From: Neisseria sicca
GTDB lineage: Bacteria > Pseudomonadota > Gammaproteobacteria > Burkholderiales > Neisseriaceae
DNA length: 64,000 bases
Assembly: GCF_003044565.1 (NCBI RefSeq)
Contig: NZ_POXG01000001.1
Span: 620,001 to 684,000 of the forward strand
Reading direction: 5' to 3'
In this document: in pieces, positions 1-64,000 of the stretch
Numbering within the stretch: position 1 is the first letter of the stretch
Layout of the letters: each line of letters begins with the position of its first letter
Position numbers and translations under genes: made by a program
The notes under the pieces: generated by a model
What the model was told of the DNA's origin: nothing
Seen by the model: the letters and a program-made list of their open reading frames with translations, nothing else
Databases searched by the model: none

Positions 1-1334
1 GTAATACAGAACACGTCTTGATCGGGAGCGGCGAGTTTCGCGCCCATCGCATACGGCAAACCTACACCCATCGTACCCAAGCCGCCGGAGTTAAGCCATT
101 GGCGCGGGCGTTCGAACGGATAATATTGCGCTGCGAACATTTGGTGTTGCCCTACGTCCGAAGTGATGATGGCGGAGTTGTTGGTGATTTCGGCAAGTTT
201 TTGCACGACGTATTGCGGTTTGATGATTTCGCTGTCGTTGTCAAACCACAGACAGTCTCGCGAACGCCATTCTTCGATGCTTTTCCACCATTTGTCTAAA
301 GAATCGGAAGCGGGGGTCGTATCTTGTTTACCCCACAAGCCGATCATTTCAGTCAACACGTTTTTCACGTCGCCGACAATCGGAATATCGACTTTGACGC
401 GTTTGGCGATGCTGGACGGGTCAACATCAATATGAATGACTTTTTTGGCTTTTTCAAAGAATTTGGACGGAACGGATACGACACGGTCGTCGAAACGCGC
501 GCCCACTGCCAACACGACATCCGCGTTTTGCATGGCGAGGTTGGCTTCGTAAGTGCCGTGCATACCCAGCATACCCAAGAATTGGCGGTCGCTTGAAGGA
601 TATGCACCCAGACCCATCAGCGTGCCGGTACACGGTGCGCCCATCATACGGACGAACTTCGTCAGTTCTTCCGAAGCATTGCCCAAGATTGCACCGCCGC
701 CGAAATAGACGATCGGACGCTTGGCAGAAGCCAACATTTGGACGGCTTTTTTAATCTGCCCGATATGACCTTGTACGACAGGTTGGTAAGAACGGATAAA
801 GATGTCTTCCTGCGGATAGCTGAATTTCGCCATCGCCTGCGTTACATCTTTAGGAACATCGACCACGACCGGACCGGGACGGCCGCTGGCGGCGATTTGG
901 AATGCTTTCTTGATGGTCTCGGCAAGCTCGTTGACATTGGTTACCAAGAAATTGTGTTTGACGCACGGACGGGTAATGCCGACCGTATCCACCTCTTGAA
1001 ACGCATCCGTACCGATGAGCGAATTACCGACCTGTCCGCTGATGACCACCATCGGAATAGAGTCGCTGTATGCGGTGGCAATGCCGGTCAACGCATTGGT
1101 CACGCCTGGTCCGGAAGTAACCAGCGCAACGCCGACTTTGCCGCTGACGCGCGCATACGCATCTGCCGCGTGTACCGCCGCCTGCTCGTGACGTGCCAAT
1201 ATGTGTTTGAATTTATTGAGTTGAAAAATAGCGTCGTAGATTTCGATGACTGCGCCGCCCGGATAGCCGAAAACATACTCTACACCTTCGGCTTTGAGAC
1301 TTTGCACTATGATTTGTGCGCCTGATAATTGCAT
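1..1334 (-). CDS. ilvI: Acetolactate synthase large subunit, partial (C-terminus beyond window)
   Basis: Catalytic subunit of acetohydroxyacid synthase, the first common step of valine, leucine and isoleucine synthesis: condensation of two pyruvates, or of pyruvate and 2-ketobutyrate, with ThDP and FAD. About 444 codons are present. The start is ATG (MQLSGAQIIVQSLK) after GAGGTCATT. The ThDP PYR domain comes first, with the YVFGYPGGAV loop and the catalytic glutamate in ILARHEQAAVH. It is followed by the central FAD-type domain (GRPGPVVVDIPKD) and the beginning of the ThDP-binding PP domain (SDVGQHQMFAAQYY). The last roughly 130 residues lie outside the window. The small regulatory subunit gene would be expected downstream, out of view. 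A branched-chain-rich leader ORF lies upstream. ilvB and ilvI paralogues cannot be separated from sequence alone. Confidence 0.95.
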   Translation of the reverse strand, partial: MQLSGAQIIVQSLKAEGVEYVFGYPGGAVIEIYDAIFQLNKFKHILARHEQAAVHAADAYARVSGKVGVALVTSGPGVTNALTGIATAYSDSIPMVVISGQVGNSLIGTDAFQEVDTVGITRPCVKHNFLVTNVNELAETIKKAFQIAASGRPGPVVVDVPKDVTQAMAKFSYPQEDIFIRSYQPVVQGHIGQIKKAVQMLASAKRPIVYFGGGAILGNASEELTKFVRMMGAPCTGTLMGLGAYPSSDRQFLGMLGMHGTYEANLAMQNADVVLAVGARFDDRVVSVPSKFFEKAKKVIHIDVDPSSIAKRVKVDIPIVGDVKNVLTEMIGLWGKQDTTPASDSLDKWWKSIEEWRSRDCLWFDNDSEIIKPQYVVQKLAEITNNSAIITSDVGQHQMFAAQYYPFERPRQWLNSGGLGTMGVGLPYAMGAKLAAPDQDVFCI

Positions 1335-1448
1335 AATGACCTCTTTTATACGGCTTCAAACCAATAGGGGCAACCCACCTCGCCACAGCACCTGTAATGC
1401 AAGCCCTCCAAGCAGCGGTTTAGGATACGCGCATTGAAGAAACACGGC

Positions 1449-1463
1449 GACAGTCAGACTGTC
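1449..1463 (-). promoter_or_regulatory. Small hairpin just after the putative ilv leader ORF
   Basis: GACAGT-CAG-ACTGTC is a perfect 6-bp stem with a 3-nt loop. It begins 3 nt past the stop codon of the leader ORF at 1467-1553 and lies in the ilvI 5' leader. It may act as a pause hairpin in an attenuation-type leader, but no strong terminator with a T-run is obvious before ilvI. The role is inferred. Confidence 0.25.
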
Positions 1464-1466
1464 CAA

Positions 1467-1553
1467 TCAATTGGGATGAAACACAGAGTTTATGAATGAA
1501 AGAATGCAAACGATAACGCAAACCGCCTGTTCAATCAAGACAAAATCTTTCAT
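1467..1553 (-). CDS. Putative branched-chain-rich leader peptide upstream of acetolactate synthase
   Basis: A 28-codon ATG-to-TGA reading frame ends about 130 bases before the ilvI start, on the same strand. It begins MKDFVLIEQAVCVIVCIL, and 11 of 28 residues are Val, Ile or Leu, which is what ribosome-mediated attenuation of ilv operons uses elsewhere (ilvL, ivbL in enterics). A short hairpin follows its stop. A recognisable Shine-Dalgarno is weak (TTAAAAG just before ATG). The composition could also be chance in an AT-rich leader. No classical terminator / antiterminator pair was found by eye. Confidence 0.4.
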   Translation of the reverse strand: MKDFVLIEQAVCVIVCILSFINSVFHPN

Positions 1554-1660
1554 CTTTTAACATTATCCGAATACCGAAAAGATTGAGTATTGATTTTTAT
1601 AAGATAAATATGTAAGCATCCAAAATATATTAATGAAAATTGTTGACAGTTTTTATAGAA

Positions 1661-1700
1661 AGGTCGTCTGAAACCTATTTTCAAATGTTTTCAGACGACC
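1661..1700 (-). terminator. DUS-pair terminator after the Rieske gene
   Basis: AGGTCGTCTGAA at 1661 and its inverse at 1690-1700 form a hairpin downstream of the minus-strand Rieske gene. Uptake-sequence pairs commonly double as rho-independent terminators in Neisseria. Confidence 0.6.
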
Positions 1701-1737
1701 CTCTGGCTGCCATTCTTCTTTTCTTGTTTCACATTCC

Positions 1738-2730
1738 CTATAAACTCATTTCTCCCGTTTTGTCTATTCCTTCAGGCATATTTTCCAAGAAGAGATACAG
1801 CAAATGATCAATCACCAAATCATTTGTGGTACTGCAATAGGGCCTATTCGCATAATGTTCCTTGTGATGATGGTATTGGCTTTTGATAACAGCGGCATCT
1901 TGAACCATCAGACGTTCAAGAAACGGGCGGAACAAATGAAATTTGATAGGCAACGGAAAACGGCTTTTAGGGAAATGAACGCGGACATTCAAGCTCATGC
2001 TGCCCTTGCTTTGCGGAATAAAAAAGGCGGAAATCCGATATTCATGACTGTTCGGCGTGAAATAATCGATACGAACCAGTCCCGGAAATGTAAATGCCGC
2101 ATTGTTGACGGTAATGCCTTTGTCGAATAACTTGTTAATCAATCCGTTTTGCTGTTGATTGAGGCGATACTGCGTTACGAAACCGCGTTCGTGGTGGCTC
2201 TGGCTGATTTGCATGCTTTGCTTGCCGTTGTTGCGCAGCAGTTTGGCATGGATATAGCGTGTATGGGTCGGATCAAGGAAGTTTTCGATGGCGTGGATAA
2301 AATCGCCTTCCATATATCGGACGGCGTTGGCGGTTTCAAAACCTTCCGGCGCTTCAAAATCGGCATACGGTTCGAAAGGAATATCAGAAACCAAACAGAC
2401 CCACACCCAATCGTCGTACTCTCGGCATGGAAACGTAGGAACACTCTCAGCTTCTTCACAAGCACACATTCCGCCGACAACCGTCAAAACTTTGCCTTGC
2501 GCGTCAAACTCCCAGCCGTGATAACAACATTGGAGTTTGCCCGAAACGATTTTGCCCGCACTCAGCGGCACATGCCGATGCGGACAACAGTCATCCATAC
2601 AGGCTGCTTGTCCGTTCAGCCGTACCAATACCAGCTGCTGTCCCAACAATTCGCGATGAACGGGTTTGTCTTTCAGCTGCTTGCTCGGTATCAACGGATA
2701 CCAAGCGCGTTTCATTTTTTCTATGTTCAT
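1738..2730 (-). CDS. Rieske (2Fe-2S) aromatic ring-hydroxylating oxygenase-like protein
   Basis: A non-haem iron oxygenase alpha-subunit-like protein of about 330 residues. The N-terminal Rieske domain has the cluster ligands CPHRH and CCYHGW (C-x-H ... C-x2-H). The C-terminal half carries the mononuclear iron motif ENFLDPTHTRYIH (N-x3-D-x2-H-x4-H) of the VanA / pheophorbide-oxygenase branch. Such enzymes need a reductase, which is not encoded nearby, and the substrate cannot be inferred. The ATG at 2730 (MNIEKMKRAWYPLIPS) fits the family N-terminus. An upstream GTG at 2787 would add 19 polar residues but overlaps its own AGAGG. The gene stands alone between a DUS terminator and a small exported-protein gene. 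Confidence 0.8.
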   Translation of the reverse strand: MNIEKMKRAWYPLIPSKQLKDKPVHRELLGQQLVLVRLNGQAACMDDCCPHRHVPLSAGKIVSGKLQCCYHGWEFDAQGKVLTVVGGMCACEEAESVPTFPCREYDDWVWVCLVSDIPFEPYADFEAPEGFETANAVRYMEGDFIHAIENFLDPTHTRYIHAKLLRNNGKQSMQISQSHHERGFVTQYRLNQQQNGLINKLFDKGITVNNAAFTFPGLVRIDYFTPNSHEYRISAFFIPQSKGSMSLNVRVHFPKSRFPLPIKFHLFRPFLERLMVQDAAVIKSQYHHHKEHYANRPYCSTTNDLVIDHLLYLFLENMPEGIDKTGEMSL

Positions 2731-2811
2731 GGTTTGTGTCGTTTTATTTGATTGTGATGGCAAATCAACTTTTTTATGTTGATACACCTCTTTTGAAACT
2801 TACAGCATGGA

Positions 2812-3264
2812 TTAACCTAGGCAGCTCTTGTGCTTATAGGGTCGGTAGGCTTTTCCATTAAAGCGGTAACGCGTTTCGGTGCAATATCCTGCATTGCCTT
2901 CTGTAACGGCGATATCGCGCAAACTGTTATGTTGTTTTGGCAAGATATTGATTCCATAGCCTCCGTCTTCCAACAAGACTTTTGATTTGCCGTGTTTGCT
3001 GGATAGGATTTGGAATTCTGTCAATGCGCTGCCGCCCATTGTGCAGACTGCGACGAAATATTTAGCGTCCTTTTTCTGGGAAAGCGAAACAGGCGCAACG
3101 GCAAAATCACCGCATTCGTTTTGTATGGATTTGAACGCAGACTCTACCTTTGCATTGGCGGAATATTGACGGAATGCCGGATTGCCCGATACTTCCAACG
3201 ATATCGTTTCGGCGGATGCGGCCGCAGTGGCGGCAAGGCTGATGAGTAAAAACGTTTTTTTCAT
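2812..3264 (-). CDS. Small exported protein, function unknown
   Basis: A 150-residue protein with a clear signal peptide ([19 protein letters not shown], cleavage likely after ASA). The mature part contains four cysteines (ECGDF, AVCTM, GYCTE and a C-terminal SCLG), so it probably folds with disulphides in the periplasm or is secreted. I do not recognise a family. It lies 24 bases upstream of the Rieske gene's longest reading frame on the same strand, so the two may be co-transcribed. A Correia element sits immediately upstream and could supply or disturb its promoter. Confidence 0.75.
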
Positions 3265-3280
3265 GATGTACTCCGTGTTT

Positions 3281-3437
3281 TATAGTGGATTAAATTTAAA
3301 TCAGGACAAGGCGACGAAGCCGCAGACAGTACAGATAGTACGGAACCGATTCACTTGGTGCTTCAGCACCTTAGAGAATCGTTCTCTTTGAGCTAAGGCG
3401 AGGCAACGCCGTACTGGTTTAAAGTTAATCTACTATA
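3281..3437. repeat. Correia repeat-enclosed element, full length (157 bp)
   Basis: Begins TATAGTGGATTAAATTTAAA and ends with the inverted AATCTACTATA (one change in the right end). The interior carries the standard CREE sequence (GGAACCGATTCACTTGGTGC and so on). CREEs can form long hairpins, bind IHF and carry outward promoters (known from N. meningitidis and N. gonorrhoeae). This copy lies between two minus-strand genes. Confidence 0.95.
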
Positions 3438-3452
3438 AGTTCGATATTGCGT

Positions 3453-4541
3453 TTACAGTTTGTATTTAATTAGGATTTTTTTGTAATAGCCCTGACTCAA
3501 TGCGTGTAACAGCTTCCAAATAAGCCGGCGCGCAGGTCGGAGATGGGACGTATAGACTGCCATATATTCGATTTCAGGGACTGCGCCGCGCACTCTTTTG
3601 AAATCGGGCGCACCCGAACTGAAATTTAAAGGGACATCCGCTTCTATACAGGTTTGCATGGAACGCGTCATGCAGCGGCGGTATAAGGCATCACTTTGAG
3701 GCTTGGCGTCATCGTAGCCGACGATGGGCGAAGTCGCGGTATCGCTGTCGATGGCAACACCGGATACACCGGCACTTTCACCGGTTTCGCTGTCACGCAG
3801 TAGAAATAAATTCAAGATGTCGCGCGATACGGCTTCGCGCATAAATTCAACGGTAAATTGTACGTTTTGCTTGGAATATTTGTGCAGATACAGACGGTTG
3901 TACCAATGCACCGCCGCTTCAAAATCCGCATCGGGACTGTCGGCACTCAAGCGCTCAAAAACATAACGCCCGTCATTAAATATCTTGCGGTCGCGTTTGG
4001 TATTGGTTTTTGCCATGACTGCCTGCCAATCATCCATAATGTAAACCTGCCGCGTCACAATCATTTTCCAACCGATCTGTTCCAGCCGTTCAATCAAATC
4101 CTTATGCTGGCGCGGATTCAACGAACGGACGGACAAAGCATGTTTCGGCCATTTTGCGACGGCGGTTTGGGTCAGCTTCGACATTGAGGTCGTCTGAAAA
4201 GTCTCGGAGAAGCTATTGGTAGAGAGGCAATAATTGTTCAACGTCACCATGCGGTCGATTTGATTCAGCCGCAGCATGCCGCTTAACGCCGACAACAAAC
4301 CGGACGCAAGCATACGCTGCCCGACGGGCAACTTGACCAACTCGTCTTTCGCATAATCCACGATTGCCGAATGCGGCGACGCAGTAAAGCAATTCGGCGT
4401 TATCCTGTCGATGACCGTGCAGGGAATATCCAAACCGCCGATATTCAAAATCTCGGCGCGGGCATTCATATTGGCGAACAGGCGTTGCAGCGGGATATCT
4501 CGGAACAATGCCGCAAATTTATGGGACAAATCAGTTTTCAT
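3453..4541 (-). CDS. GNAT/FemAB-like protein paired with an ATP-grasp enzyme
   Basis: About 362 residues. The ATG at 4541 overlaps the stop of the upstream ATP-grasp gene (ATGAAAACTGA), so translation is probably coupled. An ATG at 4556 is a less likely alternative. There is no signal peptide. The C-terminal half (LNLFLLRDSETGESAGVSG then VGYDDAKPQSDALYRRCM) has the pattern of the acyl-CoA or aminoacyl-tRNA-dependent GNAT / FemAB fold: a strand-rich core followed by a helix. This is inference from pattern, and no catalytic residue can be assigned. With an ATP-grasp ligase beside it, a two-enzyme route modifying or ligating a small metabolite or peptide is plausible. Substrate unknown. Confidence 0.6.
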   Translation of the reverse strand: MKTDLSHKFAALFRDIPLQRLFANMNARAEILNIGGLDIPCTVIDRITPNCFTASPHSAIVDYAKDELVKLPVGQRMLASGLLSALSGMLRLNQIDRMVTLNNYCLSTNSFSETFQTTSMSKLTQTAVAKWPKHALSVRSLNPRQHKDLIERLEQIGWKMIVTRQVYIMDDWQAVMAKTNTKRDRKIFNDGRYVFERLSADSPDADFEAAVHWYNRLYLHKYSKQNVQFTVEFMREAVSRDILNLFLLRDSETGESAGVSGVAIDSDTATSPIVGYDDAKPQSDALYRRCMTRSMQTCIEADVPLNFSSGAPDFKRVRGAVPEIEYMAVYTSHLRPARRLIWKLLHALSQGYYKKILIKYKL

Positions 4542-5646
4542 CGCCGTCAAACTCAATATCGAAAGTGCTGGCGCTGGTTAAAGGTTTATGGTGCCGGATG
4601 CTGCGCCACATCATTTCGCCCAATGCCAACCATTGCGCATAGACAGGCAAATCAGCAATCACATCGTCCGCACGTTGGAAGTCCTGCCAAAGCGACGACC
4701 ATTTTCCCTCTTTCCAAGCCCGATAACCGAAAAGCAGCGGCAAGGTCGCACCGACCCGTAAAGGCTTGGATAGCGCGTTGTGTTCCCGTTGCTGCAAATC
4801 CCCTGCCTCGTCAAATATCAAATCTTCACGCAAAAGATGTAAACCGCTGGTCGCACGGGGATTGCATTCCAACACCCACAAATCTTTTCCATCATCAATA
4901 AAGTCAAAAGCCGCCTGTCCGTGATACGCGTTTTGCTCGGCAAATTTTGTCACAAATTCGTCCAAACGCGGATCGGAAAGCGGCTCGAAATAGGTTGATG
5001 CCGAATCGTTGAGCAGGTAGCGCGGGCGGTAGGCGGCATGCGCCAACACGCTGCCGTGTTCGCAAATCACATAATTACACAGCCCCTGCCCCGTAATAAA
5101 ATCCTGCTGTACCCAAGGATAATCCGCACTGATATGGATGTTTTTCAGACGACCCTCAGTGACGCCGCGTATCACGGAACGCCCGAAACGCGAATAAACA
5201 GGCTTCAATACCGTTTTCTTCACGCTGTCGCATTCGACTTCGCCAACTGATGTGATTCGGCGTGTAACCGGAAAACGTACCGCCGTATCCTGCGGCATCC
5301 GCTCGAAAAAACGGAATTTGTCATGCAGAGTAAACAACGTTTCATTATCGGGCATCCAGCATTTAGCACGCTCCAACTCCGGCAAATCCAGCCTCGCCAA
5401 ATAAAAAATATCTTCACAAGTCGGCACCACGCAATCCGCCTGCGCCACCAGTTCCGCCATAGCGCGCGCATAGCCGGCGAAATCCAAACGCGGCGCAGGA
5501 ATGCGGCGGTACTCGCCCAATCCGGCAAAAATGCCTACCGGGAAACGCAGGCTGTCGCAAAACACGACCTGATGCCCGCCGCGCTTGGCAAACCGCGCCC
5601 ATTCCAGCGCAACGGGCGCACGGGGAGAAGTGATGAGGATATTCAA
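4531..5646 (-). CDS. ATP-grasp domain carboxylate-amine ligase-like protein
   Basis: A ligase-type enzyme of 371 residues. Order: an N-terminal nucleotide-binding-like lobe (LNILITSPRAPVALEWARF, then CVVPTCEDIFYLARL); an ATP-grasp lobe with a likely ATP lysine in KTVLKPVYSRFGRS; and the magnesium-binding ECNPRATSGLHLL motif near 275-290. ATP-grasp enzymes join a carboxylate to an amine through an acyl-phosphate. The start chosen is TTG at 5646 with AGGA eight bases upstream. Further upstream the same frame translates an uptake-sequence hairpin and is not plausible. It forms an overlapping pair with the GNAT-like gene downstream. Product unknown. Confidence 0.75.
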   Translation of the reverse strand: MNILITSPRAPVALEWARFAKRGGHQVVFCDSLRFPVGIFAGLGEYRRIPAPRLDFAGYARAMAELVAQADCVVPTCEDIFYLARLDLPELERAKCWMPDNETLFTLHDKFRFFERMPQDTAVRFPVTRRITSVGEVECDSVKKTVLKPVYSRFGRSVIRGVTEGRLKNIHISADYPWVQQDFITGQGLCNYVICEHGSVLAHAAYRPRYLLNDSASTYFEPLSDPRLDEFVTKFAEQNAYHGQAAFDFIDDGKDLWVLECNPRATSGLHLLREDLIFDEAGDLQQREHNALSKPLRVGATLPLLFGYRAWKEGKWSSLWQDFQRADDVIADLPVYAQWLALGEMMWRSIRHHKPLTSASTFDIEFDGDEN

Positions 5647-6328
5647 TTTTGTATTCCTGAAACGTTTGACTTTGCATCGATAATTTATGTCGTTAGAATG
5701 ACAGTGTATCACATTGTCAAAAAAGGTCGTCTGAAAACGGGCTGAAACGTTTTCAGACGACCTAAATATTCCATCCAAGAAATCCCTGCCGCCTCTCCAA
5801 TATCTTCTACGGCAAATAGAACCAATCAGAATAGGGCTTGCAAGCTGTTTCTTTGCTTTTCCACCCAAACTTTGCGGATAGTCAACTATGGTACTTATCG
5901 CAACTTGTCAGCATGTATGTTTTAAAACATAATGACTCCGCTTATCTACAACAGATGCTTCACAACAACAATATCATCCCACAGCAAATCGCGCCCCCAC
6001 TCTTCCAACAAAATCTCCAGCGCGTTTTACTGATGACACGTTACTCAAAACCGGCTGAAAACCAAAGCCCACCGGCTGCGCTTTCTCTCCAAACCAAGTG
6101 CGGCGAACGGTTTTTGTTTGACTGTTACTTAAGTGAAAACGCCTTCTCCTTCGTTCATCAAATTTTTTAAATCATTCGTTACTGTTTCGCAGACGGATTT
6201 CTTATTTTGTACCCCCCATAACGTCAACGATTATGGATTGTTCGCCGCCTGCCTTACTAAAATTGAACCGATTGGGCAGAATTACCCAAACTGTTGATTA
6301 AAAAATAGCTTCATGTGATATGGACAAA
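5647..6328. other. Long intergenic stretch without a convincing gene
   Basis: About 680 bases between the minus-strand ATP-grasp gene and the plus-strand maltose operon. It holds one DUS hairpin (5724-5763) and presumably the divergent promoters. A 110-codon plus-strand frame (5838-6170) has no ribosome-binding site and an unconvincing composition, so I do not call it a gene. Confidence 0.5.
5724..5763. terminator. DUS inverted pair upstream of the ATP-grasp gene
   Basis: AGGTCGTCTGAA (5724-5735) and its inverse (5752-5763) form a 12-bp stem. No gene obviously ends here, so it may serve mainly as uptake sequence or as an insulator between divergent units. Confidence 0.4.
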
Positions 6329-6370
6329 AGGTCGTCTGAATCCGTCTTCAGTCTTCGTTTTCAGACGACC
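6329..6370. terminator. DUS inverted pair upstream of the maltose transporter
   Basis: AGGTCGTCTGAA at 6329-6340 and TTCAGACGACC at 6360-6370. It lies about 115 bases before the transporter start, so any maltose-operon promoter must fire downstream of it or read through it. Confidence 0.4.
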
Positions 6371-6486
6371 CTTGACCCGCGCAACTCAACATCATGCGCC
6401 TTCACGGCATACCCCCTTTTTATCGGTATCCATCCATGATGTTTACCGAAACCGGTTTTATTACAAAAAAACGAAAGGACTACCTC

Positions 6487-7839
6487 ATGTCGGACAATAC
6501 GCAAACAACACGGCAGGGCTTGCCCTCGCTGCCGAAAAGCACGATTTGGATGCTCAGTTTCGGTTTTCTCGGCGTTCAGACGGCCTTTACCCTGCAAAGC
6601 TCGCAGATGAGCCGCATCTTCCAGACGCTCGGCGCCGATCCGCACAGCCTCGGCTGGTTCTTTATCCTGCCGCCGTTGGCGGGGATGTTGGTGCAGCCGA
6701 TTGTCGGCCATTACTCCGACCGCACTTGGAATCCGCGCTTGGGCGGCCGCCGTCTGCCGTATCTGCTTTACGGCACGCTGATTGCGGTCATAGTGATGAT
6801 TTTGATGCCGAACTCGGGCAGCTTCGGCTTCGGCTATGCGTCGCTGGCGGCCTTGTCGTTCGGCGCGCTGATGATTGCGCTGTTGGACGTGTCGTCGAAT
6901 ATGGCGATGCAGCCGTTTAAGATGATGGTCGGCGACATGGTCAACGAGGAGCAGAAGGGCTACGCCTACGGGATTCAGAGTTTCTTGGCGAATACGGGTG
7001 CGGTTGTGGCGGCGATTCTGCCGTTTGTGTTCGCGTATATCGGTTTGGCGAACACTGCCGAGAAAGGCGTCGTGCCGCAGACCGTGGTCGTGGCGTTTTA
7101 TGTGGGTGCGGCGTTGCTGGTGATTACCAGCGCGTTCACGATCTTCAAAGTGAAGGAATATGATCCGGAGACCTACGCCCGCTACCACGGCATCGATGTG
7201 GCGGCGAATCAGGAGAAGACCAACTGGTTCGAACTCTTGAAAACCGCGCCTAAGGCGTTTTGGACGGTTACTCTGGTGCAGTTTTTCTGCTGGTTCGCCT
7301 TCCAATATATGTGGATTTATTCCACAGGCGCGATTGCGGAAAACGTCTGGCATGCGACCAATGCGTCTTCCGTAGGCTATCAGGAAGCGGGCAACTGGTA
7401 TGGTGTATTGGCGGCGGTGCAGTCGGTTGCGGCAGTGATTTGTTCGTTTGTATTGGCAAAAATCCCCAACCGATACCATAAGGTGGGTTATTTCAGCTGC
7501 CTGGCTTTGGGCGCGTTTGGCTTTTTCTCCATTTGCTACATCAGTAATCAATACGCGCTGGTGTTGTCTTACACCTTAATCGGCATCGCTTGGGCGGGTA
7601 TCATCACTTATCCGCTGACGATTGTGACCAACGCTTTGTCAGGCAAACACATGGGCACTTACTTGGGCTTGTTCAACGGCTCCATCTGTATGCCCCAAAT
7701 CGTCGCTTCGCTGTCGACCGTCAAATTGTTCCCGATGCTGGGCGAGTTGCAGGCCAATATGTTCTTGGTAGGGGGCGTCGCTTTGCTGCTGGGCGCGTTT
7801 TCCGTGTTCCTGATTAAAGAAACACGCGGCGGCGCATAA
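6487..7839 (+). CDS. MFS sugar transporter of the maltose operon
   Basis: A 450-residue inner-membrane major facilitator, probably proton-coupled maltose uptake. The ATG at 6487 follows GAAAGGACTACCTC, whereas the in-frame ATGs further upstream lack a binding site. About 12 hydrophobic segments are visible, starting STIWMLSFGFLGVQTAF. The cytoplasmic loop between TM2 and TM3 (VGHYSDRTWNPRLGGRR) has the G-x3-D-R-x-G-R-R form of the glycoside/SLC45-like branch. It lies about 120 bases before maltose phosphorylase. The same order (transporter, phosphorylase, beta-PGM) is known in N. meningitidis, where an aldose epimerase gene also belongs to the locus. That gene is absent here. Confidence 0.85.
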   Translation: MSDNTQTTRQGLPSLPKSTIWMLSFGFLGVQTAFTLQSSQMSRIFQTLGADPHSLGWFFILPPLAGMLVQPIVGHYSDRTWNPRLGGRRLPYLLYGTLIAVIVMILMPNSGSFGFGYASLAALSFGALMIALLDVSSNMAMQPFKMMVGDMVNEEQKGYAYGIQSFLANTGAVVAAILPFVFAYIGLANTAEKGVVPQTVVVAFYVGAALLVITSAFTIFKVKEYDPETYARYHGIDVAANQEKTNWFELLKTAPKAFWTVTLVQFFCWFAFQYMWIYSTGAIAENVWHATNASSVGYQEAGNWYGVLAAVQSVAAVICSFVLAKIPNRYHKVGYFSCLALGAFGFFSICYISNQYALVLSYTLIGIAWAGIITYPLTIVTNALSGKHMGTYLGLFNGSICMPQIVASLSTVKLFPMLGELQANMFLVGGVALLLGAFSVFLIKETRGGA

Positions 7840-7959
7840 TTTTCTTATTTATCGGCAGGAGGGTCGTCTGAAACTTCTGCCGACGCTTTATCCGATTGAA
7901 TAAGACAAACCGTATTTCAAAACGGTTTGCCATAAAACCATCAAAACAGGAGCTTTACG

Positions 7960-10218
7960 ATGTACACAAGAATCATGGAAATCAGCCCTTGGACGCTGCG
8001 TTCGGCAAAACTGAAAAAAGAACACAAACGGCTGCAAGAGAGCCTGACCAGCTTGGGCAACGGCTATATGGGTATGCGCGGCAGCTTTGAGGAAACCTAC
8101 TCCGCCGACAGCCACTTGGGCACCTACATCGCCGGCGTGTGGTTCCCCGACAAAACCCGCGTCGGCTGGTGGAAAAACGGCTACCCCAAATATTTCGGCA
8201 AAGCCATCAACGCGCTTAATTTCAGCAAAGTCAAAATCTTTGTCGACGATCAGGAAGTGGACTTGGCGAAAAACGACGTTGCCGGCTTCTCCGTCGAACT
8301 CGATATGCAGCACGGCGTGTTGCGCCGCTCGTTCACCGTATTCGGCGTGCGTTTCGATGTGTGCAAATTCCTGTCCGTCGCGCAAAAAGAGCTGGCGGTT
8401 ATTCGCTGGGAAGCCGTATCCGTTGACGGCAAAACCCACCAAGTCCGCATCGATTCCATAATCGACGCCGACGTGAAAAACGAAGACTCCAACTACGAAG
8501 AAAAATTCTGGCAGGTATTGGACAAAGGCGTTTCAGACGACCGCTCCTACATTGCCACCCAAACCGTCGCCAATCCTTTTGGCGTGGAACAATTCATCGT
8601 CAACGCCGAGCAAACCTTCGCCGGCAGCTTCAAAGCCCTCGGCGGCAGCCAAACCGACTGGCAGGTCTCCAATTCTTTTGAAGCCGAAGTCGGCGGTACG
8701 CCCGAAACCTTTGAAAAACGGGTTATTGTTACCACCAGCCGCGATTATCAAGGCTTGGAAGCGGTAAAAGCCGCAGGCCGCGCCTTGTCGGAAAAAGTCG
8801 CAGGCGTTGCGTTTGAAACCTTGCTGGACGCACACAAAGCAGGCTGGCTACACCGTTGGGAAATCGCCGACGTGGCCATCGAAGGCAGCGACGAAGCGCA
8901 GCAGGGCATCCGCTTCAACCTGTTCCAACTGTTCTCCACCTACTACGGCGAAGACGCGCGCCTGAATATCGGCCCCAAAGGCTTTACCGGCGAAAAATAC
9001 GGCGGCGCGACCTATTGGGACACCGAAGCCTATGCCGTGCCGCTCTACCTCGCACTGGCGGAACCCGAAGTTACCCGCAACCTGCTGCAATACCGCCGCA
9101 ACCAACTGCCGCAGGCGCAACACAACGCGCGCGAACAGGGCTTGGCGGGCGCACTCTATCCGATGGTGACGTTTACGGGCATCGAGTGCCACAACGAATG
9201 GGAAATCACCTTCGAGGAAATCCACCGCAACGGCGCGATTCCTTACGCCATCTACAACTACACCAACTACACCGGCGACGAAAGCTATCTTGCCAAAGAA
9301 GGCTTGGAAGTCTTGGTCGAAGTGTCACGCTTCTGGGCGGACCGCGTCCACTTCTCCAAACGCAACGGCAAATACATGATTCACGGCGTAACCGGTCCGA
9401 ACGAATACGAAAACAACATCAACAATAACTGGTACACCAACACCCTCGCCGCATGGCTATTGGACTACACCCGCGAAGCCTTGGCGAAATACCCGCGTCC
9501 GGATTTGAACGTGAGTGCCGCCGAGCTGGAAAAATGGGCGGACATCAGCGCGAATATGTACCGTCCGCATGACGAAGAACTCGGCGTATTCGTGCAGCAC
9601 GACGGCTTCCTCGACAAAGACATTCGCCCCGTGTCCGCGCTTTCGCCCGACGATTTGCCGCTCAACCAGAAATGGTCGTGGGACAAAATCCTGCGTTCGC
9701 CCTTCATCAAACAGGCGGACGTCTTGCAAGGCATCTACTTCTTCGGTGACCGTTTCAATATCGACGAAAAACGTCGCAACTTCGACTTCTACGAACCGAT
9801 GACCGTGCACGAAAGCTCGCTGTCGCCGTGTATCCACGCCATCCTTGCCGCCGAACTGGGCAAAGAAGAAAAAGCCGTGGAAATGTACCAGCGCACCGCC
9901 CGCCTAGACTTGGACAACTACAACAACGACACCGAAGACGGCCTGCACATCACCTCCATGACCGGCTCGTGGCTCGCCATCGTCCAAGGTTTCGCTCAAA
10001 TGAAAACCTGGGGCGGCAAACTCAGCTTCGCACCGTTCCTGCCGAGTGCGTGGACAGGCTATGCCTTCCACATCAACTACCGCGGCCGTCTGATTAAAGT
10101 CGCCGTCGGCAAAGAAAGCGTCGTCTTCACCCTGCTCAAAGGCGAGCCGCTCGATTTGCAGGTGTACGGCAAAGACATCACGCTCAACGGCAGCCACACC
10201 GCCGCGTTAAATAAATAA
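7960..10218 (+). CDS. mapA: Maltose phosphorylase (GH65)
   Basis: Cleaves maltose with phosphate to glucose and beta-D-glucose-1-phosphate in the cytoplasm. The 752 residues match the family length. The N-terminal beta-sandwich (to about 260) is followed by the (alpha/alpha)6 barrel with the GPNEYENN motif, whose glutamate (residue 482) is the general acid of GH65 phosphorylases. Other family blocks are [12 protein letters not shown] and [11 protein letters not shown]. The start ATG follows AGGAGCTTTACG. It is separated by 12 bases from pgmB, which uses its other product, so the two are clearly co-transcribed. A trehalose or kojibiose phosphorylase is the alternative within GH65, but the operon context and the known neisserial locus favour maltose. 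Confidence 0.93.
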
Positions 10219-10230
10219 GGAGGATGCAAA

Positions 10231-10896
10231 ATGACTTTTACCGCAGTGCTCTTTGACCTCGACGGCGTCATCACCGACACCGCCGAATACCACTACCGCG
10301 CATGGAAAAAGCTCGCCGAAGAACTGGGCATCAGCATCGACCGCAAGTTTAACGAGCAGCTCAAAGGCGTGTCGCGCGACGATTCGCTCAAACGCATCCT
10401 CGCACACGGCGGCAAAACCGTCGGCGAAGCCGAGTTCGCCGAACTGACCCGCCGCAAAAACGACAACTACGTCGAAATGATTCAGGCGGTCAAACCCGAA
10501 GACGTGTACCCCGGCATTTTGCCGCTGCTGGAAGCATTGAGGGCAAACGGCAAAAAAATCGCCCTCGCGTCTGCCAGTAAAAACGGCCCGTTCCTACTCG
10601 AACGCATGGGACTGACCCACTTCTTCGACGCCGTCGCCGACCCCGCCGCGGTCGCGCATTCCAAACCCGCCCCCGACATCTTCCTCGCCGCCGCCGAGGG
10701 CGTGGGCGCAGACATCCGCCGCTGCATCGGCATCGAAGACGCCGCAGCCGGCGTCGCCGCCATCAAAGCCGCCGGCGCCTTGCCCATCGGCGTGGGCAAA
10801 GCCGAAGACTTGGGCAGCGACATCGCGCTGGTGTCCGGCACCGCCAAGCTGACCTACGCCTATCTACAAAACGTGTGGGAACAGTCGGGCAGGTAA
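10231..10896 (+). CDS. pgmB: Beta-phosphoglucomutase
   Basis: A HAD-superfamily mutase converting beta-glucose-1-phosphate to glucose-6-phosphate through a beta-1,6-bisphosphate intermediate. 221 residues. The nucleophile and acid/base aspartates are D9 and D11 in [15 protein letters not shown]. The cap-domain substrate loop ([14 protein letters not shown]), the HAD serine motif ([16 protein letters not shown]) and the metal-binding [15 protein letters not shown] are all present. It starts after AAGGAGGATGCAAA, 12 bases behind mapA. A DUS hairpin terminates the operon. Confidence 0.95.
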
Positions 10897-10928
10897 AGCG
10901 TATCAGGTAAAGTGTTAAGGAAATAAAA

Positions 10929-10968
10929 AGGTCGTCTGAAAACCTGAATCTGGGTTTTCAGACGACCT
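10929..10968 (+). terminator. DUS-pair terminator of the maltose operon
   Basis: AGGTCGTCTGAA at 10929-10940 and its inverse at 10957-10968, followed by TTTTGTTT. A typical neisserial rho-independent terminator. Confidence 0.8.
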
Positions 10969-11095
10969 TTTGTTTATCTTTCACACAAATAAAATTTGCC
11001 GCAACGGCTTCAGAATGTGCGTTCTCCTGTTGGAGCGACCTTTCAGAAGATTTTTTGCGAAACCTAGAAACCTAAATGTAAGCCTGCGGCTTACT

Positions 11096-11285
11096 GCCCT
11101 CTCCCTAACCCTCTCCCGCGGGGAGAGGGAACAAAATTGGCTGGAAATCCCAAAATGGCTGAGGTTCGGCATCCTCAATCCCTCTCTCACTGGAAAAAGG
11201 GAGAAATTGGCTGGAAATCCCAAACACGGTTGGGTTTCGGTATCCTCAATCCCCTCTCCCCGTGGGAGAGGGTTAGGGAGAGGGC
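11096..11285. repeat. 190-bp element with perfect 22-bp terminal inverted repeats and an internal 70-bp duplication
   Basis: The left end (11096-11117) is GCCCTCTCCCTAACCCTCTC then CC. Bases 11264-11285 are its exact reverse complement. Inside, a unit starting AATTGGCTGGAAATCCCAAA at 11135 recurs at 11205, a period of 70 bp. There is no ORF in it. The CCCTCTCCC / GGGAGAGGG core resembles palindromic intergenic repeats scattered in many proteobacteria. It may be a non-autonomous mobile or REP-like element. It lies between the maltose operon and the convergent ABC permease. Confidence 0.8.
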
Positions 11286-11334
11286 CGCGAACCGTCAGGT
11301 TTGCTTTTTAGCGATCGTTGGCTTGACGACCTCA

Positions 11335-12447
11335 TCAACCCTGCCTCTCCAACATCCCTTGAAACCGCAATAATGCCAGCCATAAGAATCCTACGCCGAT
11401 ACAGCCCATGATCAGCATATGCCCCCACACGATTTCAATCCCCGCGCCGCGGAACAGGATGTCTTGCGAAAATTTGACGAACTGCGTCAGCGGCCAATAT
11501 TCGCTGATCAGTTGCGCCGCGTACGGCATGTTGCTGCGCGGGGATGCGCCGCCGGCAAACAGGTTCATCACGATATACACCGGCAGCATCAGCATTCCGA
11601 ACTGTCCCATCGTCGATGCGAAGGTGGCAATCATGATGCCCAGCGACGCTACCGAAAACAGGAACAACGCCAGCCCCACCGCATAAAGCGGCACCGAGCC
11701 GATGAGCGGCACGCCTATGCTCAAATGCACGATAAACCAAAGCGACGACAACGCCGCCACCCAAATCACAGCGGCATTTGCCAGCACTTTGCCCATCATC
11801 AATTCGAACGCATTGACCGGCATCACCAGCAAATGCTCGATTGTGCCGCGTTCGCGTTCGCGGATAACCGCCGCCCCCGTCAATAAAATCAGCAACATAC
11901 ACGACATCGAGCCGATTTGCGAAGTCGGCATGAACCACGCGCTCTCGCCGTTGGGATTGTAATAAGTATTGATGACGGGATTGATTAACTCCGGTCGCGT
12001 CACGCCGGTGAATTCGTAAATTTCGCGGTTGATAATTTGCGAAAGATACGACGCACCCACCCCCGCCTGCGTCATCGACGTCGCATCAACCAAAAGCTGC
12101 AAATCAGGATTGCGCCCCGCCGCCATGTCGCGCTGAAAATTGGGCGGTACTTCCAAAATAAAGGTGAACTCGCCTTTATCCATCAATTCGTCCGAATCTT
12201 CGCGCCGCACGTCCTCTACCGGTTTGAAAAACGGATGCTGCACGGCATCGCGGATACGCATGGACAAAACCGAACGGTCTTGGTCGATGATGCCGACAGT
12301 GGCGTTTTTCAAATCCGCGCCCACCTGCGCCATCTGATAAATCGTGGCGGTAAAGATATACCCAATCAGCACCATCAGCACCGGATCAGTCAGCACACTG
12401 CGGAACTCTTTGAGCATCAGGGTCAGAATGTTTTTCAGGGTACGCAT
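11335..12447 (-). CDS. ABC-2 type transporter permease (YhhJ-like)
   Basis: A 370-residue inner-membrane permease of the ABC-2 exporter family. One N-terminal TM segment (DPVLMVLIGYIFTATIYQM) is followed by a periplasmic domain of about 150 residues (VGIIDQDRSVLSMRIRDAV), then five TM segments. The INREIYEFTGV and REREXGTIEHLLVMP blocks are typical of the YhiI-RbbA-YhhJ system. The likely ATPase partner is the large RbbA-like protein encoded at 15182-18577, on the same strand but separated by four other genes. The expected HlyD-type adaptor is absent. A ribosome-binding AGGAA precedes the ATG. Confidence 0.85.
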   Translation of the reverse strand: MRTLKNILTLMLKEFRSVLTDPVLMVLIGYIFTATIYQMAQVGADLKNATVGIIDQDRSVLSMRIRDAVQHPFFKPVEDVRREDSDELMDKGEFTFILEVPPNFQRDMAAGRNPDLQLLVDATSMTQAGVGASYLSQIINREIYEFTGVTRPELINPVINTYYNPNGESAWFMPTSQIGSMSCMLLILLTGAAVIRERERGTIEHLLVMPVNAFELMMGKVLANAAVIWVAALSSLWFIVHLSIGVPLIGSVPLYAVGLALFLFSVASLGIMIATFASTMGQFGMLMLPVYIVMNLFAGGASPRSNMPYAAQLISEYWPLTQFVKFSQDILFRGAGIEIVWGHMLIMGCIGVGFLWLALLRFQGMLERQG

Positions 12448-12768
12448 GGGGATTCCTGTTGGTAGATTGCTTTCTCAAAGGCCGTCTGAAAAATTGTTCG
12501 GCTGTTTTTCAGCTTTACAGCCTCGGTTTTCCCATTAAAAATCCGGCAGCAGGTTCGCCGTGTACACACAATAGAGTCTGTTTTTCCCTAAAAAATCCGT
12601 CGAAACGCATCGGATAAAGTCAATGCTTATGGAATCGGCTACCACGCTGATTGGTCAATCCGACTCGTTTAGTCAGACCGACGATGTATAATTATGTTTT
12701 TCAAATAAGGTCTTTGGGATCCGCTTTGATTTCAGACGACCTATTTCATCAATCCAATCTAAGGAACT
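12448..12768. promoter_or_regulatory. Divergent intergenic region with a candidate promoter for the 12769 gene
   Basis: About 320 bases between the minus-strand permease and the plus-strand exported-protein gene. It contains a GCC-type uptake sequence (GGCCGTCTGAA near 12480), an inverse DUS near 12732, and TATAAT at 12687-12692 about 80 bases before the start codon. No convincing -35 was found. No gene was seen. Confidence 0.35.
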
Positions 12769-13218
12769 ATGATGTCCGTCAAACCTTTACTGCTCTGCCT
12801 GCTTCTCGCTTCCCCTGCCGCTTTTGCCGGCAATCTGTCCTGCCATGAAAGCCCGAAATCTACGGGCAACCCCGAACTCGATGCCATCGTGACCCGCTAC
12901 GAATGCCGTTATACCGGTTCGCTGCAACAAGCCTATTCCGCCTTTATGAAGCAAGGTTACAACGGCGAAGCGCCCTACCCTAAAACCGTTCCTTCCACCC
13001 TGCCGCGCAAAAACCTGACCTTGAACAAAAAAGAAAAAATGGAATGCGGCAACGAACCCGAAATTTCCGAATGGTCTCTCAAACTGCGCCGTAAAAATCC
13101 CAATCATATCGATATGAAATACCAAGGTTCGGATTGCGCTTCAGCCATTACTACCGAGACGGAATTTAACCGCAAAGGCAAAACCGTCAACATTATTCAC
13201 AAAGTTTACTCCTCATAA
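12769..13218 (+). CDS. Small exported protein, function unknown
   Basis: 149 residues with a signal peptide (MMSVKPLLLCLLLASPAAFA, cleavage after AFA). Four cysteines remain in the mature protein (LSCHES, YECRYT, MECGNE, SDCASA), suggesting two disulphides. The mature chain is basic. It starts at ATGATG after AAGGAACT, so either ATG could serve. No family recognised. It stands alone, facing the racemase gene on the other strand. Confidence 0.75.
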   Translation: MMSVKPLLLCLLLASPAAFAGNLSCHESPKSTGNPELDAIVTRYECRYTGSLQQAYSAFMKQGYNGEAPYPKTVPSTLPRKNLTLNKKEKMECGNEPEISEWSLKLRRKNPNHIDMKYQGSDCASAITTETEFNRKGKTVNIIHKVYSS

Positions 13219-13335
13219 GCGGATAACATCCATATCGTGAAATTTGGCGTTTGCCGCATCATGGGTGGGACTACGGATAAACTGATACGAAATGGCAAAT
13301 CCACTCCGTAGCAGTTTAATCAGGAGTCCCACTTA

Positions 13336-14028
13336 TTATTCCGCCAGCGCCGCATCCACTGCCGAGAGCGCATGGATGGCGGTGCTGTCGAACACGGGCA
13401 GCGGGCTGTCGGTTTCGTTCACAAGCAGGCAGATTTCGGTGCAGCCGAGTATCACGCCCTGCGCGCCTTCGTTTTTCAGACGACCTATCACGTCGTAAAA
13501 GTAGCGGGCGGATTCGGGGCGGATGCGGTTCAGGCACAGTTCGTCAAAAATAATGCGGTGGATTTCGTCTTGTTCGGCGGCGGTTGGAGCTATGGTTTGT
13601 ACGCCCTGCGAAATCATGCGCTCAGTGTAAAAACCGTCGCTCATGGTAAAGTGCGTGCCGAGCAGGCCGACGGCGGACAAGCCCTGCCGTTTGATGGCGG
13701 CGGCGGTGGCATCGACGACGTGCAGCAAGGGGATGCCGGCTGCCTGTTCGATGGCGGGGGCGACTTTGTGCATGGTGTTGGTGGCGAGCAGCAAAAAATC
13801 CGCGCCGCCCACTTCCAGCTTCCGCGCGCTTTGCGCCAACACGTTTCCCGCCGCCGCCCAATCGCCGCTTTTCTGCAAACGGACGATTTCTTCAAAATCC
13901 ACGCTGTCGAGCAAGATTTTGGCACTGCGGTTGCCGCCCAAACGGCGGTTGGTTTCGCGGTTGATGATTTGGTAGTAGAGCACGGTGCTTTCGGGACTCA
14001 TACCGCCGATGATGCCTATGGTTTTCAT
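13336..14028 (-). CDS. Aspartate/glutamate racemase family protein (YgeA-like, Thr/Cys active site)
   Basis: A cofactor-independent racemase of 230 residues. It starts MKTIGIIGGMSPEST, the family N-terminus. The usual first catalytic cysteine (CNT) is replaced by threonine: LLATNTMHK with T83. The second cysteine is kept in VILGCTEICLL (C196). The E. coli homologue YgeA (EcL-DER) has the same Thr/Cys pair and acts preferentially on L-Asp/L-Glu, so this is probably a subfamily trait and not a mutation. D-amino-acid supply for the wall or signalling is possible. The gene is monocistronic, with a short Correia-like element just upstream. Confidence 0.88.
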   Translation of the reverse strand: MKTIGIIGGMSPESTVLYYQIINRETNRRLGGNRSAKILLDSVDFEEIVRLQKSGDWAAAGNVLAQSARKLEVGGADFLLLATNTMHKVAPAIEQAAGIPLLHVVDATAAAIKRQGLSAVGLLGTHFTMSDGFYTERMISQGVQTIAPTAAEQDEIHRIIFDELCLNRIRPESARYFYDVIGRLKNEGAQGVILGCTEICLLVNETDSPLPVFDSTAIHALSAVDAALAE

Positions 14029-14051
14029 GTTTTCTCCTGAAATTTAATAAA

Positions 14052-14158
14052 TATAGTGGATTAAAATAAAAATGAGACAAGGCGGCAACGCCCGCCGTGT
14101 ACGGGTAGTACATAAGGGCGTTGGCAACACCGTATCATTGCAATTTTAATCCACTATA
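14052..14158. repeat. Correia-ended short element (107 bp) with divergent interior
   Basis: Ends are TATAGTGGATTAAAAT and the inverse ATTTTAATCCACTATA. The interior (GGCGGCAACGCCCGCCGTGT, GTAGTACATAAGGGCG) differs from the 157-bp elements in this window, so it is a separate subfamily sharing termini. It lies between the minus-strand GNAT and racemase genes, directly upstream of the racemase. Confidence 0.85.
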
Positions 14159-14191
14159 AAGTCTGAAAAGCTCAAGACAAGAAAGCACATC

Positions 14192-14719
14192 CTACGGCTG
14201 TTGCGGCATTTCTTTTTCAAAACGGAAGAAATATTCAAACGCTTCATCTTGCCCCATTGCTTGCGGTCTAGTGGTATCGGGGTGGTGCGGATTAAAAAAC
14301 TCTACGATTTTAAAGCCGCATTTATTGACGTAGAAATGGATGTTGCGCTTCTCAAAATACGGCGTATGCGTTTCCCACACGCGTACTTCGGGGTGCAGCC
14401 GCTCTATCGCCCGCCACGCTTTCCCGCCCAAGCCGCTCCCGTGTTTCTGCGGGAACATAAACAGTAAATCCAACGAACCGCGCTCCGTTTCAGCATTGAC
14501 GACAATTACCGCGCCGCCTGTTTTTTCGCCGTCGGCAACAATGTGATAGCTCTCTGCTTTAGGTGCATTCATGGATTCTTCGATTTCTTCTCGGCTGATA
14601 ACTTCTTCTCCGTCGTCCAAATCGTCTGCCACCGCCAATCTGAACGACTGCTGCAAGGCGCGGATAAACTCGTCTTTTTCGTGTTCTTGAACGGGGATAA
14701 GGGTAATGTCAGTCATCAT
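14192..14719 (-). CDS. GNAT family N-acetyltransferase
   Basis: 175 residues. The acetyl-CoA binding motif A is QKHGSGLGGKAWRAIE (Q-x2-G-x-G), preceded by a strand (SLDLLFMFP) and followed by the C-terminal YFEKRNIHFYVNKCGFKIVE block where GNATs shape the substrate pocket. The N-terminal acidic region (DDLDDGEEVISREEIEESM) is unusual. The substrate is unknown. The gene starts at ATGATG after AAGAGAAC. It is 35 bases downstream of the YjbR gene on the same strand, a probable two-gene unit. Confidence 0.85.
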   Translation of the reverse strand: MMTDITLIPVQEHEKDEFIRALQQSFRLAVADDLDDGEEVISREEIEESMNAPKAESYHIVADGEKTGGAVIVVNAETERGSLDLLFMFPQKHGSGLGGKAWRAIERLHPEVRVWETHTPYFEKRNIHFYVNKCGFKIVEFFNPHHPDTTRPQAMGQDEAFEYFFRFEKEMPQQP

Positions 14720-14754
14720 GTTCTCTTGTATCTAATGTGTGGAGTTAATCAATC

Positions 14755-15105
14755 CTAGCGCGTCAGCACGAAGCTGTCATCTATCAGCCGCCACACGTTT
14801 TCTGCGGGCGTTTGCGCCAATACGATGCTCAACCAATGTTCTTTGTTCATGTGGTAGGCGGGCAAGATGCCTGCCGTCGCGCGCCATGCGCCGATGTGTT
14901 CGGGGCGGCATTTGACGTTGACGATTTCCGTCAGACCGCCCTCGCCCATGCCCAGTTTTTCAGACGGCACGGGCATATAAAGGCAGAACCATTTGCGGTT
15001 GCCCGTGTGGCGGAACACGGCAAAGTCGGGGAATTTCGCCCACGGATATTCTGCCACCGCGCCGTAGCGTTCGGCCAGTCCGTCAAACAGGGTTATTCGG
15101 TTCAT
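14755..15105 (-). CDS. MmcQ/YjbR family protein
   Basis: 116 residues matching the small MmcQ/YjbR (CyaY-like fold) family, whose members are proposed DNA-binding proteins of unclear role. Diagnostic blocks: YPWAKFPDFAVFRH, RKWFCLYMPVP, VNVKCRPEHIG, PAYHMNKEHWLSIVL and the C-terminal LIDDSFVLTR. Strong AAGGAAG ribosome-binding site nine bases before the ATG. Probably co-transcribed with the GNAT gene downstream. Confidence 0.88.
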   Translation of the reverse strand: MNRITLFDGLAERYGAVAEYPWAKFPDFAVFRHTGNRKWFCLYMPVPSEKLGMGEGGLTEIVNVKCRPEHIGAWRATAGILPAYHMNKEHWLSIVLAQTPAENVWRLIDDSFVLTR

Positions 15106-15181
15106 GGCGTTTCTTCCTTTATAGTGGGTTAAGGAACAAATCAGGCATCAAGACCCGCCTGCTGAGTTTTCAGACGACCTC

Positions 15182-18100
15182 TCACTTCTCCTGTTTCTTC
15201 AACAACACGCACGCCAGAATCAGGCTGGTGGCGGCAAAAGCGGCGATGGCGGCGTATTCATGGAGCAGGTCGGCGGTGTGCAGCCCTTTGGTGAAGCTGC
15301 CGACGCTGACGGTGTAGTACCACGACGACGGGAAGGTTTTGCCGATAATCAGCGCGCCACCTTCCATGGTGGACAGCGGGTAGAGAAAGCCGGAATAGGT
15401 TTGCGCGGGGATCATAGTGATGATGGCGGTGGCGAAGATGGCGGCAAGCTGGGAGCGCACGAAGCAGGAAATCAAAAGCCCCAGCGCGGTGGTGGCGGAC
15501 ACCATCAAGAGCGTGCCGATGGCGAGTCCGGCAAACGAGCCTTTGAGCGGCACGCCGAACAAGTAAATAATCATCAGCATCATGGCGGCGAAGTTGACCA
15601 TGCCGACGGCGATATAGGGAAGCTGTTTGCCGATCAGATATTGCGCCACGGCGGCAGGCGATGCGTAGAAATTGGCGATAGAGCCGATTTCGCGTTCGCG
15701 CACCACGCCGACCGCCGACATCATGGCGGGGATCATCATCAACACCAGCATCATCACGCCCGGAGCGATGGCGTTAATACTGTCGAAATCCTGATTGTAC
15801 ATAAAGCGCGGTTCGATGCCGGCGGGGGCTTTGAGCGAAACGGGCAGCCCGCTTTCGGCGATGCGGTCTTTAGTGTAGGCGGTAATCAGGCTGCCGATGT
15901 AGCCGCGGATATTGGTGGCGTTAAACGGCATGGAGCCGTCCACATAAAAACCGACTTCGGGTTTGAGCCCGCGTGCCAAATCGCGCCCGAAACCGCTCGG
16001 AATATCGATGACCAATATGGCACCGGAGCTTTTGAGCACGGTGTCGATTTCGGCTTCGGACTGTATCGGCGGCTGTTGGAGGAAGTAGCGCGAACCATCG
16101 AAATATTCGACCAGCTCGCGGCTGGCGGCAGTTTGGTCGCGGTCGTAAACGGCGAATTTCAGATTCCGCACGTCAAACGAAATCCCCCATGATACCGACG
16201 CCATGATAATCAACGGGCCGAACACGGCGAAAAACAGGCGGATTTTGTCGCGCAAAAGCTCTTTGGCTTCGCGGCGGGCGAAGGTCCAAATCATGGAAAA
16301 ACGGTATTTGAAATTTTGGGTGTCGGGCGTTACCGACGGAATTTCAGACGGCCTCGGATGGTGTTTTTCAGGGTCGTCTGAAAACTGCGAATGCCCGTTA
16401 TCCGATGCCATTTCCGCGTGCGTGGCTTGCGCCACCGTAGCCATAGGTTGGGTCGAGACCCAACTTGCCGAATCCGAAAGCATTGTTGGGTCTTGACCCA
16501 ACCTACCCTGTTCAAAATACACGCCGTCGCCGTCTGTATTTTGACGAAACTCGCTTTGTTCACTTTCAGACGACCTTGCGTTCTGTTCATACTGGTCGTC
16601 TGAAAAATCAGCTGCCGCAGCCGTAGGTTGGGTCGAGACCCAACTTGCCGAATCTGAAGGAATCGTTGGGGCTTGACCCAACCTACCTTTTTCGGAATGC
16701 ACGCCATCTGCGTTTTGGCGAAACTCGCTTTGTTCGTTTTCAGACGACGTTGCGTTTTGTTTATACAGGTCGTCTGAAAAATCAGCCACCGTAGCCGTAG
16801 GTTGGGTCGAGACCCAACTTGTCGAATCCGAAAGCATTGTTCGGTCTTGACCCAACCTACCCCGTTCGAAATGCACACCATCTGTATTTTGACGAAACTC
16901 GCTTTGCTCACTTTCAGACGACTTTGCGTTCTGTTCATACTGGTCGTCTGAAAAATCAGCCGCCTTAGCCGTAGGTTGGGTCGAGACCCACCTTGTCGAA
17001 TCCGAAAGCATTGTTGGGTCTTGACCCAACCTACCTTGTTGGGAATGCCCATTATCCGATTCCGCCTCAATCAGATACTGCACAAACGCTTCTTCCAAAT
17101 CCGGCGCATTCTGCCTTGCCGCCAGTTCGGCGGGCGTGCCCACCGCCAGCACGCGGCCTTTGTGCATAAAGGAAATGCGGTCGCAGCGGGCGGCTTCGTT
17201 CATAAAGTGGGTCGAAACGAAAATGGTGATTTTGTCTTCGCGGGAGAGTTTCAGAAGATGCCGCCAGAACATATCGCGCGCGGCGGGATCGACCCCCGAA
17301 GTCGGTTCGTCCAGAATCAATACTTCAGGGTGATGCAAGCAGGCGGCGGCAAGTTGCAGGCGTTGGCGGATGCCCAGCGGCAGCGATGCGGGCGCGGTGT
17401 CGGCAACGTCCGCCAAATCAAACTGTTGCAGGGCCTCTTCCACCGCCGCCGCGCCTTTAGCGCCCATCTGGTAGAGTCTGGCGTGCAAATCCAAATTGCG
17501 GCGCACGCTCAACTCTTCATACAGCGAAAACGCCTGCGACATATAGCCGACGCGCATTTTCGTGTCCAAGCCGCCCGCGTCTATCGGCTTGCCCAACAGC
17601 GTGGCGTCGCCTTCGGTCGCTTCCAACAAACCGGTCAGCATTTTCATGGTGGTGGACTTGCCGCAGCCGTTGCTGCCGAGAAAGCCGAAAATCTCGCCTT
17701 TTTGAATGGTAAAGCTGACATGATCCACAGCAGTGAAATCGCCGAAACGCTTGGTCAGCCCGTGCGCTTCCATCGCGGGCGGCGCATTGGGCTCGGGGAC
17801 GAACGGCGTAATGTCCAAACCACCCGAACCCTGCTGTTTCTCCGGCGGCAGCATTTTGACGTAGGCCTCTTCCAACACGTCGGTGCCATAACCCGCCAGC
17901 ACATCGGCAGTGGGCTTGTTTTCCAGCAGCCTGCCCGCGTCCATCGCCAGCAGCCGCTCGAAACGCTGCGCCTCTTCAATATAGGCGGTCGCCACAATCA
18001 CGGTCATGCCCGCGTGTTCCCGCCGCAAATCGTCCACCAACGCCCAAAACTGGCGGCGCGACAAAGGATCCACGCCCGTGGTCGGTTCGTCCAGAATCAG

Positions 18101-18577
18101 CAAATCCGGGCTGTGTACCAGCGCGCAGCACAAACTCAGCTTCTGCTTCATCCCGCCCGATAGCTTGCCCGCCGCCCTGCCGGAAAACGGCGCAAGGCGG
18201 GTCGCCTCCATCAGCCGCGCAATCTGCCGCGTGCGTTCCTGCCCGTCCAAACCAAACAGCCGCGCGTGAAAATCGATATTCTCATACACCGACAACGTAG
18301 GATACAGGTTGCGCCCCAAACCCTGCGGCATAAAGGCGATGCGGTGCGACAAGTCCCGCCGCACGTCCTTGTCCGCCATATCGCCGCCCAACACTTCCAC
18401 CCGTCCGTCCTGAATCACCTTCACCCCCGCCATCAGCGAGAGCAACGTCGATTTACCCACGCCGTCCGGCCCGATCAAACCGACCGTCGCGCCTTTCGGA
18501 ATGTCCAGCGACACATCGTCAAGCGCAAGGGTCTTGCCGTAGCGGTGGGAAAGGTTTTGGATGGAAACGGTATTCAT
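15182..18577 (-). CDS. RbbA-like ABC exporter: two ATPase domains fused to an ABC-2 permease, with an in-frame repeat-array linker
   Basis: 1131 residues; E. coli RbbA has about 911. Order: ATPase 1 (Walker A GPDGVGKST near 34, signature LSGGMKQKL, Walker B LLILDEPTTGVDP); ATPase 2 (Walker A GSNGCGKST near 300, LILDEPTSGVDP); a linker of about 250 residues (505-755); then an ABC-2 membrane domain (FARREAKELLRDKIRLFF to the end, six hydrophobic segments). The second ATPase has a weakened signature (LPLGIRQRLQL). The linker is low-complexity and comes from four tandem copies of an intergenic-type repeat kept in frame. Likely exports a hydrophobic substrate or drug with the YhhJ-like permease at 11335; the RbbA ribosome role in E. 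coli is not assumed. ATG at 18577, with only weak upstream pairing. Confidence 0.88.
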   Translation of the reverse strand: MNTVSIQNLSHRYGKTLALDDVSLDIPKGATVGLIGPDGVGKSTLLSLMAGVKVIQDGRVEVLGGDMADKDVRRDLSHRIAFMPQGLGRNLYPTLSVYENIDFHARLFGLDGQERTRQIARLMEATRLAPFSGRAAGKLSGGMKQKLSLCCALVHSPDLLILDEPTTGVDPLSRRQFWALVDDLRREHAGMTVIVATAYIEEAQRFERLLAMDAGRLLENKPTADVLAGYGTDVLEEAYVKMLPPEKQQGSGGLDITPFVPEPNAPPAMEAHGLTKRFGDFTAVDHVSFTIQKGEIFGFLGSNGCGKSTTMKMLTGLLEATEGDATLLGKPIDAGGLDTKMRVGYMSQAFSLYEELSVRRNLDLHARLYQMGAKGAAAVEEALQQFDLADVADTAPASLPLGIRQRLQLAAACLHHPEVLILDEPTSGVDPAARDMFWRHLLKLSREDKITIFVSTHFMNEAARCDRISFMHKGRVLAVGTPAELAARQNAPDLEEAFVQYLIEAESDNGHSQQGRLGQDPTMLSDSTRWVSTQPTAKAADFSDDQYEQNAKSSESEQSEFRQNTDGVHFERGRLGQDRTMLSDSTSWVSTQPTATVADFSDDLYKQNATSSENEQSEFRQNADGVHSEKGRLGQAPTIPSDSASWVSTQPTAAAADFSDDQYEQNARSSESEQSEFRQNTDGDGVYFEQGRLGQDPTMLSDSASWVSTQPMATVAQATHAEMASDNGHSQFSDDPEKHHPRPSEIPSVTPDTQNFKYRFSMIWTFARREAKELLRDKIRLFFAVFGPLIIMASVSWGISFDVRNLKFAVYDRDQTAASRELVEYFDGSRYFLQQPPIQSEAEIDTVLKSSGAILVIDIPSGFGRDLARGLKPEVGFYVDGSMPFNATNIRGYIGSLITAYTKDRIAESGLPVSLKAPAGIEPRFMYNQDFDSINAIAPGVMMLVLMMIPAMMSAVGVVREREIGSIANFYASPAAVAQYLIGKQLPYIAVGMVNFAAMMLMIIYLFGVPLKGSFAGLAIGTLLMVSATTALGLLISCFVRSQLAAIFATAIITMIPAQTYSGFLYPLSTMEGGALIIGKTFPSSWYYTVSVGSFTKGLHTADLLHEYAAIAAFAATSLILACVLLKKQEK
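16383..17065 (-). repeat. Four-copy tandem array of palindromic and DUS repeats inside the exporter gene
   Basis: The motif GTAGGTTGGGTCGAGACCCA begins at about 16443 (with ATAG), 16623, 16797 and 16971. Spacings are 180, 174 and 174 bases, all multiples of three. Each unit also has the inverse half (GACCCAACCTACC) and uptake sequences read as SDD or SSE. The array is flanked by a near-identical direct repeat encoding SDNGHSQ (about 16385-16407 and 17040-17062). The whole array is translated without a stop. Confidence 0.92.
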
Positions 18578-18616
18578 GATGCAGCCTTTTTTGCAGAAAA
18601 CGGGATTTCAGACGAC

Positions 18617-18997
18617 CTATTCGTAACGGCTGATTTCCAAAAGATTGCCGTCAGGGTCGCGCAAATAAACCGACCGTATCGCGCCGACCGCTCCCGTGCG
18701 CGGAACAATCCCGCTGATGGCTTCCACACCGTACGAAGCCAATTCTTCCAAAACCTGCTCCAACGGCGTCTCCGTCAACAAACACAAATCCGCCGTACCG
18801 CAGGCAGCATTTTCAGCATGAGGCACAACTTCCGCCCCGCGCATGTGCAGATTGATTTTCTGCCTGCCAAACAACAAAGCCTTACGCCCCTCGCCAAACG
18901 TGATTTCTTCCATACCCAAAATACGGGTGTAAAAATCAATACTGCGGGAAATATCGGCAACGGTTAAAACCAAATGATCCAGCGAAGTAATCTTCAT
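18617..18997 (-). CDS. VOC (glyoxalase/bleomycin resistance fold) family protein
   Basis: 126 residues forming two beta-alpha-beta3 units of the vicinal oxygen chelate fold: ITSLDHLVLTVADISRSIDF at the N-terminus and VYLRDPDGNLLEISRYE at the C-terminus. Likely metal ligands are H8 and the terminal glutamate (LLEISRYE). The family includes glyoxalases, dioxygenases and thiol-transferases, and this small single-domain version cannot be assigned a substrate. Good AAGGAGAT ribosome-binding site. It lies 39 bases upstream of the RbbA-like gene and may be co-transcribed with it. Confidence 0.85.
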   Translation of the reverse strand: MKITSLDHLVLTVADISRSIDFYTRILGMEEITFGEGRKALLFGRQKINLHMRGAEVVPHAENAACGTADLCLLTETPLEQVLEELASYGVEAISGIVPRTGAVGAIRSVYLRDPDGNLLEISRYE

Positions 18998-19043
18998 TTT
19001 TGTATCTCCTTAGTTTTGTTTTGGTCTGATCGCAAGCAACGAA

Positions 19044-19547
19044 TCAATCAGGCTTCCGACTTAAAACTTCTGCCAACGTTTTACCCGCAGGCGTGTATTC
19101 GCCTTCTTTTTCTCCGTAGAAGCCCGAATCCGCCAACACAATCTGTAAATCGTCAGGCTGGCGGAAATCATAAGCATAAAATACACCGCCGCCGTCAAAG
19201 GCAACCGGCAGGAAATGTGGGGCGTAAAACCAAAATTCGTAACTAAAATAAAATTCCACCACGTCTTTCGGCGAAAAATAGCCGAATTCTCGCCCGTTTC
19301 CTTCGATTTCGCCGCTTACGGCATAACGCCAAAGCTGCTCCATCTCTTCGGGAATATAAAAATAATCAGGCAGCCGCAGACCGGTGGCGGCAAATTTCTC
19401 CGCCACACCCGCTTCGGGGAAAGTCTGCGTCAAAGCACAAATACTTTCATCGCCAATGTGCTTGTCCGCCGTCTGAAAAAAACACGCCAAATCCTCATCA
19501 GATGCGGGCGCTTCGCGGCTGAGAAAGTTAAATTTCTCGTACCACAT
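19044..19547 (-). CDS. SMI1/KNR4 (SUKH)-like protein, possible orphan immunity protein
   Basis: About 167 residues from ATG 19547 (MWYEKFNFLSREAPASDED), two bases after the stop of the upstream lipoprotein gene. A TTG at 19577 is an overlapping alternative. No signal peptide. It is acidic and aromatic-rich, with the pattern of the SUKH superfamily (GLRLPDYFYIPEEMEQLW, FGYFSPKDVVEFYFSYEF, then a strand-rich C-terminus). SUKH proteins are frequent immunity partners of polymorphic toxins. No toxin gene is adjacent. The family call is by pattern only. Confidence 0.55.
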   Translation of the reverse strand: MWYEKFNFLSREAPASDEDLACFFQTADKHIGDESICALTQTFPEAGVAEKFAATGLRLPDYFYIPEEMEQLWRYAVSGEIEGNGREFGYFSPKDVVEFYFSYEFWFYAPHFLPVAFDGGGVFYAYDFRQPDDLQIVLADSGFYGEKEGEYTPAGKTLAEVLSRKPD

Positions 19548-19549
19548 CT

Positions 19550-20134
19550 TTAAAAGCTTGTTCCCGGCCTTGCGCAATAGTTTGCCGTAAGTTTTTTGGT
19601 TGGGCGGACACCGTCTTTTTCCTCATGACCGATATGGTAAACCTCAATGTCGCATCCATCTTCCTCTGACAGATAGCGGACTTCATAAGCCTCGCCTGCC
19701 TTAGGTGTGAAAGAAGCGGCAACTCGGCAACTATAATGTTGATTTCTCGTTTGAGACGAAAATGCGCCGTCCAAAACCACAGGCTGATTCCCCGATACGA
19801 CCATCTCGCGATAAGAATCACGGAAAACGAATCCGGTGTCTTTTTCCGTTTTACGGCTCAACTCGGTAGGCGGAATACCGATCGAAATATTCCTAACCTT
19901 ACGCGGCAATCCGTTGACAAAACGACGGTTTACCGCGTTCCGTTTTGTTCCCTCCCATTTTGCGCAGTCCGTTTCAGGATATATGCGGATCAAATCCGAA
20001 CCGTATGAACCATACGAGCGGATTTGTGCCTGAATGCCCGGATCGAAAGAAACGTTTTTCTTCACAACCTGACTCTGCATCGAGCCACACGCCGACAACA
20101 GTAAAACAGAACCCAAGAGTACAACTGATTTCAT
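19550..20134 (-). CDS. Putative lipoprotein, function unknown
   Basis: 194 residues with a lipoprotein signal (MKSVVLLGSVLLLSACGS, lipobox LSAC), so likely lipidated and envelope-bound. The ATG at 20134 follows GGAGAAAATA. A longer in-frame extension upstream would translate an uptake sequence (FQTT) and is rejected. The mature part has an RIYPETDCAKWEGTKR block and three further cysteines. No family recognised. It is tightly linked to the SUKH-like gene downstream (2-base gap), and a second immunity-like gene lies just upstream, so the three form a small accessory unit. Confidence 0.75.
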   Translation of the reverse strand: MKSVVLLGSVLLLSACGSMQSQVVKKNVSFDPGIQAQIRSYGSYGSDLIRIYPETDCAKWEGTKRNAVNRRFVNGLPRKVRNISIGIPPTELSRKTEKDTGFVFRDSYREMVVSGNQPVVLDGAFSSQTRNQHYSCRVAASFTPKAGEAYEVRYLSEEDGCDIEVYHIGHEEKDGVRPTKKLTANYCARPGTSF

Positions 20135-20219
20135 TATTTTCTCCAAATTTTCAAAATATAAATGATAAACAAGATTGCAACGTAGTCGGTCATTCCAAAA
20201 AGTCGTCTGAAAAACCGTC

Positions 20220-20837
20220 CTAACTGTTTTCAGACGGCCTCTCGACCTCCAAATAACGATGCTCCGGCATACCGACATCCCGCGTAACCGGATTATCCAT
20301 CAACGGAAAAAAGCCGTCCTCCAGCTCATACAGCAACTGTCCCCAAAAAGCATCTTCCGCAGCCGCCTCAGGATCAGCTTGCTCCAGCCAACGGGTCAAG
20401 TTTTCGGCTATCTCTCTATCTTTTGGCAACCCGCCTTTCACAACAAAGCCTGACTTGAGCTGAAACACCGCCGCCATCAAACGGCAATAAGTCTGCACAA
20501 ACAAATCCAAACTGCTGTTGGCAAACACCAGCTCCTTATCCCAAGCATTTTCCGCTTCGGGCGAATACAGCCATACCCGACCGTCTGCACCAACGACAAA
20601 ATAAGCCCCGCCATAACCATACTTACCGAAACAACGCGCCTCGCCAAGCGGTGTATCGATAGACACCGTTTCATCGGAAAAGCGGACGAAATAAAAACGG
20701 GCGGGCGGATAGCCTGTCAAAAGCGCAATCACATCGCGACAATAATCTTCAAGCGACGCCTTCTTATCCGAAACATAATCGGCAGAACTGCTTATCGCAA
20801 TACCGTCAGCAGTTAAAGCACGGTACAAATCAAACAT
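20220..20837 (-). CDS. SUKH-4-like hypothetical protein, possible immunity protein
   Basis: 205 residues, cytosolic. It contains blocks resembling SUKH-type immunity proteins: a glycine-rich turn followed by a strand (CFGKYGYGGAYFVVGADGRV, then WLYSPEAENAWDKELVFANS) and a helix (SLDLFVQTYCRLMAAVF). Its last codons (ERPSENS) are made by an uptake-sequence end, which may have replaced the original C-terminus. The assignment is tentative. It lies upstream of the lipoprotein/SUKH pair on the same strand with an 85-base gap. Confidence 0.5.
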   Translation of the reverse strand: MFDLYRALTADGIAISSSADYVSDKKASLEDYCRDVIALLTGYPPARFYFVRFSDETVSIDTPLGEARCFGKYGYGGAYFVVGADGRVWLYSPEAENAWDKELVFANSSLDLFVQTYCRLMAAVFQLKSGFVVKGGLPKDREIAENLTRWLEQADPEAAAEDAFWGQLLYELEDGFFPLMDNPVTRDVGMPEHRYLEVERPSENS

Positions 20838-20922
20838 ACGGTTTCCTTGTTTTCAGACGACCTCATGCCATCGAATGCAACGATAAACATCACCTTATTT
20901 ATCTAAAGGATACAACGAACAA

Positions 20923-20962
20923 AGGTCGTCTGAAAACCTTGTTAATCGGTTTTCAGACGACC
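20923..20962 (-). terminator. DUS-pair terminator after ubiE
   Basis: AGGTCGTCTGAA (20923-20934) and its inverse (20952-20962), preceded on the plus strand by AAA, giving a short U-run for minus-strand transcripts leaving ubiE. Confidence 0.7.
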
Positions 20963-21041
20963 CTTTTCCAGTTATTGATATGAAGCGACTTCTTTTAAAT
21001 AATCTATTCGTATCAAACAGATAGTTCAGCCAAGTCCAATA

Positions 21042-21779
21042 TCAGAACTTCACGCCTTTATGTAAGGCTACGATGCCTGCGCTCATGTTATGGTAATCGA
21101 CGCTGTCGAAACCGGCATCCAGCATCATTTGTTTCAAGGTTTCTTGATCGGGGTGCATGCGGATGGATTCTGCCAGATATTGATAGCTGTCTGCGTCTTT
21201 GGCAATGAGTTTACCCATGACCGGCAGTAGTTTGAAGGAATACAAATCGTATGCGCCTTCCAGTGGTTTGTAGACTTTGGAAAATTCCAATACCAAGAGC
21301 GTTCCGCCCGGTTTGAGCACGCGGTACATTTCTTTGAGGGCGGCATCTTTGTGGGTCATGTTGCGCAGACCGAAGGCGACGGAAACCAGGTTAAAATAAT
21401 TGTCAGGAAACGGTAATTTTTCGGCATCGGCAAGCGATACGGGCAAAATCAAACCTTCGTTAAGCAGCCTGTCGCGGCCGACGGTCAGCATGGAGGAGTT
21501 GATATCGGTCAGCCAGACTTCGCCCTCTTTGCCCACACGCTTGGCCCAGCCGCGCGACAAGTCTCCTGTACCACCGGCGATATCCAGCACTTTATCGCCC
21601 TTTTTCAGACGAGCGGTATTGATGGTGAAATGTTTCCAAACGCGATGCAGGCCGGCAGACATGACATCATTCATGATGTCGTAGTTTTTGGCTACGGAAT
21701 GGAACACTTCAGCCACTTTACCTGCCTTTTCTTCTTCGTTTACGGTAGTGAAACCGAAATGGGTTTTGTGGTCGCTCAT
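21042..21779 (-). CDS. ubiE: Ubiquinone/menaquinone biosynthesis C-methyltransferase
   Basis: SAM-dependent C-methylation of the benzoquinol ring (and demethylmenaquinol where present) in quinone synthesis. 245 residues, the usual length. It begins with the family block [20 protein letters not shown] and [23 protein letters not shown] motif I is [16 protein letters not shown], and UbiE motifs [20 protein letters not shown] and [18 protein letters not shown] are intact. Transcribed away from a DUS hairpin that separates it from the DUF1266 gene upstream. In many betaproteobacteria a DUF971 gene lies next to ubiE; here one is present two genes away. Confidence 0.97.
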
Positions 21780-21834
21780 AGAGGCTCTTTCCTAAAATAA
21801 TCTGTAATCAATATGGTTTAAACGGTATTTCGAT

Positions 21835-21868
21835 TTTCAGACGACCTTGTTCTAGGGGTCGTCTGAAA
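21835..21868 (-). terminator. DUS-pair hairpin between the DUF1266 gene and ubiE
   Basis: TTCAGACGACCT (21835-21846) and GGGTCGTCTGAA (21857-21868) pair across a 10-base loop just after the DUF1266 gene stop. Probable terminator, so ubiE likely has its own promoter in the 55 bases before its start. Confidence 0.6.
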
Positions 21869-21874
21869 GTTTAA

Positions 21875-23356
21875 TCATTGAGAGGCAAACCTGTCTTTCA
21901 ATTTGTTCATGGCTACGCCGAATGCTGAAATTTCATCTCTGAAGGTGATGGCGTTTTTATCGTCATCCACTGTATGCTTTTTGTGAAGTAGCTTGGTATA
22001 GTCCAGCAGATTGATTGCCAAATAATCTTTTTTATTGAGATAACAGCGCAATTCTCCCGTGTAGTGGCATTGTACCCTCAAGACCGTATCTTTCCAGTCG
22101 ATTCTGTATAGTTTCTTGAAAAATAAAACGCCTTTTTTCAGATAAATACCTCGGTTGGTCAGCAGCGCATCAGCCATACCAAAGCTGCTTGATGCGGAAT
22201 AGGTGTTTGCCAAGATGGGCCACTCGCCCGGTTCCAGCTTCAATTTAAAGGCATCCAATAATTTTTTGGTTTCCTCAAACAAGGAAGAACTCATCTCTAA
22301 AGTATCGACCGGGGAAATAAAGGATTGGACTTCATTCACTTTGGTCAATAAGGCTTCACAACGGCGGCTTTTAAACGTATTTAGGAAATCCGTGTAATAA
22401 ATGTCGATCATGTCGGTAAAATCAGCCATTGTCAGACCGATTTTCGAACTTTCGTCCTCATAATCTTTTAAGAGTAACGCGACATTTTCCTGATTTTGTT
22501 TGATGTCCGACAGGCTGATATATTTTTCAAGCAGCGAACAGAGCCTGCTTTTTGCCTGTTCCCAACTGTCTGTCCAAATACCGCTTGCCGCGAAAGCATC
22601 ATAAGGCGAGGTAATGGCGATATAGACCGATGCACCTCTTTCGCTCAAATCCGTTTTCGTGCCTATGCCTTTGAAATCCCAATAAGCACCTCCCAAAATA
22701 TAACTTGCGATGTACTCCTCCCAGCTGCCGAACATTTTTAATATTTTTTCGCCGTAAAATTCAATCAGTTTTTCATAATCCTGACGTTTTAAATAGCCGA
22801 CTGCAAAGCTGTTGCTGATAATCTGTACAATCCGCGCATAATCAAATCCGCGCATATTTTGCTTTTCACATAATGCATAGAAATCAGCGGCATCGGTGCA
22901 GAAACGTTCAAAATAAGAAACATCTTTCTTTCGGAAAAAATATTTTGTCAGCCTTAAAAGAAAGGCTTTCTGCTTGTTGAAGTCTGATTCCGTATATTCA
23001 ACGCCAAACTGATCGAAATAGGTTTTGACGGCATGATCATCCAAAAATTCGACTATAAATGCCTCAACGGGCATATTCGAAGCGTTGCCCTTCGCTCGCT
23101 TCAGGGCAGAAATTAAGACGCAAAAATAAACGTTCTGATCGAATCCGTTTATCGCATCAAGCGCACTCTTTTCATTTCTGACGCCGTAATACTCTTCCAA
23201 TGCCTGCGCCAACTCTGCCAAACTGCTTTGGCTTGCATCTTCAATCCCGCTAAAAAAATGGCTTCGCGCATATTGTTCGGAAATAAAAATCAAATCAATG
23301 GGTGAAACGCGATAAGTGAAGGCAAAAAGTGTATAAGGAACAAAGGTGATGTCCAT
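21875..23356 (-). CDS. DUF1266-like hypothetical protein
   Basis: 493 residues, no signal peptide. The middle (FDYARIVQIISNSFAVGYLK, then a helix and SWEEYIASYILGGAYWDF) matches the pattern of DUF1266 proteins such as E. coli YbeU/YbeR: a W/R-rich helix, a GYL turn, then SWEE..SY..G..W. The C-terminal part (GMADALLTNRGIYLKKG, LYRIDWKDTVLRVQ) resembles a small PH-like beta domain. DUF1266 proteins appear near T6SS or polymorphic toxin genes in some genomes, but the function is unknown. Codon choice is AT-richer than ubiE. It follows the DUF971 gene by 35 bases, so probably the same transcript. Confidence 0.65.
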   Translation of the reverse strand: MDITFVPYTLFAFTYRVSPIDLIFISEQYARSHFFSGIEDASQSSLAELAQALEEYYGVRNEKSALDAINGFDQNVYFCVLISALKRAKGNASNMPVEAFIVEFLDDHAVKTYFDQFGVEYTESDFNKQKAFLLRLTKYFFRKKDVSYFERFCTDAADFYALCEKQNMRGFDYARIVQIISNSFAVGYLKRQDYEKLIEFYGEKILKMFGSWEEYIASYILGGAYWDFKGIGTKTDLSERGASVYIAITSPYDAFAASGIWTDSWEQAKSRLCSLLEKYISLSDIKQNQENVALLLKDYEDESSKIGLTMADFTDMIDIYYTDFLNTFKSRRCEALLTKVNEVQSFISPVDTLEMSSSLFEETKKLLDAFKLKLEPGEWPILANTYSASSSFGMADALLTNRGIYLKKGVLFFKKLYRIDWKDTVLRVQCHYTGELRCYLNKKDYLAINLLDYTKLLHKKHTVDDDKNAITFRDEISAFGVAMNKLKDRFASQ

Positions 23357-23390
23357 CTGACGCTTTCAAAAGAATCGATACGCTCAGCAA

Positions 23391-23819
23391 TCAATGATGC
23401 CCGCCGCAACTGCCGCTGCCGCAGGAATGTTTGTTACCGGCAACGAGGTCATCGGCACTCGGCATTCGAGAAGCTCCGGCTTCTTTCATTCTGCGGAGAT
23501 AATCCTGCCAAAGCGCATCATAATCGTAAGCCAATTTATAAAGATAAGCCCAGTCATACAAGCCGCTATTGTGACCGTCTGAAAAAGTAATTTTGAGCGC
23601 ATACTGACCGACGGGGTCCAAATCGGAAATCGTGACTTCTGCTTTACCTGTCTGCAAGACATCCTGTCCTGCGCCATGCCCGCGCACTTCCGCGCTGGGA
23701 GAGTAAACGCGGAGAAATTCGGCAGGAAGGGTTTTGCGTTCGCCGCGATAAACCAAAACCAAAGCCGATCGGTCATGTTGCAAACGGATTTCTTCTGGAA
23801 TGTTATCAACTTGGTTCAT
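23391..23819 (-). CDS. DUF971 (gamma-butyrobetaine hydroxylase-like N-terminal domain) protein
   Basis: 142 residues of the DUF971 family, a zinc-binding-like domain also found at the N-terminus of gamma-butyrobetaine hydroxylases and linked to Fe-S or ubiquinone-related contexts. Key blocks: PEEIRLQHDRSALVLVYRG, LPAEFLRVYSPSAEVRGHG, VGQYALKITFSDGHNSGLYD and WAYLYKLAYDYDALWQDYL. The C-terminus ends with a metal-binding-like CGSGSCGGHH. The start codon overlaps the stop of a small membrane-protein frame upstream (ACATGA). Confidence 0.9.
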   Translation of the reverse strand: MNQVDNIPEEIRLQHDRSALVLVYRGERKTLPAEFLRVYSPSAEVRGHGAGQDVLQTGKAEVTISDLDPVGQYALKITFSDGHNSGLYDWAYLYKLAYDYDALWQDYLRRMKEAGASRMPSADDLVAGNKHSCGSGSCGGHH

Positions 23820-23995
23820 GTCATACCCCCCATTTTCTTTCGCAGCACCGCTACTCGGATTGAAAAAACGCCGCCCAAAAACGCAGACAGCAAGATTAAA
23901 AAAAGCGAAAAACGGTTCAGCGCAATCCGCATCGGCATATCCAAACCCAAATCAAACACTGCCAAAACCACATATATCAGGAAAGAAAGCATCAT
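23816..23995 (-). CDS. Small two-TM membrane protein coupled to the DUF971 gene
   Basis: A 59-codon frame (from ATGATG at 23995) encodes two hydrophobic segments (MMLSFLIYVVLAVF and LFLILLSAFLGGVFSI) and a basic tail (VAVLRKKMGGMT). Its TGA overlaps the DUF971 start. The open frame continues upstream to 24088 without ATG, GTG or TTG, and the upstream residues (NNDPHPKIAAHTRYAFVC) look coding. The native start may therefore be a rare codon, or an upstream start has been lost. Near the end there is a G6 tract. Family not recognised. Confidence 0.5.
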   Translation of the reverse strand: MMLSFLIYVVLAVFDLGLDMPMRIALNRFSLFLILLSAFLGGVFSIRVAVLRKKMGGMT

Positions 23996-24120
23996 CAGTC
24001 CGATACAGACAAAGGCATAACGCGTATGGGCGGCAATTTTCGGATGCGGATCGTTGTTTGAGAAACAAGAAATAAAATTTCCGCTATTCTAACAGTTTTA
24101 CGGTTTACCCAAATAAAAAG

Positions 24121-24277
24121 TATAGTGGATTAAATTTAAATCAGGACAAGGCAACGAAGCCGTAGACAGTACAGATAGTACGGAACCGATTCACTTGGTG
24201 CTTCAACACCTTAGAGAATCGTTCTCTTTGAGCTAAGGCGAGGCAACGCCGTACTGGTTTAAAGTTAAGCCACTATA
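24121..24277. repeat. Correia repeat-enclosed element (157 bp)
   Basis: Full-length CREE with left end TATAGTGGATTAAATTTAAA and right end AAGCCACTATA (one change). It lies downstream of the CAP-protein gene and upstream of the small membrane-protein gene, both minus strand. Nothing else is seen in 24089-24354 except a DUS hairpin. Confidence 0.95.
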
Positions 24278-24310
24278 TATTGCCCTACCCTACCTTATTG
24301 CGTATGAAAA

Positions 24311-24347
24311 AGGTCGTCTGAAAACCTGTTTGGATTTCAGACGACCT
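24311..24347 (-). terminator. DUS-pair terminator after the CAP-domain gene
   Basis: AGGTCGTCTGAA (24311-24322) and its inverse (24336-24347). The plus-strand AAAA before it gives a U-run for the minus-strand transcript. Confidence 0.75.
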
Positions 24348-24354
24348 TGATTGC

Positions 24355-25644
24355 CTATTGCCAGATATAAAGCAAGACTGCCTTATCATTTTCTTCTTTC
24401 GGCGTTAAACGGACATCATCTCCTTTATCTCCGGTAACCCGTACCACCATACCGCCGATCTGACGCTCCATGACTTCAAGTTTCGCTTTGCCGCGTTGGC
24501 GGTAAACATACTCCTCGCATTCCCGCTGACACCAAAAATCCTTCCAATGAATGAAATATTTCTTGCCCGATTCAATAGCCAGTTTCTCTCCGCCCTTAAC
24601 GATGAAATAAGGATAATCAGGCTTTTTCGTTCTGAAAGTCCATTCGGCTTTTTTAGATTTGCCATTGCGTTCATACTCGAATACGGCGCGATACGCGGTA
24701 TCGTATTCCAAAGGCGACAAGGGAAATAAGGCAAACTGTCGATCAGAAAACGTATGATTCGGATCATTGCTTGCCGTCATCACCTTGACCTTCTCTATTT
24801 CGGATTTGCCTTGGTAAAGCTTGAAAGACTTCATTCGGATTTTTCCGGCAGATTCCGCAAAAGCAATACTGACCGGATTGCCGGTAAATTCGTAGCCGGG
24901 CATGGGGTCGGGATGTTCGCCGTGAAAATCCGGCATGGCAAAATTGCCTTGCGGATAAACGACATAAAGAAACTCGCGTTGCGCCTTGATTTCGTCCGCA
25001 TAAACAATGGCATGGTTGTTGCAGGCATTTTGATAGTAACGCCGCCCCGGTTCAGGATAAACCCTGCCTAAACCGCAATAAAAATTAAACTGATGATTTC
25101 CCTGATTGATGGCGACTGATATGCGCCCATCACGATGCTCAAATGCTGCACCGGCTTCATCAATGCCTTGTTCCAACAGAGAGAAGCGGTGATAAATGGC
25201 GGTCATCAAACCGTCAATCTGCTGCTGAACAGGCAAATGGGTATCTACCTCTTCAGGATACGGGTAAAAACCGGTGCTGATATTTTCATGTACGCCATCA
25301 TAAAAATAACCGACCCTTTGGGCGCGTTCCGCCGGACGGTTGCCCGTGAAAAACGGATTGCTGCGATGACGTTCGTCATGACCGTCTTCAGGGTTCTGCA
25401 ACAAATAACGCGCATGATTGCGGGCAGATTTTTCTAAAACCGATGAATGCGCCAAAGTCGGCAACCCCGCGTTTGCACGCAAAAAGTTCAGGTAAGCCAA
25501 TCCGCCGAATGACGAAACGGAAGACCTGTCATGCGGCGACTCAGCATGAATCAGCTCGTCATGGGAAATCCTATGGTTTTGCTGGTAATAAAAAAAACCG
25601 AATGCCGCAGCCAGCAGCAGAAGCCAGAAAGTGAGATTTTTCAT
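24355..25644 (-). CDS. CAP-domain (SCP/PR-1-like) exported or membrane-anchored protein
   Basis: 429 residues with one N-terminal hydrophobic segment (NLTFWLLLLAAAFGFFYY), acting as signal or anchor. The CAP domain follows: YLNFLRANAGLPTLAHSSVL, SARNHARYLLQN, then HENISTGFYPYPEE and HRFSLLEQGIDEAGAAFEHR. The histidines and glutamates of the CAP cavity appear present (HARY, HENI, HRFS). After about residue 210 comes a beta-rich domain with an Ig-like pattern (YDTAYRAVFEYERNGKSKK) and cysteines in WCQRECEEYVY. CAP proteins bind lipids or small molecules or act as proteases; the role here is unknown. Monocistronic. Confidence 0.82.
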   Translation of the reverse strand: MKNLTFWLLLLAAAFGFFYYQQNHRISHDELIHAESPHDRSSVSSFGGLAYLNFLRANAGLPTLAHSSVLEKSARNHARYLLQNPEDGHDERHRSNPFFTGNRPAERAQRVGYFYDGVHENISTGFYPYPEEVDTHLPVQQQIDGLMTAIYHRFSLLEQGIDEAGAAFEHRDGRISVAINQGNHQFNFYCGLGRVYPEPGRRYYQNACNNHAIVYADEIKAQREFLYVVYPQGNFAMPDFHGEHPDPMPGYEFTGNPVSIAFAESAGKIRMKSFKLYQGKSEIEKVKVMTASNDPNHTFSDRQFALFPLSPLEYDTAYRAVFEYERNGKSKKAEWTFRTKKPDYPYFIVKGGEKLAIESGKKYFIHWKDFWCQRECEEYVYRQRGKAKLEVMERQIGGMVVRVTGDKGDDVRLTPKEENDKAVLLYIWQ

Positions 25645-25736
25645 CTTGTTATCAATATAAGTGAGAAGACGGCGAAAGTTATGCCTATTTCATTGCAAAT
25701 TCTGAATCATACAGGATAAAGGTCGTCTGAAAAACC

Positions 25737-25770
25737 AAAACCCCGACTACAAACCGTGTAATCGGGGTTA
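25737..25770 (-). terminator. Stem-loop terminator after the small lipoprotein gene
   Basis: On the minus strand AACCCCGA and TCGGGGTT pair around TTACACGGTTTGTAG, followed by TTGGTTTTTC. This is one of the few terminators here not made from uptake sequences. Confidence 0.75.
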
Positions 25771-25784
25771 TCCATAAAAAAGGC

Positions 25785-26051
25785 TTAATATTGGTATTGA
25801 TTCTGCTCAGGATATTGGTTCTGCGCCGGGTAGGGATATTGATTCTGTCCGGACATTTGAGGCTGTACTTGTTGGCGGTTGTCGATTCTGCTGCCGGTAC
25901 GTTCCAATGCCTGACCTGCCTTACCGATACCATGCCCAATACCGCTGACAGAACGCCCGATAATGCGTGAACCATCTTCCCGAACGCCGTTCCAAGTATT
26001 GTGACAGCCTGCCAAAGTCAATAAAACCAGTGCAACAGATAATGCTTTCAT
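25785..26051 (-). CDS. Small lipoprotein with Gln/Tyr-rich repeat tail
   Basis: 88 residues. Lipoprotein signal MKALSVALVLLTLAGCHN (lipobox LAGC). A glycine-rich amphipathic middle (SVSGIGHGIGKAGQALERTG) recalls entericidin-like or glycine-zipper lipoproteins. The C-terminus is a repeat of Q-N-Q-Y-P units (QNQYPYPAQNQYPEQNQYQY). Likely an outer- or inner-membrane lipoprotein of unknown role. Its own terminator and about 200 bases of upstream non-coding sequence suggest a single-gene transcript. Confidence 0.8.
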   Translation of the reverse strand: MKALSVALVLLTLAGCHNTWNGVREDGSRIIGRSVSGIGHGIGKAGQALERTGSRIDNRQQVQPQMSGQNQYPYPAQNQYPEQNQYQY

Positions 26052-26255
26052 GATGTGCTCCTATCGTTAGTATAGCCAATCCGCAGCTTTAAAAACTGCG
26101 GGTGTGTTCCCATTGACAGTAATCAATCTTAGAGAGTTTATCGATTTTCCTGATTTTACGAGCGCATAACAAAAACACTTGGTAAGAGTCATAAATATTT
26201 TCAGACGACCTTTTGTACATCTGTCCTTAAGATGTCTGAATATGCTCTTGAAGAA

Positions 26256-26540
26256 TCAACCCTCTAAGTTTTTACGCCACAACACCAAGAGTTTACCGAT
26301 ATGCTGAACCAGTTGCGCATCAACGGCTTCGCACAGCGCATTGCAAATTTCAACGCGCTCGGCACGGTCATCGCCGAATACACGGACCTTGATTAACTCA
26401 TGCGCCGTCAGGGCGGCATCGGTTTCCTTAATAACGGATTCGGTCAAACCTTGCTGTCCCACCATTACAACGGGATGAAGGTGATGCGCGCGGGCTTTCA
26501 ATTCCAAAATTTCTTTAGTGCTTAATTTATTGTCAGTCAT
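26256..26540 (-). CDS. yhbY: YhbY/CRS1 RNA-binding ribosome assembly protein
   Basis: 94 residues, a complete CRS1-YhbY (CRM) domain. The signature GQQGLTESVIKETDAAL corresponds to the conserved GxxG loop region, followed by HELIKVRVFGDDRAERVEIC and the final GKLLVLWRK. YhbY associates with pre-50S particles in E. coli. It is divergent from rlmE, another 23S rRNA / 50S maturation gene, across about 108 bases; this gene pair is conserved in many proteobacteria. Confidence 0.95.
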   Translation of the reverse strand: MTDNKLSTKEILELKARAHHLHPVVMVGQQGLTESVIKETDAALTAHELIKVRVFGDDRAERVEICNALCEAVDAQLVQHIGKLLVLWRKNLEG

Positions 26541-26648
26541 GTTCTAGTGCTTGAAAAGAAAGAATAATGCGGCATTGTACGCGATTTGGCGCAATCTCGG
26601 GGGAAAATAACGTACAATACGGCGTTTCTCTAAATCATTAAATATATT

Positions 26649-27269
26649 ATGGCAGTACGTTCCAAATCATCCAAAGCCTGGCTTCACGAACACGTCAACG
26701 ACCATTACGTCCACATGGCGAAAAAAGACGGCTATCGCGCCCGCGCCGCATACAAACTGCTGGAAATCAACGAAAAAGACAAATTAATCAAACCTGGCAC
26801 GGTTTTGGCGGATTTAGGCAGTGCGCCGGGAAGCTGGTCGCAAGTCGCGGCAAAACTGGTCGGCAATTCAGGACGCGTGTTCGCATTGGATATACTGCCC
26901 ATGGATGAAATAGAAGGTGTCTCATTTATTCAAGGCGACTTCAGGGAAGATGAGGTATTGGCGCAATTTGAAACCCTTCTCGACTCCCGCCCGCTAGACC
27001 TTGTAATTTGCGATATGGCACCCAATATGTCGGGTAACGCCGTAACCGACCAAGCACGCAGCTTTTACTTGTGCGAACTGGCTTTGGACTTTGCAGTCAA
27101 TCACTTAAAAACGGGCGGCAGCTTTTTGGTGAAAGTATTTCAGGGAGCGGGCTATCAGGAATATATGGCAGCCATGCGCGAAATCTTCGGGACAGTGCAG
27201 ACGCGCAAGCCCGAAGCATCACGCAATCGTTCCAGTGAGATTTATTTATTAGGGAAAAATAAACGCTGA
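26649..27269 (+). CDS. rlmE: 23S rRNA 2'-O-methyltransferase (Um2552)
   Basis: Methylates the 2'-hydroxyl of U2552 in the 50S A-loop using SAM. 206 residues, standard size. The FtsJ/RrmJ core is complete: SAM motif VLADLGSAPGSWSQVAAKL, the catalytic K-D-K-E tetrad represented by RAAYKLLEINEKD, ICDMAPNMSG, GGSFLVKVFQGAG and the final RNRSSEIYLLGK. A candidate -10 TACAAT lies about 35 bases before the start. ftsH follows 64 bases downstream on the same strand, the classical rrmJ-ftsH order. Confidence 0.97.
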   Translation: MAVRSKSSKAWLHEHVNDHYVHMAKKDGYRARAAYKLLEINEKDKLIKPGTVLADLGSAPGSWSQVAAKLVGNSGRVFALDILPMDEIEGVSFIQGDFREDEVLAQFETLLDSRPLDLVICDMAPNMSGNAVTDQARSFYLCELALDFAVNHLKTGGSFLVKVFQGAGYQEYMAAMREIFGTVQTRKPEASRNRSSEIYLLGKNKR

Positions 27270-27333
27270 CAATACAGACAGCGTGTTTTAAAATCTTCCT
27301 TTCGTTTATCTTAATATCATGGAGTCTGGCTAA

Positions 27334-29367
27334 GTGGGGAATACCTTTAAGTCAATCCTGCTATGGGTTGCTTTGTGCGTCGGTCTGATGGCCGCGTTCA
27401 ACGCACTGACCAGCAAGCAGGAAAACAAGCAGCAAATCGAATACTCTCAATTTATCCAACAGGTAAACAACGGTGAAGTGAGCAACGTCAAAATCGAAGG
27501 CTCCGCTATCATCGGTTATCTGATTAAAGGCGAACGCACCGATAAAACCTCTTTCTTTACCAATGCGCCTTTAGACGATAATTTGGTCAAAACGCTTCTT
27601 GACAACAAAGTCCGCGTAAACGTTATACCTGAAGAAAAACCGAGTATCCTTACCAGCCTGTTTTTCAGCCTGCTACCGGTATTGCTGCTGATTGGCGCAT
27701 GGTTCTACTTCATGCGTATGCAAAGCGGCGGCGGCGGTAAAGGCGGCGCATTCTCTTTTGGTAAAAGCCGCGCCCGCCTGATGGACAAAGAAACCAATAA
27801 AGTTACCTTTGCCGATGTTGCCGGTTGTGATGAAGTAAAAGAAGAAGTACAAGAAATCGTTGATTATCTGAAATCCCCCACCCGCTACCAAAGCTTGGGC
27901 GGTCGCGTTCCGCACGGCATTTTGCTGGCGGGCAGCCCAGGTACGGGTAAGACTTTGCTGGCAAAAGCCATCGCAGGCGAAGCCGGTGTGCCGTTCTTCA
28001 GCATTTCAGGTTCTGACTTTGTTGAAATGTTCGTCGGCGTCGGTGCAAGCCGCGTGCGCGATATGTTTGAACAAGCGAAGAAAAACGCCCCTTGTATCAT
28101 TTTTATTGACGAAATCGACGCCGTCGGCCGCCAACGTGGCGCAGGCTTAGGCGGCAGCAACGACGAACGCGAACAAACCTTGAACCAGCTTTTGGTCGAG
28201 ATGGACGGTTTTGAAAGCAATCATACCGTTATCGTCATCGCCGCAACCAACCGTCCCGACGTACTGGATCCAGCATTGCAACGCCCCGGCCGCTTCGACC
28301 GTCAGGTTGTTGTTCCGCTGCCCGATATCCGCGGTCGCGAACAAATCCTGAAAGTCCATGTGAAAAAAGTACCTTTGGACGAATCCGTAGATTTGTCATC
28401 ATTGGCACGCGGCACACCCGGCTTCTCCGGCGCAGATCTGGCGAACTTGGTCAACGAAGCCGCCCTGTTTGCAGGCCGCCGCAATAAAATCAAAGTTGAC
28501 CAAAGCGATTTTGAAGATGCCAAAGACAAAATCTATATGGGTCCCGAACGCCGCAGCATGGTGATGCACGAAGACGAAAAACGTGCGACTGCCTACCATG
28601 AAGCAGGTCATGCGATTGTTGCCGAAAGTCTGCCGTTTACCGACCCTGTTCACAAAGTGACCATCATGCCGCGCGGTCGTGCGCTCGGTTTGACTTGGCA
28701 GCTTCCTGAACGCGACCGTATCAGCATGTATAAAGACCAAATGCTGAGCCAATTGTCGATTCTGTTTGGCGGACGCATTGCCGAAGACATCTTCGTCGGC
28801 CGTATTTCTACCGGCGCATCCAACGATTTCGAACGTGCCACCCAAATGGCGCGCGAAATGGTTACCCGTTACGGCATGAGCGATAAAATGGGCGTGATGG
28901 TTTATACGGAAAACGAAGACGAAGTATTCTTGGGACGCAGCATTACCCGTTCTCAAAATATTTCCGAAAAAACCCAACAAGACATCGACGCAGAAATTCG
29001 CCGCATCTTGGATGAGCAGTATCAAGTGGCTTACAAAATCCTTGATGAAAACCGCGACAAGATGGAAATCATGTGTAAAGCCTTGATGGATTGGGAAACC
29101 ATAGACCGCGATCAAGTGCTGGAAATTATGGAAGGCAAACAACCTAGCCCGCCTAAAGATTACAGCTACAATCTGCGTCAGGACAATCCGGAACAACCTG
29201 AAACCGAGTCGGCAGCGCAAACTCCGGAAGCAATCAATCAACATGAACCTGCTTCCACAGAAACCGCTCAAGAGTCATCGGATAAAGCTCAAGAGTCATC
29301 AGAAACCGCTCAAGCGCCATCTGATAAAACCCAAGAGTCATCTGATAAACCTGAAGATCAAGCTTAA
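27334..29367 (+). CDS. ftsH: ATP-dependent zinc metalloprotease FtsH
   Basis: Membrane-anchored AAA protease that degrades misassembled membrane proteins and regulators. 677 residues. GTG start, preceded by GGAG 9-10 bases upstream. Two TM segments flank a periplasmic domain ([39 protein letters not shown]). The AAA domain has Walker [14 protein letters not shown] near 200 and Walker [13 protein letters not shown]. The M41 protease zinc motif HEAGH is near residue 422. The C-terminal 50 residues are low complexity, built from imperfect Q-E-S-S-D-K-type units. Probably co-transcribed with rlmE, and terminated by a GC hairpin. Confidence 0.98.
29266..29355 (+). repeat. Imperfect short tandem repeats encoding the FtsH tail
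   Basis: Units of the form GCTCAAGAGTCATCGGATAA, with variants ending CAGAAACC or CTGATAAA, recur four to five times in frame and yield S-S-D/E-x-A-Q-E repeats. They fall after the last conserved FtsH block. Copy number may vary between strains. Confidence 0.7.
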
Positions 29368-29380
29368 TCGCACAAAAGAA

Positions 29381-29408
29381 AACGGCAGCCCAAAAAGCTG
29401 CCGTTTTT
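29381..29408 (+). terminator. rho-independent terminator after ftsH
   Basis: AACGGCAGC - CCAAAAA - GCTGCCGTT followed by TTTATTG. Perfect 9-bp stem, 14 bases after the ftsH stop. Confidence 0.9.
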
Positions 29409-29590
29409 ATTGTTTTCCGCACCCCATTTCTACGGTTGATATCTTCGATTAACTCTAACGAAACACAACCGAAAATCTCAAACCTTCCATACAACCAAGC
29501 TAAAGCTTTTTTTCATACCCAAGCTCCCCACCGTTTTCAGACGACCTCTGCTATGATTACGCCTTCTATCTGTACTTCCCTCCTTTTATC

Positions 29591-32500
29591 ATGCCCGACA
29601 ACGCCCCCATTCCAGCCTTCGACCCCCTAAGTATCCCCATATCGGGCACCAATCTGATTGAAGCCTCTGCCGGTACGGGCAAAACCTACGGCATTGCAGC
29701 GTTGTTCACACGCTTGGTTGTGCTTGAGCAGATGCCGGTTGAAAGTATTTTGACCGTTACTTTTACCAAAGCGGCGACGGCGGAATTAAAAACCCGTTTG
29801 CGCGCGCGTTTGGACGAAGTGTTGCAAGCCTTAGAAAGTGTGGAGGATACGGACAATCTTTCAGACGACCTCGCAGCATATTGCCGAGACAATCATCCGG
29901 GCGATGTGTTTCTAACCGGTTTGCTCAAACAGGCATTGGCTCAAGAAAGTCGGGGGCGGCTGATTGTCCGCCTCAAAGCCGCCATCGGACAATTCGACAA
30001 CGCCGCGATTTATACCATTCACGGTTTCTGCCAACGCATTTTGCGCGATTATGCATTTTTGTGCCGCGCGCCTATGGATGTCGAATTGACCGAAGACAAC
30101 CGTGACCGCCTGTTGATTCCTGCCCAAGACTTTTGGCGCGACCGCATCGTCAATCATCCCGTTTTAGCGAAGTTGGTATTCCAACGCCGCCAAACGCCGC
30201 AAACCATGCTGGTGGCAATACAAAAGTTCGTCAGCCGTCCGTATTTGGTTTTCAGACGACCCGAAGCAGACCTAGTCGCCGCGCAGGAAAACTTTCGGAA
30301 AACATGGGAAAAAGTGCGTTCCAAACTGGACGCTTTGGAAGAAACATTCTGGCGCATCCGTCCGATATTAAATGGGCAATCCTATCAAGAAAAAACATTC
30401 AAAACCGTCTTTCTCGAACTCCAATCCGCCTCCCAATCCGATACCCTTCCTTCTTTTAGCAAAACGACGGCAGAAAAGCTGCCTATGTTTGCCATAGAAG
30501 CTTTAGCATCCAAAGTCAAAAAGGGCAATACTCCCGATGCTGCCGCCTTTGCCGATTTGCAGATATTGGCGAATCTCGGCGCAGATTCGGCTGCCATTGC
30601 GCAAGCCGAAGAAGAGACGCTTACCCTGCTCCATCTTGACCTGCTCGACCATCTTAATGCCAGTCTGAACGAACAGAAAAAATCCAAGCGCGAACGCGGT
30701 TTCGACGATTTGCTGCTTGATGTTTATGACGCATTAACCGACAACCCGCAGGCCGATTCACTGGCTCAGGCGGTGGCGCAAAACTGGCGCATCGCCTTGA
30801 TTGACGAATTTCAAGACACCGATCCGCTGCAATACGAGATCTTCCGAAAAATCTTCATCAGCCAAAACAAGCCTTTATTCCTAGTCGGCGACCCGAAACA
30901 AGCCATTTACAGCTTTCGCGGCGCCGACATTTACGCCTATCTGCAAGCCGCAGCCGACGCGCAACACAGCTACACGCTGGCGACCAATTACCGCAGCCAT
31001 GCCAAGCTGATTAACGGCATAGGCGCATTGTTCCGCTGCAAAAACCGTCCTTTCGTCTTGGACGGCATAGACTATACCGAAGTCGGCGCCGCACGTTCCG
31101 AAAGCCGGCTTTCGCCGCCGCGCACCGCCATACAGATACGCTGGCTCAACGGCAAAGACGACGAAGTGCTCAACAAAGACATCTTGCGCCGCCGTGCATC
31201 CGAATATTGCGCCGACGAAATCGCCCACACGCTCAACGAAGCTGCCGAAGGTCGTCTGAAATTCAAAGACAGACCAGTCGTTTCGGGCGATATTGCCGTC
31301 TTGGTCAGGACGTTTAACGAAGGCGTGATGGTGGCAAAAGCGCTGAAAACGCGCGGCATACAAAGCGTTTTGCTCTCAAGAGAATCGGTTTTCACCACGC
31401 CCGAAGCCCTCGCCCTTGCCGCGCTGTTGGATTATTGGCTCAATCCCGGACAAATCGGCTCTCTGCGCTTTGTCTTATCCGGCACATTGTTCGGCTACGA
31501 CGCGCAAGCCCTGTATCAACTCAACCGCAACGAAGCCGAATTATTAAACTGGATAAACACCTCCGCCGAATCCGTTGCCATTTGGCGGAAAAGCGGGATT
31601 TATGCCGCGCTGCAACACTTCTCCTCGTTGCACGGCATCGAAACCGGATTGCTTGCACGCGGCGACGAGCGCGGTCTCACCAATTTCCATCAGCTTTTAG
31701 AATGCCTCTCCGAAGAAGAAGGACAAAGCCTCAGCCCCGCCGCCCTGCATCAATGGCTCAACGACCAAATCAGCCTGGCGCAAGACCGCTCTGTCGGCGA
31801 ATCAGGACTGTTACGGCTTGAAAGCGATGAAGCACTGGTCAAAATCGTCACCATGCATGCCTCCAAAGGTTTGCAATATCCTTTGGTCTATTGCCCTTTC
31901 GTTTGGGACGCGAAAGACATGAAGCCCTCCGATTGGCAAATCCTCCACACCGCCGACCACACTACGGAACTGCTTGCCAAATCGCAACTCAACGATGAAG
32001 ACCGTATCCACCTTGCCGACGAAGAAATGGCGGAACGCCTACGCCTGCTGTACGTCGCGCTGACCCGCGCCGAAGAGCAGCTCGTCCTCCATGCCGCGCA
32101 TTGCGGCGATACCGCCGATTCCCCTTTCGCCTACCTGCTTGAAGGCAGCGCCGACAGCAATCGGGCGGATACCCGCCAAGCTTATGAACAAGAACGCAAA
32201 GCAAACAAAGCCCTAGGCGAGCTGCAAATGCTGAAAAACAACTGGCTGCGTTTCCTCAAAAATCCTCCCGAACATACCGACTTCAGCTTTTCCGAAGACG
32301 CGCCGCAACCCGCTGCCGCGCAAAACCGCCATCTTTCAGACGACCTCTATCAAGCCGCCGTTATCCCTGCCCGCGGATTTCAGTTCATCCGACATACCAG
32401 CTTTACCGGCCTCAGCCGCCAAGTCAAAACCCGAGACGACGAGCGCGAAGAATTACAACCCGCACTCGACCCCGCAGAAACCGCCGCCGAAACAGAAAGG

Positions 32501-33232
32501 TCGTCTGAAACCGCCCTCCCCGTTTCAGACGACCTCCCAAACACCGACATCCACCATTTCCCGCGCGGCGCCAACGCCGGCGTCTGCCTGCATGAAATGT
32601 TGGAAAAATTCGACTTTGCCCAAAGCACCGAAAGCCAAAGCAGCCTGATAGCCGAAACCTTAACCCGCTACGGCTTCGACCTGCTCTGGACAGATGCCGT
32701 CAAACAAATGCTCGACACCTGCCGCAAAACACGCCTTGTTGCACAAAGCCTGTCTGAAATCCCACCCGAGCGCCGCCTTCCGGAAATGGGATTTACCCTC
32801 TACACCGAAGACTTCAAACTCCATGACCTGCGCCGCTGGTTTGCCCGCGAAAACAGCTCACTGCCACCGGAATGTATCGAAGCCGCGGAAAGATTGGATT
32901 TCCAAGACGTACAAGGTTTTCTCAACGGCTTCATTGACATGGTCTGCCAAGATTCAGACGACCTCGTATGCATCATCGACTACAAATCCAACCATCTGGG
33001 CGACAGCGCCGAAGCCTATACGCAACAAGCCATGAACGAAGCCGTAGCAGAGCACCACTACTACCTGCAAGCGCTCATCTACGCCATCGCCGTAGCCCGC
33101 TATTTCAAACTGCGCGGCAAGCCGTTACCCAAACTCGCCATCCGATACCTCTTCCTGCGCGGATTGGACGGCACGGACAACGGCGTCTGGCAATGGGACT
33201 TGGATACCGAATCCTTGGCGCAATGGCTGTAA
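29591..33232 (+). CDS. recB: RecBCD helicase-nuclease beta subunit
   Basis: Exonuclease V beta subunit for double-strand-break repair and recombination during transformation. 1213 residues, family size. SF1A helicase motifs are present: Walker [12 protein letters not shown] (24-34), motif II region [19 protein letters not shown], motif [20 protein letters not shown], and later motifs [18 protein letters not shown] and [16 protein letters not shown]. The C-terminal nuclease domain has [20 protein letters not shown] and then KSN (catalytic D-x-D/K pattern). Between helicase and nuclease the linker translates a DUS hairpin (32498-32535; [16 protein letters not shown]). recC and recD are not nearby. 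The ribosome-binding site is weak. Terminates before a Correia element. Confidence 0.96.
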
Positions 33233-33260
33233 ATGGAATGAAAAAGGTCGTCTGAAAATA

Positions 33261-33417
33261 TATAGTGGATTAAATTTAAATCAGGACAAGGCGACGAAGC
33301 CGCAGACAGTACAGATAGTACGGAACCGATTCACTTGGTGCTTCAGCACCTTAGAGAATCGTTCTCTTTGAGCTAAGGCGAGACAACGCCGTACTGGTTT
33401 AAAGTTAATCCACTATA
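33261..33417. repeat. Correia repeat-enclosed element (157 bp)
   Basis: Full-length CREE with intact ends (TATAGTGGATTAAATTTAAA and AAAGTTAATCCACTATA), placed 29 bases after the recB stop, next to a lone DUS. It may form the recB transcript 3' end. Confidence 0.96.
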
Positions 33418-33531
33418 TGTGCAAGCGTTTTCAGACGACATTTGCTTTGTATTCATGCAATAAACCAGCACCTGTTTATTGTCTGTACTTCCCTTGCCTT
33501 ATCCCGTCCTACGTTTCATCCGCAAACAAAA

Positions 33532-33569
33532 AGGTCGTCTGAAATCCCGATATCGGTTTCAGACGACCT
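33532..33569 (-). terminator. DUS-pair terminator after the ydcH-like gene
   Basis: AGGTCGTCTGAA (33532-33543) and its inverse (33558-33569), with plus-strand AAAAA before it giving the U-run on the minus transcript. Confidence 0.75.
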
Positions 33570-33581
33570 GAGAAACTCGAA

Positions 33582-33800
33582 TTATTTGCCTGCTGCTTTT
33601 TGCAGAAGAGCGTACAACTCGTCTTTCAGTTTCAATTTAGCTTTTTTCAGCTCTTCGATTTCTTCAGAGCCGCTGGTAACAGGGTTGTTTACCAAACCGG
33701 TAATTTTGTCATCCAGCTCGTTATGCTCGTCAAACAATCGTGCAAAATGCGCATCTTCTTGTTTTAATTTTGAAATTAAATCGCGATATTCTGGAAACAT
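33582..33800 (-). CDS. YdcH/DUF465 family small coiled-coil protein
   Basis: 72 residues, highly charged and helical: MFPEYRDLISKLKQEDAHFA, then FDEHNELDDKITGLVNN, then a lysine-rich helix (EEIEELKKAKLKLKDELYAL). This is the YdcH (DUF465) pattern, with the conserved H-x-R-F-D-E-H-N-E-L-D centre seen here as HFARLFDEHNELD. Function not established. ATG preceded by GAGGAAAACAAA. About 590 bases without another gene follow upstream, to the T6SS block. Confidence 0.88.
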   Translation of the reverse strand: MFPEYRDLISKLKQEDAHFARLFDEHNELDDKITGLVNNPVTSGSEEIEELKKAKLKLKDELYALLQKAAGK

Positions 33801-34063
33801 TTTGTTTTCCTCTTTCGTTGATATGGATAAAACGGCGCAATGCCAAGAAACTGATGGAAATCTCTATAGTTTCATTATAACAAAGCTATCGCTTTTATTC
33901 AGCCTTTTTTATCAGGCTGAGTCTGAGCGATATCAAACCCATTCGTTCGTAGAACAGCTTTTAAAGATCCGTGTTTTGACACAATATAAAGAGAGTAACA
34001 AGACATTATTTTCTCAATATTTATCAATACACTGCATAAAACCCGATTAAGCCGCAATCCCAA

Positions 34064-34220
34064 TATAGCGGATTAAATTTAAATCAGGACGGCGTTGCCT
34101 CGCCTTAGCTCAAAGAGAACGATTCTCTAAGGTGCTGAAGCACCAAGTGAATCGGTTCCGTACTATCTGTACTGTCTGCGGCTTCGTCGCCTTGTCCTGA
34201 TTTAAATTTAATCCACCATA
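34064..34220. repeat. Correia repeat-enclosed element (157 bp), inverted orientation
   Basis: Starts TATAGCGGATTAAATTTAAA and ends TTTAATCCACCATA. The interior reads in the opposite sense to the copy at 33261-33417 (GTACTATCTGTACTGTCTGC on the plus strand). Two CREEs in opposite orientation about 650 bases apart could pair or recombine. Confidence 0.95.
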
Positions 34221-34341
34221 TATAATGGGTTTCAACGATACGTTAGCTATAAAAGGTCGTCTGAACTAAGAAAAGCTTTTTTTCAGACGACCTTTCGAAT
34301 GACTCTCGGGATGCGTTATCAATAAAGTGAAAGTTTAACAA

Positions 34342-34377
34342 AGGCCGTCTGAACAACATAATAATTTCAGACGACCT
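34342..34377 (-). terminator. DUS-pair terminator after clpV
   Basis: AGGCCGTCTGAA (34342-34353, the rarer GCC form) and TTCAGACGACCT (34366-34377). Another pair lies at 34254-34293. Either ends the minus-strand T6SS transcript. Confidence 0.65.
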
Positions 34378-34389
34378 ATTCTCTTCCCA

Positions 34390-37209
34390 TTATTCAAATA
34401 AAACGTCTATTCCGTCTTCGCCCAACTCCAATTTTGCATGTTCAGGCATATGCCCTGCGGTTTGCTGCCATTGCAAAAAGCTTTGCGCGATAGCAGGCAT
34501 GACTTGGCGGTTGAGCAAATGGTCGATATTGCGTGCGCCGCTATCGCCGGTAGTGCAAGAATCAGCCAGAAGCGCTGCAAAATCTTCGCTGTAACTGAGG
34601 CGTGTTTGATGGGCTTCGTACAGTCGGTCAGCAATTTTGTCCAGCTTCAGTCTGACGATTTGAGCCAATGCCTCTTTTTCCAACGGACGATAAGGAACAA
34701 CCTGCATACGCGCCAACAGCGCGGCTTGGAAATGGTCTGTCAGTATCGGACGAATCGCTTCTGCCAACTCTTCCAGACTGAATTCAGGTGTTTCATCGGT
34801 TTCAACAGGGTCGTCTGAAACGCCGGCGTTTTCAGACGAGCCATCCGGCATTTGTGCAGAAAGTTCGACTTCAGTGTCCACAATCTGCTCTTGCGCGCTT
34901 TGCTCTTTACCCTCTTCCGCAACAGCTTCTTCTGTTTCTTCAGGCTCTTGCGGTTGCAGCAATTGGGTCAATTCGTTTGCACCCAAGTTTGACGTCATCA
35001 GGATAACGGTATTTTTGAAATCGATTTCCCGACCTTCGCCGTCACGCATCATGCCTTTATCGAAGACTTGGTAGAAAAGGTTGAGAATGTCTTTATGGGC
35101 TTTCTCGACTTCATCCAATAATACAACGCTGTAAGGTTTTTGACGTACTGCTTCGGTCAAAACGCCGCCTTCGCCATAACCGACATAACCCGGAGGCGAG
35201 CCTTTGAGTTGGGAAACGGTATGCGCTTCGCGGTATTCGGACAGGTTGATGGTAATCAGCGATTTTTCGCCGCCGAACAGCGCATCTGCCAAAGCCAGCG
35301 CCGTTTCTGTTTTACCTACGCCGGACGGACCGCTCAACAGAAATACGCCCAATGGGGAATCGTTGGTTTTTAAACCAGCTTTAGCGGCTCTCAAACTTTG
35401 CGCGATAGCATGAATGGCTTCACTTTGCCCAACCACGCGTTTCTCAAGCAGGCTTTCCAGTTGCAGCAGGTTTGCCAGTTCGTCTTTGAGAACGCTGCCT
35501 GCGGGGACGCCCGTCCAATCGGCAATAATATCGGCGATTACGGTCTCATCAACGCTGGTGAAAATCAACGGTTTGCCCGCGACAACGGCATCAAGCTGTT
35601 GCTGTTTCTCGGTCAGACTGTGTTGCGCGGCTTGTCGCTCTTCAGAAGTCAATTCTGTATTCTTGGCAGCTTCCATCAAGGATTGGATTTCATCCGCCAA
35701 TTGTTTTTCTTCCTGATATCGGCGGTTCATTTCTTCGCGCTCTTCATTCAATTGGGCAATCTCTTGCTCAACTTGTCGAATGTTATCTTGCTGCGAAGCA
35801 TTCAGACGACCTAATTGCTTGTCGGCATCCAATGCCTCCAGCTCGCGTTGCAGTGAAGAAATTTGGGCATCCATCAAACCGAAAATATGAGGCACGGTAT
35901 CCAAACTCATGCGGACGCGTGCGGCTGCCGTATCCAACAAATCTACGGCTTTGTCCGGCAGTTGGCGGCCGGTAATATATTTTCGGGAAAGTTGTACGGC
36001 TGCGATGACGGCGGAGTCCTGAATATGGACTTTATGGTAAGCGGCATAACGTTGCTTCAAACCGCGGAGCATGGTGAACGCAGCCTCATCATCGGGTTCG
36101 TCAACTTTGACCATTTGGAAACGGCGTTCCAACGCGGCGTCTTTTTCAAAGTATTGTTTGTATTCGCTCCAGGTTGTCGCTGCGATGGTACGCAATTCAC
36201 CCCGCGCCAAAGCCGGTTTTAAGAGGTTGGCTGCATCCGCGCCGCCTGCACTGTTTCCTGCACCGATTAACGTATGCGCTTCGTCGATGAATAATAAAAC
36301 GGGTTCTTCAGAATTCTGAACAGCCTCGATAACATTGCGCAGGCGTTGTTCAAATTCGCCCTTCACCCCCGCACCCGCTTGCAGAAGACCTAAGTCCAAC
36401 ACCAATACTTGGGTGTTTTCCAATATCTTAGGCACCTCGCCTGAAGCGATTTTCAATGCCAGACCTTCTACCAATGCAGTTTTACCGACACCCGGTTCGC
36501 CAACCAAAATAGGGTTGTTCTTACGGCGACGCGATAAAATATCCATCATTTGACGGATTTCAGTTTCACGTCCAAATACAGGGTCAATACCGCCCTGAGC
36601 GGCTTTTTCAGTCAAATTGACGGTAAAACGTGCAAGCGCATCGTTTTGTCCTGCTGTAGCGGTTTGTTGGGGTTTAGATTCCGCTGAAACTGTATGCTGA
36701 CCTTCTTCTGAAGCCGGCTGCGCAAATGTATTATTCTCACCTTCGATAGAAACTTCGTCCAACCAAGTTTTCAGACGACCTATCTGTGTTTCAGTCAGGC
36801 TTAATAAGGGCCATGCTTCCTGCGTCATCAGACGGTAAGGAGATTTCAGCAATGCCTGATATAGGAAAGCCGAACGGATTTCAGATGCACCTTCGTCACT
36901 TGCCAACAACCATGCATCCGACAATAAACTAATCAATGATTTAGACAAAGAAGGATTACCACGAACATTGCGTGGAAGTTTGTCCATCGTACTCAACAAA
37001 GGATTCCAAATATTTTCTAAATCAATTTCGTAACGCCTCAATAAGGCATTAACGTCTCCATCCCCTAGTTCGAGCAATTTGATAAATAAATGGTCAACCG
37101 TAATTTCGGCATGACCTCGTGTTTGACATAAGCCAGCTGCAGCTTCCATCGCCTGCTGACAATGCGTGTTCAGACGACGTAATAATAATGCTTGATCATG
37201 TGCAGACAT
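34390..37209 (-). CDS. clpV: T6SS sheath-recycling ATPase ClpV (TssH) with an acidic DUS-containing insert
   Basis: Hsp100/Clp-family AAA+ ATPase that unfolds contracted TssB/TssC sheaths. 939 residues. N-domain (1-150) with ARN-type repeats, then a low-complexity linker. D1 has Walker [11 protein letters not shown] and Walker [16 protein letters not shown]. The coiled-coil middle domain is around 430-560. D2 has Walker [13 protein letters not shown] and sensor [11 protein letters not shown]. After that comes a glutamate-rich insert of about 60 residues (755-815) that includes a translated uptake-sequence hairpin ([12 protein letters not shown]), then [19 protein letters not shown]. Typical ClpV proteins lack this insert. 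The T6SS assignment over ClpB rests on the neighbours. Last gene of the minus-strand tss operon; several uptake sequences lie within it. Confidence 0.93.
34808..34842. repeat. Translated DUS hairpin inside clpV
   Basis: GGGTCGTCTGAA and TTCAGACGAGCC face each other across an 11-base GC-rich loop. Read on the minus strand they encode [12 protein letters not shown] in the acidic insert of the D2 domain. Frame preserved. Confidence 0.85.
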
Positions 37210-37280
37210 TTGATATCCCTGATGTAAAAATGTGTTATAAAAAAGTGCTACCTTTATCAGGCAGCACTTTATGTGGATTA

Positions 37281-37769
37281 TTAAGCGCGGCTTTCGTTCC
37301 AGCTGTCGGAATGAATGATGTTTCCGTCTTTATAAGTCCAAGTGATTTTTTCGTAACGCAATTCAACGCGTTCCAAGTGATTGTAACGTTCGCGAGCAGG
37401 ATCTTTGATGTTGTGCATTACAGGACCTACTGCTACAACTTTAACGTTGTCCAGTTTGGTATTGAAATACTCTTTCTCTTGACCGGAAGCGTCAATTTGG
37501 TACCACTTGATTTCTACTTCTTTCAAAGTTTGACCAGTTGTTACTGCTTTGTACAGGTATGGTGAAGAAGCATCGTATTCTTTGAACAATACGATAGGTT
37601 CGTGAACGCGAGTACCTGTCAATTTGCCGGTATTGGCATCCGTAGGAATACGGACATTGTGCAGAAATTCAACGATTTCAACGCTGTCTTCGCGACCATT
37701 GACGTCAACAGAACCTTTAATAACGGAACCGCCGTCGTCTTTCAACCACATATAAGCAGGAATTGCCAT
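37281..37769 (-). CDS. hcp: T6SS tube protein Hcp (TssD)
   Basis: Forms the hexameric inner tube propelled by sheath contraction. 162 residues, Hcp1-like length. Features: N-terminal MAIPAYMWLKDDGGSVIKGS, extended loop FLHNVRIPTDANTGKLTG, the conserved REPIVL-like HEPIVLFKEYDASSPYLYKA and the C-terminal strand block HLERVELRYEKITWTYKDGN. No toxin extension, so effectors would bind the lumen or ride on VgrG/PAAR. Strong AAGGAGT ribosome-binding site before ATG suggests high expression. Located between the OmpA/TssM-like gene (71 bases upstream) and clpV (71 bases downstream). Confidence 0.96.
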   Translation of the reverse strand: MAIPAYMWLKDDGGSVIKGSVDVNGREDSVEIVEFLHNVRIPTDANTGKLTGTRVHEPIVLFKEYDASSPYLYKAVTTGQTLKEVEIKWYQIDASGQEKEYFNTKLDNVKVVAVGPVMHNIKDPARERYNHLERVELRYEKITWTYKDGNIIHSDSWNESRA

Positions 37770-37840
37770 ATTTTTACTCCTTAGTTTTATTGAAAACGCT
37801 TTAAGTTGTGATGCTTAAAGCAACTTGTGCTGCATTAGAA

Positions 37841-39481
37841 TTACTGTTTTACAGCTGGAATCAGTATGATCTCAACCCTACGGTTTTTAGCCTTACCTTC
37901 TTCCGTCTGATTATCTGCAATAGGTTTGGTATCACCCAATCCTTTAACCTCAAACCGACTTTCCGGAACATTAGAAGAGATAACCAACCAATCTTTGACC
38001 GATTGAGCACGTTTTTCCGATAACTGTTGATTGGAAACAGGATTTCCAACATTATCAGTATGTCCTTCAACTAAAATGCGTGTATCAGGATGTGACTCAA
38101 TTGCTTTTAATGCACCAATCAATGCTTTATTGGCATTATTTTTTAGTTCAAACTGACCTGTTTCAAACAAAGCCAAACTGTCTAAAGTAATAACTACTGG
38201 TTTCACAGGTTCCGGTTTTATCGGTTTTGGAGGTGGAGGATCTTTTGGCATTAAGGCTTTTAACTTTGGAATATATAAATCCGCACGATATAACCCTAAT
38301 CCTAAATGTGCCGGCACACCCTCATCACGGTATTTCTCAAGCAATTGCAAATCCTGCTTTAACAATACCAAATGTTGTTGCCGCTCATTTGAATTTGCCT
38401 CAGACCTAACATTTTCTATATGCTGGCTGATTTGTTCTATTAAACGGCTATTGTTTTTCATAGAGAAAAACGAAGCAGATAAAAAACCTAATGCACAAAC
38501 GGATAATACTTTAAAAAGTATATCAATAGCATGATTTTTATGATAAACGGTATATTTATCTGACAATTCGGTATGAATATATTGAAATTGATTACCTTGA
38601 TAATTATTGAAAGAATGGATTAACCCTTGTGTATTCTTAGATATGTAAGTTGCCCATACTGATTTGGCTTGGCAGTCTCCATCATCAACTACACTTAAAA
38701 TGCGTACGTCAACATATTCCCACCCCCCGTCTGTGCGATTCAACAATTGCGCTTCAACGCAATTGAGTGCTTCGATCAGCCAGATATATTGACAGCCGTT
38801 TGATTGTTTATTTTGCTGTAAAAACTCAATAGACAGACTTTCTTTAAAATCAGTAAAAAACTGCTTAATATTTAATACATTCCATCTGCCTTGAGTTTTT
38901 AAGGCAAAAAATAGCTCTCTTTTATCTGAAGACTCTTTAAAAAGAAAGGGGGCGCGAATAACGAAACTCACAGGTATAGATATACCCATCTTTTTCTGCA
39001 AAAACAATATATTGCGCAACCACCCCCGCATAACCATAGACACATCGGAATTTATAGCGGGAGACAACACCAGCTCTATGCTGAGTGAGATTTGTTTACG
39101 GGCTATATTCTGAAGCAGATTCCAAACTACAGTGTATAAATGTTCTGGATTAAAAATATTTATATATACTGTGTCATCATATCTCTCGACTAAATTTGAC
39201 ATCTTCACTGCGGAATCAGGCATACGCAAAACGTAGCGCTCGGTAAATCCCGTATTATTTAATTCTGTCGCAATTTGCTGCCAAACTTCTGAACCGATAC
39301 TGATGTTTTCCTTGTTCTTACGCTGTCTGATTAACCAAACACACAAGATAGCAACAATTGACAAAGCTAGAATACCGCCTTTCAGCATCCAACTAGCTTG
39401 CCAATATATTGCCAATACATAAAACAGTATAAGCTCAACTACTATAAAAATAATGAAAGACGAGAGCTTTTGATAAGTCAT
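37841..39481 (-). CDS. TssM-like (IcmF-type topology) protein ending in an OmpA peptidoglycan-binding domain
   Basis: 546 residues. Two N-terminal TM segments (FIIFIVVELILFYVLAIYW; GGILALSIVAILCVWLI), a cytoplasmic region to about 310, and a third TM (FKVLSVCALGFLSASFF). A short helical segment follows (LEKYRDEGVPAHLGLGLYRA) resembling the TssM R-x-G-x-P...GLY block. Then comes a proline-rich linker (PKDPPPPKPIKPEPVKP) and an OmpA domain (VEGHTDNVGNPVSNQQLSEK). The topology equals TssM, but the protein is about half its usual length, with OmpA in place of the periplasmic beta domain. It lies directly after tssL, where tssM usually sits. Probably the inner-membrane / peptidoglycan anchor of the T6SS; this role is inference. 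Clearly AT-richer than flanking housekeeping genes. Confidence 0.75.
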   Translation of the reverse strand: MTYQKLSSFIIFIVVELILFYVLAIYWQASWMLKGGILALSIVAILCVWLIRQRKNKENISIGSEVWQQIATELNNTGFTERYVLRMPDSAVKMSNLVERYDDTVYINIFNPEHLYTVVWNLLQNIARKQISLSIELVLSPAINSDVSMVMRGWLRNILFLQKKMGISIPVSFVIRAPFLFKESSDKRELFFALKTQGRWNVLNIKQFFTDFKESLSIEFLQQNKQSNGCQYIWLIEALNCVEAQLLNRTDGGWEYVDVRILSVVDDGDCQAKSVWATYISKNTQGLIHSFNNYQGNQFQYIHTELSDKYTVYHKNHAIDILFKVLSVCALGFLSASFFSMKNNSRLIEQISQHIENVRSEANSNERQQHLVLLKQDLQLLEKYRDEGVPAHLGLGLYRADLYIPKLKALMPKDPPPPKPIKPEPVKPVVITLDSLALFETGQFELKNNANKALIGALKAIESHPDTRILVEGHTDNVGNPVSNQQLSEKRAQSVKDWLVISSNVPESRFEVKGLGDTKPIADNQTEEGKAKNRRVEIILIPAVKQ

Positions 39482-39499
39482 TATGAAATTACTCTAAAT

Positions 39500-40159
39500 T
39501 TATAATGCTTGAGTTTGTTCAGCCAAAGTATCCAGATAGTATCCAAATGCAAAATAAGCTACTACTGCAATAACAGAACAACAGATAAATACCCATATCG
39601 GACTAATCGTCAGCAAACTCTTAAGAGGCATGCTTTTACGATCAAGATAGAATATTTGTCCATCTTGAGTTACCGCATTGCTAGACAATCCAGAAACCAT
39701 TTTTTTCAAGCTATTTTGTGAATTTTGGAGAGCCACTTCATCTAAAATATAACGCCCCTTGAAGCCTAAATTGATTACACTCAAATATGCCTCAGCGATC
39801 AAAGAATTAGCACTTCCTGTTTTGCATAGCTTTTCAATTTTGTCGCACAACACATCGCCTGCATTATATGATTGGAAGAAATGTACTTGCATGGGATTCA
39901 TTTCCCATACTTCCCTATCACTTCCTTGCAGATTCTGCAGTGCAACCTCATCCAAAAGCGCACACTGCGCATAAGAAATCTCTTCAATCTCCTCTGCACT
40001 ACGCCCAGAGCTTGCTAAATTCTTTCTTAAGTTTTCTACCAAAGTTTTGCAATACTCATACCATGTTGAGGCATGCTCGGGACTAAAACCTGCCGATAAT
40101 GCGGATACAGTCAAAGCAGTATCTCTTAATTCACTTCGAATCAATGGATTATGGTTCAT
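39500..40159 (-). CDS. tssL: T6SS membrane-complex protein TssL (DotU/IcmH family)
   Basis: 219 residues. The cytoplasmic hook domain comprises helices with the DotU pattern (EISYAQCALLDEVALQNLQ, WEMNPMQVHFFQSYNAGDVL, AEAYLSVINLGFKGRY). A single C-terminal TM anchors it (PIWVFICCSVIAVVAYFAFG), leaving a short periplasmic tail with no peptidoglycan-binding extension, which instead is on the neighbouring OmpA/TssM-like protein. Starts one base after the tssK stop, so translation is coupled. ALLDEVALQN recurs partly as ILDEVALQN around 140, perhaps an internal duplication. Confidence 0.92.
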   Translation of the reverse strand: MNHNPLIRSELRDTALTVSALSAGFSPEHASTWYEYCKTLVENLRKNLASSGRSAEEIEEISYAQCALLDEVALQNLQGSDREVWEMNPMQVHFFQSYNAGDVLCDKIEKLCKTGSANSLIAEAYLSVINLGFKGRYILDEVALQNSQNSLKKMVSGLSSNAVTQDGQIFYLDRKSMPLKSLLTISPIWVFICCSVIAVVAYFAFGYYLDTLAEQTQAL

Positions 40160-40160
40160 A

Positions 40161-41507
40161 CTAAATACTCACTACTGCAAATAAGCTTAAATGTAAATTA
40201 GGTATAGATGTTGGAACATAAATACTACATACCTGCGATTGCATCATTCTTGAAAATGCCACATGCCGTTTGTCTAATCTAAAGTAAACATTATCCATTC
40301 GGAACGGCAAACCAGGAGGAGTTTGATTCAACAACTGCAAAGGCACTCCCATTACTGCCGTATTGATAACGCGTTCCACGTCTTCAGGCGCACCGATTTT
40401 GCTGACCAATGGCAATTGCTTCTGCAATTCAGCAAAAACAACGGAATCAGAATGAGCCGAGATATAAAACTCCGCATTATCATCAATCCTGCTGTCAAAT
40501 ATCTGAGCACGCCAGTGTGTAGATTTTGTATGTTCTAACGACAATTCGATGACAGGTGATGGAATTACTTCATCTAACAAACTGCGGATTTTCAACTCCA
40601 AACGGTTGAAGGTTCCAAACAAATCAAAGTGATCGTATGGCTCCATCTCATTAACTGATTCACTCACCCTGAATGTGTACAACATACCAAGTAAACGAAC
40701 CAAGAGCTTATAAAGCTCCTCTGGATGTTGCTGCGGATAATCATTCAAATGTTTCAATTCAGGATAAATCGTATTTAATCCGTGCAAGAACCAAAACAAT
40801 GTCGAATCAGACACAGAAAAATCGACCGTATTTTCACTACGAGCCCGACGGCGGGCAGATAAGTTATCTATACGGGACAACACCAGCAAAGTGATTCTAT
40901 TCAGACATGAAAGTAAAACTTCCGATCCTGTAATCGACAATAATGGAGGGATGTAGTCTTTAGACCAAATCAATGCCCCATTCTCGTTTTTCTCCACTAC
41001 GCCGATGGGGCATGTAATGTAATCGTCATTATCCTCGAAATCAAAACGAATTTGTAAATTTAATTGCTCAACGGCAAGTTCTGCCTCCTCAGCGGAAAAT
41101 AAATCCTCAACTTGCTCAAACTTTTTCACAAACCGTTTAGGGGTATTTCCAGCACCGTTTTCATCGACCAAATTCGGTACATGCGCTTGATAAACCGGAA
41201 GAGCCAGCAACACTGTATTTCTTGCTCTCATAGGCAGGCTATTAATGTCACGAACTTCAACAGAGCCACTGCCCGACTGCAAATCGATCAAGGTTCCGTC
41301 CGGCAGACATGCCTGAAGTTCATTCAATTTAATTTTTCCTAACTCAAGCGTCTGCTGATCGAACTCGCAACGAAAACATCCCCACTTGAATTCGCCCATC
41401 AATTTTATTACTGTTGCATAAATGTAACTATTAAAAACGTTCTGCTGTTGGAAGTGCTGAGGAGAGAGTAAGACACCCTCTTCCCATAATGGTTTATGAA
41501 ATTTCAC
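40161..41507 (-). CDS. tssK: T6SS baseplate adaptor TssK
   Basis: 448 residues. N-terminal signature MKFHKPLWEEGVLLSPQHFQ is diagnostic of TssK. Further blocks: LPDGTLIDLQSG, YIPPLLSITGSEVLLSCLNR, LLVRLLGMLYTFRVSESVNE and the C-terminal FPFR-like LPFRMDNVYFRLDKRHVAFS. TssK trimers link the baseplate (TssEFG) to TssL/TssM. It is the first gene of the minus-strand tss operon (tssK-tssL-ompA/tssM-like-hcp-clpV) and is divergent from tssB across about 170 AT-rich bases. Confidence 0.95.
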   Translation of the reverse strand: MKFHKPLWEEGVLLSPQHFQQQNVFNSYIYATVIKLMGEFKWGCFRCEFDQQTLELGKIKLNELQACLPDGTLIDLQSGSGSVEVRDINSLPMRARNTVLLALPVYQAHVPNLVDENGAGNTPKRFVKKFEQVEDLFSAEEAELAVEQLNLQIRFDFEDNDDYITCPIGVVEKNENGALIWSKDYIPPLLSITGSEVLLSCLNRITLLVLSRIDNLSARRRARSENTVDFSVSDSTLFWFLHGLNTIYPELKHLNDYPQQHPEELYKLLVRLLGMLYTFRVSESVNEMEPYDHFDLFGTFNRLELKIRSLLDEVIPSPVIELSLEHTKSTHWRAQIFDSRIDDNAEFYISAHSDSVVFAELQKQLPLVSKIGAPEDVERVINTAVMGVPLQLLNQTPPGLPFRMDNVYFRLDKRHVAFSRMMQSQVCSIYVPTSIPNLHLSLFAVVSI

Positions 41508-41675
41508 TGTTTATACCTTTTAAATACCTTTTGTCAGATAAATTTTGAATGCAATAGACAACAGTATACCTAACATTTATACTATTTAGATAGAAATATA
41601 TCCAAATTTAGTATTTATATTTCATTTTGAACAAAAGATTCCCCCTTCAACACATAACAGAGAATAGGATTAGCC
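41508..41675. promoter_or_regulatory. Divergent tssK / tssB promoter region
   Basis: 168 bases, very AT-rich, lacking uptake sequences. A possible minus-strand -10 (TATACT) is at 41563-41568 for tssK. On the plus strand TATTTATATTTCAT near 41609-41622 precedes tssB. No -35 consensus is clear, so an activator may be needed. Nothing else seen. Confidence 0.45.
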
Positions 41676-42173
41676 GTGAGCAAAAGTTTCCAAAACGAAG
41701 TTCCACCTTCACGTATCAATATCAAACTAGACCTCCATACCGGAGGCGCACAGAAAAAAGTCGAGCTTCCGCTCAAGCTTTTAGTCACCGGTGATTACAG
41801 CAATGGCCAAGACAAACGCGACCTTGCCGAAAAAGAAAAAGTCAATATCAACAAAAACAACTTTGACTCCGTATTATCTGACTTCAACCCCAAAGCCAAC
41901 CTGACTGTGAAAAACACCCTCTCCCCAGCCGCTGGCGAGATGAACATCAATTTGAATTTCAAATCTATGCGGGATTTCCACCCGGAACAAATTGCACAAA
42001 ATGTTCCCGAGCTGCGTGCTTTATTGGCTATGCGCAACCTGCTCCGTGATTTAAAATCCAACCTATTGGACGATTCGGCATTCCGTCGCGAACTGGAAAC
42101 CATCTTGCGTGACGAAAATCTGTCTGCCGAACTGCGCGACCGCCTCGAAAAAATTGCACCTGTTAACAAATAA
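41676..42173 (+). CDS. tssB: T6SS contractile sheath small subunit TssB (VipA)
   Basis: 165 residues with GTG start after AGGATTAGCC. N-terminal block VPPSRINIKLDLHTGGAQKK and KVELPLKLLVTGDYSNG are characteristic, as are LNFKSMRDFHPEQIAQNVPE and the C-terminal helix LRALLAMRNLLRDLKSNLLD. TssB heterodimerises with TssC to form the contractile sheath; ClpV recognises the sheath after contraction. Its stop is 40 bases before tssC, with a DUS between them that is not part of a hairpin and so unlikely to terminate. Confidence 0.96.
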   Translation: MSKSFQNEVPPSRINIKLDLHTGGAQKKVELPLKLLVTGDYSNGQDKRDLAEKEKVNINKNNFDSVLSDFNPKANLTVKNTLSPAAGEMNINLNFKSMRDFHPEQIAQNVPELRALLAMRNLLRDLKSNLLDDSAFRRELETILRDENLSAELRDRLEKIAPVNK

Positions 42174-42213
42174 AACACAAGGTCGTCTGAAAACACCCGT
42201 AAGGATTTAAAAT

Positions 42214-43743
42214 ATGCAAAAACGCCAAGAAGCCCAAACAACCGTTATAGAACAAGAAAACACAGCCAGTGTTTATGAAGCGCTGTGCCAAAAAATCAAT
42301 TTAAACGCCGTCGACTCCGTCATCGACATCGAACAGTTCCAAAGCGCCGAAAAAATGTCCGAAGCCTCTGCGGATGAACGCATCGCAGCAGCGGTCAGCG
42401 TATTTTTAAAGATGATTCAGGACTCATCTCAAAAAGTAGAACGCCTCGACAAAAGCCTGCTGGACTACCACATCGCACGCATTGACGAACAGCTCAGCCG
42501 CCAATTAGATGAAATCCTCCATAACGAAGAATTCCAAAAAATCGAATCTGCATGGCGCGGTCTGAAATTCTTGGTTGACCGTACAGACTTCCGTCACAAC
42601 GTTAAAATCGAAATCCTCGACGTCTCCAAAGAAGACTTGATTCAAGACTTTGAAGATGCGCCTGAAATCGTCCAAAGCGGACTGTATCGCCACACCTATA
42701 GCAACGAATACGACACCCCGGGCGGCGAACCTATCGGTGCAGTCATTTCCAACTACGAATTTGACCGCAGCCCGCAAGACATGGCTTTGCTGCGCAATAT
42801 TTCACGCGTCTCCGCCTCTGCGCACATGCCGTTCATCGGCTCTGTCGGCCCATCTTTCTTCGGTAAAGAAAGCATGGAAGAAGTCGCCGGCATTCAGGAT
42901 TTGGCGAACTATATGGATCGTGCCGAATACATCAAATGGAAAAGTTTCCGTGAGACCGATGATGCACGCTATATCGGTTTGACCCTACCCCGCTTCCTCG
43001 CCCGCCTGCCTTACGGTAGTGATACAGTTCCTGTACGCAGCTTCAATTACGAAGAACAAGTTAAGGGCACTGAACACGATCGTTACTTATGGGCAAACGC
43101 ATCCTTTGCCTTCGCTGCCAACATGGTTCGCAGCTTTATTAACAATGGCTGGTGCGTCCAAATCCGCGGACCTCAAGCCGGTGGTTTGATCGAAGATTTG
43201 CCTATCCATATGTATGATTTGGGTACTGGCAACCAAGTGAAAATTCCTACCGAAGTCCTGATTCCTGAAACCCGTGAATTTGAATTTGCCAACTTAGGTT
43301 TCGTACCGCTGTCTTTCTATAAAAACCGCGATTACGCCTGCTTCTTCTCGGCCAACTCAGCGCAAAAACCTGCGCTCTACGAAACCAAAGAAGCGACGGC
43401 AAACAGCCGCATCAATGCCCGTTTGCCTTACGTTTTCCTGCTTTCCCGTCTGGCTCACTATCTCAAGCTGATCCAACGCGAAAACATCGGTACAACCAAA
43501 GACCGCCGTATGCTCGAACTGGAATTGAACACTTGGATAAATACATTGGTTACTGAAATGACAGACCCAAGCGACGAGTTGCAGGCAACTCATCCTTTGC
43601 GTGAAGCCAAAGTCTTGGTTGAAGACATCGAAGACAACCCTGGCTTCTTTAAAGTCCGTCTGTTTGCCCGTCCTCACTTCCAAATCGAAGGCTTGGATGT
43701 GAACCTGTCCTTGGTATCTCAAATGCCGAAAGAGAAAAAATAA
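42214..43743 (+). CDS. tssC: T6SS contractile sheath large subunit TssC (VipB)
   Basis: 509 residues, standard length. Sheath-core blocks: SRQLDEILHNEEFQKIESAW, RGLKFLVDRTDFRHNVKIEI, YRHTYSNEYDTPGGEPIG, AHMPFIGSVGPSFFGKESME, FLARLPYGSDTVPVRSFNYE and the C-terminal KVLVEDIEDNPGFFKVRLFA. ATG after GTAAGGATTTAAAAT. It ends the plus-strand tssBC unit. tssE, tssF, tssG, tssA and vgrG, which often follow, are not here; a terminator and a Correia element follow instead, then guaA. Confidence 0.97.
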   Translation: MQKRQEAQTTVIEQENTASVYEALCQKINLNAVDSVIDIEQFQSAEKMSEASADERIAAAVSVFLKMIQDSSQKVERLDKSLLDYHIARIDEQLSRQLDEILHNEEFQKIESAWRGLKFLVDRTDFRHNVKIEILDVSKEDLIQDFEDAPEIVQSGLYRHTYSNEYDTPGGEPIGAVISNYEFDRSPQDMALLRNISRVSASAHMPFIGSVGPSFFGKESMEEVAGIQDLANYMDRAEYIKWKSFRETDDARYIGLTLPRFLARLPYGSDTVPVRSFNYEEQVKGTEHDRYLWANASFAFAANMVRSFINNGWCVQIRGPQAGGLIEDLPIHMYDLGTGNQVKIPTEVLIPETREFEFANLGFVPLSFYKNRDYACFFSANSAQKPALYETKEATANSRINARLPYVFLLSRLAHYLKLIQRENIGTTKDRRMLELELNTWINTLVTEMTDPSDELQATHPLREAKVLVEDIEDNPGFFKVRLFARPHFQIEGLDVNLSLVSQMPKEKK

Positions 43744-43860
43744 ACCATTGGATAACGGTATCGCATGATTTGTCTTCCATATATTCATGCCATGAATCAT
43801 TAAGACAGCAGACCCTTGGTCGTTTACTGTCGAAGACAATCTAAAATGGTGCTGAACTCA

Positions 43861-43905
43861 AGCGGTCGTTCTGTATTTGCTACATGAACGACCGCTTTAT
43901 TTTTT
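43861..43905 (+). terminator. rho-independent terminator after tssC
   Basis: AGCGGTCGTT (43861-43870) pairs with AACGACCGCT (43887-43896) around a 16-base loop and is followed by TTATTTTTT. It is not an uptake-sequence hairpin. Confidence 0.85.
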
Positions 43906-43960
43906 GGCAAATGAAATTCGTTAGGACGACATCGCGTTTTCTCCTTATATTGTCTCAACA

Positions 43961-44117
43961 TATAGTGGATTAACAAAAATCAGGACAAGGCGACGAAGCC
44001 GCAGACAGTACAGATAGTACGGAACCGATTCACTTGGTGCTTCAGCACCTTAGAGAATCGTTCTCTTTGAGCTAAGGCGAGGCAACGCCGTACTGGTTTA
44101 AAGTTAATCCACTATAT
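43961..44117. repeat. Correia repeat-enclosed element (157 bp)
   Basis: Left end TATAGTGGATTAACAAAAAT (the other common terminal variant), right end AAAGTTAATCCACTATA. Lies between convergent tssC and guaA. Confidence 0.96.
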
Positions 44118-44172
44118 TGTCTAACGCACTTCAGCCACCTCCTTGTTCCATTATTCTTTTATAAAAACCAAA

Positions 44173-44201
44173 AGGTCGTCTGAAACCATTTCAGACGACC
44201 T
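44173..44201 (-). terminator. DUS-pair terminator after guaA
   Basis: AGGTCGTCTGAA and TTCAGACGACCT separated by only five bases (44173-44201), with plus-strand AAAACCAAA before it for the minus transcript. Confidence 0.75.
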
Positions 44202-44225
44202 TTTTATGCGTTTATATCTTTACTT

Positions 44226-45791
44226 TTATTCCCACTCAATCGTAGCAGGCGGTTTGCCGCTTACATCGTAAACCACGCGGTTGATGCCTTTGACTTCGTT
44301 GATGATGCGGTTGGACACGCGGCCGAGCAGCGAGTACGGCAGTTCTGCCCAATGTGCGGTCATGAAGTCGCTGGTGATGACTGCGCGCAGTGCGACGACG
44401 TAGTCATAAGTGCGCCCGTCGCCCATTACGCCGACGGATTTTACGGGCAGGAACACGGCGAAGGCTTGGCTAGTCAGGTCGTACCAAGACGTGCCGTTTT
44501 CGTCGGTAGTGTTGCGCAATTCTTGGATGAAAATATCGTCCGCCTGACGCAGCAAATCGGCGTATTCTTTTTTCACTTCGCCCAAGATGCGCACGCCCAA
44601 GCCGGGGCCGGGGAACGGATGGCGGTACACCATTTCGCGCGGCAATCCCAAGGCAACGCCGAGTTCGCGCACTTCGTCTTTAAACAAGTCACGCAACGGC
44701 TCAAGCAGCTTGAGTTTCATGTTTTCAGGCAAACCGCCGACGTTGTGGTGCGATTTGATGGCGTGGGCTTTTTTGGTTTTCGCGCCTGCGGACTCGATGA
44801 CGTCGGGGTAAATCGTGCCTTGCGCCAGCCATTTGGCGTTGGTAAGTTTTTTCTCTTCGGCATCAAATACTTCAATAAATTCCGCGCCGATGATTTTGCG
44901 TTTTTTCTCAGGATCGGTAACGCCGGCGAGTTTCGCCATGAATTGCGCTTCGGCATCGACGTGAATCACTTTCACACCCAAGTTGCGGGCGAACATATCC
45001 ATCACCATTTTGCCTTCGTTCAAGCGCAAGAGGCCGTGATCGACGAACACGCAAGTCAGTTGGTCGCCGATGGCGCGGTGAATCAGCGCGGCTGCTACGG
45101 AAGAGTCCACGCCGCCTGACAGACCCAAAATCACTTCGTCGCTGCCGACCTGTTCGCGGATTTTGGCAACGGCTTCTTCGATGTAGTTCGGCATCGTCCA
45201 GCTCGGTTGCGCGCCGCAGATGTCCAAGACAAAGCGGTTCAACAGGGCGCGGCCTTGTTTGGTGTGGGTCACTTCGGGGTGGAATTGGATGCCGTAGAAT
45301 TGTTTTTCGACGTTTTCCATCATGGCAATCGGGCATGACGGGGTATCGCCGATAACGGCAAAGCCGTTGGGCAGTTTGGACACTTTGTCGCCGTGGCTCA
45401 TCCATACGTCTAGCGTATTCGGCGCGTCGTCGTAAATATCGCGGGTCAGTTCGCTGTCTATGGTTTTGACTTGCGCGTAACCGAATTCGCGCTGGTTGCC
45501 GGGCTGCACCTCGCCGCCCAAGTGGTGCGCCATAAACTGCATTCCGTAACAGATGCCCAAAACCGGAATGCCCAAATCGAAAATGCCGGTATCGGCTTGA
45601 TAGTCGGATTCGTAAACGGAATTAGGGCCGCCGGAGAGGATGATGCCTTTCGGATTGAAGGCTTTGATTTCGTCCAAAGGCATGTCGAAGGAATGCAGCT
45701 CGCAGTAGACATGGGCTTCGCGCACGCGGCGGGCGATAAGCTGGGTAACTTGCGAACCAAAGTCGAGGATGAGGATTTTGTCTTGGGTCAT
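44226..45791 (-). CDS. guaA: GMP synthase (glutamine-hydrolysing)
   Basis: Converts XMP to GMP with ATP and glutamine. 521 residues from the ATG at 45791 ([20 protein letters not shown]). A TTG at 45836 is a less likely start. Class I glutamine amidotransferase triad: Cys in [10 protein letters not shown], then His/Glu in [11 protein letters not shown]. The ATP-pyrophosphatase P-loop is [14 protein letters not shown]. The C-terminal dimerisation domain has [16 protein letters not shown] and ends KPPATIEWE. Monocistronic, flanked by DUS hairpins on both sides. Confidence 0.98.
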
Positions 45792-45858
45792 GGCGGGAAC
45801 TTTGCAGAGTGATAGGGAACGGTCTGACTGTTTCAAAACGGGATTCCGATAACAAAAC

Positions 45859-45901
45859 AGGTCGTCTGAAAACGGCGGATTATACCATTTTCAGACGACC
45901 T
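45859..45901 (-). terminator. DUS-pair terminator after the 112-residue membrane-protein gene
   Basis: AGGTCGTCTGAA (45859-45870) and its inverse (45890-45901), between the 45918 gene end and guaA start. Confidence 0.65.
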
Positions 45902-45917
45902 TTGCAGGGAGAGGGGC

Positions 45918-46256
45918 TTAGTTATCCTGCTGTTTATGCTGCTTATAAGGCACCATATCGCTGCGCGAAAGCAGCAGCAGGCAGCCCAGTATCATCATTC
46001 CCAAAGCAACCAGCGGCGAATAGCCGAGCCAATATTGATTGTGCAGATACACCGCCGCGCCGATATACACCAGCAGCGGGCCGGAAACGATAGACTGCTT
46101 GTTGACACCGTCCATCACCAAAACTGCAATCCCCGCCACCACCATACCGGCGGATACGATGGTCGAAGTTGCGGGCAGGATGTCCGTCGTTTTCAAAAAC
46201 CAAACGGCACCGAAGATAATCAAAAACAGCGGCAGGAAAAGCGAAGAGCGAGACAT
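45918..46256 (-). CDS. Small integral membrane protein
   Basis: 112 residues, four hydrophobic segments: FLPLFLIIFGAVWFLKTT, IVSAGMVVAGIAVLVMDG, SIVSGPLLVYIGAAVYLH and PLVALGMMILGCLLLLSR. It resembles the small DUF5668 / LiaF-like TM domains, without a cytoplasmic partner domain. Function unknown. Single gene between DUS hairpins. Confidence 0.8.
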   Translation of the reverse strand: MSRSSLFLPLFLIIFGAVWFLKTTDILPATSTIVSAGMVVAGIAVLVMDGVNKQSIVSGPLLVYIGAAVYLHNQYWLGYSPLVALGMMILGCLLLLSRSDMVPYKQHKQQDN

Positions 46257-46274
46257 GGCGTTACTCCGTAAAAT

Positions 46275-46314
46275 TTCAGACGACCCTGATTATTGGGTCG
46301 CAGGGGTCGTCTGA
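46275..46314 (-). terminator. DUS-pair hairpin between smpB and the membrane-protein gene
   Basis: TTCAGACGACC (46275-46285) and GGTCGTCTGAA (46304-46314), with extra complementarity inside (CCTGAT..., GGGTCG). Likely the smpB terminator, though 120 bases past its stop. No tmRNA gene was seen in the gap. Confidence 0.5.
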
Positions 46315-46434
46315 AAAGCCTGAAGAAAGCAATCTTGGGTATGTTTTTGCAAACATAGGGCTTGATGTGTAAACGGTTGGCACACGTTTGCGGCGGCATC
46401 GGCGTCCGGCGGTCAATTCAAGCTGCTATCAGCC

Positions 46435-46881
46435 TCAGCGTACATTTTTCATCAAACGTTGTTTTTCGCGTTTCCAGTCGGCTTCTTTCAGGCTTTGGCG
46501 TTTGTCGTGTTGTTTTTTACCCTTCGCCAAGCCGATTTCCATTTTGATTTTGCCGCGCGTGAAGTGCAGGTTCAACGGCACAATGGTATAACCCGCGCGC
46601 TCGGTTTTACCGATGAGCTTGTTGATTTCGGATTGCTTGAGCAAAAGCTTGCGCGGACGGACGGGGTCGGGTTTGACGTGTGTCGAGGCAGTCGGCAGCG
46701 CGGTGATGTGGCAGCCGACCAGATAAAAAGCGTCTTTTTTCCAGTAGATATAGCTTTCTTTCAGCTGCACCCGCCCGGCGCGGATGGCTTTGACTTCCCA
46801 ACCTTCCAATACCAAACCGGCTTCGAGTTGGTCTTCGATAAAGAAGTCGTGAAAGGCTTTTTTATTATTGGCAATACTCAT
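46435..46881 (-). CDS. smpB: SsrA-binding protein SmpB
   Basis: Binds tmRNA and delivers it to stalled ribosomes in trans-translation. 148 residues, usual length. Blocks: [60 protein letters not shown] and the basic C-terminal tail [20 protein letters not shown], which enters the mRNA channel. The tmRNA gene itself is not in the window. Confidence 0.97.
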
Positions 46882-46983
46882 TATTTTGATTCTTCTATAC
46901 TTTTCAGACGAGCTATTTTATCAGCGCGTCCTAGAAATGAAAATGTTTGAATGTGAATGGATGCGATATGCCGACCGCGCGCC

Positions 46984-47631
46984 TTACCCTTTATTTTTTT
47001 CCATCAATAAAAACAACATGACGGCGTTTAATATCAGGATATCGTCGCTCGAAGCCGCTTGAGTTTCTTTGTGCAAACTGAATTTGCCCTCCCACAACGC
47101 CCTCAATTTCTTCAAGCGGTACACCACCGTATCATCGGGTCGGGTAATCAAATAAGTCGGATTGAAGACAAGACCTGTCAGCCAACCCAGATACGGAATC
47201 TCTCCTACCATTTTATCCAACACAGCCACCCAAGGATTTTTTTCGCGGATATGGAAGAGCAGTTGACCTTCCGCGTCCTTCACCTGATAGCTGGTGCGCC
47301 AAAGCGACTTAACCCCTTCATGTACTACTTTCCCCAACACCGTACCGGAAGCATTCTGAATGACATAGGTCGCACCAAAATCAATAACCCTGTCCGCCTG
47401 AATCGTAAACACAGGCGTATTCTGATCGCGATTGGGGAAAACCTGAATCGACTCTTTGAGCTTAAACATTTTCTGCCGCGTATAAGCGATTTCGTTCCCC
47501 GCTTCGTCTCTGACAAAAAAATCATTGGCAATGGATAAAAGTTTGAAATGGAAATAAAGCGGAAAGTTCAGACTGCTTACCTCCTTAGAAACACTCATGT
47601 TTTCATACATTTTTATATAATCAATCATCAT
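46984..47631 (-). CDS. LURP-one-related / tubby C-terminal-like domain protein
   Basis: 215 residues. A 12-stranded-barrel pattern of the LURP-one / phospholipid-scramblase-like family is suggested by FFVRDEAGNEIAYTRQKMFK, FTIQADRVIDFGATYVIQN, GTVLGKVVHEGVKSLWRTSY and LLFHIREKNPWVAVLDKMVG. A C-terminal hydrophobic helix (DDILILNAVMLFLLME) may tether it to the membrane. Good AAGGAAAAC before ATGATG. Function unknown; membrane-phospholipid related roles are only suggested for the family. Confidence 0.7.
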   Translation of the reverse strand: MMIDYIKMYENMSVSKEVSSLNFPLYFHFKLLSIANDFFVRDEAGNEIAYTRQKMFKLKESIQVFPNRDQNTPVFTIQADRVIDFGATYVIQNASGTVLGKVVHEGVKSLWRTSYQVKDAEGQLLFHIREKNPWVAVLDKMVGEIPYLGWLTGLVFNPTYLITRPDDTVVYRLKKLRALWEGKFSLHKETQAASSDDILILNAVMLFLLMEKNKG

Positions 47632-47667
47632 GTTTTCCTTGCCCGTTTACATAGAATATGAATTGAA

Positions 47668-47706
47668 AGGTCGTCTGAAAGCCATTATGCGGTTTTCAGA
47701 CGACCT
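47668..47706 (-). terminator. DUS-pair terminator after the DUF4189-like gene
   Basis: AGGTCGTCTGAA (47668-47679) and its inverse (47695-47706), 11 bases from the stop of the minus-strand gene. Confidence 0.7.
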
Positions 47707-47717
47707 TTTTACACCAT

Positions 47718-48203
47718 TTATTGCGCTTTCAATCGGTTCAACAACGTTTTGACCGTACCGCCGTAATACGCGCTCGAAGTACAGTACACCGTTTCCAAGC
47801 CGCATTGCCCTTGCGAACCGTACTTCTTGATACACTGATTCAACGCGACCTGATGGACGCTCTTAAAGCGCGGCGAAGTAATCACTACGGCATTGTTCGT
47901 TGTCAGTTTGCCTTCTGCTTTCGGGTAAGCGACGGCGATACAGGTGTTATGAAGCGGAACAACGGATTTACAGCCTGTCGCCTCACCGTTTTGCACGCCG
48001 GAAAGCGTGTCCTGCCCGCGGCAAAACGCCTCCAGTTCCGCATTTGCCTCGATTTGCGACATATTTTCTTTAGTCGTTTTAATCAGCAGCGCATCATTGC
48101 CGTCATGCGGATTCTGCCACATGGCGAGATAACCATAAGTATCCGCTGCATTCGCGCCCGCTGACAAAATGGTGGCGATAAGTGCCATTACAATCTTTTT
48201 CAT
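47718..48203 (-). CDS. Exported DUF4189-like protein
   Basis: 161 residues from ATG 48203 (after GGAATCAATA). Signal peptide MKKIVMALIATILSAGANAA. The mature part begins DTYGYLAMWQNP, and has LEAFCRGQDTLSG, GCKSVVPLHNTCIAVAYPK and a late cysteine cluster (NQCIKKYGSQGQCGLETVYC), matching the secreted DUF4189 pattern of repeated W/A-x-C elements. Disulphide-rich periplasmic protein of unknown function. Confidence 0.7.
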   Translation of the reverse strand: MKKIVMALIATILSAGANAADTYGYLAMWQNPHDGNDALLIKTTKENMSQIEANAELEAFCRGQDTLSGVQNGEATGCKSVVPLHNTCIAVAYPKAEGKLTTNNAVVITSPRFKSVHQVALNQCIKKYGSQGQCGLETVYCTSSAYYGGTVKTLLNRLKAQ

Positions 48204-48215
48204 TATTGATTCCAA

Positions 48216-48518
48216 ATGCTTATGTCGTTAGTTTGACTGCCATTATTATAAAGCAAAGCCCATGGCGAATATATGCCTGCATCACTTTTCGTTTCAAGTC
48301 CCTTGTTACAAGGTCGTCTGAAAGCGTTTCTTCTACGAAGTTAAAACGGATATAACACATTTCGTCAAAATCCAATAGACAAAGGTTTCAGCTATACTGT
48401 CGGCTGTCGCGGCGTTGGTTCATTTTGCCATGTGCAGTCTTCAAGCCCTCGCCCGATATCGATAACCGATTCATTTCGCTCTATTTATTTCCCAGTCAAC
48501 CCCAAAAAGGAAACCCTT
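48216..48518. promoter_or_regulatory. Intergenic region with candidate tpx promoter
   Basis: About 300 bases with one DUS near 48311. TATACT at 48393-48398 may be the tpx -10, with a poor -35. No gene seen. Confidence 0.35.
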
Positions 48519-49013
48519 ATGGCTCAAATTACCTTCCACGACAACCCTGTCCATACTTCCGGCGACCTGCCAGCCGTCGGTCAAACCGCGCCTGCATTCA
48601 GCCTGACCGCTGCCGACCTGTCCGATAAAACTTTGGCGGATTTTGCGGGCAAGCGCAAAGTTTTGAACATTTTCCCAAGTGTCGATACCGGCGTATGCGC
48701 CCAATCCGTGCGTACCTTTAACCAACGCGCGTCTTCTTTGGATAACGCGGTCGTATTGTGCATCTCCGCCGACCTGCCGTTTGCCCAAGCCCGCTTCTGC
48801 GGCGCGGAAGGTTTGGACAATGTGGTGAACCTGTCTACGTTCCGCAGCAGCTTTGCCGCTGATTACGGCGTCGCCCTGACCGACAGCCCTTTGCGCGGAC
48901 TGACTGCGCGCGCCGTTGTGGTTTTGGACGAAAACGACAAAGTCCTGCACAGCGAATTGGTTGCTGAAATTGCCAACGAGCCTAATTACGACGCGGCTTT
49001 GGCTGTTTTGTAA
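48519..49013 (+). CDS. tpx: Thiol peroxidase (atypical 2-Cys peroxiredoxin)
   Basis: Reduces hydrogen and organic peroxides with thioredoxin. 164 residues. Peroxidatic cysteine C60 in [18 protein letters not shown] and resolving cysteine C94 in [15 protein letters not shown], the Tpx spacing. N-terminal [16 protein letters not shown] is conserved. ATG at 48519 follows AAAAAGGAAACCC. Terminated by a DUS hairpin. Co-localised with other oxidative-stress genes only loosely (sodB is 3.2 kb away). Confidence 0.97.
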
Positions 49014-49034
49014 ACAAGGGTTTTAAAGCTGAAA

Positions 49035-49062
49035 AGGTCGTCTGAAAAGTTTCAGACGACCT
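49035..49062 (+). terminator. DUS-pair terminator after tpx
   Basis: AGGTCGTCTGAA and its inverse separated by four bases (49035-49062), followed by TTTTGTCTTTCTT. Confidence 0.8.
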
Positions 49063-49080
49063 TTTGTCTTTCTTCCTAAA

Positions 49081-49244
49081 CTATTTCGCAGGCGGCTTCA
49101 ATTCAAACACTTCGGGATGCGCCTTGAAATACTCTACGGCGATAAATCCGCCGCCGATGATGATCACCAGAAACACCGCCATGACAATCATGGCAAGGAT
49201 GAATTTGTCCGAAGGATGGGCGTCGGGCTTGCGTTTATCCGCCA

Positions 49245-49245
<1 letters not shown>
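49081..49245 (-). CDS. Small single-TM membrane protein translationally coupled to hemF
   Basis: 54 residues (MADKRKPDAHPSDKFILAMI start). A basic hydrophilic N-terminus, one TM segment (ILAMIVMAVFLVIIIGGGFI) and a short periplasmic-side tail (VEYFKAHPEVFELKPPAK). Its ATG shares the A of the hemF stop (TAATG), and the shared GGAG of TCGGAGATGCAATA serves as binding site. Probably a small neisserial membrane protein; role unknown. Confidence 0.8.
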
Positions 49246-50302
<1,057 letters not shown>

Positions 50303-50310
50303 TTTTGCGC

Positions 50311-51042
50311 TTAATACTGTTTGCGTCTCGTCTGAAAAAACGCCTGTAAAACGGCTTTGCATTCGTCTTCCAAAATGCCGCCTTTGATTGCCGTGTGTTT
50401 GTTCAGCAGCGGGTTGGCAAACAGATTGACTACGCTGCCTGCCGCGCCGGTTTTGGGTTCTGCCGCGCCGTAGATGACGCGGCGGACGCGGGCTTGGATG
50501 ATGGCAGAGGCGCACATGGTGCAGGGTTCTAGCGTGATGTAGAGGTCGCACTCGTCGAGGCGGTAGTTTTGAAGGGTGGCACCCGCGGCGGCAAGGGCGC
50601 GGATTTCGGCGTGGCGGCTGATGTCGTGGTCGCTGACGCAGGTGTTGTGTGCGGCGGCGATGATTTGATTGTTGGAGACGACGACCGCGCCGACAGGGAT
50701 TTCGCCGATACGGACGGACTGTTCTGCCTGCACTAAGGCAGCGCGCATGAAGGTTTCCATTTCAGACGACGTGGGGAAAACGGCAACGGGCGGATGGTTT
50801 TTGACGGCTTGTTCCAAAGCGGTTTTCTGCGTTTGCGGCAGCTCTTGCGGTTTGATACCGAGCAACAAGGCTTCGAGTTGCCAAAGCGTGCTGCGGGTAA
50901 CGGTCAGTCCGGCGGCCTTGAGCAGCAGAAAAGCTTGGACGGAACCCGTGTCGCGCAGTTCTTCTACGCTGCGGATGCCGAGGGTTTGTAGGGCGGCTAA
51001 GGTTTGCGGGGCGACGGGCGGCGTGGTCAACAGGGTCGTCAT
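50311..51042 (-). CDS. tadA: tRNA adenosine(34) deaminase with N-terminal TfoX-C-like domain
   Basis: Deaminates A34 to inosine in tRNA-Arg(ACG). 243 residues from ATG 51042, five bases after the miaA stop. The C-terminal 150 residues are the deaminase: zinc/catalytic HAEIRALAAAG and LEPCTMCASAIIQARVRRV. The first 85 residues (LAALQTLGIRSVEELRDTGS, VQAFLLLKAAGLTV, LLLGIKPQELPQTQKTALEQ) match the helical C-terminal domain of TfoX (Sxy) regulators. E. coli TadA (about 167 residues) lacks it. I recall longer TadA proteins in other Neisseria, so the fusion is probably lineage-wide. Its effect is unknown. Confidence 0.9.
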   Translation of the reverse strand: MTTLLTTPPVAPQTLAALQTLGIRSVEELRDTGSVQAFLLLKAAGLTVTRSTLWQLEALLLGIKPQELPQTQKTALEQAVKNHPPVAVFPTSSEMETFMRAALVQAEQSVRIGEIPVGAVVVSNNQIIAAAHNTCVSDHDISRHAEIRALAAAGATLQNYRLDECDLYITLEPCTMCASAIIQARVRRVIYGAAEPKTGAAGSVVNLFANPLLNKHTAIKGGILEDECKAVLQAFFQTRRKQY

Positions 51043-51047
51043 GGCTT

Positions 51048-51989
51048 TTAGATTTGGAAATGGCGGCGGACGAGTGCCAAGGTCGTCTGAACGTGGTCGC
51101 CGTCGGTATAGGGGTCGATGCTGTGCGCCAATGGGATTTTGCGCAGCCAAGTGAGTTGGCGTTTGGCAAGTTGGCGGGTAGCGGCGATGCCTTTTTCGAC
51201 AAAGGTATCGTAATCGGTCAAGCCTTCGAGGTAATCCCATGCCTGCCGGTAGCCGACGCAGCGCATGGAGGGCATATCGGCGGTCAGCTCGGGATATTTT
51301 TGGCGCAGGGCGCGCATTTCGTCGATGAAGCCTTGTTCCAGCATTTGTGTGAAACGGCGGGCGATGTTTTCGTGCAGCAAGGCGCGGTTTTCGGGAATCA
51401 GGGCGGTGGTACAGAGGTCGAGCGGCGGAGTGTAATCGGCTTCTTCGGCAAAATGCGCACTCAAGGACTTGCCGGTCAGTCGGTACACTTCCAAAGCGCG
51501 TTCGATACGTTGGCTGTCGTTCGGTTTCAGACGACCTGCGGTTTCAGGGTCTATGGTTTGCAGGTTTTGATACAGATGCGCCAAGCCGTATCGTTGTTTT
51601 TCTTCCTGCAACCGGGCGCGCACGGCGGCATCGGCTTCGGGCAGGTCGTTCAAGCCCTCTGTCAGCGCGTGGAAATACATCATCGTGCCGCCGACAATCA
51701 AAGGCAGCATGCCGCGCGCGTGGATTTCCTCCGCCAGCCGCACGCAGTCGCCGACAAACTCCGCAGCGCTGTAAGATTCCGTCGGCAGGATGATGTCGAT
51801 AAGGTGGTGCGGCACGGCATCAAGCTCGGCAGCCGTTGGCTTTGCCGTGCCGATGTCCATATCGCGGTACACCAGCGCGGAATCGAGGCTGATGATTTCA
51901 ACCGGCAGGGCTTCGGCGATTTTCAAGGCGAGGGCGGTTTTCCCGCCGGCAGTCGGGCCGAGTATGGCAAAGGCTTTTGGGGTGTTCAT
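51048..51989 (-). CDS. miaA: tRNA dimethylallyltransferase
   Basis: Isopentenylates A37 of tRNAs reading UNN codons. 313 residues. P-loop [20 protein letters not shown]; further blocks [60 protein letters not shown] and the tRNA-binding [13 protein letters not shown]. First gene of a two-gene tRNA modification unit with tadA. Confidence 0.97.
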
Positions 51990-52169
51990 ATCAAAAGGGG
52001 CGTGGGGAAACGGACGGATTATAGCAAAAGGTCGTCTGAAATCATTGCTTCATTCATGATAAATATCTGTATCGACACTTGATTTCCCCCAATTTTTCTC
52101 GAACTGTGAAGAAGTCGAAATATCGCTCTGCCCTAGTTTCTTTAATCTAAAGCAGGTAGAATGGCAACC

Positions 52170-52205
52170 GTTGCCTGATGCGGGCGAACACCCGCATCAG
52201 GCAAC
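52170..52205. promoter_or_regulatory. Perfect 15-bp hairpin in the sodB 5' region
   Basis: GTTGCCTGATGCGGG (52170-52184), loop CGAACA, then the exact complement CCCGCATCAGGCAAC (52191-52205). It ends 48 bases before the sodB start codon. TAGAAT at 52157-52162 could be a -10 that would place the transcript 5' end at or in the hairpin. No T-run follows, so it is not a normal terminator. It could be a 5' stabilising stem or an operator. Confidence 0.6.
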
Positions 52206-52253
52206 GAACACTACCAAAATACAATCATATATAAATAATTTAGGAGCACTAAA

Positions 52254-52835
52254 ATGGAACATAAGCTGCCACAACTGCCTTATGAACTGGACGCATTGTC
52301 CCCGCATCTGAGCAAAGAGACTTTGGAGTTCCACTACGGCAAACACCATCAAACCTACATTACCAATCTGAACAATCAAATCAAAGGCACTGAATTTGAA
52401 AACCTGTCTTTGGAAGAGATTGTGAAAAAATCTTCAGGCGGCGTGTTCAACAACGCAGCCCAAACTTGGAACCACACCTTCTACTGGCTGAGTTTCACGC
52501 CTAAAGGTCAAGGCAAACCTTCCGGCGAACTGGCTGCCGCCATCGACGCCAAATGGGGCAGCTTCGAGAAATTCCAAGAAGCGTTCAATGCTTGCGCGGC
52601 AGGTACTTTCGGTTCCGGTTGGGCATGGTTGGTGAAAACCCCTGCCGGCGAATTGGATCTGGTTTCCACTTCCAACGCGGCAACTCCGCTGACCACTGAA
52701 AACACTCCGCTGCTGACCTGCGACGTATGGGAACACGCCTACTACATCGACTACCGCAACAGCCGCCCCAACTACCTGAAAGGTTTCTGGGAAATCGTCA
52801 ACTGGGACGAAGTCGCCAAACGCTTTGCCGCTTAA
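52254..52835 (+). CDS. sodB: Superoxide dismutase (Fe)
   Basis: Dismutates superoxide in the cytoplasm. 193 residues, ATG after TTTAGGAGCACTAAA. Metal ligands are visible: [16 protein letters not shown] (first His), [13 protein letters not shown] (second His), and [20 protein letters not shown] (Asp and third His). Iron rather than manganese is suggested by the overall SodB pattern ([21 protein letters not shown]), but metal use needs testing. Own transcript with a DUS-hairpin terminator. Confidence 0.97.
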
Positions 52836-52856
52836 GCTGAACGTTTAAAATAAAAT

Positions 52857-52884
52857 GTCGTCTGAAATCGATTTTCAGACGACC
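52857..52884 (+). terminator. DUS-pair terminator after sodB
   Basis: GTCGTCTGAA (52857-52866) and TTCAGACGACCT (52873-52884), then TTTTTG. The left uptake sequence has lost the perfect AGG (TGT instead). Confidence 0.75.
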
Positions 52885-52951
52885 TTTTTGTTGAAGACCG
52901 TGATATCAATGTTAATGTTACTTAATACCCGCTATTGATTTGACTTTAGCA

Positions 52952-54325
52952 TCAGCCTCTTTTCGCTGGACGGCTTGGTTTCGAGCCGAAAGAATCGTTG
53001 GCTTTACGTTTGCCTTTGAAGCCTTCGCCGCCTTTCTTAAATCCTTCTTTTTTGAAACCCTCGCCGCGCGATTTGCCGCCGAAGCCTTCTTTGCCCGGTT
53101 TCTTATCACCGCGCCAGCCGCCGGATTTTCTATCACCCCAGCCGCCTTTACCTTTCGGTTTACCGCCTGCGGATTTGCGCTTGCGGGTCGGCTCCATGCC
53201 TTCGACGGTCACTTCGTTCAGCTTACGGTCGATATATTTTTCGATTTTGTGTACTTTGATGTATTCGTTCACTTCGGCAAAGGTAATCGCAATACCTGTG
53301 CGCCCTGCCCGTCCGGTACGGCCAATGCGGTGAACGTAGTCTTCCGCCTGTTTCGGCAGGTCGTAGTTGATAACGTGGGTGATGGTCGGTACGTCGATAC
53401 CGCGTGCGGCAACGTCGGTGGCAACCAAAATTTTGCAGCGGCCTTTGCGCAAATCCATCAACGTGCGGTTACGCCAGCCTTGCGGCATGTCGCCGTGCAG
53501 GCAGTTGGCGGCAAAACCTTTTTCGTACAAATCGTCGGCGATGACTTCGGTCATGGCTTTGGTGGATGTGAAGATCACGCATTGGTCGATATTGGCGTCG
53601 CGCAGGATGTGGTCGAGCAGGCGGTTTTTGTGGCGCATATCGTCGCAATAAAGCAGCTGCTCTTCGATTTTGCCTTGGTCGTCCACGCGCTCGACTTCGA
53701 CGACTTCAGGGTTTTTCGTCAGTTTGCGTGCCAGTTTGCCGACCGCACCGTCCCAAGTGGCGGAGAATAATAAAGTCTGACGGTCGGTCGGTGTGGCTTC
53801 GACGATGGTTTCGATGTCGTCGATAAAGCCCATGTCCAACATACGGTCTGCTTCGTCCAAAATCAGCACTTCCAAACGGTCAAAATCGACTTTGCCGCTT
53901 TGCATCAAGTCCATCAGACGACCCGGAGTGGCGACAATCAGGTCAACCGGTTTGCTCAGGGCGCGGGTTTGGTAGCCGAACGATGCGCCGCCGACGATGC
54001 TGACGGTACGGAACCAACGCATATTTTTGGCGTACGCCAGCGCGTTTTTCTCGACTTGCGCCGCCAATTCGCGGGTTGGGGTCAACACCAACGCGCGCGG
54101 GCCTTTGCCAGGTTTTTCGCTGCGTTTGGTCAGCCGCTGCAAAGTCGGCAGCAGGAATGCGGCAGTTTTGCCGGAGCCGGTTTGCGCCGAAGCCATGATG
54201 TCGCGGCCTTCCAAAGCAAACGGAATGGCTTGCGCCTGAATCGGCGTCGGGCTTTCGTAACCCTCGCTGCTTACGGCGGACAAAATGTTTTTATCAAGGT
54301 TCAAATCGGCAAATTTAATAGACAT
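52952..54325 (-). CDS. DEAD-box RNA helicase, RhlE-like
   Basis: 457 residues. Helicase motifs in order: Q motif SEGYESPTPIQAQAIPFALE, motif I ASAQTGSGKTAAF, Ia PTRELAAQV, II ILDEADRMLDMGF, III LLFSATWDG, then IHGD-like NCLHGDMPQGWRNRTLMDL and VI HRIGRTGRAGRTG. The C-terminal 80 residues are basic and glycine-rich (GEGFKKEGFKKGGEGFKGKR), an RNA-binding tail typical of RhlE-type helicases in ribosome assembly and RNA decay. Its DNA carries short repeats of the GGTTTT/AAGGC type. Promoter region to the right. Confidence 0.93.
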   Translation of the reverse strand: MSIKFADLNLDKNILSAVSSEGYESPTPIQAQAIPFALEGRDIMASAQTGSGKTAAFLLPTLQRLTKRSEKPGKGPRALVLTPTRELAAQVEKNALAYAKNMRWFRTVSIVGGASFGYQTRALSKPVDLIVATPGRLMDLMQSGKVDFDRLEVLILDEADRMLDMGFIDDIETIVEATPTDRQTLLFSATWDGAVGKLARKLTKNPEVVEVERVDDQGKIEEQLLYCDDMRHKNRLLDHILRDANIDQCVIFTSTKAMTEVIADDLYEKGFAANCLHGDMPQGWRNRTLMDLRKGRCKILVATDVAARGIDVPTITHVINYDLPKQAEDYVHRIGRTGRAGRTGIAITFAEVNEYIKVHKIEKYIDRKLNEVTVEGMEPTRKRKSAGGKPKGKGGWGDRKSGGWRGDKKPGKEGFGGKSRGEGFKKEGFKKGGEGFKGKRKANDSFGSKPSRPAKRG

Positions 54326-54663
54326 GGCTATCCTAAAAAGACAACAACGCGCACGCCTGAACAGTTTTCAGACGACCTGAAGCAAAGGAAAGTAACGATA
54401 CGGGAAATGTGAAGTTACAGGGTTGTCGCAAGCATCTTGCTTGTAGTTAACATCGACGACAACCTGCACAGAAAGGCTTGGCAAATAAGCAAGCAATAAA
54501 AGAAACGCGCCCGAAACGGCGTTTTAGGTTGGAAGACGATGGCTTCGTATAAAAAGGCGAACGGCGGATAATAAAGTAGAACCCTGCCGAGGTCAAGCAA
54601 AACAGACTTTTTTCGCAAAATCAAGCTATAATGACGCATCAATCAACTTACCGTAAAGCCGTC
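54326..54663. promoter_or_regulatory. Divergent region between helicase and lipoprotein genes
   Basis: 338 bases; no gene. An inverse DUS lies at about 54367-54378. TATAAT at 54627-54632 is a likely -10 for the lipoprotein gene 32 bases downstream. CAAGCATCTTGCTTG at 54429-54443 is a small hairpin of unknown meaning. Confidence 0.4.
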
Positions 54664-55059
54664 ATGAACCTTCTCAAAACCGCCGCCCTATTACCCACCC
54701 TTACCGTGTCCCTGTTATTGAGCGCGTGCGGCGGTTCGGAAGCCTATCGCGGCGAATGGAAGGCAATGGCGCCCGACGGCTCGAAAGCCCAAATCAGCTT
54801 CGCGGAAAAAAGTTTTACCGTAAAAGACGAAAAAGGCGCGCAAACCGTTTACGAATACACCCAAAACAAATACCAATATGAAAACGGCAGAACCAGCTAC
54901 GGCATTGATATTAAAAACAGCTCTGAAATGCTGATTATTTTTCCGTTTAAAGGCAACGAGACCCGTGCCGCCATGACCGCGCCCGACAATACGCTTATTT
55001 ATACCCTTGACCGCAACAACTACGTCCCCGCCCAAGAATTCTGGAAACTTCCCCGATAA
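54664..55059 (+). CDS. Small lipoprotein, function unknown
   Basis: 131 residues from ATG 54664. Lipoprotein signal MNLLKTAALLPTLTVSLLLS with lipobox LSAC directly after. The mature part is a small beta-rich domain (AYRGEWKAMAPDGSKAQISF, EKSFTVKDEKGAQTVYEYTQ, LIYTLDRNNYVPAQEFWKLP), resembling simple lipocalin-like / DUF-type lipoproteins. No family assigned. It is 14 bases upstream of the methyltransferase gene, separated by a GCC-type DUS, so probably the same transcript. Confidence 0.8.
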   Translation: MNLLKTAALLPTLTVSLLLSACGGSEAYRGEWKAMAPDGSKAQISFAEKSFTVKDEKGAQTVYEYTQNKYQYENGRTSYGIDIKNSSEMLIIFPFKGNETRAAMTAPDNTLIYTLDRNNYVPAQEFWKLPR

Positions 55060-55073
55060 GGCCGTCTGAAACC

Positions 55074-56021
55074 ATGACCGACATCACTCCCTTCGCCAAC
55101 CGCATGGGCAAAAACATCAAACACCTCATGAAATGGGCGAAACGCAACGGCATCGAAGCCTGGCGCATTTACGACCGCGACATCCCCCAATTCCCCTTTG
55201 CCGTCGATGTTTACGGCGACCAAATCCACCTTCAGGAATACGATACCGGCTGGCTGATGCAGCCCAAAGAATACGAAGCGTGGCTTGCCGAAGTATTGGA
55301 AGCCGTCGCCTTCGTTACCGGTTTTGCGCCCGAACAAATCCACCTCAAACGCCGCGAACGCCAAAAAGGCCTGCAGCAATACGAAAAAACCGGCAAAACC
55401 GGCGACGATTTCGTCATCACCGAAAACGGCCGCAAGTTTTGGGTCAACCTCGACAAATACCTCGACACCGGCCTCTTTCTCGACCACCGCAACACGCGCA
55501 AAAAAGTCGGCGAAACCGCAGCGGGCAAACGCTTCCTCAACCTGTTTTCCTACACCGGCAGCTTCACCGTCTATGCAGCCACCGGCGGCGCAACGTCCAG
55601 CGAAACCGTCGATTTGTCCAACACTTATCTCGATTGGGCAAAACGCAATTTCGAGCTCAACGGCATCAGCCCCGAACAACACCAAATCGTCCGTGCCGAC
55701 GTGTTCCAATACCTGCAAAACACCGCCGCCGAAGGCAAACAGTTCGACCTTATCGTCATGGATCCGCCCAGTTTCTCCAACAGCAAAAAGATGCTCGACA
55801 TCCTCGATATCCAGCGCGACCACAAAAAATTAATTGACGGCGCAATGAACCTACTCGCTTCAGACGGCATTTTGTACTTCTCCAACAACTTGCGCAGCTT
55901 CGTCTTGGACGACTCGGTATCAGAACAATACGCCGTCAAAGACATTTCCAAACAATCCGTTCCCGACGATTTCCGCAACAAGAAAATCCATCAATGCTGG
56001 GAAATCAGACACAAAGCCTGA
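55074..56021 (+). CDS. RlmK-like class I SAM methyltransferase (23S rRNA m7G type)
   Basis: 315 residues. N-terminal THUMP-less RNA-binding lead (MTDITPFANRMGKNIKHLMK, YDRDIPQFPFAVDVYGDQIH) is the same as in the C-terminal half of E. coli RlmKL (YcbY). SAM domain: FLDHRNTRKKV, FLNLFSYTGSFTVYAATGGA, then DLIVMDPPSFSNSKKMLDIL (motif IV). RlmK methylates G2069 of 23S rRNA to m7G. Here it is a stand-alone protein, as in many betaproteobacteria. The rRNA target is inferred from homology only. Confidence 0.88.
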   Translation: MTDITPFANRMGKNIKHLMKWAKRNGIEAWRIYDRDIPQFPFAVDVYGDQIHLQEYDTGWLMQPKEYEAWLAEVLEAVAFVTGFAPEQIHLKRRERQKGLQQYEKTGKTGDDFVITENGRKFWVNLDKYLDTGLFLDHRNTRKKVGETAAGKRFLNLFSYTGSFTVYAATGGATSSETVDLSNTYLDWAKRNFELNGISPEQHQIVRADVFQYLQNTAAEGKQFDLIVMDPPSFSNSKKMLDILDIQRDHKKLIDGAMNLLASDGILYFSNNLRSFVLDDSVSEQYAVKDISKQSVPDDFRNKKIHQCWEIRHKA

Positions 56022-56391
56022 CCATCCTCAGTCGTTGCTTGAAAGCCCCAACGCTTTATCCGACTTTACTTTTCAGACGACCTCTCAGGCTTATACGTCC
56101 AAAGGTCGTCTGAAAACTGGCAAAACGGCTTTCAGACGACCTCATCAAGCTTGATTCAAGCCCCCTCATCCCCATTTTCAGCCTATAAAACGGGTTGGGA
56201 TACCATCTGTCACTCAGCTATATAGTGGATTAAATTTAAATCAGGACAAGGTGACGAAGCCGCAGACAGTACAGATAGTACGGCAAGGCGAGGCAACGCC
56301 GTACTGGTTTAAAGTTAATCCACTATACAAGTCCCGCCCCGCTTCACGGTATAATCAGCCCCATATCACTTCACAACAAGGAACACACAAG
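56022..56391. promoter_or_regulatory. Intergenic region with DUS hairpin, Correia element and candidate promoter
   Basis: 370 bases. DUS hairpin at 56103-56142 (terminator of the methyltransferase), a 107-bp Correia element at 56221-56327, then TATAAT at 56350-56355, about 37 bases before the metallopeptidase ATG. The right end of the element sits where the -35 would be, so it may contribute the promoter. Confidence 0.45.
56221..56327. repeat. Internally deleted Correia element (107 bp)
   Basis: Intact ends (TATAGTGGATTAAATTTAAA and AAAGTTAATCCACTATA). Compared with the 157-bp copies in this window, 50 bases are missing between GATAGTACGG and CAAGGCGAGG. This matches the well-known short CREE class. 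Confidence 0.95.
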
Positions 56392-57228
56392 ATGGATTGG
56401 AAAGGACGCGAACAGAGTCAAAACGTAGAAGACCGACGCGGCAGCAGTGGAGGCGGCGGTGGAAGAACGCCCGGCATCCTCGGCATCATCGTCGTTTTGG
56501 TCGGTGCTTATTACGGCGTCGATTTGAGCGGCTTGGTCGGCACGCCTTCCATGGGTACAGGCTCGACCCAAACCTCCCAGCTCAAACCTCAGGAAGAAGC
56601 CGAGCTGAACGAACTTGCCCGCGTCGTCCTCGCCGATACGGAAAAAGCTTGGGGCAGCTATTTCAAACAACACGGACAAAATTACACCCCGACCACGCTG
56701 GTGTTATACAACGGCGGCACATCCACAGCCTGTGGCATGGGTCAATCGGCAATGGGTCCGTTTTACTGCCCGGGCGACCAAAAAGTCTATCTCGACTTAG
56801 ACTTCTATAGAGATATGCAGACCAAACTCAACTCTGCCAGCGATGCCGCGTTTGCCTACGTCATTGCACACGAAGTCGGGCACCACGTTCAAAACCTGCT
56901 CGGTATCCTGCCCAAAGTCCACAGAATGCAGCAACAGGTCGGCAAAAAAGAAGCTAACGCCCTTTCCGTCAAACTCGAATTGCAGGCGGACTGCTACGCG
57001 GGCATTTGGGGGCATTACGCCGTCAACAATAATATCTTCAAAGCCGAAGACATCACTAAAGCCATGCTGGCTGCCGAATCCGTCGGCGATGACCGCCTGC
57101 AGAAAGAGGGGCAGGGCTACGTCGTTCCCGACAGTTTTACACACGGCTCGTCCGAACAGCGCATGGCATGGCTCAAACGCGGTTTGGACAGCGGCGACAT
57201 CAACCAATGCAACACTTTCGGTAACTGA
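56392..57228 (+). CDS. YpfJ-family neutral zinc metallopeptidase
   Basis: 278 residues from ATG 56392. Basic, glycine-rich N-terminus (MDWKGREQSQNVEDRRGSSG), one TM anchor (ILGIIVVLVGAYYGVDLSGL), then a periplasmic domain with zinc motif VIAHEVGHHVQNLLG and downstream ELQADCYAGIWGHYAV (third ligand Glu/Asp). CGMGQSAMGPFYCPGDQKVY is the conserved cysteine pair of this family (YpfJ / KPN_02809). Function unknown. Own DUS terminator follows. Confidence 0.92.
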   Translation: MDWKGREQSQNVEDRRGSSGGGGGRTPGILGIIVVLVGAYYGVDLSGLVGTPSMGTGSTQTSQLKPQEEAELNELARVVLADTEKAWGSYFKQHGQNYTPTTLVLYNGGTSTACGMGQSAMGPFYCPGDQKVYLDLDFYRDMQTKLNSASDAAFAYVIAHEVGHHVQNLLGILPKVHRMQQQVGKKEANALSVKLELQADCYAGIWGHYAVNNNIFKAEDITKAMLAAESVGDDRLQKEGQGYVVPDSFTHGSSEQRMAWLKRGLDSGDINQCNTFGN

Positions 57229-57266
57229 TTGAAACCGCAGCAAATGTTATTTGATATAACCCCCAA

Positions 57267-57294
57267 AGGTCGTCTGAAAGCCTTCAGACGACCT
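57267..57294 (+). terminator. DUS-pair terminator after the metallopeptidase gene
   Basis: AGGTCGTCTGAA (57267-57278) and its inverse (57283-57294), loop of four bases. TAGAAT at 57306-57311 may be the -10 for the next gene. Confidence 0.7.
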
Positions 57295-57348
57295 TTGCCT
57301 ATGTTAGAATAAGCCCGTTTTCCATTCACAATCACAAAGGAAACCATC

Positions 57349-58731
57349 ATGGCAAATATTGCCCGCGACATCTTCAAAGCCTACGACATCCGAGGCATTG
57401 TCGGCAAAACCCTGACCAACGAAGCCGCCTACCTTATCGGCAAAGCCATCGCCACCCAAGCCGCCGAAAAAGGCATCACCCGCATCGCACTCGGACGCGA
57501 CGGACGCTTGAGCGGTCCCGAATTGATGGAACACATCCAACGCGGCTTTACCGACAGCTGCATCGACGTCCTCAATGTCGGCATGGTCGCCACCCCCATG
57601 CTTTATTTCGCCGCCATCAACGAATGCGGTGGCAGCGGCGTGATGATTACCGGCAGCCACAACCCGCCCGATTACAACGGTTTCAAAATGATGCTCGGCG
57701 GCGAGACCCTCGCAGGCGAAGCCATCCAAGAGTTGCTCGCCCTGATCGAAGCCGACAAACTGACCGCTTCCGACAAAAAAGGCAGCGTCACTGAAAAAGA
57801 CATCTCAAGCGAATACCATAACCACATCGTCGGCCACATCAAACTCAAACGCCCGATGAAAATCGCCATCGACGCGGGCAACGGCGTAGGCGGCGCGTTC
57901 GCAGGCAAACTCTATAAAGGCTTGGGCAACGAAGTAACCGAACTTTTCTGCGAAGTGGACGGCAATTTCCCCAACCACCATCCCGACCCATCCAAACCGA
58001 AAAACCTGCAAGATTTGATTGCCGCACTGAAAAACAGCGATGCCGAAATCGGCTTGGCGTTTGACGGCGATGCCGACCGCTTGGGCGTCGTCACCAAAGA
58101 CGGCAACATCATCTATCCCGACCGCCAGTTGATGCTGTTCGCCCAAGACGTTTTAAGCCGCAATCCCGGCGCGAAAGTCATCTTCGACGTGAAATCCACC
58201 CGCCTGCTGGCTCCGTGGATTAAAGAACACGGCGGCGAACCCGTCATGGAAAAAACCGGCCACAGCTTCATCAAGTCCGCTATGAAAAAAACCGGCGCGC
58301 TGGTTGCCGGCGAAATGAGCGGACACGTCTTCTTCAAAGAACGCTGGTTCGGCTTCGACGACGGTCTGTATGCCGGTGCGCGCCTCTTGGAAATCCTGTC
58401 CGCCTTCGACAATCCGTCTGAAGTGTTAAACAACCTGCCGCAAAGCATTTCCACGCCCGAACTCAATATCGACCTGCCCGAAGGCAGCAACGGCCATCAG
58501 GTTATCGACGAACTCGCCGCCAAAGCCAAATTCGAAGGCGCGACCGAAATCATCACCATCGACGGTCTGCGCGTCGAATTCCCCGATGGCTTCGGTCTGA
58601 TGCGCGCTTCCAATACCACGCCGATTTTGGTGTTGCGCTTCGAGGCAGATTCCGACGAAGCCATTGAGCGGATTCAAAACCAGTTTAAAGCCGTCATCGA
58701 AAGCAATCCCGCGCTTAAATGGCCGCTGTAA
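57349..58731 (+). CDS. pgm: Phosphoglucomutase / phosphomannomutase
   Basis: Interconverts alpha-hexose-1- and 6-phosphates, feeding UDP-glucose, lipooligosaccharide and glycan synthesis. 460 residues of the AlgC/PGM-PMM type. Blocks: DIFKAYDIRGIVGKT start, GRDGRLSGPELM, phosphoserine loop VMITGSHNPPDYNGFKMML, metal loop LAFDGDADRLGVV, sugar-specificity loop AGEMSGHVFFKERWF and the phosphate-binding MRASNTTPILVLRFEAD. In N. gonorrhoeae and N. meningitidis the homologue is Pgm, needed for LOS. ATG after AAAGGAAACCATC. Amylosucrase follows after 660 bases. Confidence 0.95.
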   Translation: MANIARDIFKAYDIRGIVGKTLTNEAAYLIGKAIATQAAEKGITRIALGRDGRLSGPELMEHIQRGFTDSCIDVLNVGMVATPMLYFAAINECGGSGVMITGSHNPPDYNGFKMMLGGETLAGEAIQELLALIEADKLTASDKKGSVTEKDISSEYHNHIVGHIKLKRPMKIAIDAGNGVGGAFAGKLYKGLGNEVTELFCEVDGNFPNHHPDPSKPKNLQDLIAALKNSDAEIGLAFDGDADRLGVVTKDGNIIYPDRQLMLFAQDVLSRNPGAKVIFDVKSTRLLAPWIKEHGGEPVMEKTGHSFIKSAMKKTGALVAGEMSGHVFFKERWFGFDDGLYAGARLLEILSAFDNPSEVLNNLPQSISTPELNIDLPEGSNGHQVIDELAAKAKFEGATEIITIDGLRVEFPDGFGLMRASNTTPILVLRFEADSDEAIERIQNQFKAVIESNPALKWPL

Positions 58732-58755
58732 ACGGTTAACGCTTTAAATCCCAAA

Positions 58756-58796
58756 AGGTCGTCTGAAAACCGATATTGCAGGTTTTCAGACGACCT
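58756..58796 (+). terminator. DUS-pair terminator after pgm
   Basis: AGGTCGTCTGAA (58756-58767) and its inverse (58785-58796), followed by TTTTATAG, where the T-run leads into the mini-Correia element. Confidence 0.8.
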
Positions 58797-58798
58797 TT

Positions 58799-58868
58799 TA
58801 TAGTGGATTAACTTTAAATCAGGACAAGACGAAGCAACACCGTACTGGTTTAAAGTTAATCCACTATA
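58799..58868. repeat. 70-bp minimal Correia element
   Basis: TATAGTGGATTAACTTTAAA at the left and TTTAAAGTTAATCCACTATA at the right (perfect 20-bp inverted ends); only 30 bases between them. The smallest of the Correia-type copies here, presumably an internal deletion derivative. Confidence 0.9.
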
Positions 58869-59390
58869 TTTCGATGTTTCCGCTCTTTAAACTCAGTCAG
58901 GGCAACGCCCTACTATTCCAAGCCAATACGCCCAAACTTCCCCATCAAAGACCTTTGACTTCCATCAAACAAAATTATCTTCTTCAAAAAACGCCCGTTG
59001 TCCTTTACCCAAGAAAATAAATGCGTTCACATCCTTATCAAATACTCAAATATTGCTTATTGGATAAATACACAGCCGACGCATCGGCAAATTATTGTTC
59101 AAAACATAAAAAAATAGAGCCATTTATATAAAAATTAACCACCCAATTAACATTAAATACCAAGCATTCAAACCCACTCCAACCCATACGAAAAAATCCA
59201 CACCGTTTTCAGACGACCCCAACCCGATTAAAAGCCTATTTTCCCAAGCATTTCAGGCTACTATGCACAAACAGCTTCTTACAGTATGATGGACTTCTCA
59301 ATTTTGCCTTAAGCCTGCATGAGTTTCCGCAGCGCAGGCAGCAGGAATCAGGCTTCCAAACAAATCCAACCTCAACTCGGAGTAAACATC

Positions 59391-61301
59391 ATGTTGACCC
59401 AGACCCAACAGGTCGATTTGACCCTGCATCATCTCAAAGAGCGCGCCTTGGCAGAATATAGCCCACAACAGCGTGCGACCGTCGAAGCTTCCGAAGACTG
59501 GAAACAGTTTGACAGACGTTTGAACGAGCATTTTCCCAAGCTGATGCACGAGCTGGACAACGTTTACAACGACAACGAAGCCGTCCTGCCCATGCTGGAA
59601 CAACTGATTGCACAAGCATGGCAAAGCTATTCCCAACGCGACAAGTCTCTGAAAGCGATTGATGCCGCGCGTGAGAGCGATCCCGATTGGATTTTGTCCA
59701 ACAAACAGGTCGGCGGCGTGTGTTATGTCGATTTGTTCGCGGGCGATTTGAAAGGCTTAAAAGCCAAAATCCCTTATTTTCAAGAGCTAGGGCTGACTTA
59801 TCTGCACATGATGCCCCTGTTTAAATGTCCCGAAGGCAAAAGCGACGGCGGCTATGCAGTCAGCAGCTACCGCGATGTCAATCCTGCTTTGGGTACGATA
59901 GACGATTTGCGCGATGTCATTGCCGCGCTGCACGAAGCGGGTATTTCCGCCGTCGTCGATTTCATCTTCAACCACACTTCCAACGAACACGAATGGGCGA
60001 AAGGCTGCGCCGCCGGCAATCCGCTTTTCGACAATTTCTACTACATCTTCCCCGACCGCTGGATGCCCGACCAATACGACCGCACCCTGCGCGAAATCTT
60101 CCCCGATCAGCATCCGGGCGGCTTCTCCCAATTAGAAGACGGACGCTGGGTATGGACGACGTTCAATTCCTTCCAATGGGATTTGAATTACAGCAATCCT
60201 TGGGTATTCCGCGCCATGGCGGGCGAAATGATGTTCCTCGCCAATTTGGGCGTTGACATCCTGCGTATGGACGCCGTTGCCTTCATTTGGAAACAAATGG
60301 GCACTTGCTGCGAAAACCTGCCACAAGCCCATGCCTTAATCCGCGCATTCAACGCCGTCATGCGCATCGCTGCACCTGCCGTGTTCTTCAAATCCGAAGC
60401 TATCGTCCACCCCGACCAAGTCGTCCAATACATCGGACAAGACGAATGCCAAATCGGCTACAACCCGCTGCAAATGGCATTGTTGTGGAACACCCTCGCC
60501 ACCCGCGAGGTCAACCTGCTCCACCAAGCCCTTTCCTACCGCCACAACCTGCCCAACCATACCGCATGGGTCAACTACGTCCGCAGCCATGACGACATCG
60601 GCTGGACGTTCGCCGACGAAGACGCATCGCAATTCGGCATCCACGGCTACGACCACCGCCAATTCCTCAACCGTTTCTTCGTCAACCATTTCGACGGCAG
60701 CTTCGCGCGCGGCGTCCCTTTCCAATACAACCCCAACACCGGCGACTGCCGCGTCAGCGGCACTGCCGCCGCCCTCGCCGGTCTGGCGCAACACGACCCA
60801 CACGCCGTTGACCGCATCAAACTCTTGTACAGCATCGTCCTGAGTACCGGCGGTCTGCCGCTGATTTATCTCGGCGACGAAGTCGGCACGCTCAACGACG
60901 ACGACTGGTCAAGCGACAGCAATAAGAGCGACGACAGCCGCTGGGCGCACCGTCCGCGTTACAACGCCGAGTTGTACGAACAACGCCACGACTCATCAAC
61001 CGCGGCAGGACAAATCTATCAAGGTCTGCGTCACATGATAGACATCCGTCAAAACAACCCGCGCTTGGGCGGCGGCCGTCTGGTTACCTTCAACACCAAC
61101 AACAAACACATCATCGGCTACATCCGCAACAACGCGCTTTTGGCGTTCGGCAACTTCAGCGAACACGCGCAAACCATCAGCGCGCACACCCTGCAAGCCA
61201 TGCCCGCCCGCGCCAAAGACCTCATCAGCGGCGAGACCGTGGCACTGAATCAGGATTTGGTGCTGCGCCCCTACCAAGTGATGTGGCTCGAAATTGCCTG
61301 A
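59391..61301 (+). CDS. ams: Amylosucrase (GH13)
   Basis: Builds alpha-1,4-glucan from sucrose without nucleotide sugar, releasing fructose. 636 residues, the same length as the N. polysaccharea enzyme, and very similar to it by memory. ATG at 59391 after CTCGGAGTAAACATC. Catalytic blocks: nucleophile Asp in [18 protein letters not shown], acid/base Glu in [15 protein letters not shown], transition-state Asp in [37 protein letters not shown] and [16 protein letters not shown] are GH13 motif I. No signal peptide, though the neisserial enzyme is reported as secreted. Own DUS terminator. Confidence 0.95.
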
Positions 61302-61326
61302 TGATTGAAGCGACTTAAAAACGCAA

Positions 61327-61367
61327 AGGTCGTCTGAAAACCGGTATTTTCCGTTTTCAGACGACCT
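61327..61367 (+). terminator. DUS-pair terminator after amylosucrase
   Basis: AGGTCGTCTGAA (61327-61338) and its inverse (61356-61367), then TTTTTGAC. Confidence 0.8.
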
Positions 61368-61413
61368 TTTTGACAAAACTGATGTTCCACACATAATCTG
61401 TCCGCCGCCTTTT

Positions 61414-61569
61414 TATAGTGGATTAAATTTAAACCAGTACGGCGTTGCCTCGTCTTAGCTCAAAGAGAACGATTCTCTAAGGTGCTGAAGCACCAAGTGA
61501 ATCGGTTCCGTACTATTTGTACTGTCTGCGGCTTCTTCGCCTTGTCCTGATTTTTGTTAATCCACTATA
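61414..61569. repeat. Correia repeat-enclosed element (156 bp), inverted orientation
   Basis: Left end TATAGTGGATTAAATTTAAA, right end TTTTTGTTAATCCACTATA. Internal orientation is opposite to the copy at 63197. Confidence 0.95.
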
Positions 61570-61723
61570 CATGATGAGCGCAAGTTCATTCCCTGATTCC
61601 CAATCCAACAAATAAATCTCTAAAAAATCGTCATTCAACAGCCATTCGGTTCGCATCCCAAAGCCTGAAAGAGCAAGCCGCCTTTCAGACGACCTCCTGC
61701 CAAATCAGTTACAATTCATCCCT

Positions 61724-63142
61724 ATGAACACAACCGAATCAAACGTTTCGGAAACGCCGCCCGTCCGCCCGTCCCGCTGGCTACCGCTGCTTTTGGCGAT
61801 TGCGATTTTCATGCAGATGCTGGACGCGACGATTCTGAACACCGCCCTGCCCGAAATTGCCAAAGATTTCCAAGTATCGCCGCTCAATATGCAGCTGGCG
61901 GCGATTTCCTATACGCTGACCGTCGCCCTGCTGATTCCTTTAAGCGGCTATTTGGTGGACAGGTTCGGCACTAAAAACGTATTTTTCGGCTCGGTCGGCA
62001 TTTTCATGCTTGGATCGGCATTGTGTGCAGCGGCAACCAATCTGCCCATGCTGGTGATGGCGCGGGTGATTCAGGGCATAGGCGGGTCGATGTTGGTACC
62101 CGTGCCGCGCCTAACGATTTTGCGCGTGTACGACAAATCCCAACTCTTAAACGCCATCAATTATGCCGTAATGCCCGCGCTGATCGGCCCGATATTCGGT
62201 CCTTTGGTCGGCGGCTATTTGGTCGAATACGCATCTTGGCATTGGATTTTCCTGCTGAACCTGCCCATAGGGCTGCTTGGCGTCTTGCTGGGCTGGCGGA
62301 TTATGCCCGATGTCAAAGGCGAAAATACCACGCTGGACTTGAGCGGCTACCTGACTTTCGCTTCGGCGGCGTGTCTCTTGATGTTGGCAGTGGAAATGGT
62401 GTCCCACTCTGGCGCAGTTTGGTTTTCGCTCTTGCTCGCCATCGGCGGTACGGCATTCGCCCTGCTCTACTACCGCCACATGAAAACCGCCGCCAACCCG
62501 ATTTATGCGGCGGATTTGTTCCAAGTCCGCACCTTCCGACTGGGTCTGACAGGCAACCTGTTCAGCAGGCTCGGCATCAGTTCCATCCCCTTTTTGCTGC
62601 CGCTATTGTTTCAAGTCGCATTCGGATTTGCCGCCAGCATATCCGGCTGGCTGGTCGCCCCCGTCGCTTTCGCCTCGCTTGCCGTCAAACCGCTCATCAA
62701 ACCCCTGATGTCGCGCTTTGGCTACCGCAGCGTGTTGATTTGGAACACGCGCCTCCTCGCCATATTGATTATGCTGCTTGCCCTACCCGACGCGGACACG
62801 TCCTTAAGCGTATGGATTGTCCTGCTGCTCCTCATCGGCATCTGCAACTCCATCCAATTCTCCGCCATGAACACCCTGACCATCGCCGACCTGCGCGCGC
62901 ACCAAACCGGCAGCGGCAACAGCCTGATGGCAGTCAACCAACAACTCGCCATCAGCCTCGGCATTGCGCTCGGCGCGCTTATCCTGCAAAACTGGTCACA
63001 AAGCAGCTTCACCGCAGGCAACCTCCACCTTTCATTCCGCCTTACCCTGCTTTCCATCGGCTTGATTACCCTCGTCTCCAGCATCATATTCAGCCGCCTG
63101 CACATTTCCGATGGACGCAATCTAACGACTTCAAAAAAATAG
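61724..63142 (+). CDS. DHA2-family MFS drug exporter
   Basis: 472-residue inner-membrane proton antiporter, about 14 hydrophobic segments beginning LPLLLAIAIFMQMLDATILN. Signatures: D-A-T-I-L-N-T-A-L-P in TM1, the loop motif A-like GYLVDRFGTKNVFFG, RVIQGIGGSMLVPVPRLTIL and antiporter motif C in IGPIFGPLVGGYLVEY. Similar to the MdtD/HsrA group. No TetR/MarR regulator or membrane-fusion partner is adjacent. Substrate unknown. Start ATG has no good ribosome-binding site, so an earlier or later start cannot be excluded. Confidence 0.9.
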   Translation: MNTTESNVSETPPVRPSRWLPLLLAIAIFMQMLDATILNTALPEIAKDFQVSPLNMQLAAISYTLTVALLIPLSGYLVDRFGTKNVFFGSVGIFMLGSALCAAATNLPMLVMARVIQGIGGSMLVPVPRLTILRVYDKSQLLNAINYAVMPALIGPIFGPLVGGYLVEYASWHWIFLLNLPIGLLGVLLGWRIMPDVKGENTTLDLSGYLTFASAACLLMLAVEMVSHSGAVWFSLLLAIGGTAFALLYYRHMKTAANPIYAADLFQVRTFRLGLTGNLFSRLGISSIPFLLPLLFQVAFGFAASISGWLVAPVAFASLAVKPLIKPLMSRFGYRSVLIWNTRLLAILIMLLALPDADTSLSVWIVLLLLIGICNSIQFSAMNTLTIADLRAHQTGSGNSLMAVNQQLAISLGIALGALILQNWSQSSFTAGNLHLSFRLTLLSIGLITLVSSIIFSRLHISDGRNLTTSKK

Positions 63143-63196
63143 GTTAAAATGCGAACCGTATAAACATCGAACTTCTTTTCAGACGACCCTTCTAAA

Positions 63197-63352
63197 TATA
63201 GTGGATTAACAAAAATCAGGACAAGGCGACGAAGCCGCAGACAGTACAGATAGTACAGAACCGATTCACTTGGTGCTTCAGCACCTTAGAGAATCGTTCT
63301 CTTTGAGCTAAGGCGAGGCAACGCCGTACTGGTTTAAAGTTAATCCAATATA
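63197..63352. repeat. Correia repeat-enclosed element (156 bp)
   Basis: Left end TATAGTGGATTAACAAAAAT, right end AAAGTTAATCCAATATA (one change). It lies immediately before the phospholipase D gene and may provide its promoter. Confidence 0.95.
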
Positions 63353-63397
63353 AAAACACCGTTTCAGCGCAGAAGGTCGTCTGAAACACCCTCAAGA

Positions 63398-64000
63398 ATG
63401 AAAAAAATCCATCTCATCCTTATGCTTCCGGTTTTTCTGACAGGTTGCGCCGGTCTCCCCTCACTGGAAGAGCGCCCTGAGAGCCACTATCTGGACATCC
63501 CCTCCGCCCCACGCATGGATGCCCTGCTCAACACCGCCTCTAGCAAAACCAGCGGCGATATTTCCAATGTCTATCTGCTCAACGACGCACACGAAGCCTT
63601 CGTCGCCCGCGCCGCTCTGATTGAAGCCGCCGACCACACCCTAGACCTCCAATACTACATCTGGCACAACGACATCTCCGGCAAGCTCATGTTCAACCTT
63701 ATCCACCGTGCCGCCGAACGCGGCGTACGCGTGCGCCTGCTGCTTGACGACAACAACACCAACGGGCTGGACAACGTCCTGCTCGCCCTTGACAGCCATC
63801 CCAATATCGAAATCCGCCTGTTTAACCCCTTCGTCCGCCGCAAATGGCGCGCGCTCGGCTATTTAACCGACTTCCCGCGCCTCAACCGCCGGATGCACAA
63901 CAAATCCTTCACCGCAGACAACCGCGCCACCATCCTCGGCGGGCGCAATATCGGCGACGAATATTTCAAAGTCGGCGAAGACACCATCTTCGCCGACCTC
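63398..64000 (+). CDS. Phospholipase D / cardiolipin synthase-like lipoprotein, partial (3' end beyond window)
   Basis: The first 201 codons of an HKD-family protein. N-terminal lipoprotein signal MKKIHLILMLPVFLTGCAGL (lipobox LTGC), then a PLD fold: LQYYIWHNDISGKLMFNLIH, RGVRVRLLLDDNNTNGLDN and the first HKD motif H-x-K-x4-D in RMHNKSFTADNRATILGGRN. The second HKD motif lies beyond the end. Architecture matches the ClsC/YmdC-like proteins. Phosphatidyl transfer in cardiolipin synthesis or a phospholipase role are the options. ATG at 63398; an uptake sequence sits just upstream. The binding site is weak (CTCAAGA). Confidence 0.9.
   Translation, partial: MKKIHLILMLPVFLTGCAGLPSLEERPESHYLDIPSAPRMDALLNTASSKTSGDISNVYLLNDAHEAFVARAALIEAADHTLDLQYYIWHNDISGKLMFNLIHRAAERGVRVRLLLDDNNTNGLDNVLLALDSHPNIEIRLFNPFVRRKWRALGYLTDFPRLNRRMHNKSFTADNRATILGGRNIGDEYFKVGEDTIFADL

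Follow-up and report, generated by a model that had tools for sequence, protein, structure and literature searches.

Palindromic repeats that are read in frame within bacterial genes have been described before. Open reading frames can carry GTAG and CGTC REPs in frame, singly, as dimers or in groups, with the larger REP-encoded regions spanning 43–82 amino acids, and the authors propose that flexible linkers or loops account for their toleration; tandem clusters of REPs with flanking DNA are also known, recB of X. campestris and X. oryzae carries REPs at about the same site, and dRS3 is a CGTC repeat of Neisseria (PMC3733652). The Rickettsia palindromic elements (RPE) are palindromic repeats lying in frame in functional genes (cited in PMC3733652), and REPINs are units of two inverted REPs, tandem REP clusters also existing (PMC3116915). 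DNA uptake sequences (DUS) favour the less conserved parts of core genes and one DUS frame contains a stop (PMC2397512, PMC2346458, PMC3630211), with no obvious frame preference in S. muelleri (PMC3630211). In short, publications already cover both REPs inside genes and DUS in permissive regions.

The locus described here, the linker between the ATPase and permease halves of Neisseria rbbA, departs from these systems as presented in the passages compared. Compared with the intragenic GTAG/CGTC REPs, the RbbA linker exceeds the outgroup median by about 220 aa, is mixed with DUS, and is one linker of many species; the parts of PMC3733652 compared name no case in Neisseria rbbA. It resembles the RPE in its in-frame palindromes, a likeness drawn by description only, and differs in that amplification together with DUS is not described for RPE in the parts of PMC3733652 compared. 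Whereas REPINs are extragenic and tied to RAYT genes (PMC3116915), the RbbA dimers are intragenic and the N. sicca genome has no RAYT match. Linker arrays, a single codon phase and reversed pairs are not among the features of coding DUS described in the passages compared from PMC2397512, PMC2346458 and PMC3630211, and where rcDUS outnumber DUS in N. meningitidis genes by 245 to 123 (PMC2346458), the RbbA linkers contain 33 rcDUS and 69 DUS. Open-access searches did not turn up an account of one linker being filled repeatedly, of its size or of its filters, and among the matches listed in open-access PMC no title or abstract start dealt with arrays of repeats in RbbA or with the codon phase of DUS in linkers. 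If the interpretation given below holds, intergenic repeats of several kinds have repeatedly become protein at one site of a conserved gene in two bacterial lineages far removed from each other, and there are recognisable rules as to which repeat readings survive. The site would behave as a tolerant landing place for mobile and uptake-signal DNA that has to remain readable as protein. It allows the conversion of non-coding DNA into disordered protein to be studied as a natural experiment, along with linker tolerance in an ABC ATPase/permease fusion and any part of DUS in interspecies domain shuffling.

The repeat array in the rbbA linker

The window, a stretch of 64,000 nucleotides from a Neisseria sicca genome (G000), contains the features listed in Table 1. 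By its domain content the gene is a predicted member of the RbbA family, a fused ATPase-ATPase-permease: its product scores 1370 bits against NF033858 (RbbA), for which the curated cut-off is 1050, and both halves lie in one chain, with PF00005 in two stretches and PF12698 in one, in the Pfam matches as in the predicted model. Members of the family have ribosome-stimulated ATPase activity, and the NCBIfam title is 'ribosome-associated ATPase/putative transporter RbbA', so that the exporter role named in the initial annotation is putative. The initial annotation's estimate of 220–250 residues for the linker is replaced by a somewhat higher value, 263 aa, from the alignment, by which linker ends were set for Neisseria rbbA, outgroups and hrpA alike. 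Linker residues 511–747 have a pLDDT below 50 and no secondary structure in the AlphaFold model; low values are expected there because the structure alignment took in 30 RbbA proteins, most with short linkers, and is thin across this region. Another ABC-2 permease gene (PF12698) lies at 11335–12447 on the minus strand, separated from rbbA by several unrelated genes; we presume that it may encode a YhhJ-like partner of RbbA.

Table 1. Features of rbbA and of the repeats in its linker (window coordinates)
Feature	Position	Strand	Evidence
rbbA ORF, 1131 aa, ATPase-ATPase-linker-permease	15182-18577	minus	ORF call; NF033858 match
First ABC ATPase domain, best Pfam stretch, aa 19-167	18077-18523	minus	PF00005; pLDDT mostly about 90
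Second ABC ATPase domain, about aa 268-500	17078-17776	minus	Pfam, NCBIfam, AlphaFold model
Inter-domain linker, 263 aa, aa 503-765, acidic (net -25)	16283-17071	minus	Alignment; AlphaFold
ABC-2 permease domain, aa 766-1131	15185-16282	minus	PF12698
Tandem array, about 3.5 units of 174 nt	16431-17056		Repeat comparison; TRF
GTAG REP head-to-head dimer (REPIN-like), closest to permease; outer tag reads ATAG	16443-16506		Repeats; folding
GTAG REP dimer	16623-16686		Repeats; folding
GTAG REP dimer	16797-16860		Repeats; folding
GTAG REP dimer, closest to ATPase	16971-17034		Repeats; folding
Inverted DUS pair, one GCCGTCTGAA-type and one GTCGTCTGAA-type, beyond array	16342-16384		Repeats; linker DUS count
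Inverted DUS pair, sense order rcDUS -> DUS, between units	16564-16606		Repeats; DUS pair orientation
Inverted DUS pair, sense order rcDUS -> DUS, between units	16738-16780		Repeats; DUS pair orientation
Inverted DUS pair, sense order rcDUS -> DUS, between units	16912-16954		Repeats; DUS pair orientation
Extended DUS repeat (GCGAAACTCGC-type stem adjoining DUS), dispersed in G000 genome	16711-16748		Repeat search
24-nt direct repeat, permease side	16386-16409		Repeat comparison, 88% identity to ATPase-side copy
24-nt direct repeat, ATPase side	17040-17063		Repeat comparison, 88% identity to permease-side copy

The array itself, reported at the outset as four in-frame copies with spacings of 180, 174 and 174 nt and no stop, is confirmed, and what are apparently repeats of an intergenic type are read in frame within the linker of a predicted ABC ATPase/permease fusion. 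The four 98-nt units lie at 16431–16528, 16611–16708, 16785–16882 and 16959–17056, units 2–4 being 85–92% identical to the first, and TRF gives a score of 916 over 16431–17048 at a period of 174. Each unit is a head-to-head pair of GTAGGTTGGGTC-type palindromes, in which, as in a GTAG REP, the GTAG tag ends a palindrome of 20–40 bp (GTAGGTTGGGTCGAGACCCAAC); in all four the tags are outside and 20–24 nt separate the arms, as in a REPIN. We call the element REPIN-like only, because a search for the RAYT transposase (PF01797) at E 0.001 gave no match in G000, nor did it in G022, and any movement of the REPs would therefore need to be old or in trans, a point against the explanation favoured below. 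The GTAG REP is of low copy number in G000, with 20 matches at two or fewer mismatches, ten of them in rbbA. Among nine matches outside rbbA, six overlap no open frame of at least 90 aa and three overlap unverified frames of 93, 123 and 423 aa. Seven of the 13 exact GTAGGTTGGGTC tags in the genome fall inside rbbA, and a further REP dimer is present at C9:95531 (L017).

The DUS content of the linker is also high, with eight exact 10-mers (seven GTCGTCTGAA, one GCCGTCTGAA) against 1.15 expected at genome density (Poisson p 2.8e-5). The genome has 3836 copies of the core GTCGTCTGAA and 226 of GCCGTCTGAA, such that AG-mucDUS (AGGTCGTCTGAA) is the dominant dialect of the two whose 10-mer cores were counted; it is likewise dominant in N. 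mucosa ATCC 25996, N. sicca and N. macacae (PMC3630211), and the initial pointer to N. mucosa/N. sicca is plausible. A placement of the G000 genome near N. elongata was dropped, the closeness being limited to rbbA. Since the linker's other two sense frames contain 2 and 22 stops, its open reading is non-trivial. Pairwise comparisons among three units give 12, 23 and 30 differences on codon positions 1, 2 and 3, and 17 synonymous as against 35 changing codons, some of which are added by a six-base shift at the end of the third unit. The direct repeat flanking the array, which had been taken as a possible mark of insertion at one site, is present, but a target-site duplication is not supported, as kindred motifs recur in related linkers, whose own repeats encode SDDGHSE, SDDRHSE and SDNGHSQ; the direct repeat more likely represents a piece of an older unit. 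Elsewhere in the window, 29258–29357 is a tandem repeat of 21 nt in 4.4 copies.

Linker length and repeat content across genomes

A match to rbbA is present in 26 of 46 Neisseria genomes, and the frame is open over more than 900 aa in 24 of these, so that the frameshifting in relatives that would have spoken against the initial annotation is mostly not seen; as the 24 were chosen at this threshold, their openness is partly a matter of selection. Of the other two, G031 ends at a contig edge and G012 looks broken, its rbbA-like pieces falling in different frames. Two distant relatives (43–51%), G028 and another G034 locus, were left out. The 24 Neisseria linkers range from 48 to 288 aa with a median of 164, and those of 75 outgroup loci from 32 to 253 aa with a median of 43 (Mann-Whitney 1.4e-12, kinship ignored). 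The outgroup consists of 75 of the 77 loci L111–L187 (L133 and L142 lacking a single ORF) and takes in near-duplicate species as well as some Neisseriaceae from outside Neisseria. The rbbA frames of the other genera of this family are mostly 904–942 aa, with longer ones in G082 (1026 aa), G081 (991), G076 (961) and G058 (952) and partial ones in G050 (850) and G061 (654).

Length also varies among close relatives. Six genomes whose rbbA flanks are 95–98% identical have linkers of 72, 155, 161, 163, 165 and 263 aa, and G022 has a single copy of the palindrome that is present four times in G000; the proposal that unit number alters linker length with the protein left unbroken is borne out. Conservation of the linker as protein in unrelated genera, which would have told against that proposal, is ruled out by the linker alignment, outgroups included. 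In Burkholderia sp. lig30 (L136) a 99-aa RbbA linker is composed of short T/A/E/G/D repeats, another expansion in the same place.

The repeats that occupy the site differ among species (Neisseria types were assigned by eye from linker DNA). Besides the GTAGGTTGGGTC dimers, four in G000 and one in G022, there are GTAGGGTGTG-type dimers in the linkers of G007, G010, G013, G019 and G026, a GTAGGCCAGGCTTCAGCCCGGC-type pair (GTAGGCCAGGC...GCCCGGC) in G008, CCCTCTCCCGC(G/A)GGAGAGGG in G011 and G034, and tandem DUS pairs in G038. The linker of G004 contains a ATTCCCGCCTGCGCGGGAAT palindrome (ATTCCCGCC...GGGAAT), which resembles dRS3. Four of the seven copies of GTAGGGTGTGTG in the G013 genome are inside rbbA. 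Outside Neisseria, the 253-aa RbbA linker of Cardiobacterium valvarum holds five GTAGGGTGGGCTTCAGCCCACC-type REPs in steps of 108, 108, 108 and 219, out of 104 matches with two or fewer mismatches in that genome. The phenomenon is broader than first proposed, extending to many repeats and many species, and the interpretation given in the initial annotation is partly supported.

Selection, uptake sequences and competing explanations

Estimates of omega from 22 pairs in three groups are 0.02–0.17 in the ATPase half, 0.02–0.18 in the permease half and 0.30–0.83 in the linker. The flanks are under strong purifying selection and the linker is relaxed but not free; the gene is thus functional, and a linker omega below 1 allows for some function. 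The linkers contain 102 exact DUS where 13.3 are expected, and the remainder of these ORFs 16 where 74.6 are. Exact DUS are present in 23 of the 24 Neisseria RbbA linkers, the excess being weak in some (G043, p 0.15), and the linker without DUS (G029) has two GCCTGTCTGAA motifs that still read SE. The codon phase of the linker DUS is uniform (forward 69/69, reverse 33/33), giving the readings PSE, or SDG/SDD. In controls the phase is found in 13 of 27 DUS of other window ORFs and 18 of 31 in eight further loci, 31 of 58 together; the control ORFs are mechanical calls, some perhaps spurious, and the eight loci were picked for in-frame repeats and include the hrpA array. Counted by groups drawn by eye (12 forward, 10 reverse) the contrast is 22/22 against 31/58 (Fisher 2.9e-5), and the uniformity is partly inherited through tandem copies and shared ancestry. 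REP phase is not uniform, with GRLG in rbbA and VGWV in hrpA, which counts against a common reading filter. Read in the real frame, the 24 linkers have a net charge of 0 to -25; the two alternative sense frames would give +7 to +74. Elsewhere in the window, a RecB-like ORF (by eye; 29591–33229, plus strand) has seven in-frame DUS, some in seemingly poorly conserved stretches, and a ClpB/ClpV-like ORF (by eye; 34393–37209, minus strand) has four, one of which lies within an acidic insert (SSEN..SDD).

Among close DUS pairs (gap up to 60) the orientations are RF 27, FR 1 and FF 2 in the linkers, and FR 21 and RF 4 elsewhere in the window. The eight further loci have FR 11 and RF 7, so that window and loci together (FR 32, RF 11) give a weaker contrast that is still significant; by group the linkers are 8:1, as against 4:21 (p 2e-4) or 11:32 (p 7e-4). 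Closely spaced inverted DUS work as terminators (PMC2397512), and FR is presumably the terminator orientation, because it is in excess and its hairpins are followed by T runs (e.g. L017). Between 15000 and 18800 there are seven terminator-like sites against 5.4 plus or minus 2.5 expected, and on this chance-level count and the pair orientation a terminator role for the array was rejected, with the caveat that it contains three weak sense-strand sites.

The explanation that we regard as probable is that the RbbA linker acts as a sink for repeats that tolerates changes of length, with in-frame duplication enlarging it and a filter favouring readings that are open, acidic and non-terminating. It draws on the array, its recurrence across species, the different repeats at the same place, the selection on the flanks, the single DUS phase and the reversed pairs, all directly established. 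The ATPase and permease halves would need no fixed distance, leaving linker length almost free, and genomes with thousands of DUS and several REP families would repeatedly seed the linker with GTAG-type REP dimers, other palindromes and DUS pairs. We infer transposition and recombination as the routes, units multiplying or vanishing by recombination between repeats in frame-keeping steps. Retained insertions would be those that keep the frame open, that give a hydrophilic acidic reading (DUS as PSE or SDG/SDD) and whose DUS pairs are opposite to the genome's common close pairs, which are probably terminators; these filters would reflect selection and not shared ancestry, and the linker would have no specific function of its own. 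A point on the other side is that rbbA appears dispensable, with no match in 20 of the 46 Neisseria genomes and a seemingly broken copy in another, and the linker of a dispensable gene could be relaxed on that ground alone.

Other explanations account for parts of these data. Repeat number might set linker length and thereby adjust ATPase/permease coupling or assembly, as a contingency-type device. The one and four copies in the near relatives G022 and G000, and the range of 72–263 aa between nearly identical flanks, are as such a device would give, but the units are long and diverged, unlike fast-switching short repeats, the linker omega indicates relaxed constraint, and outgroup linkers are about 43 aa; we consider adaptive tuning very unlikely. 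The same low standing applies to a role at the RNA level, in which four hairpins at the domain boundary would pause ribosomes or regulate the mRNA. The palindromes do fold strongly, at -34.1 to -39.6 kcal/mol each (z -6.4 to -8.2), with z -17.8 for the whole array against 20 shuffles. However, REPs are palindromic by nature, six subflava-type linkers lack any close DUS pair, so that the hairpins are not conserved, and the terminator-like sites are at chance level, with only the three weak ones on the sense strand of the array.

Selection for DNA uptake, with linker DUS raising the transformation of rbbA and REPs as passengers, would be consistent with the DUS excess in the linkers, and the muc-type DUS of the G013 linker, present despite a GCCGTCTGAA-rich genome, suggest transfer of rbbA between dialect groups. 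Yet it leaves the REPs and Cardiobacterium unexplained, DUS are scarcer than expected in the remainder of the gene, and DUS placement in permissive regions, as described in PMC2397512, is equally given by the sink model; an origin in uptake selection seems to us improbable. The N. sicca assembly comprises 16 contigs, which could raise the question of an assembly or annotation artefact, but long linkers recur in single-contig assemblies (G038, 288 aa; G045, 252 aa; G019, 161 aa), the units are different enough to be distinguished and conserved flanks align on both sides, making an artefact extremely unlikely.

Linkers of hrpA and exchange between genomes

The hrpA linkers show a pattern that appears similar to that of the RbbA linkers. 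Among 30 Neisseria loci taken in, from 44 genomes with a match, hrpA linkers range from 39 to 466 aa (ends from one alignment, some of which may be off). In G000, an hrpA-like C-terminal ORF (L188:2544–5879, minus strand) contains three in-frame tandem units of 168 nt, with an extended DUS and a GTAG-like palindrome. The hrpA gene is seemingly split at L188:2544–9210 (minus strand) into an N-terminal ORF (named from motifs), a PF00884 sulfatase-family gene and then the rest. Reverse DUS in hrpA linkers are all in the SDG/SDD phase (27/27), and of the forward DUS 14 are in the PSE phase and 19, which sit at a shared boundary, in the GRL phase; this mixture counts against a general single-phase rule.

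Some linkers contain whole domains. The L214 hrpA linker has a complete GNAT domain (PF13673) and a domain of about 90 aa to which neither Pfam nor NCBIfam gave a name, and which is shared with the RbbA linker of G082 (L236), from another genus, at 43% identity over 95 aa (E 2e-22). This domain adjoins DUS-like AGGCAGCCTGAA or AGGCTACCTGAA, and in G082 the two such sites flanking it are read in different frames (FRQPEN, SGSLKTE). The hrpA linkers of L209, L211, L213, L216 and L217 resemble that of L214 by eye, with a GNAT domain in frame between repeats and in some the unnamed domain as well.

Signs of exchange come from G013, taken as N. elongata ATCC 25295, whose genome has 3298 copies of GCCGTCTGAA and 210 of GTCGTCTGAA and whose rbbA linker carries four DUS of the muc type and not a single GCCGTCTGAA. 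Its hrpA is 92–99% identical to that of G000 after the linker and 68–72% in two windows before it; as other genomes also give low values (74–89%) in the window just before the linker, only the other window is telling (72% against 87–98%). In G013 and G004 the parts of hrpA on either side of the linker have different histories, and breakpoints lie away from the linker in G005 and G020. These comparisons suggest that dialect groups have exchanged DNA, some of the breakpoints being close to linkers. General mosaicism of the rbbA halves is not borne out, third-position divergences correlating at 0.93, with the G002 and G006 comparisons standing out.

Neisseria multi-domain linkers might accordingly serve as frame-safe joints for natural transformation, at which units, domain halves and cassettes are shuffled, and uptake sequences in linkers would then help to shuffle domains. 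One DUS codon phase in rbbA linkers means that a crossover between DUS of the same orientation keeps the frame, and the domain common to RbbA and hrpA linkers, the GNAT domain and the hrpA half histories favour this reading. It is weakened by the two frames in G082, the concordant rbbA halves, the two hrpA phases and the breakpoints off the linker, and we hold it to be rather unlikely. A PAP2/phosphatase-like ORF (by eye) at L189:3626–5245 on the minus strand also carries an extended DUS repeat in frame, read in the GRLK phase.
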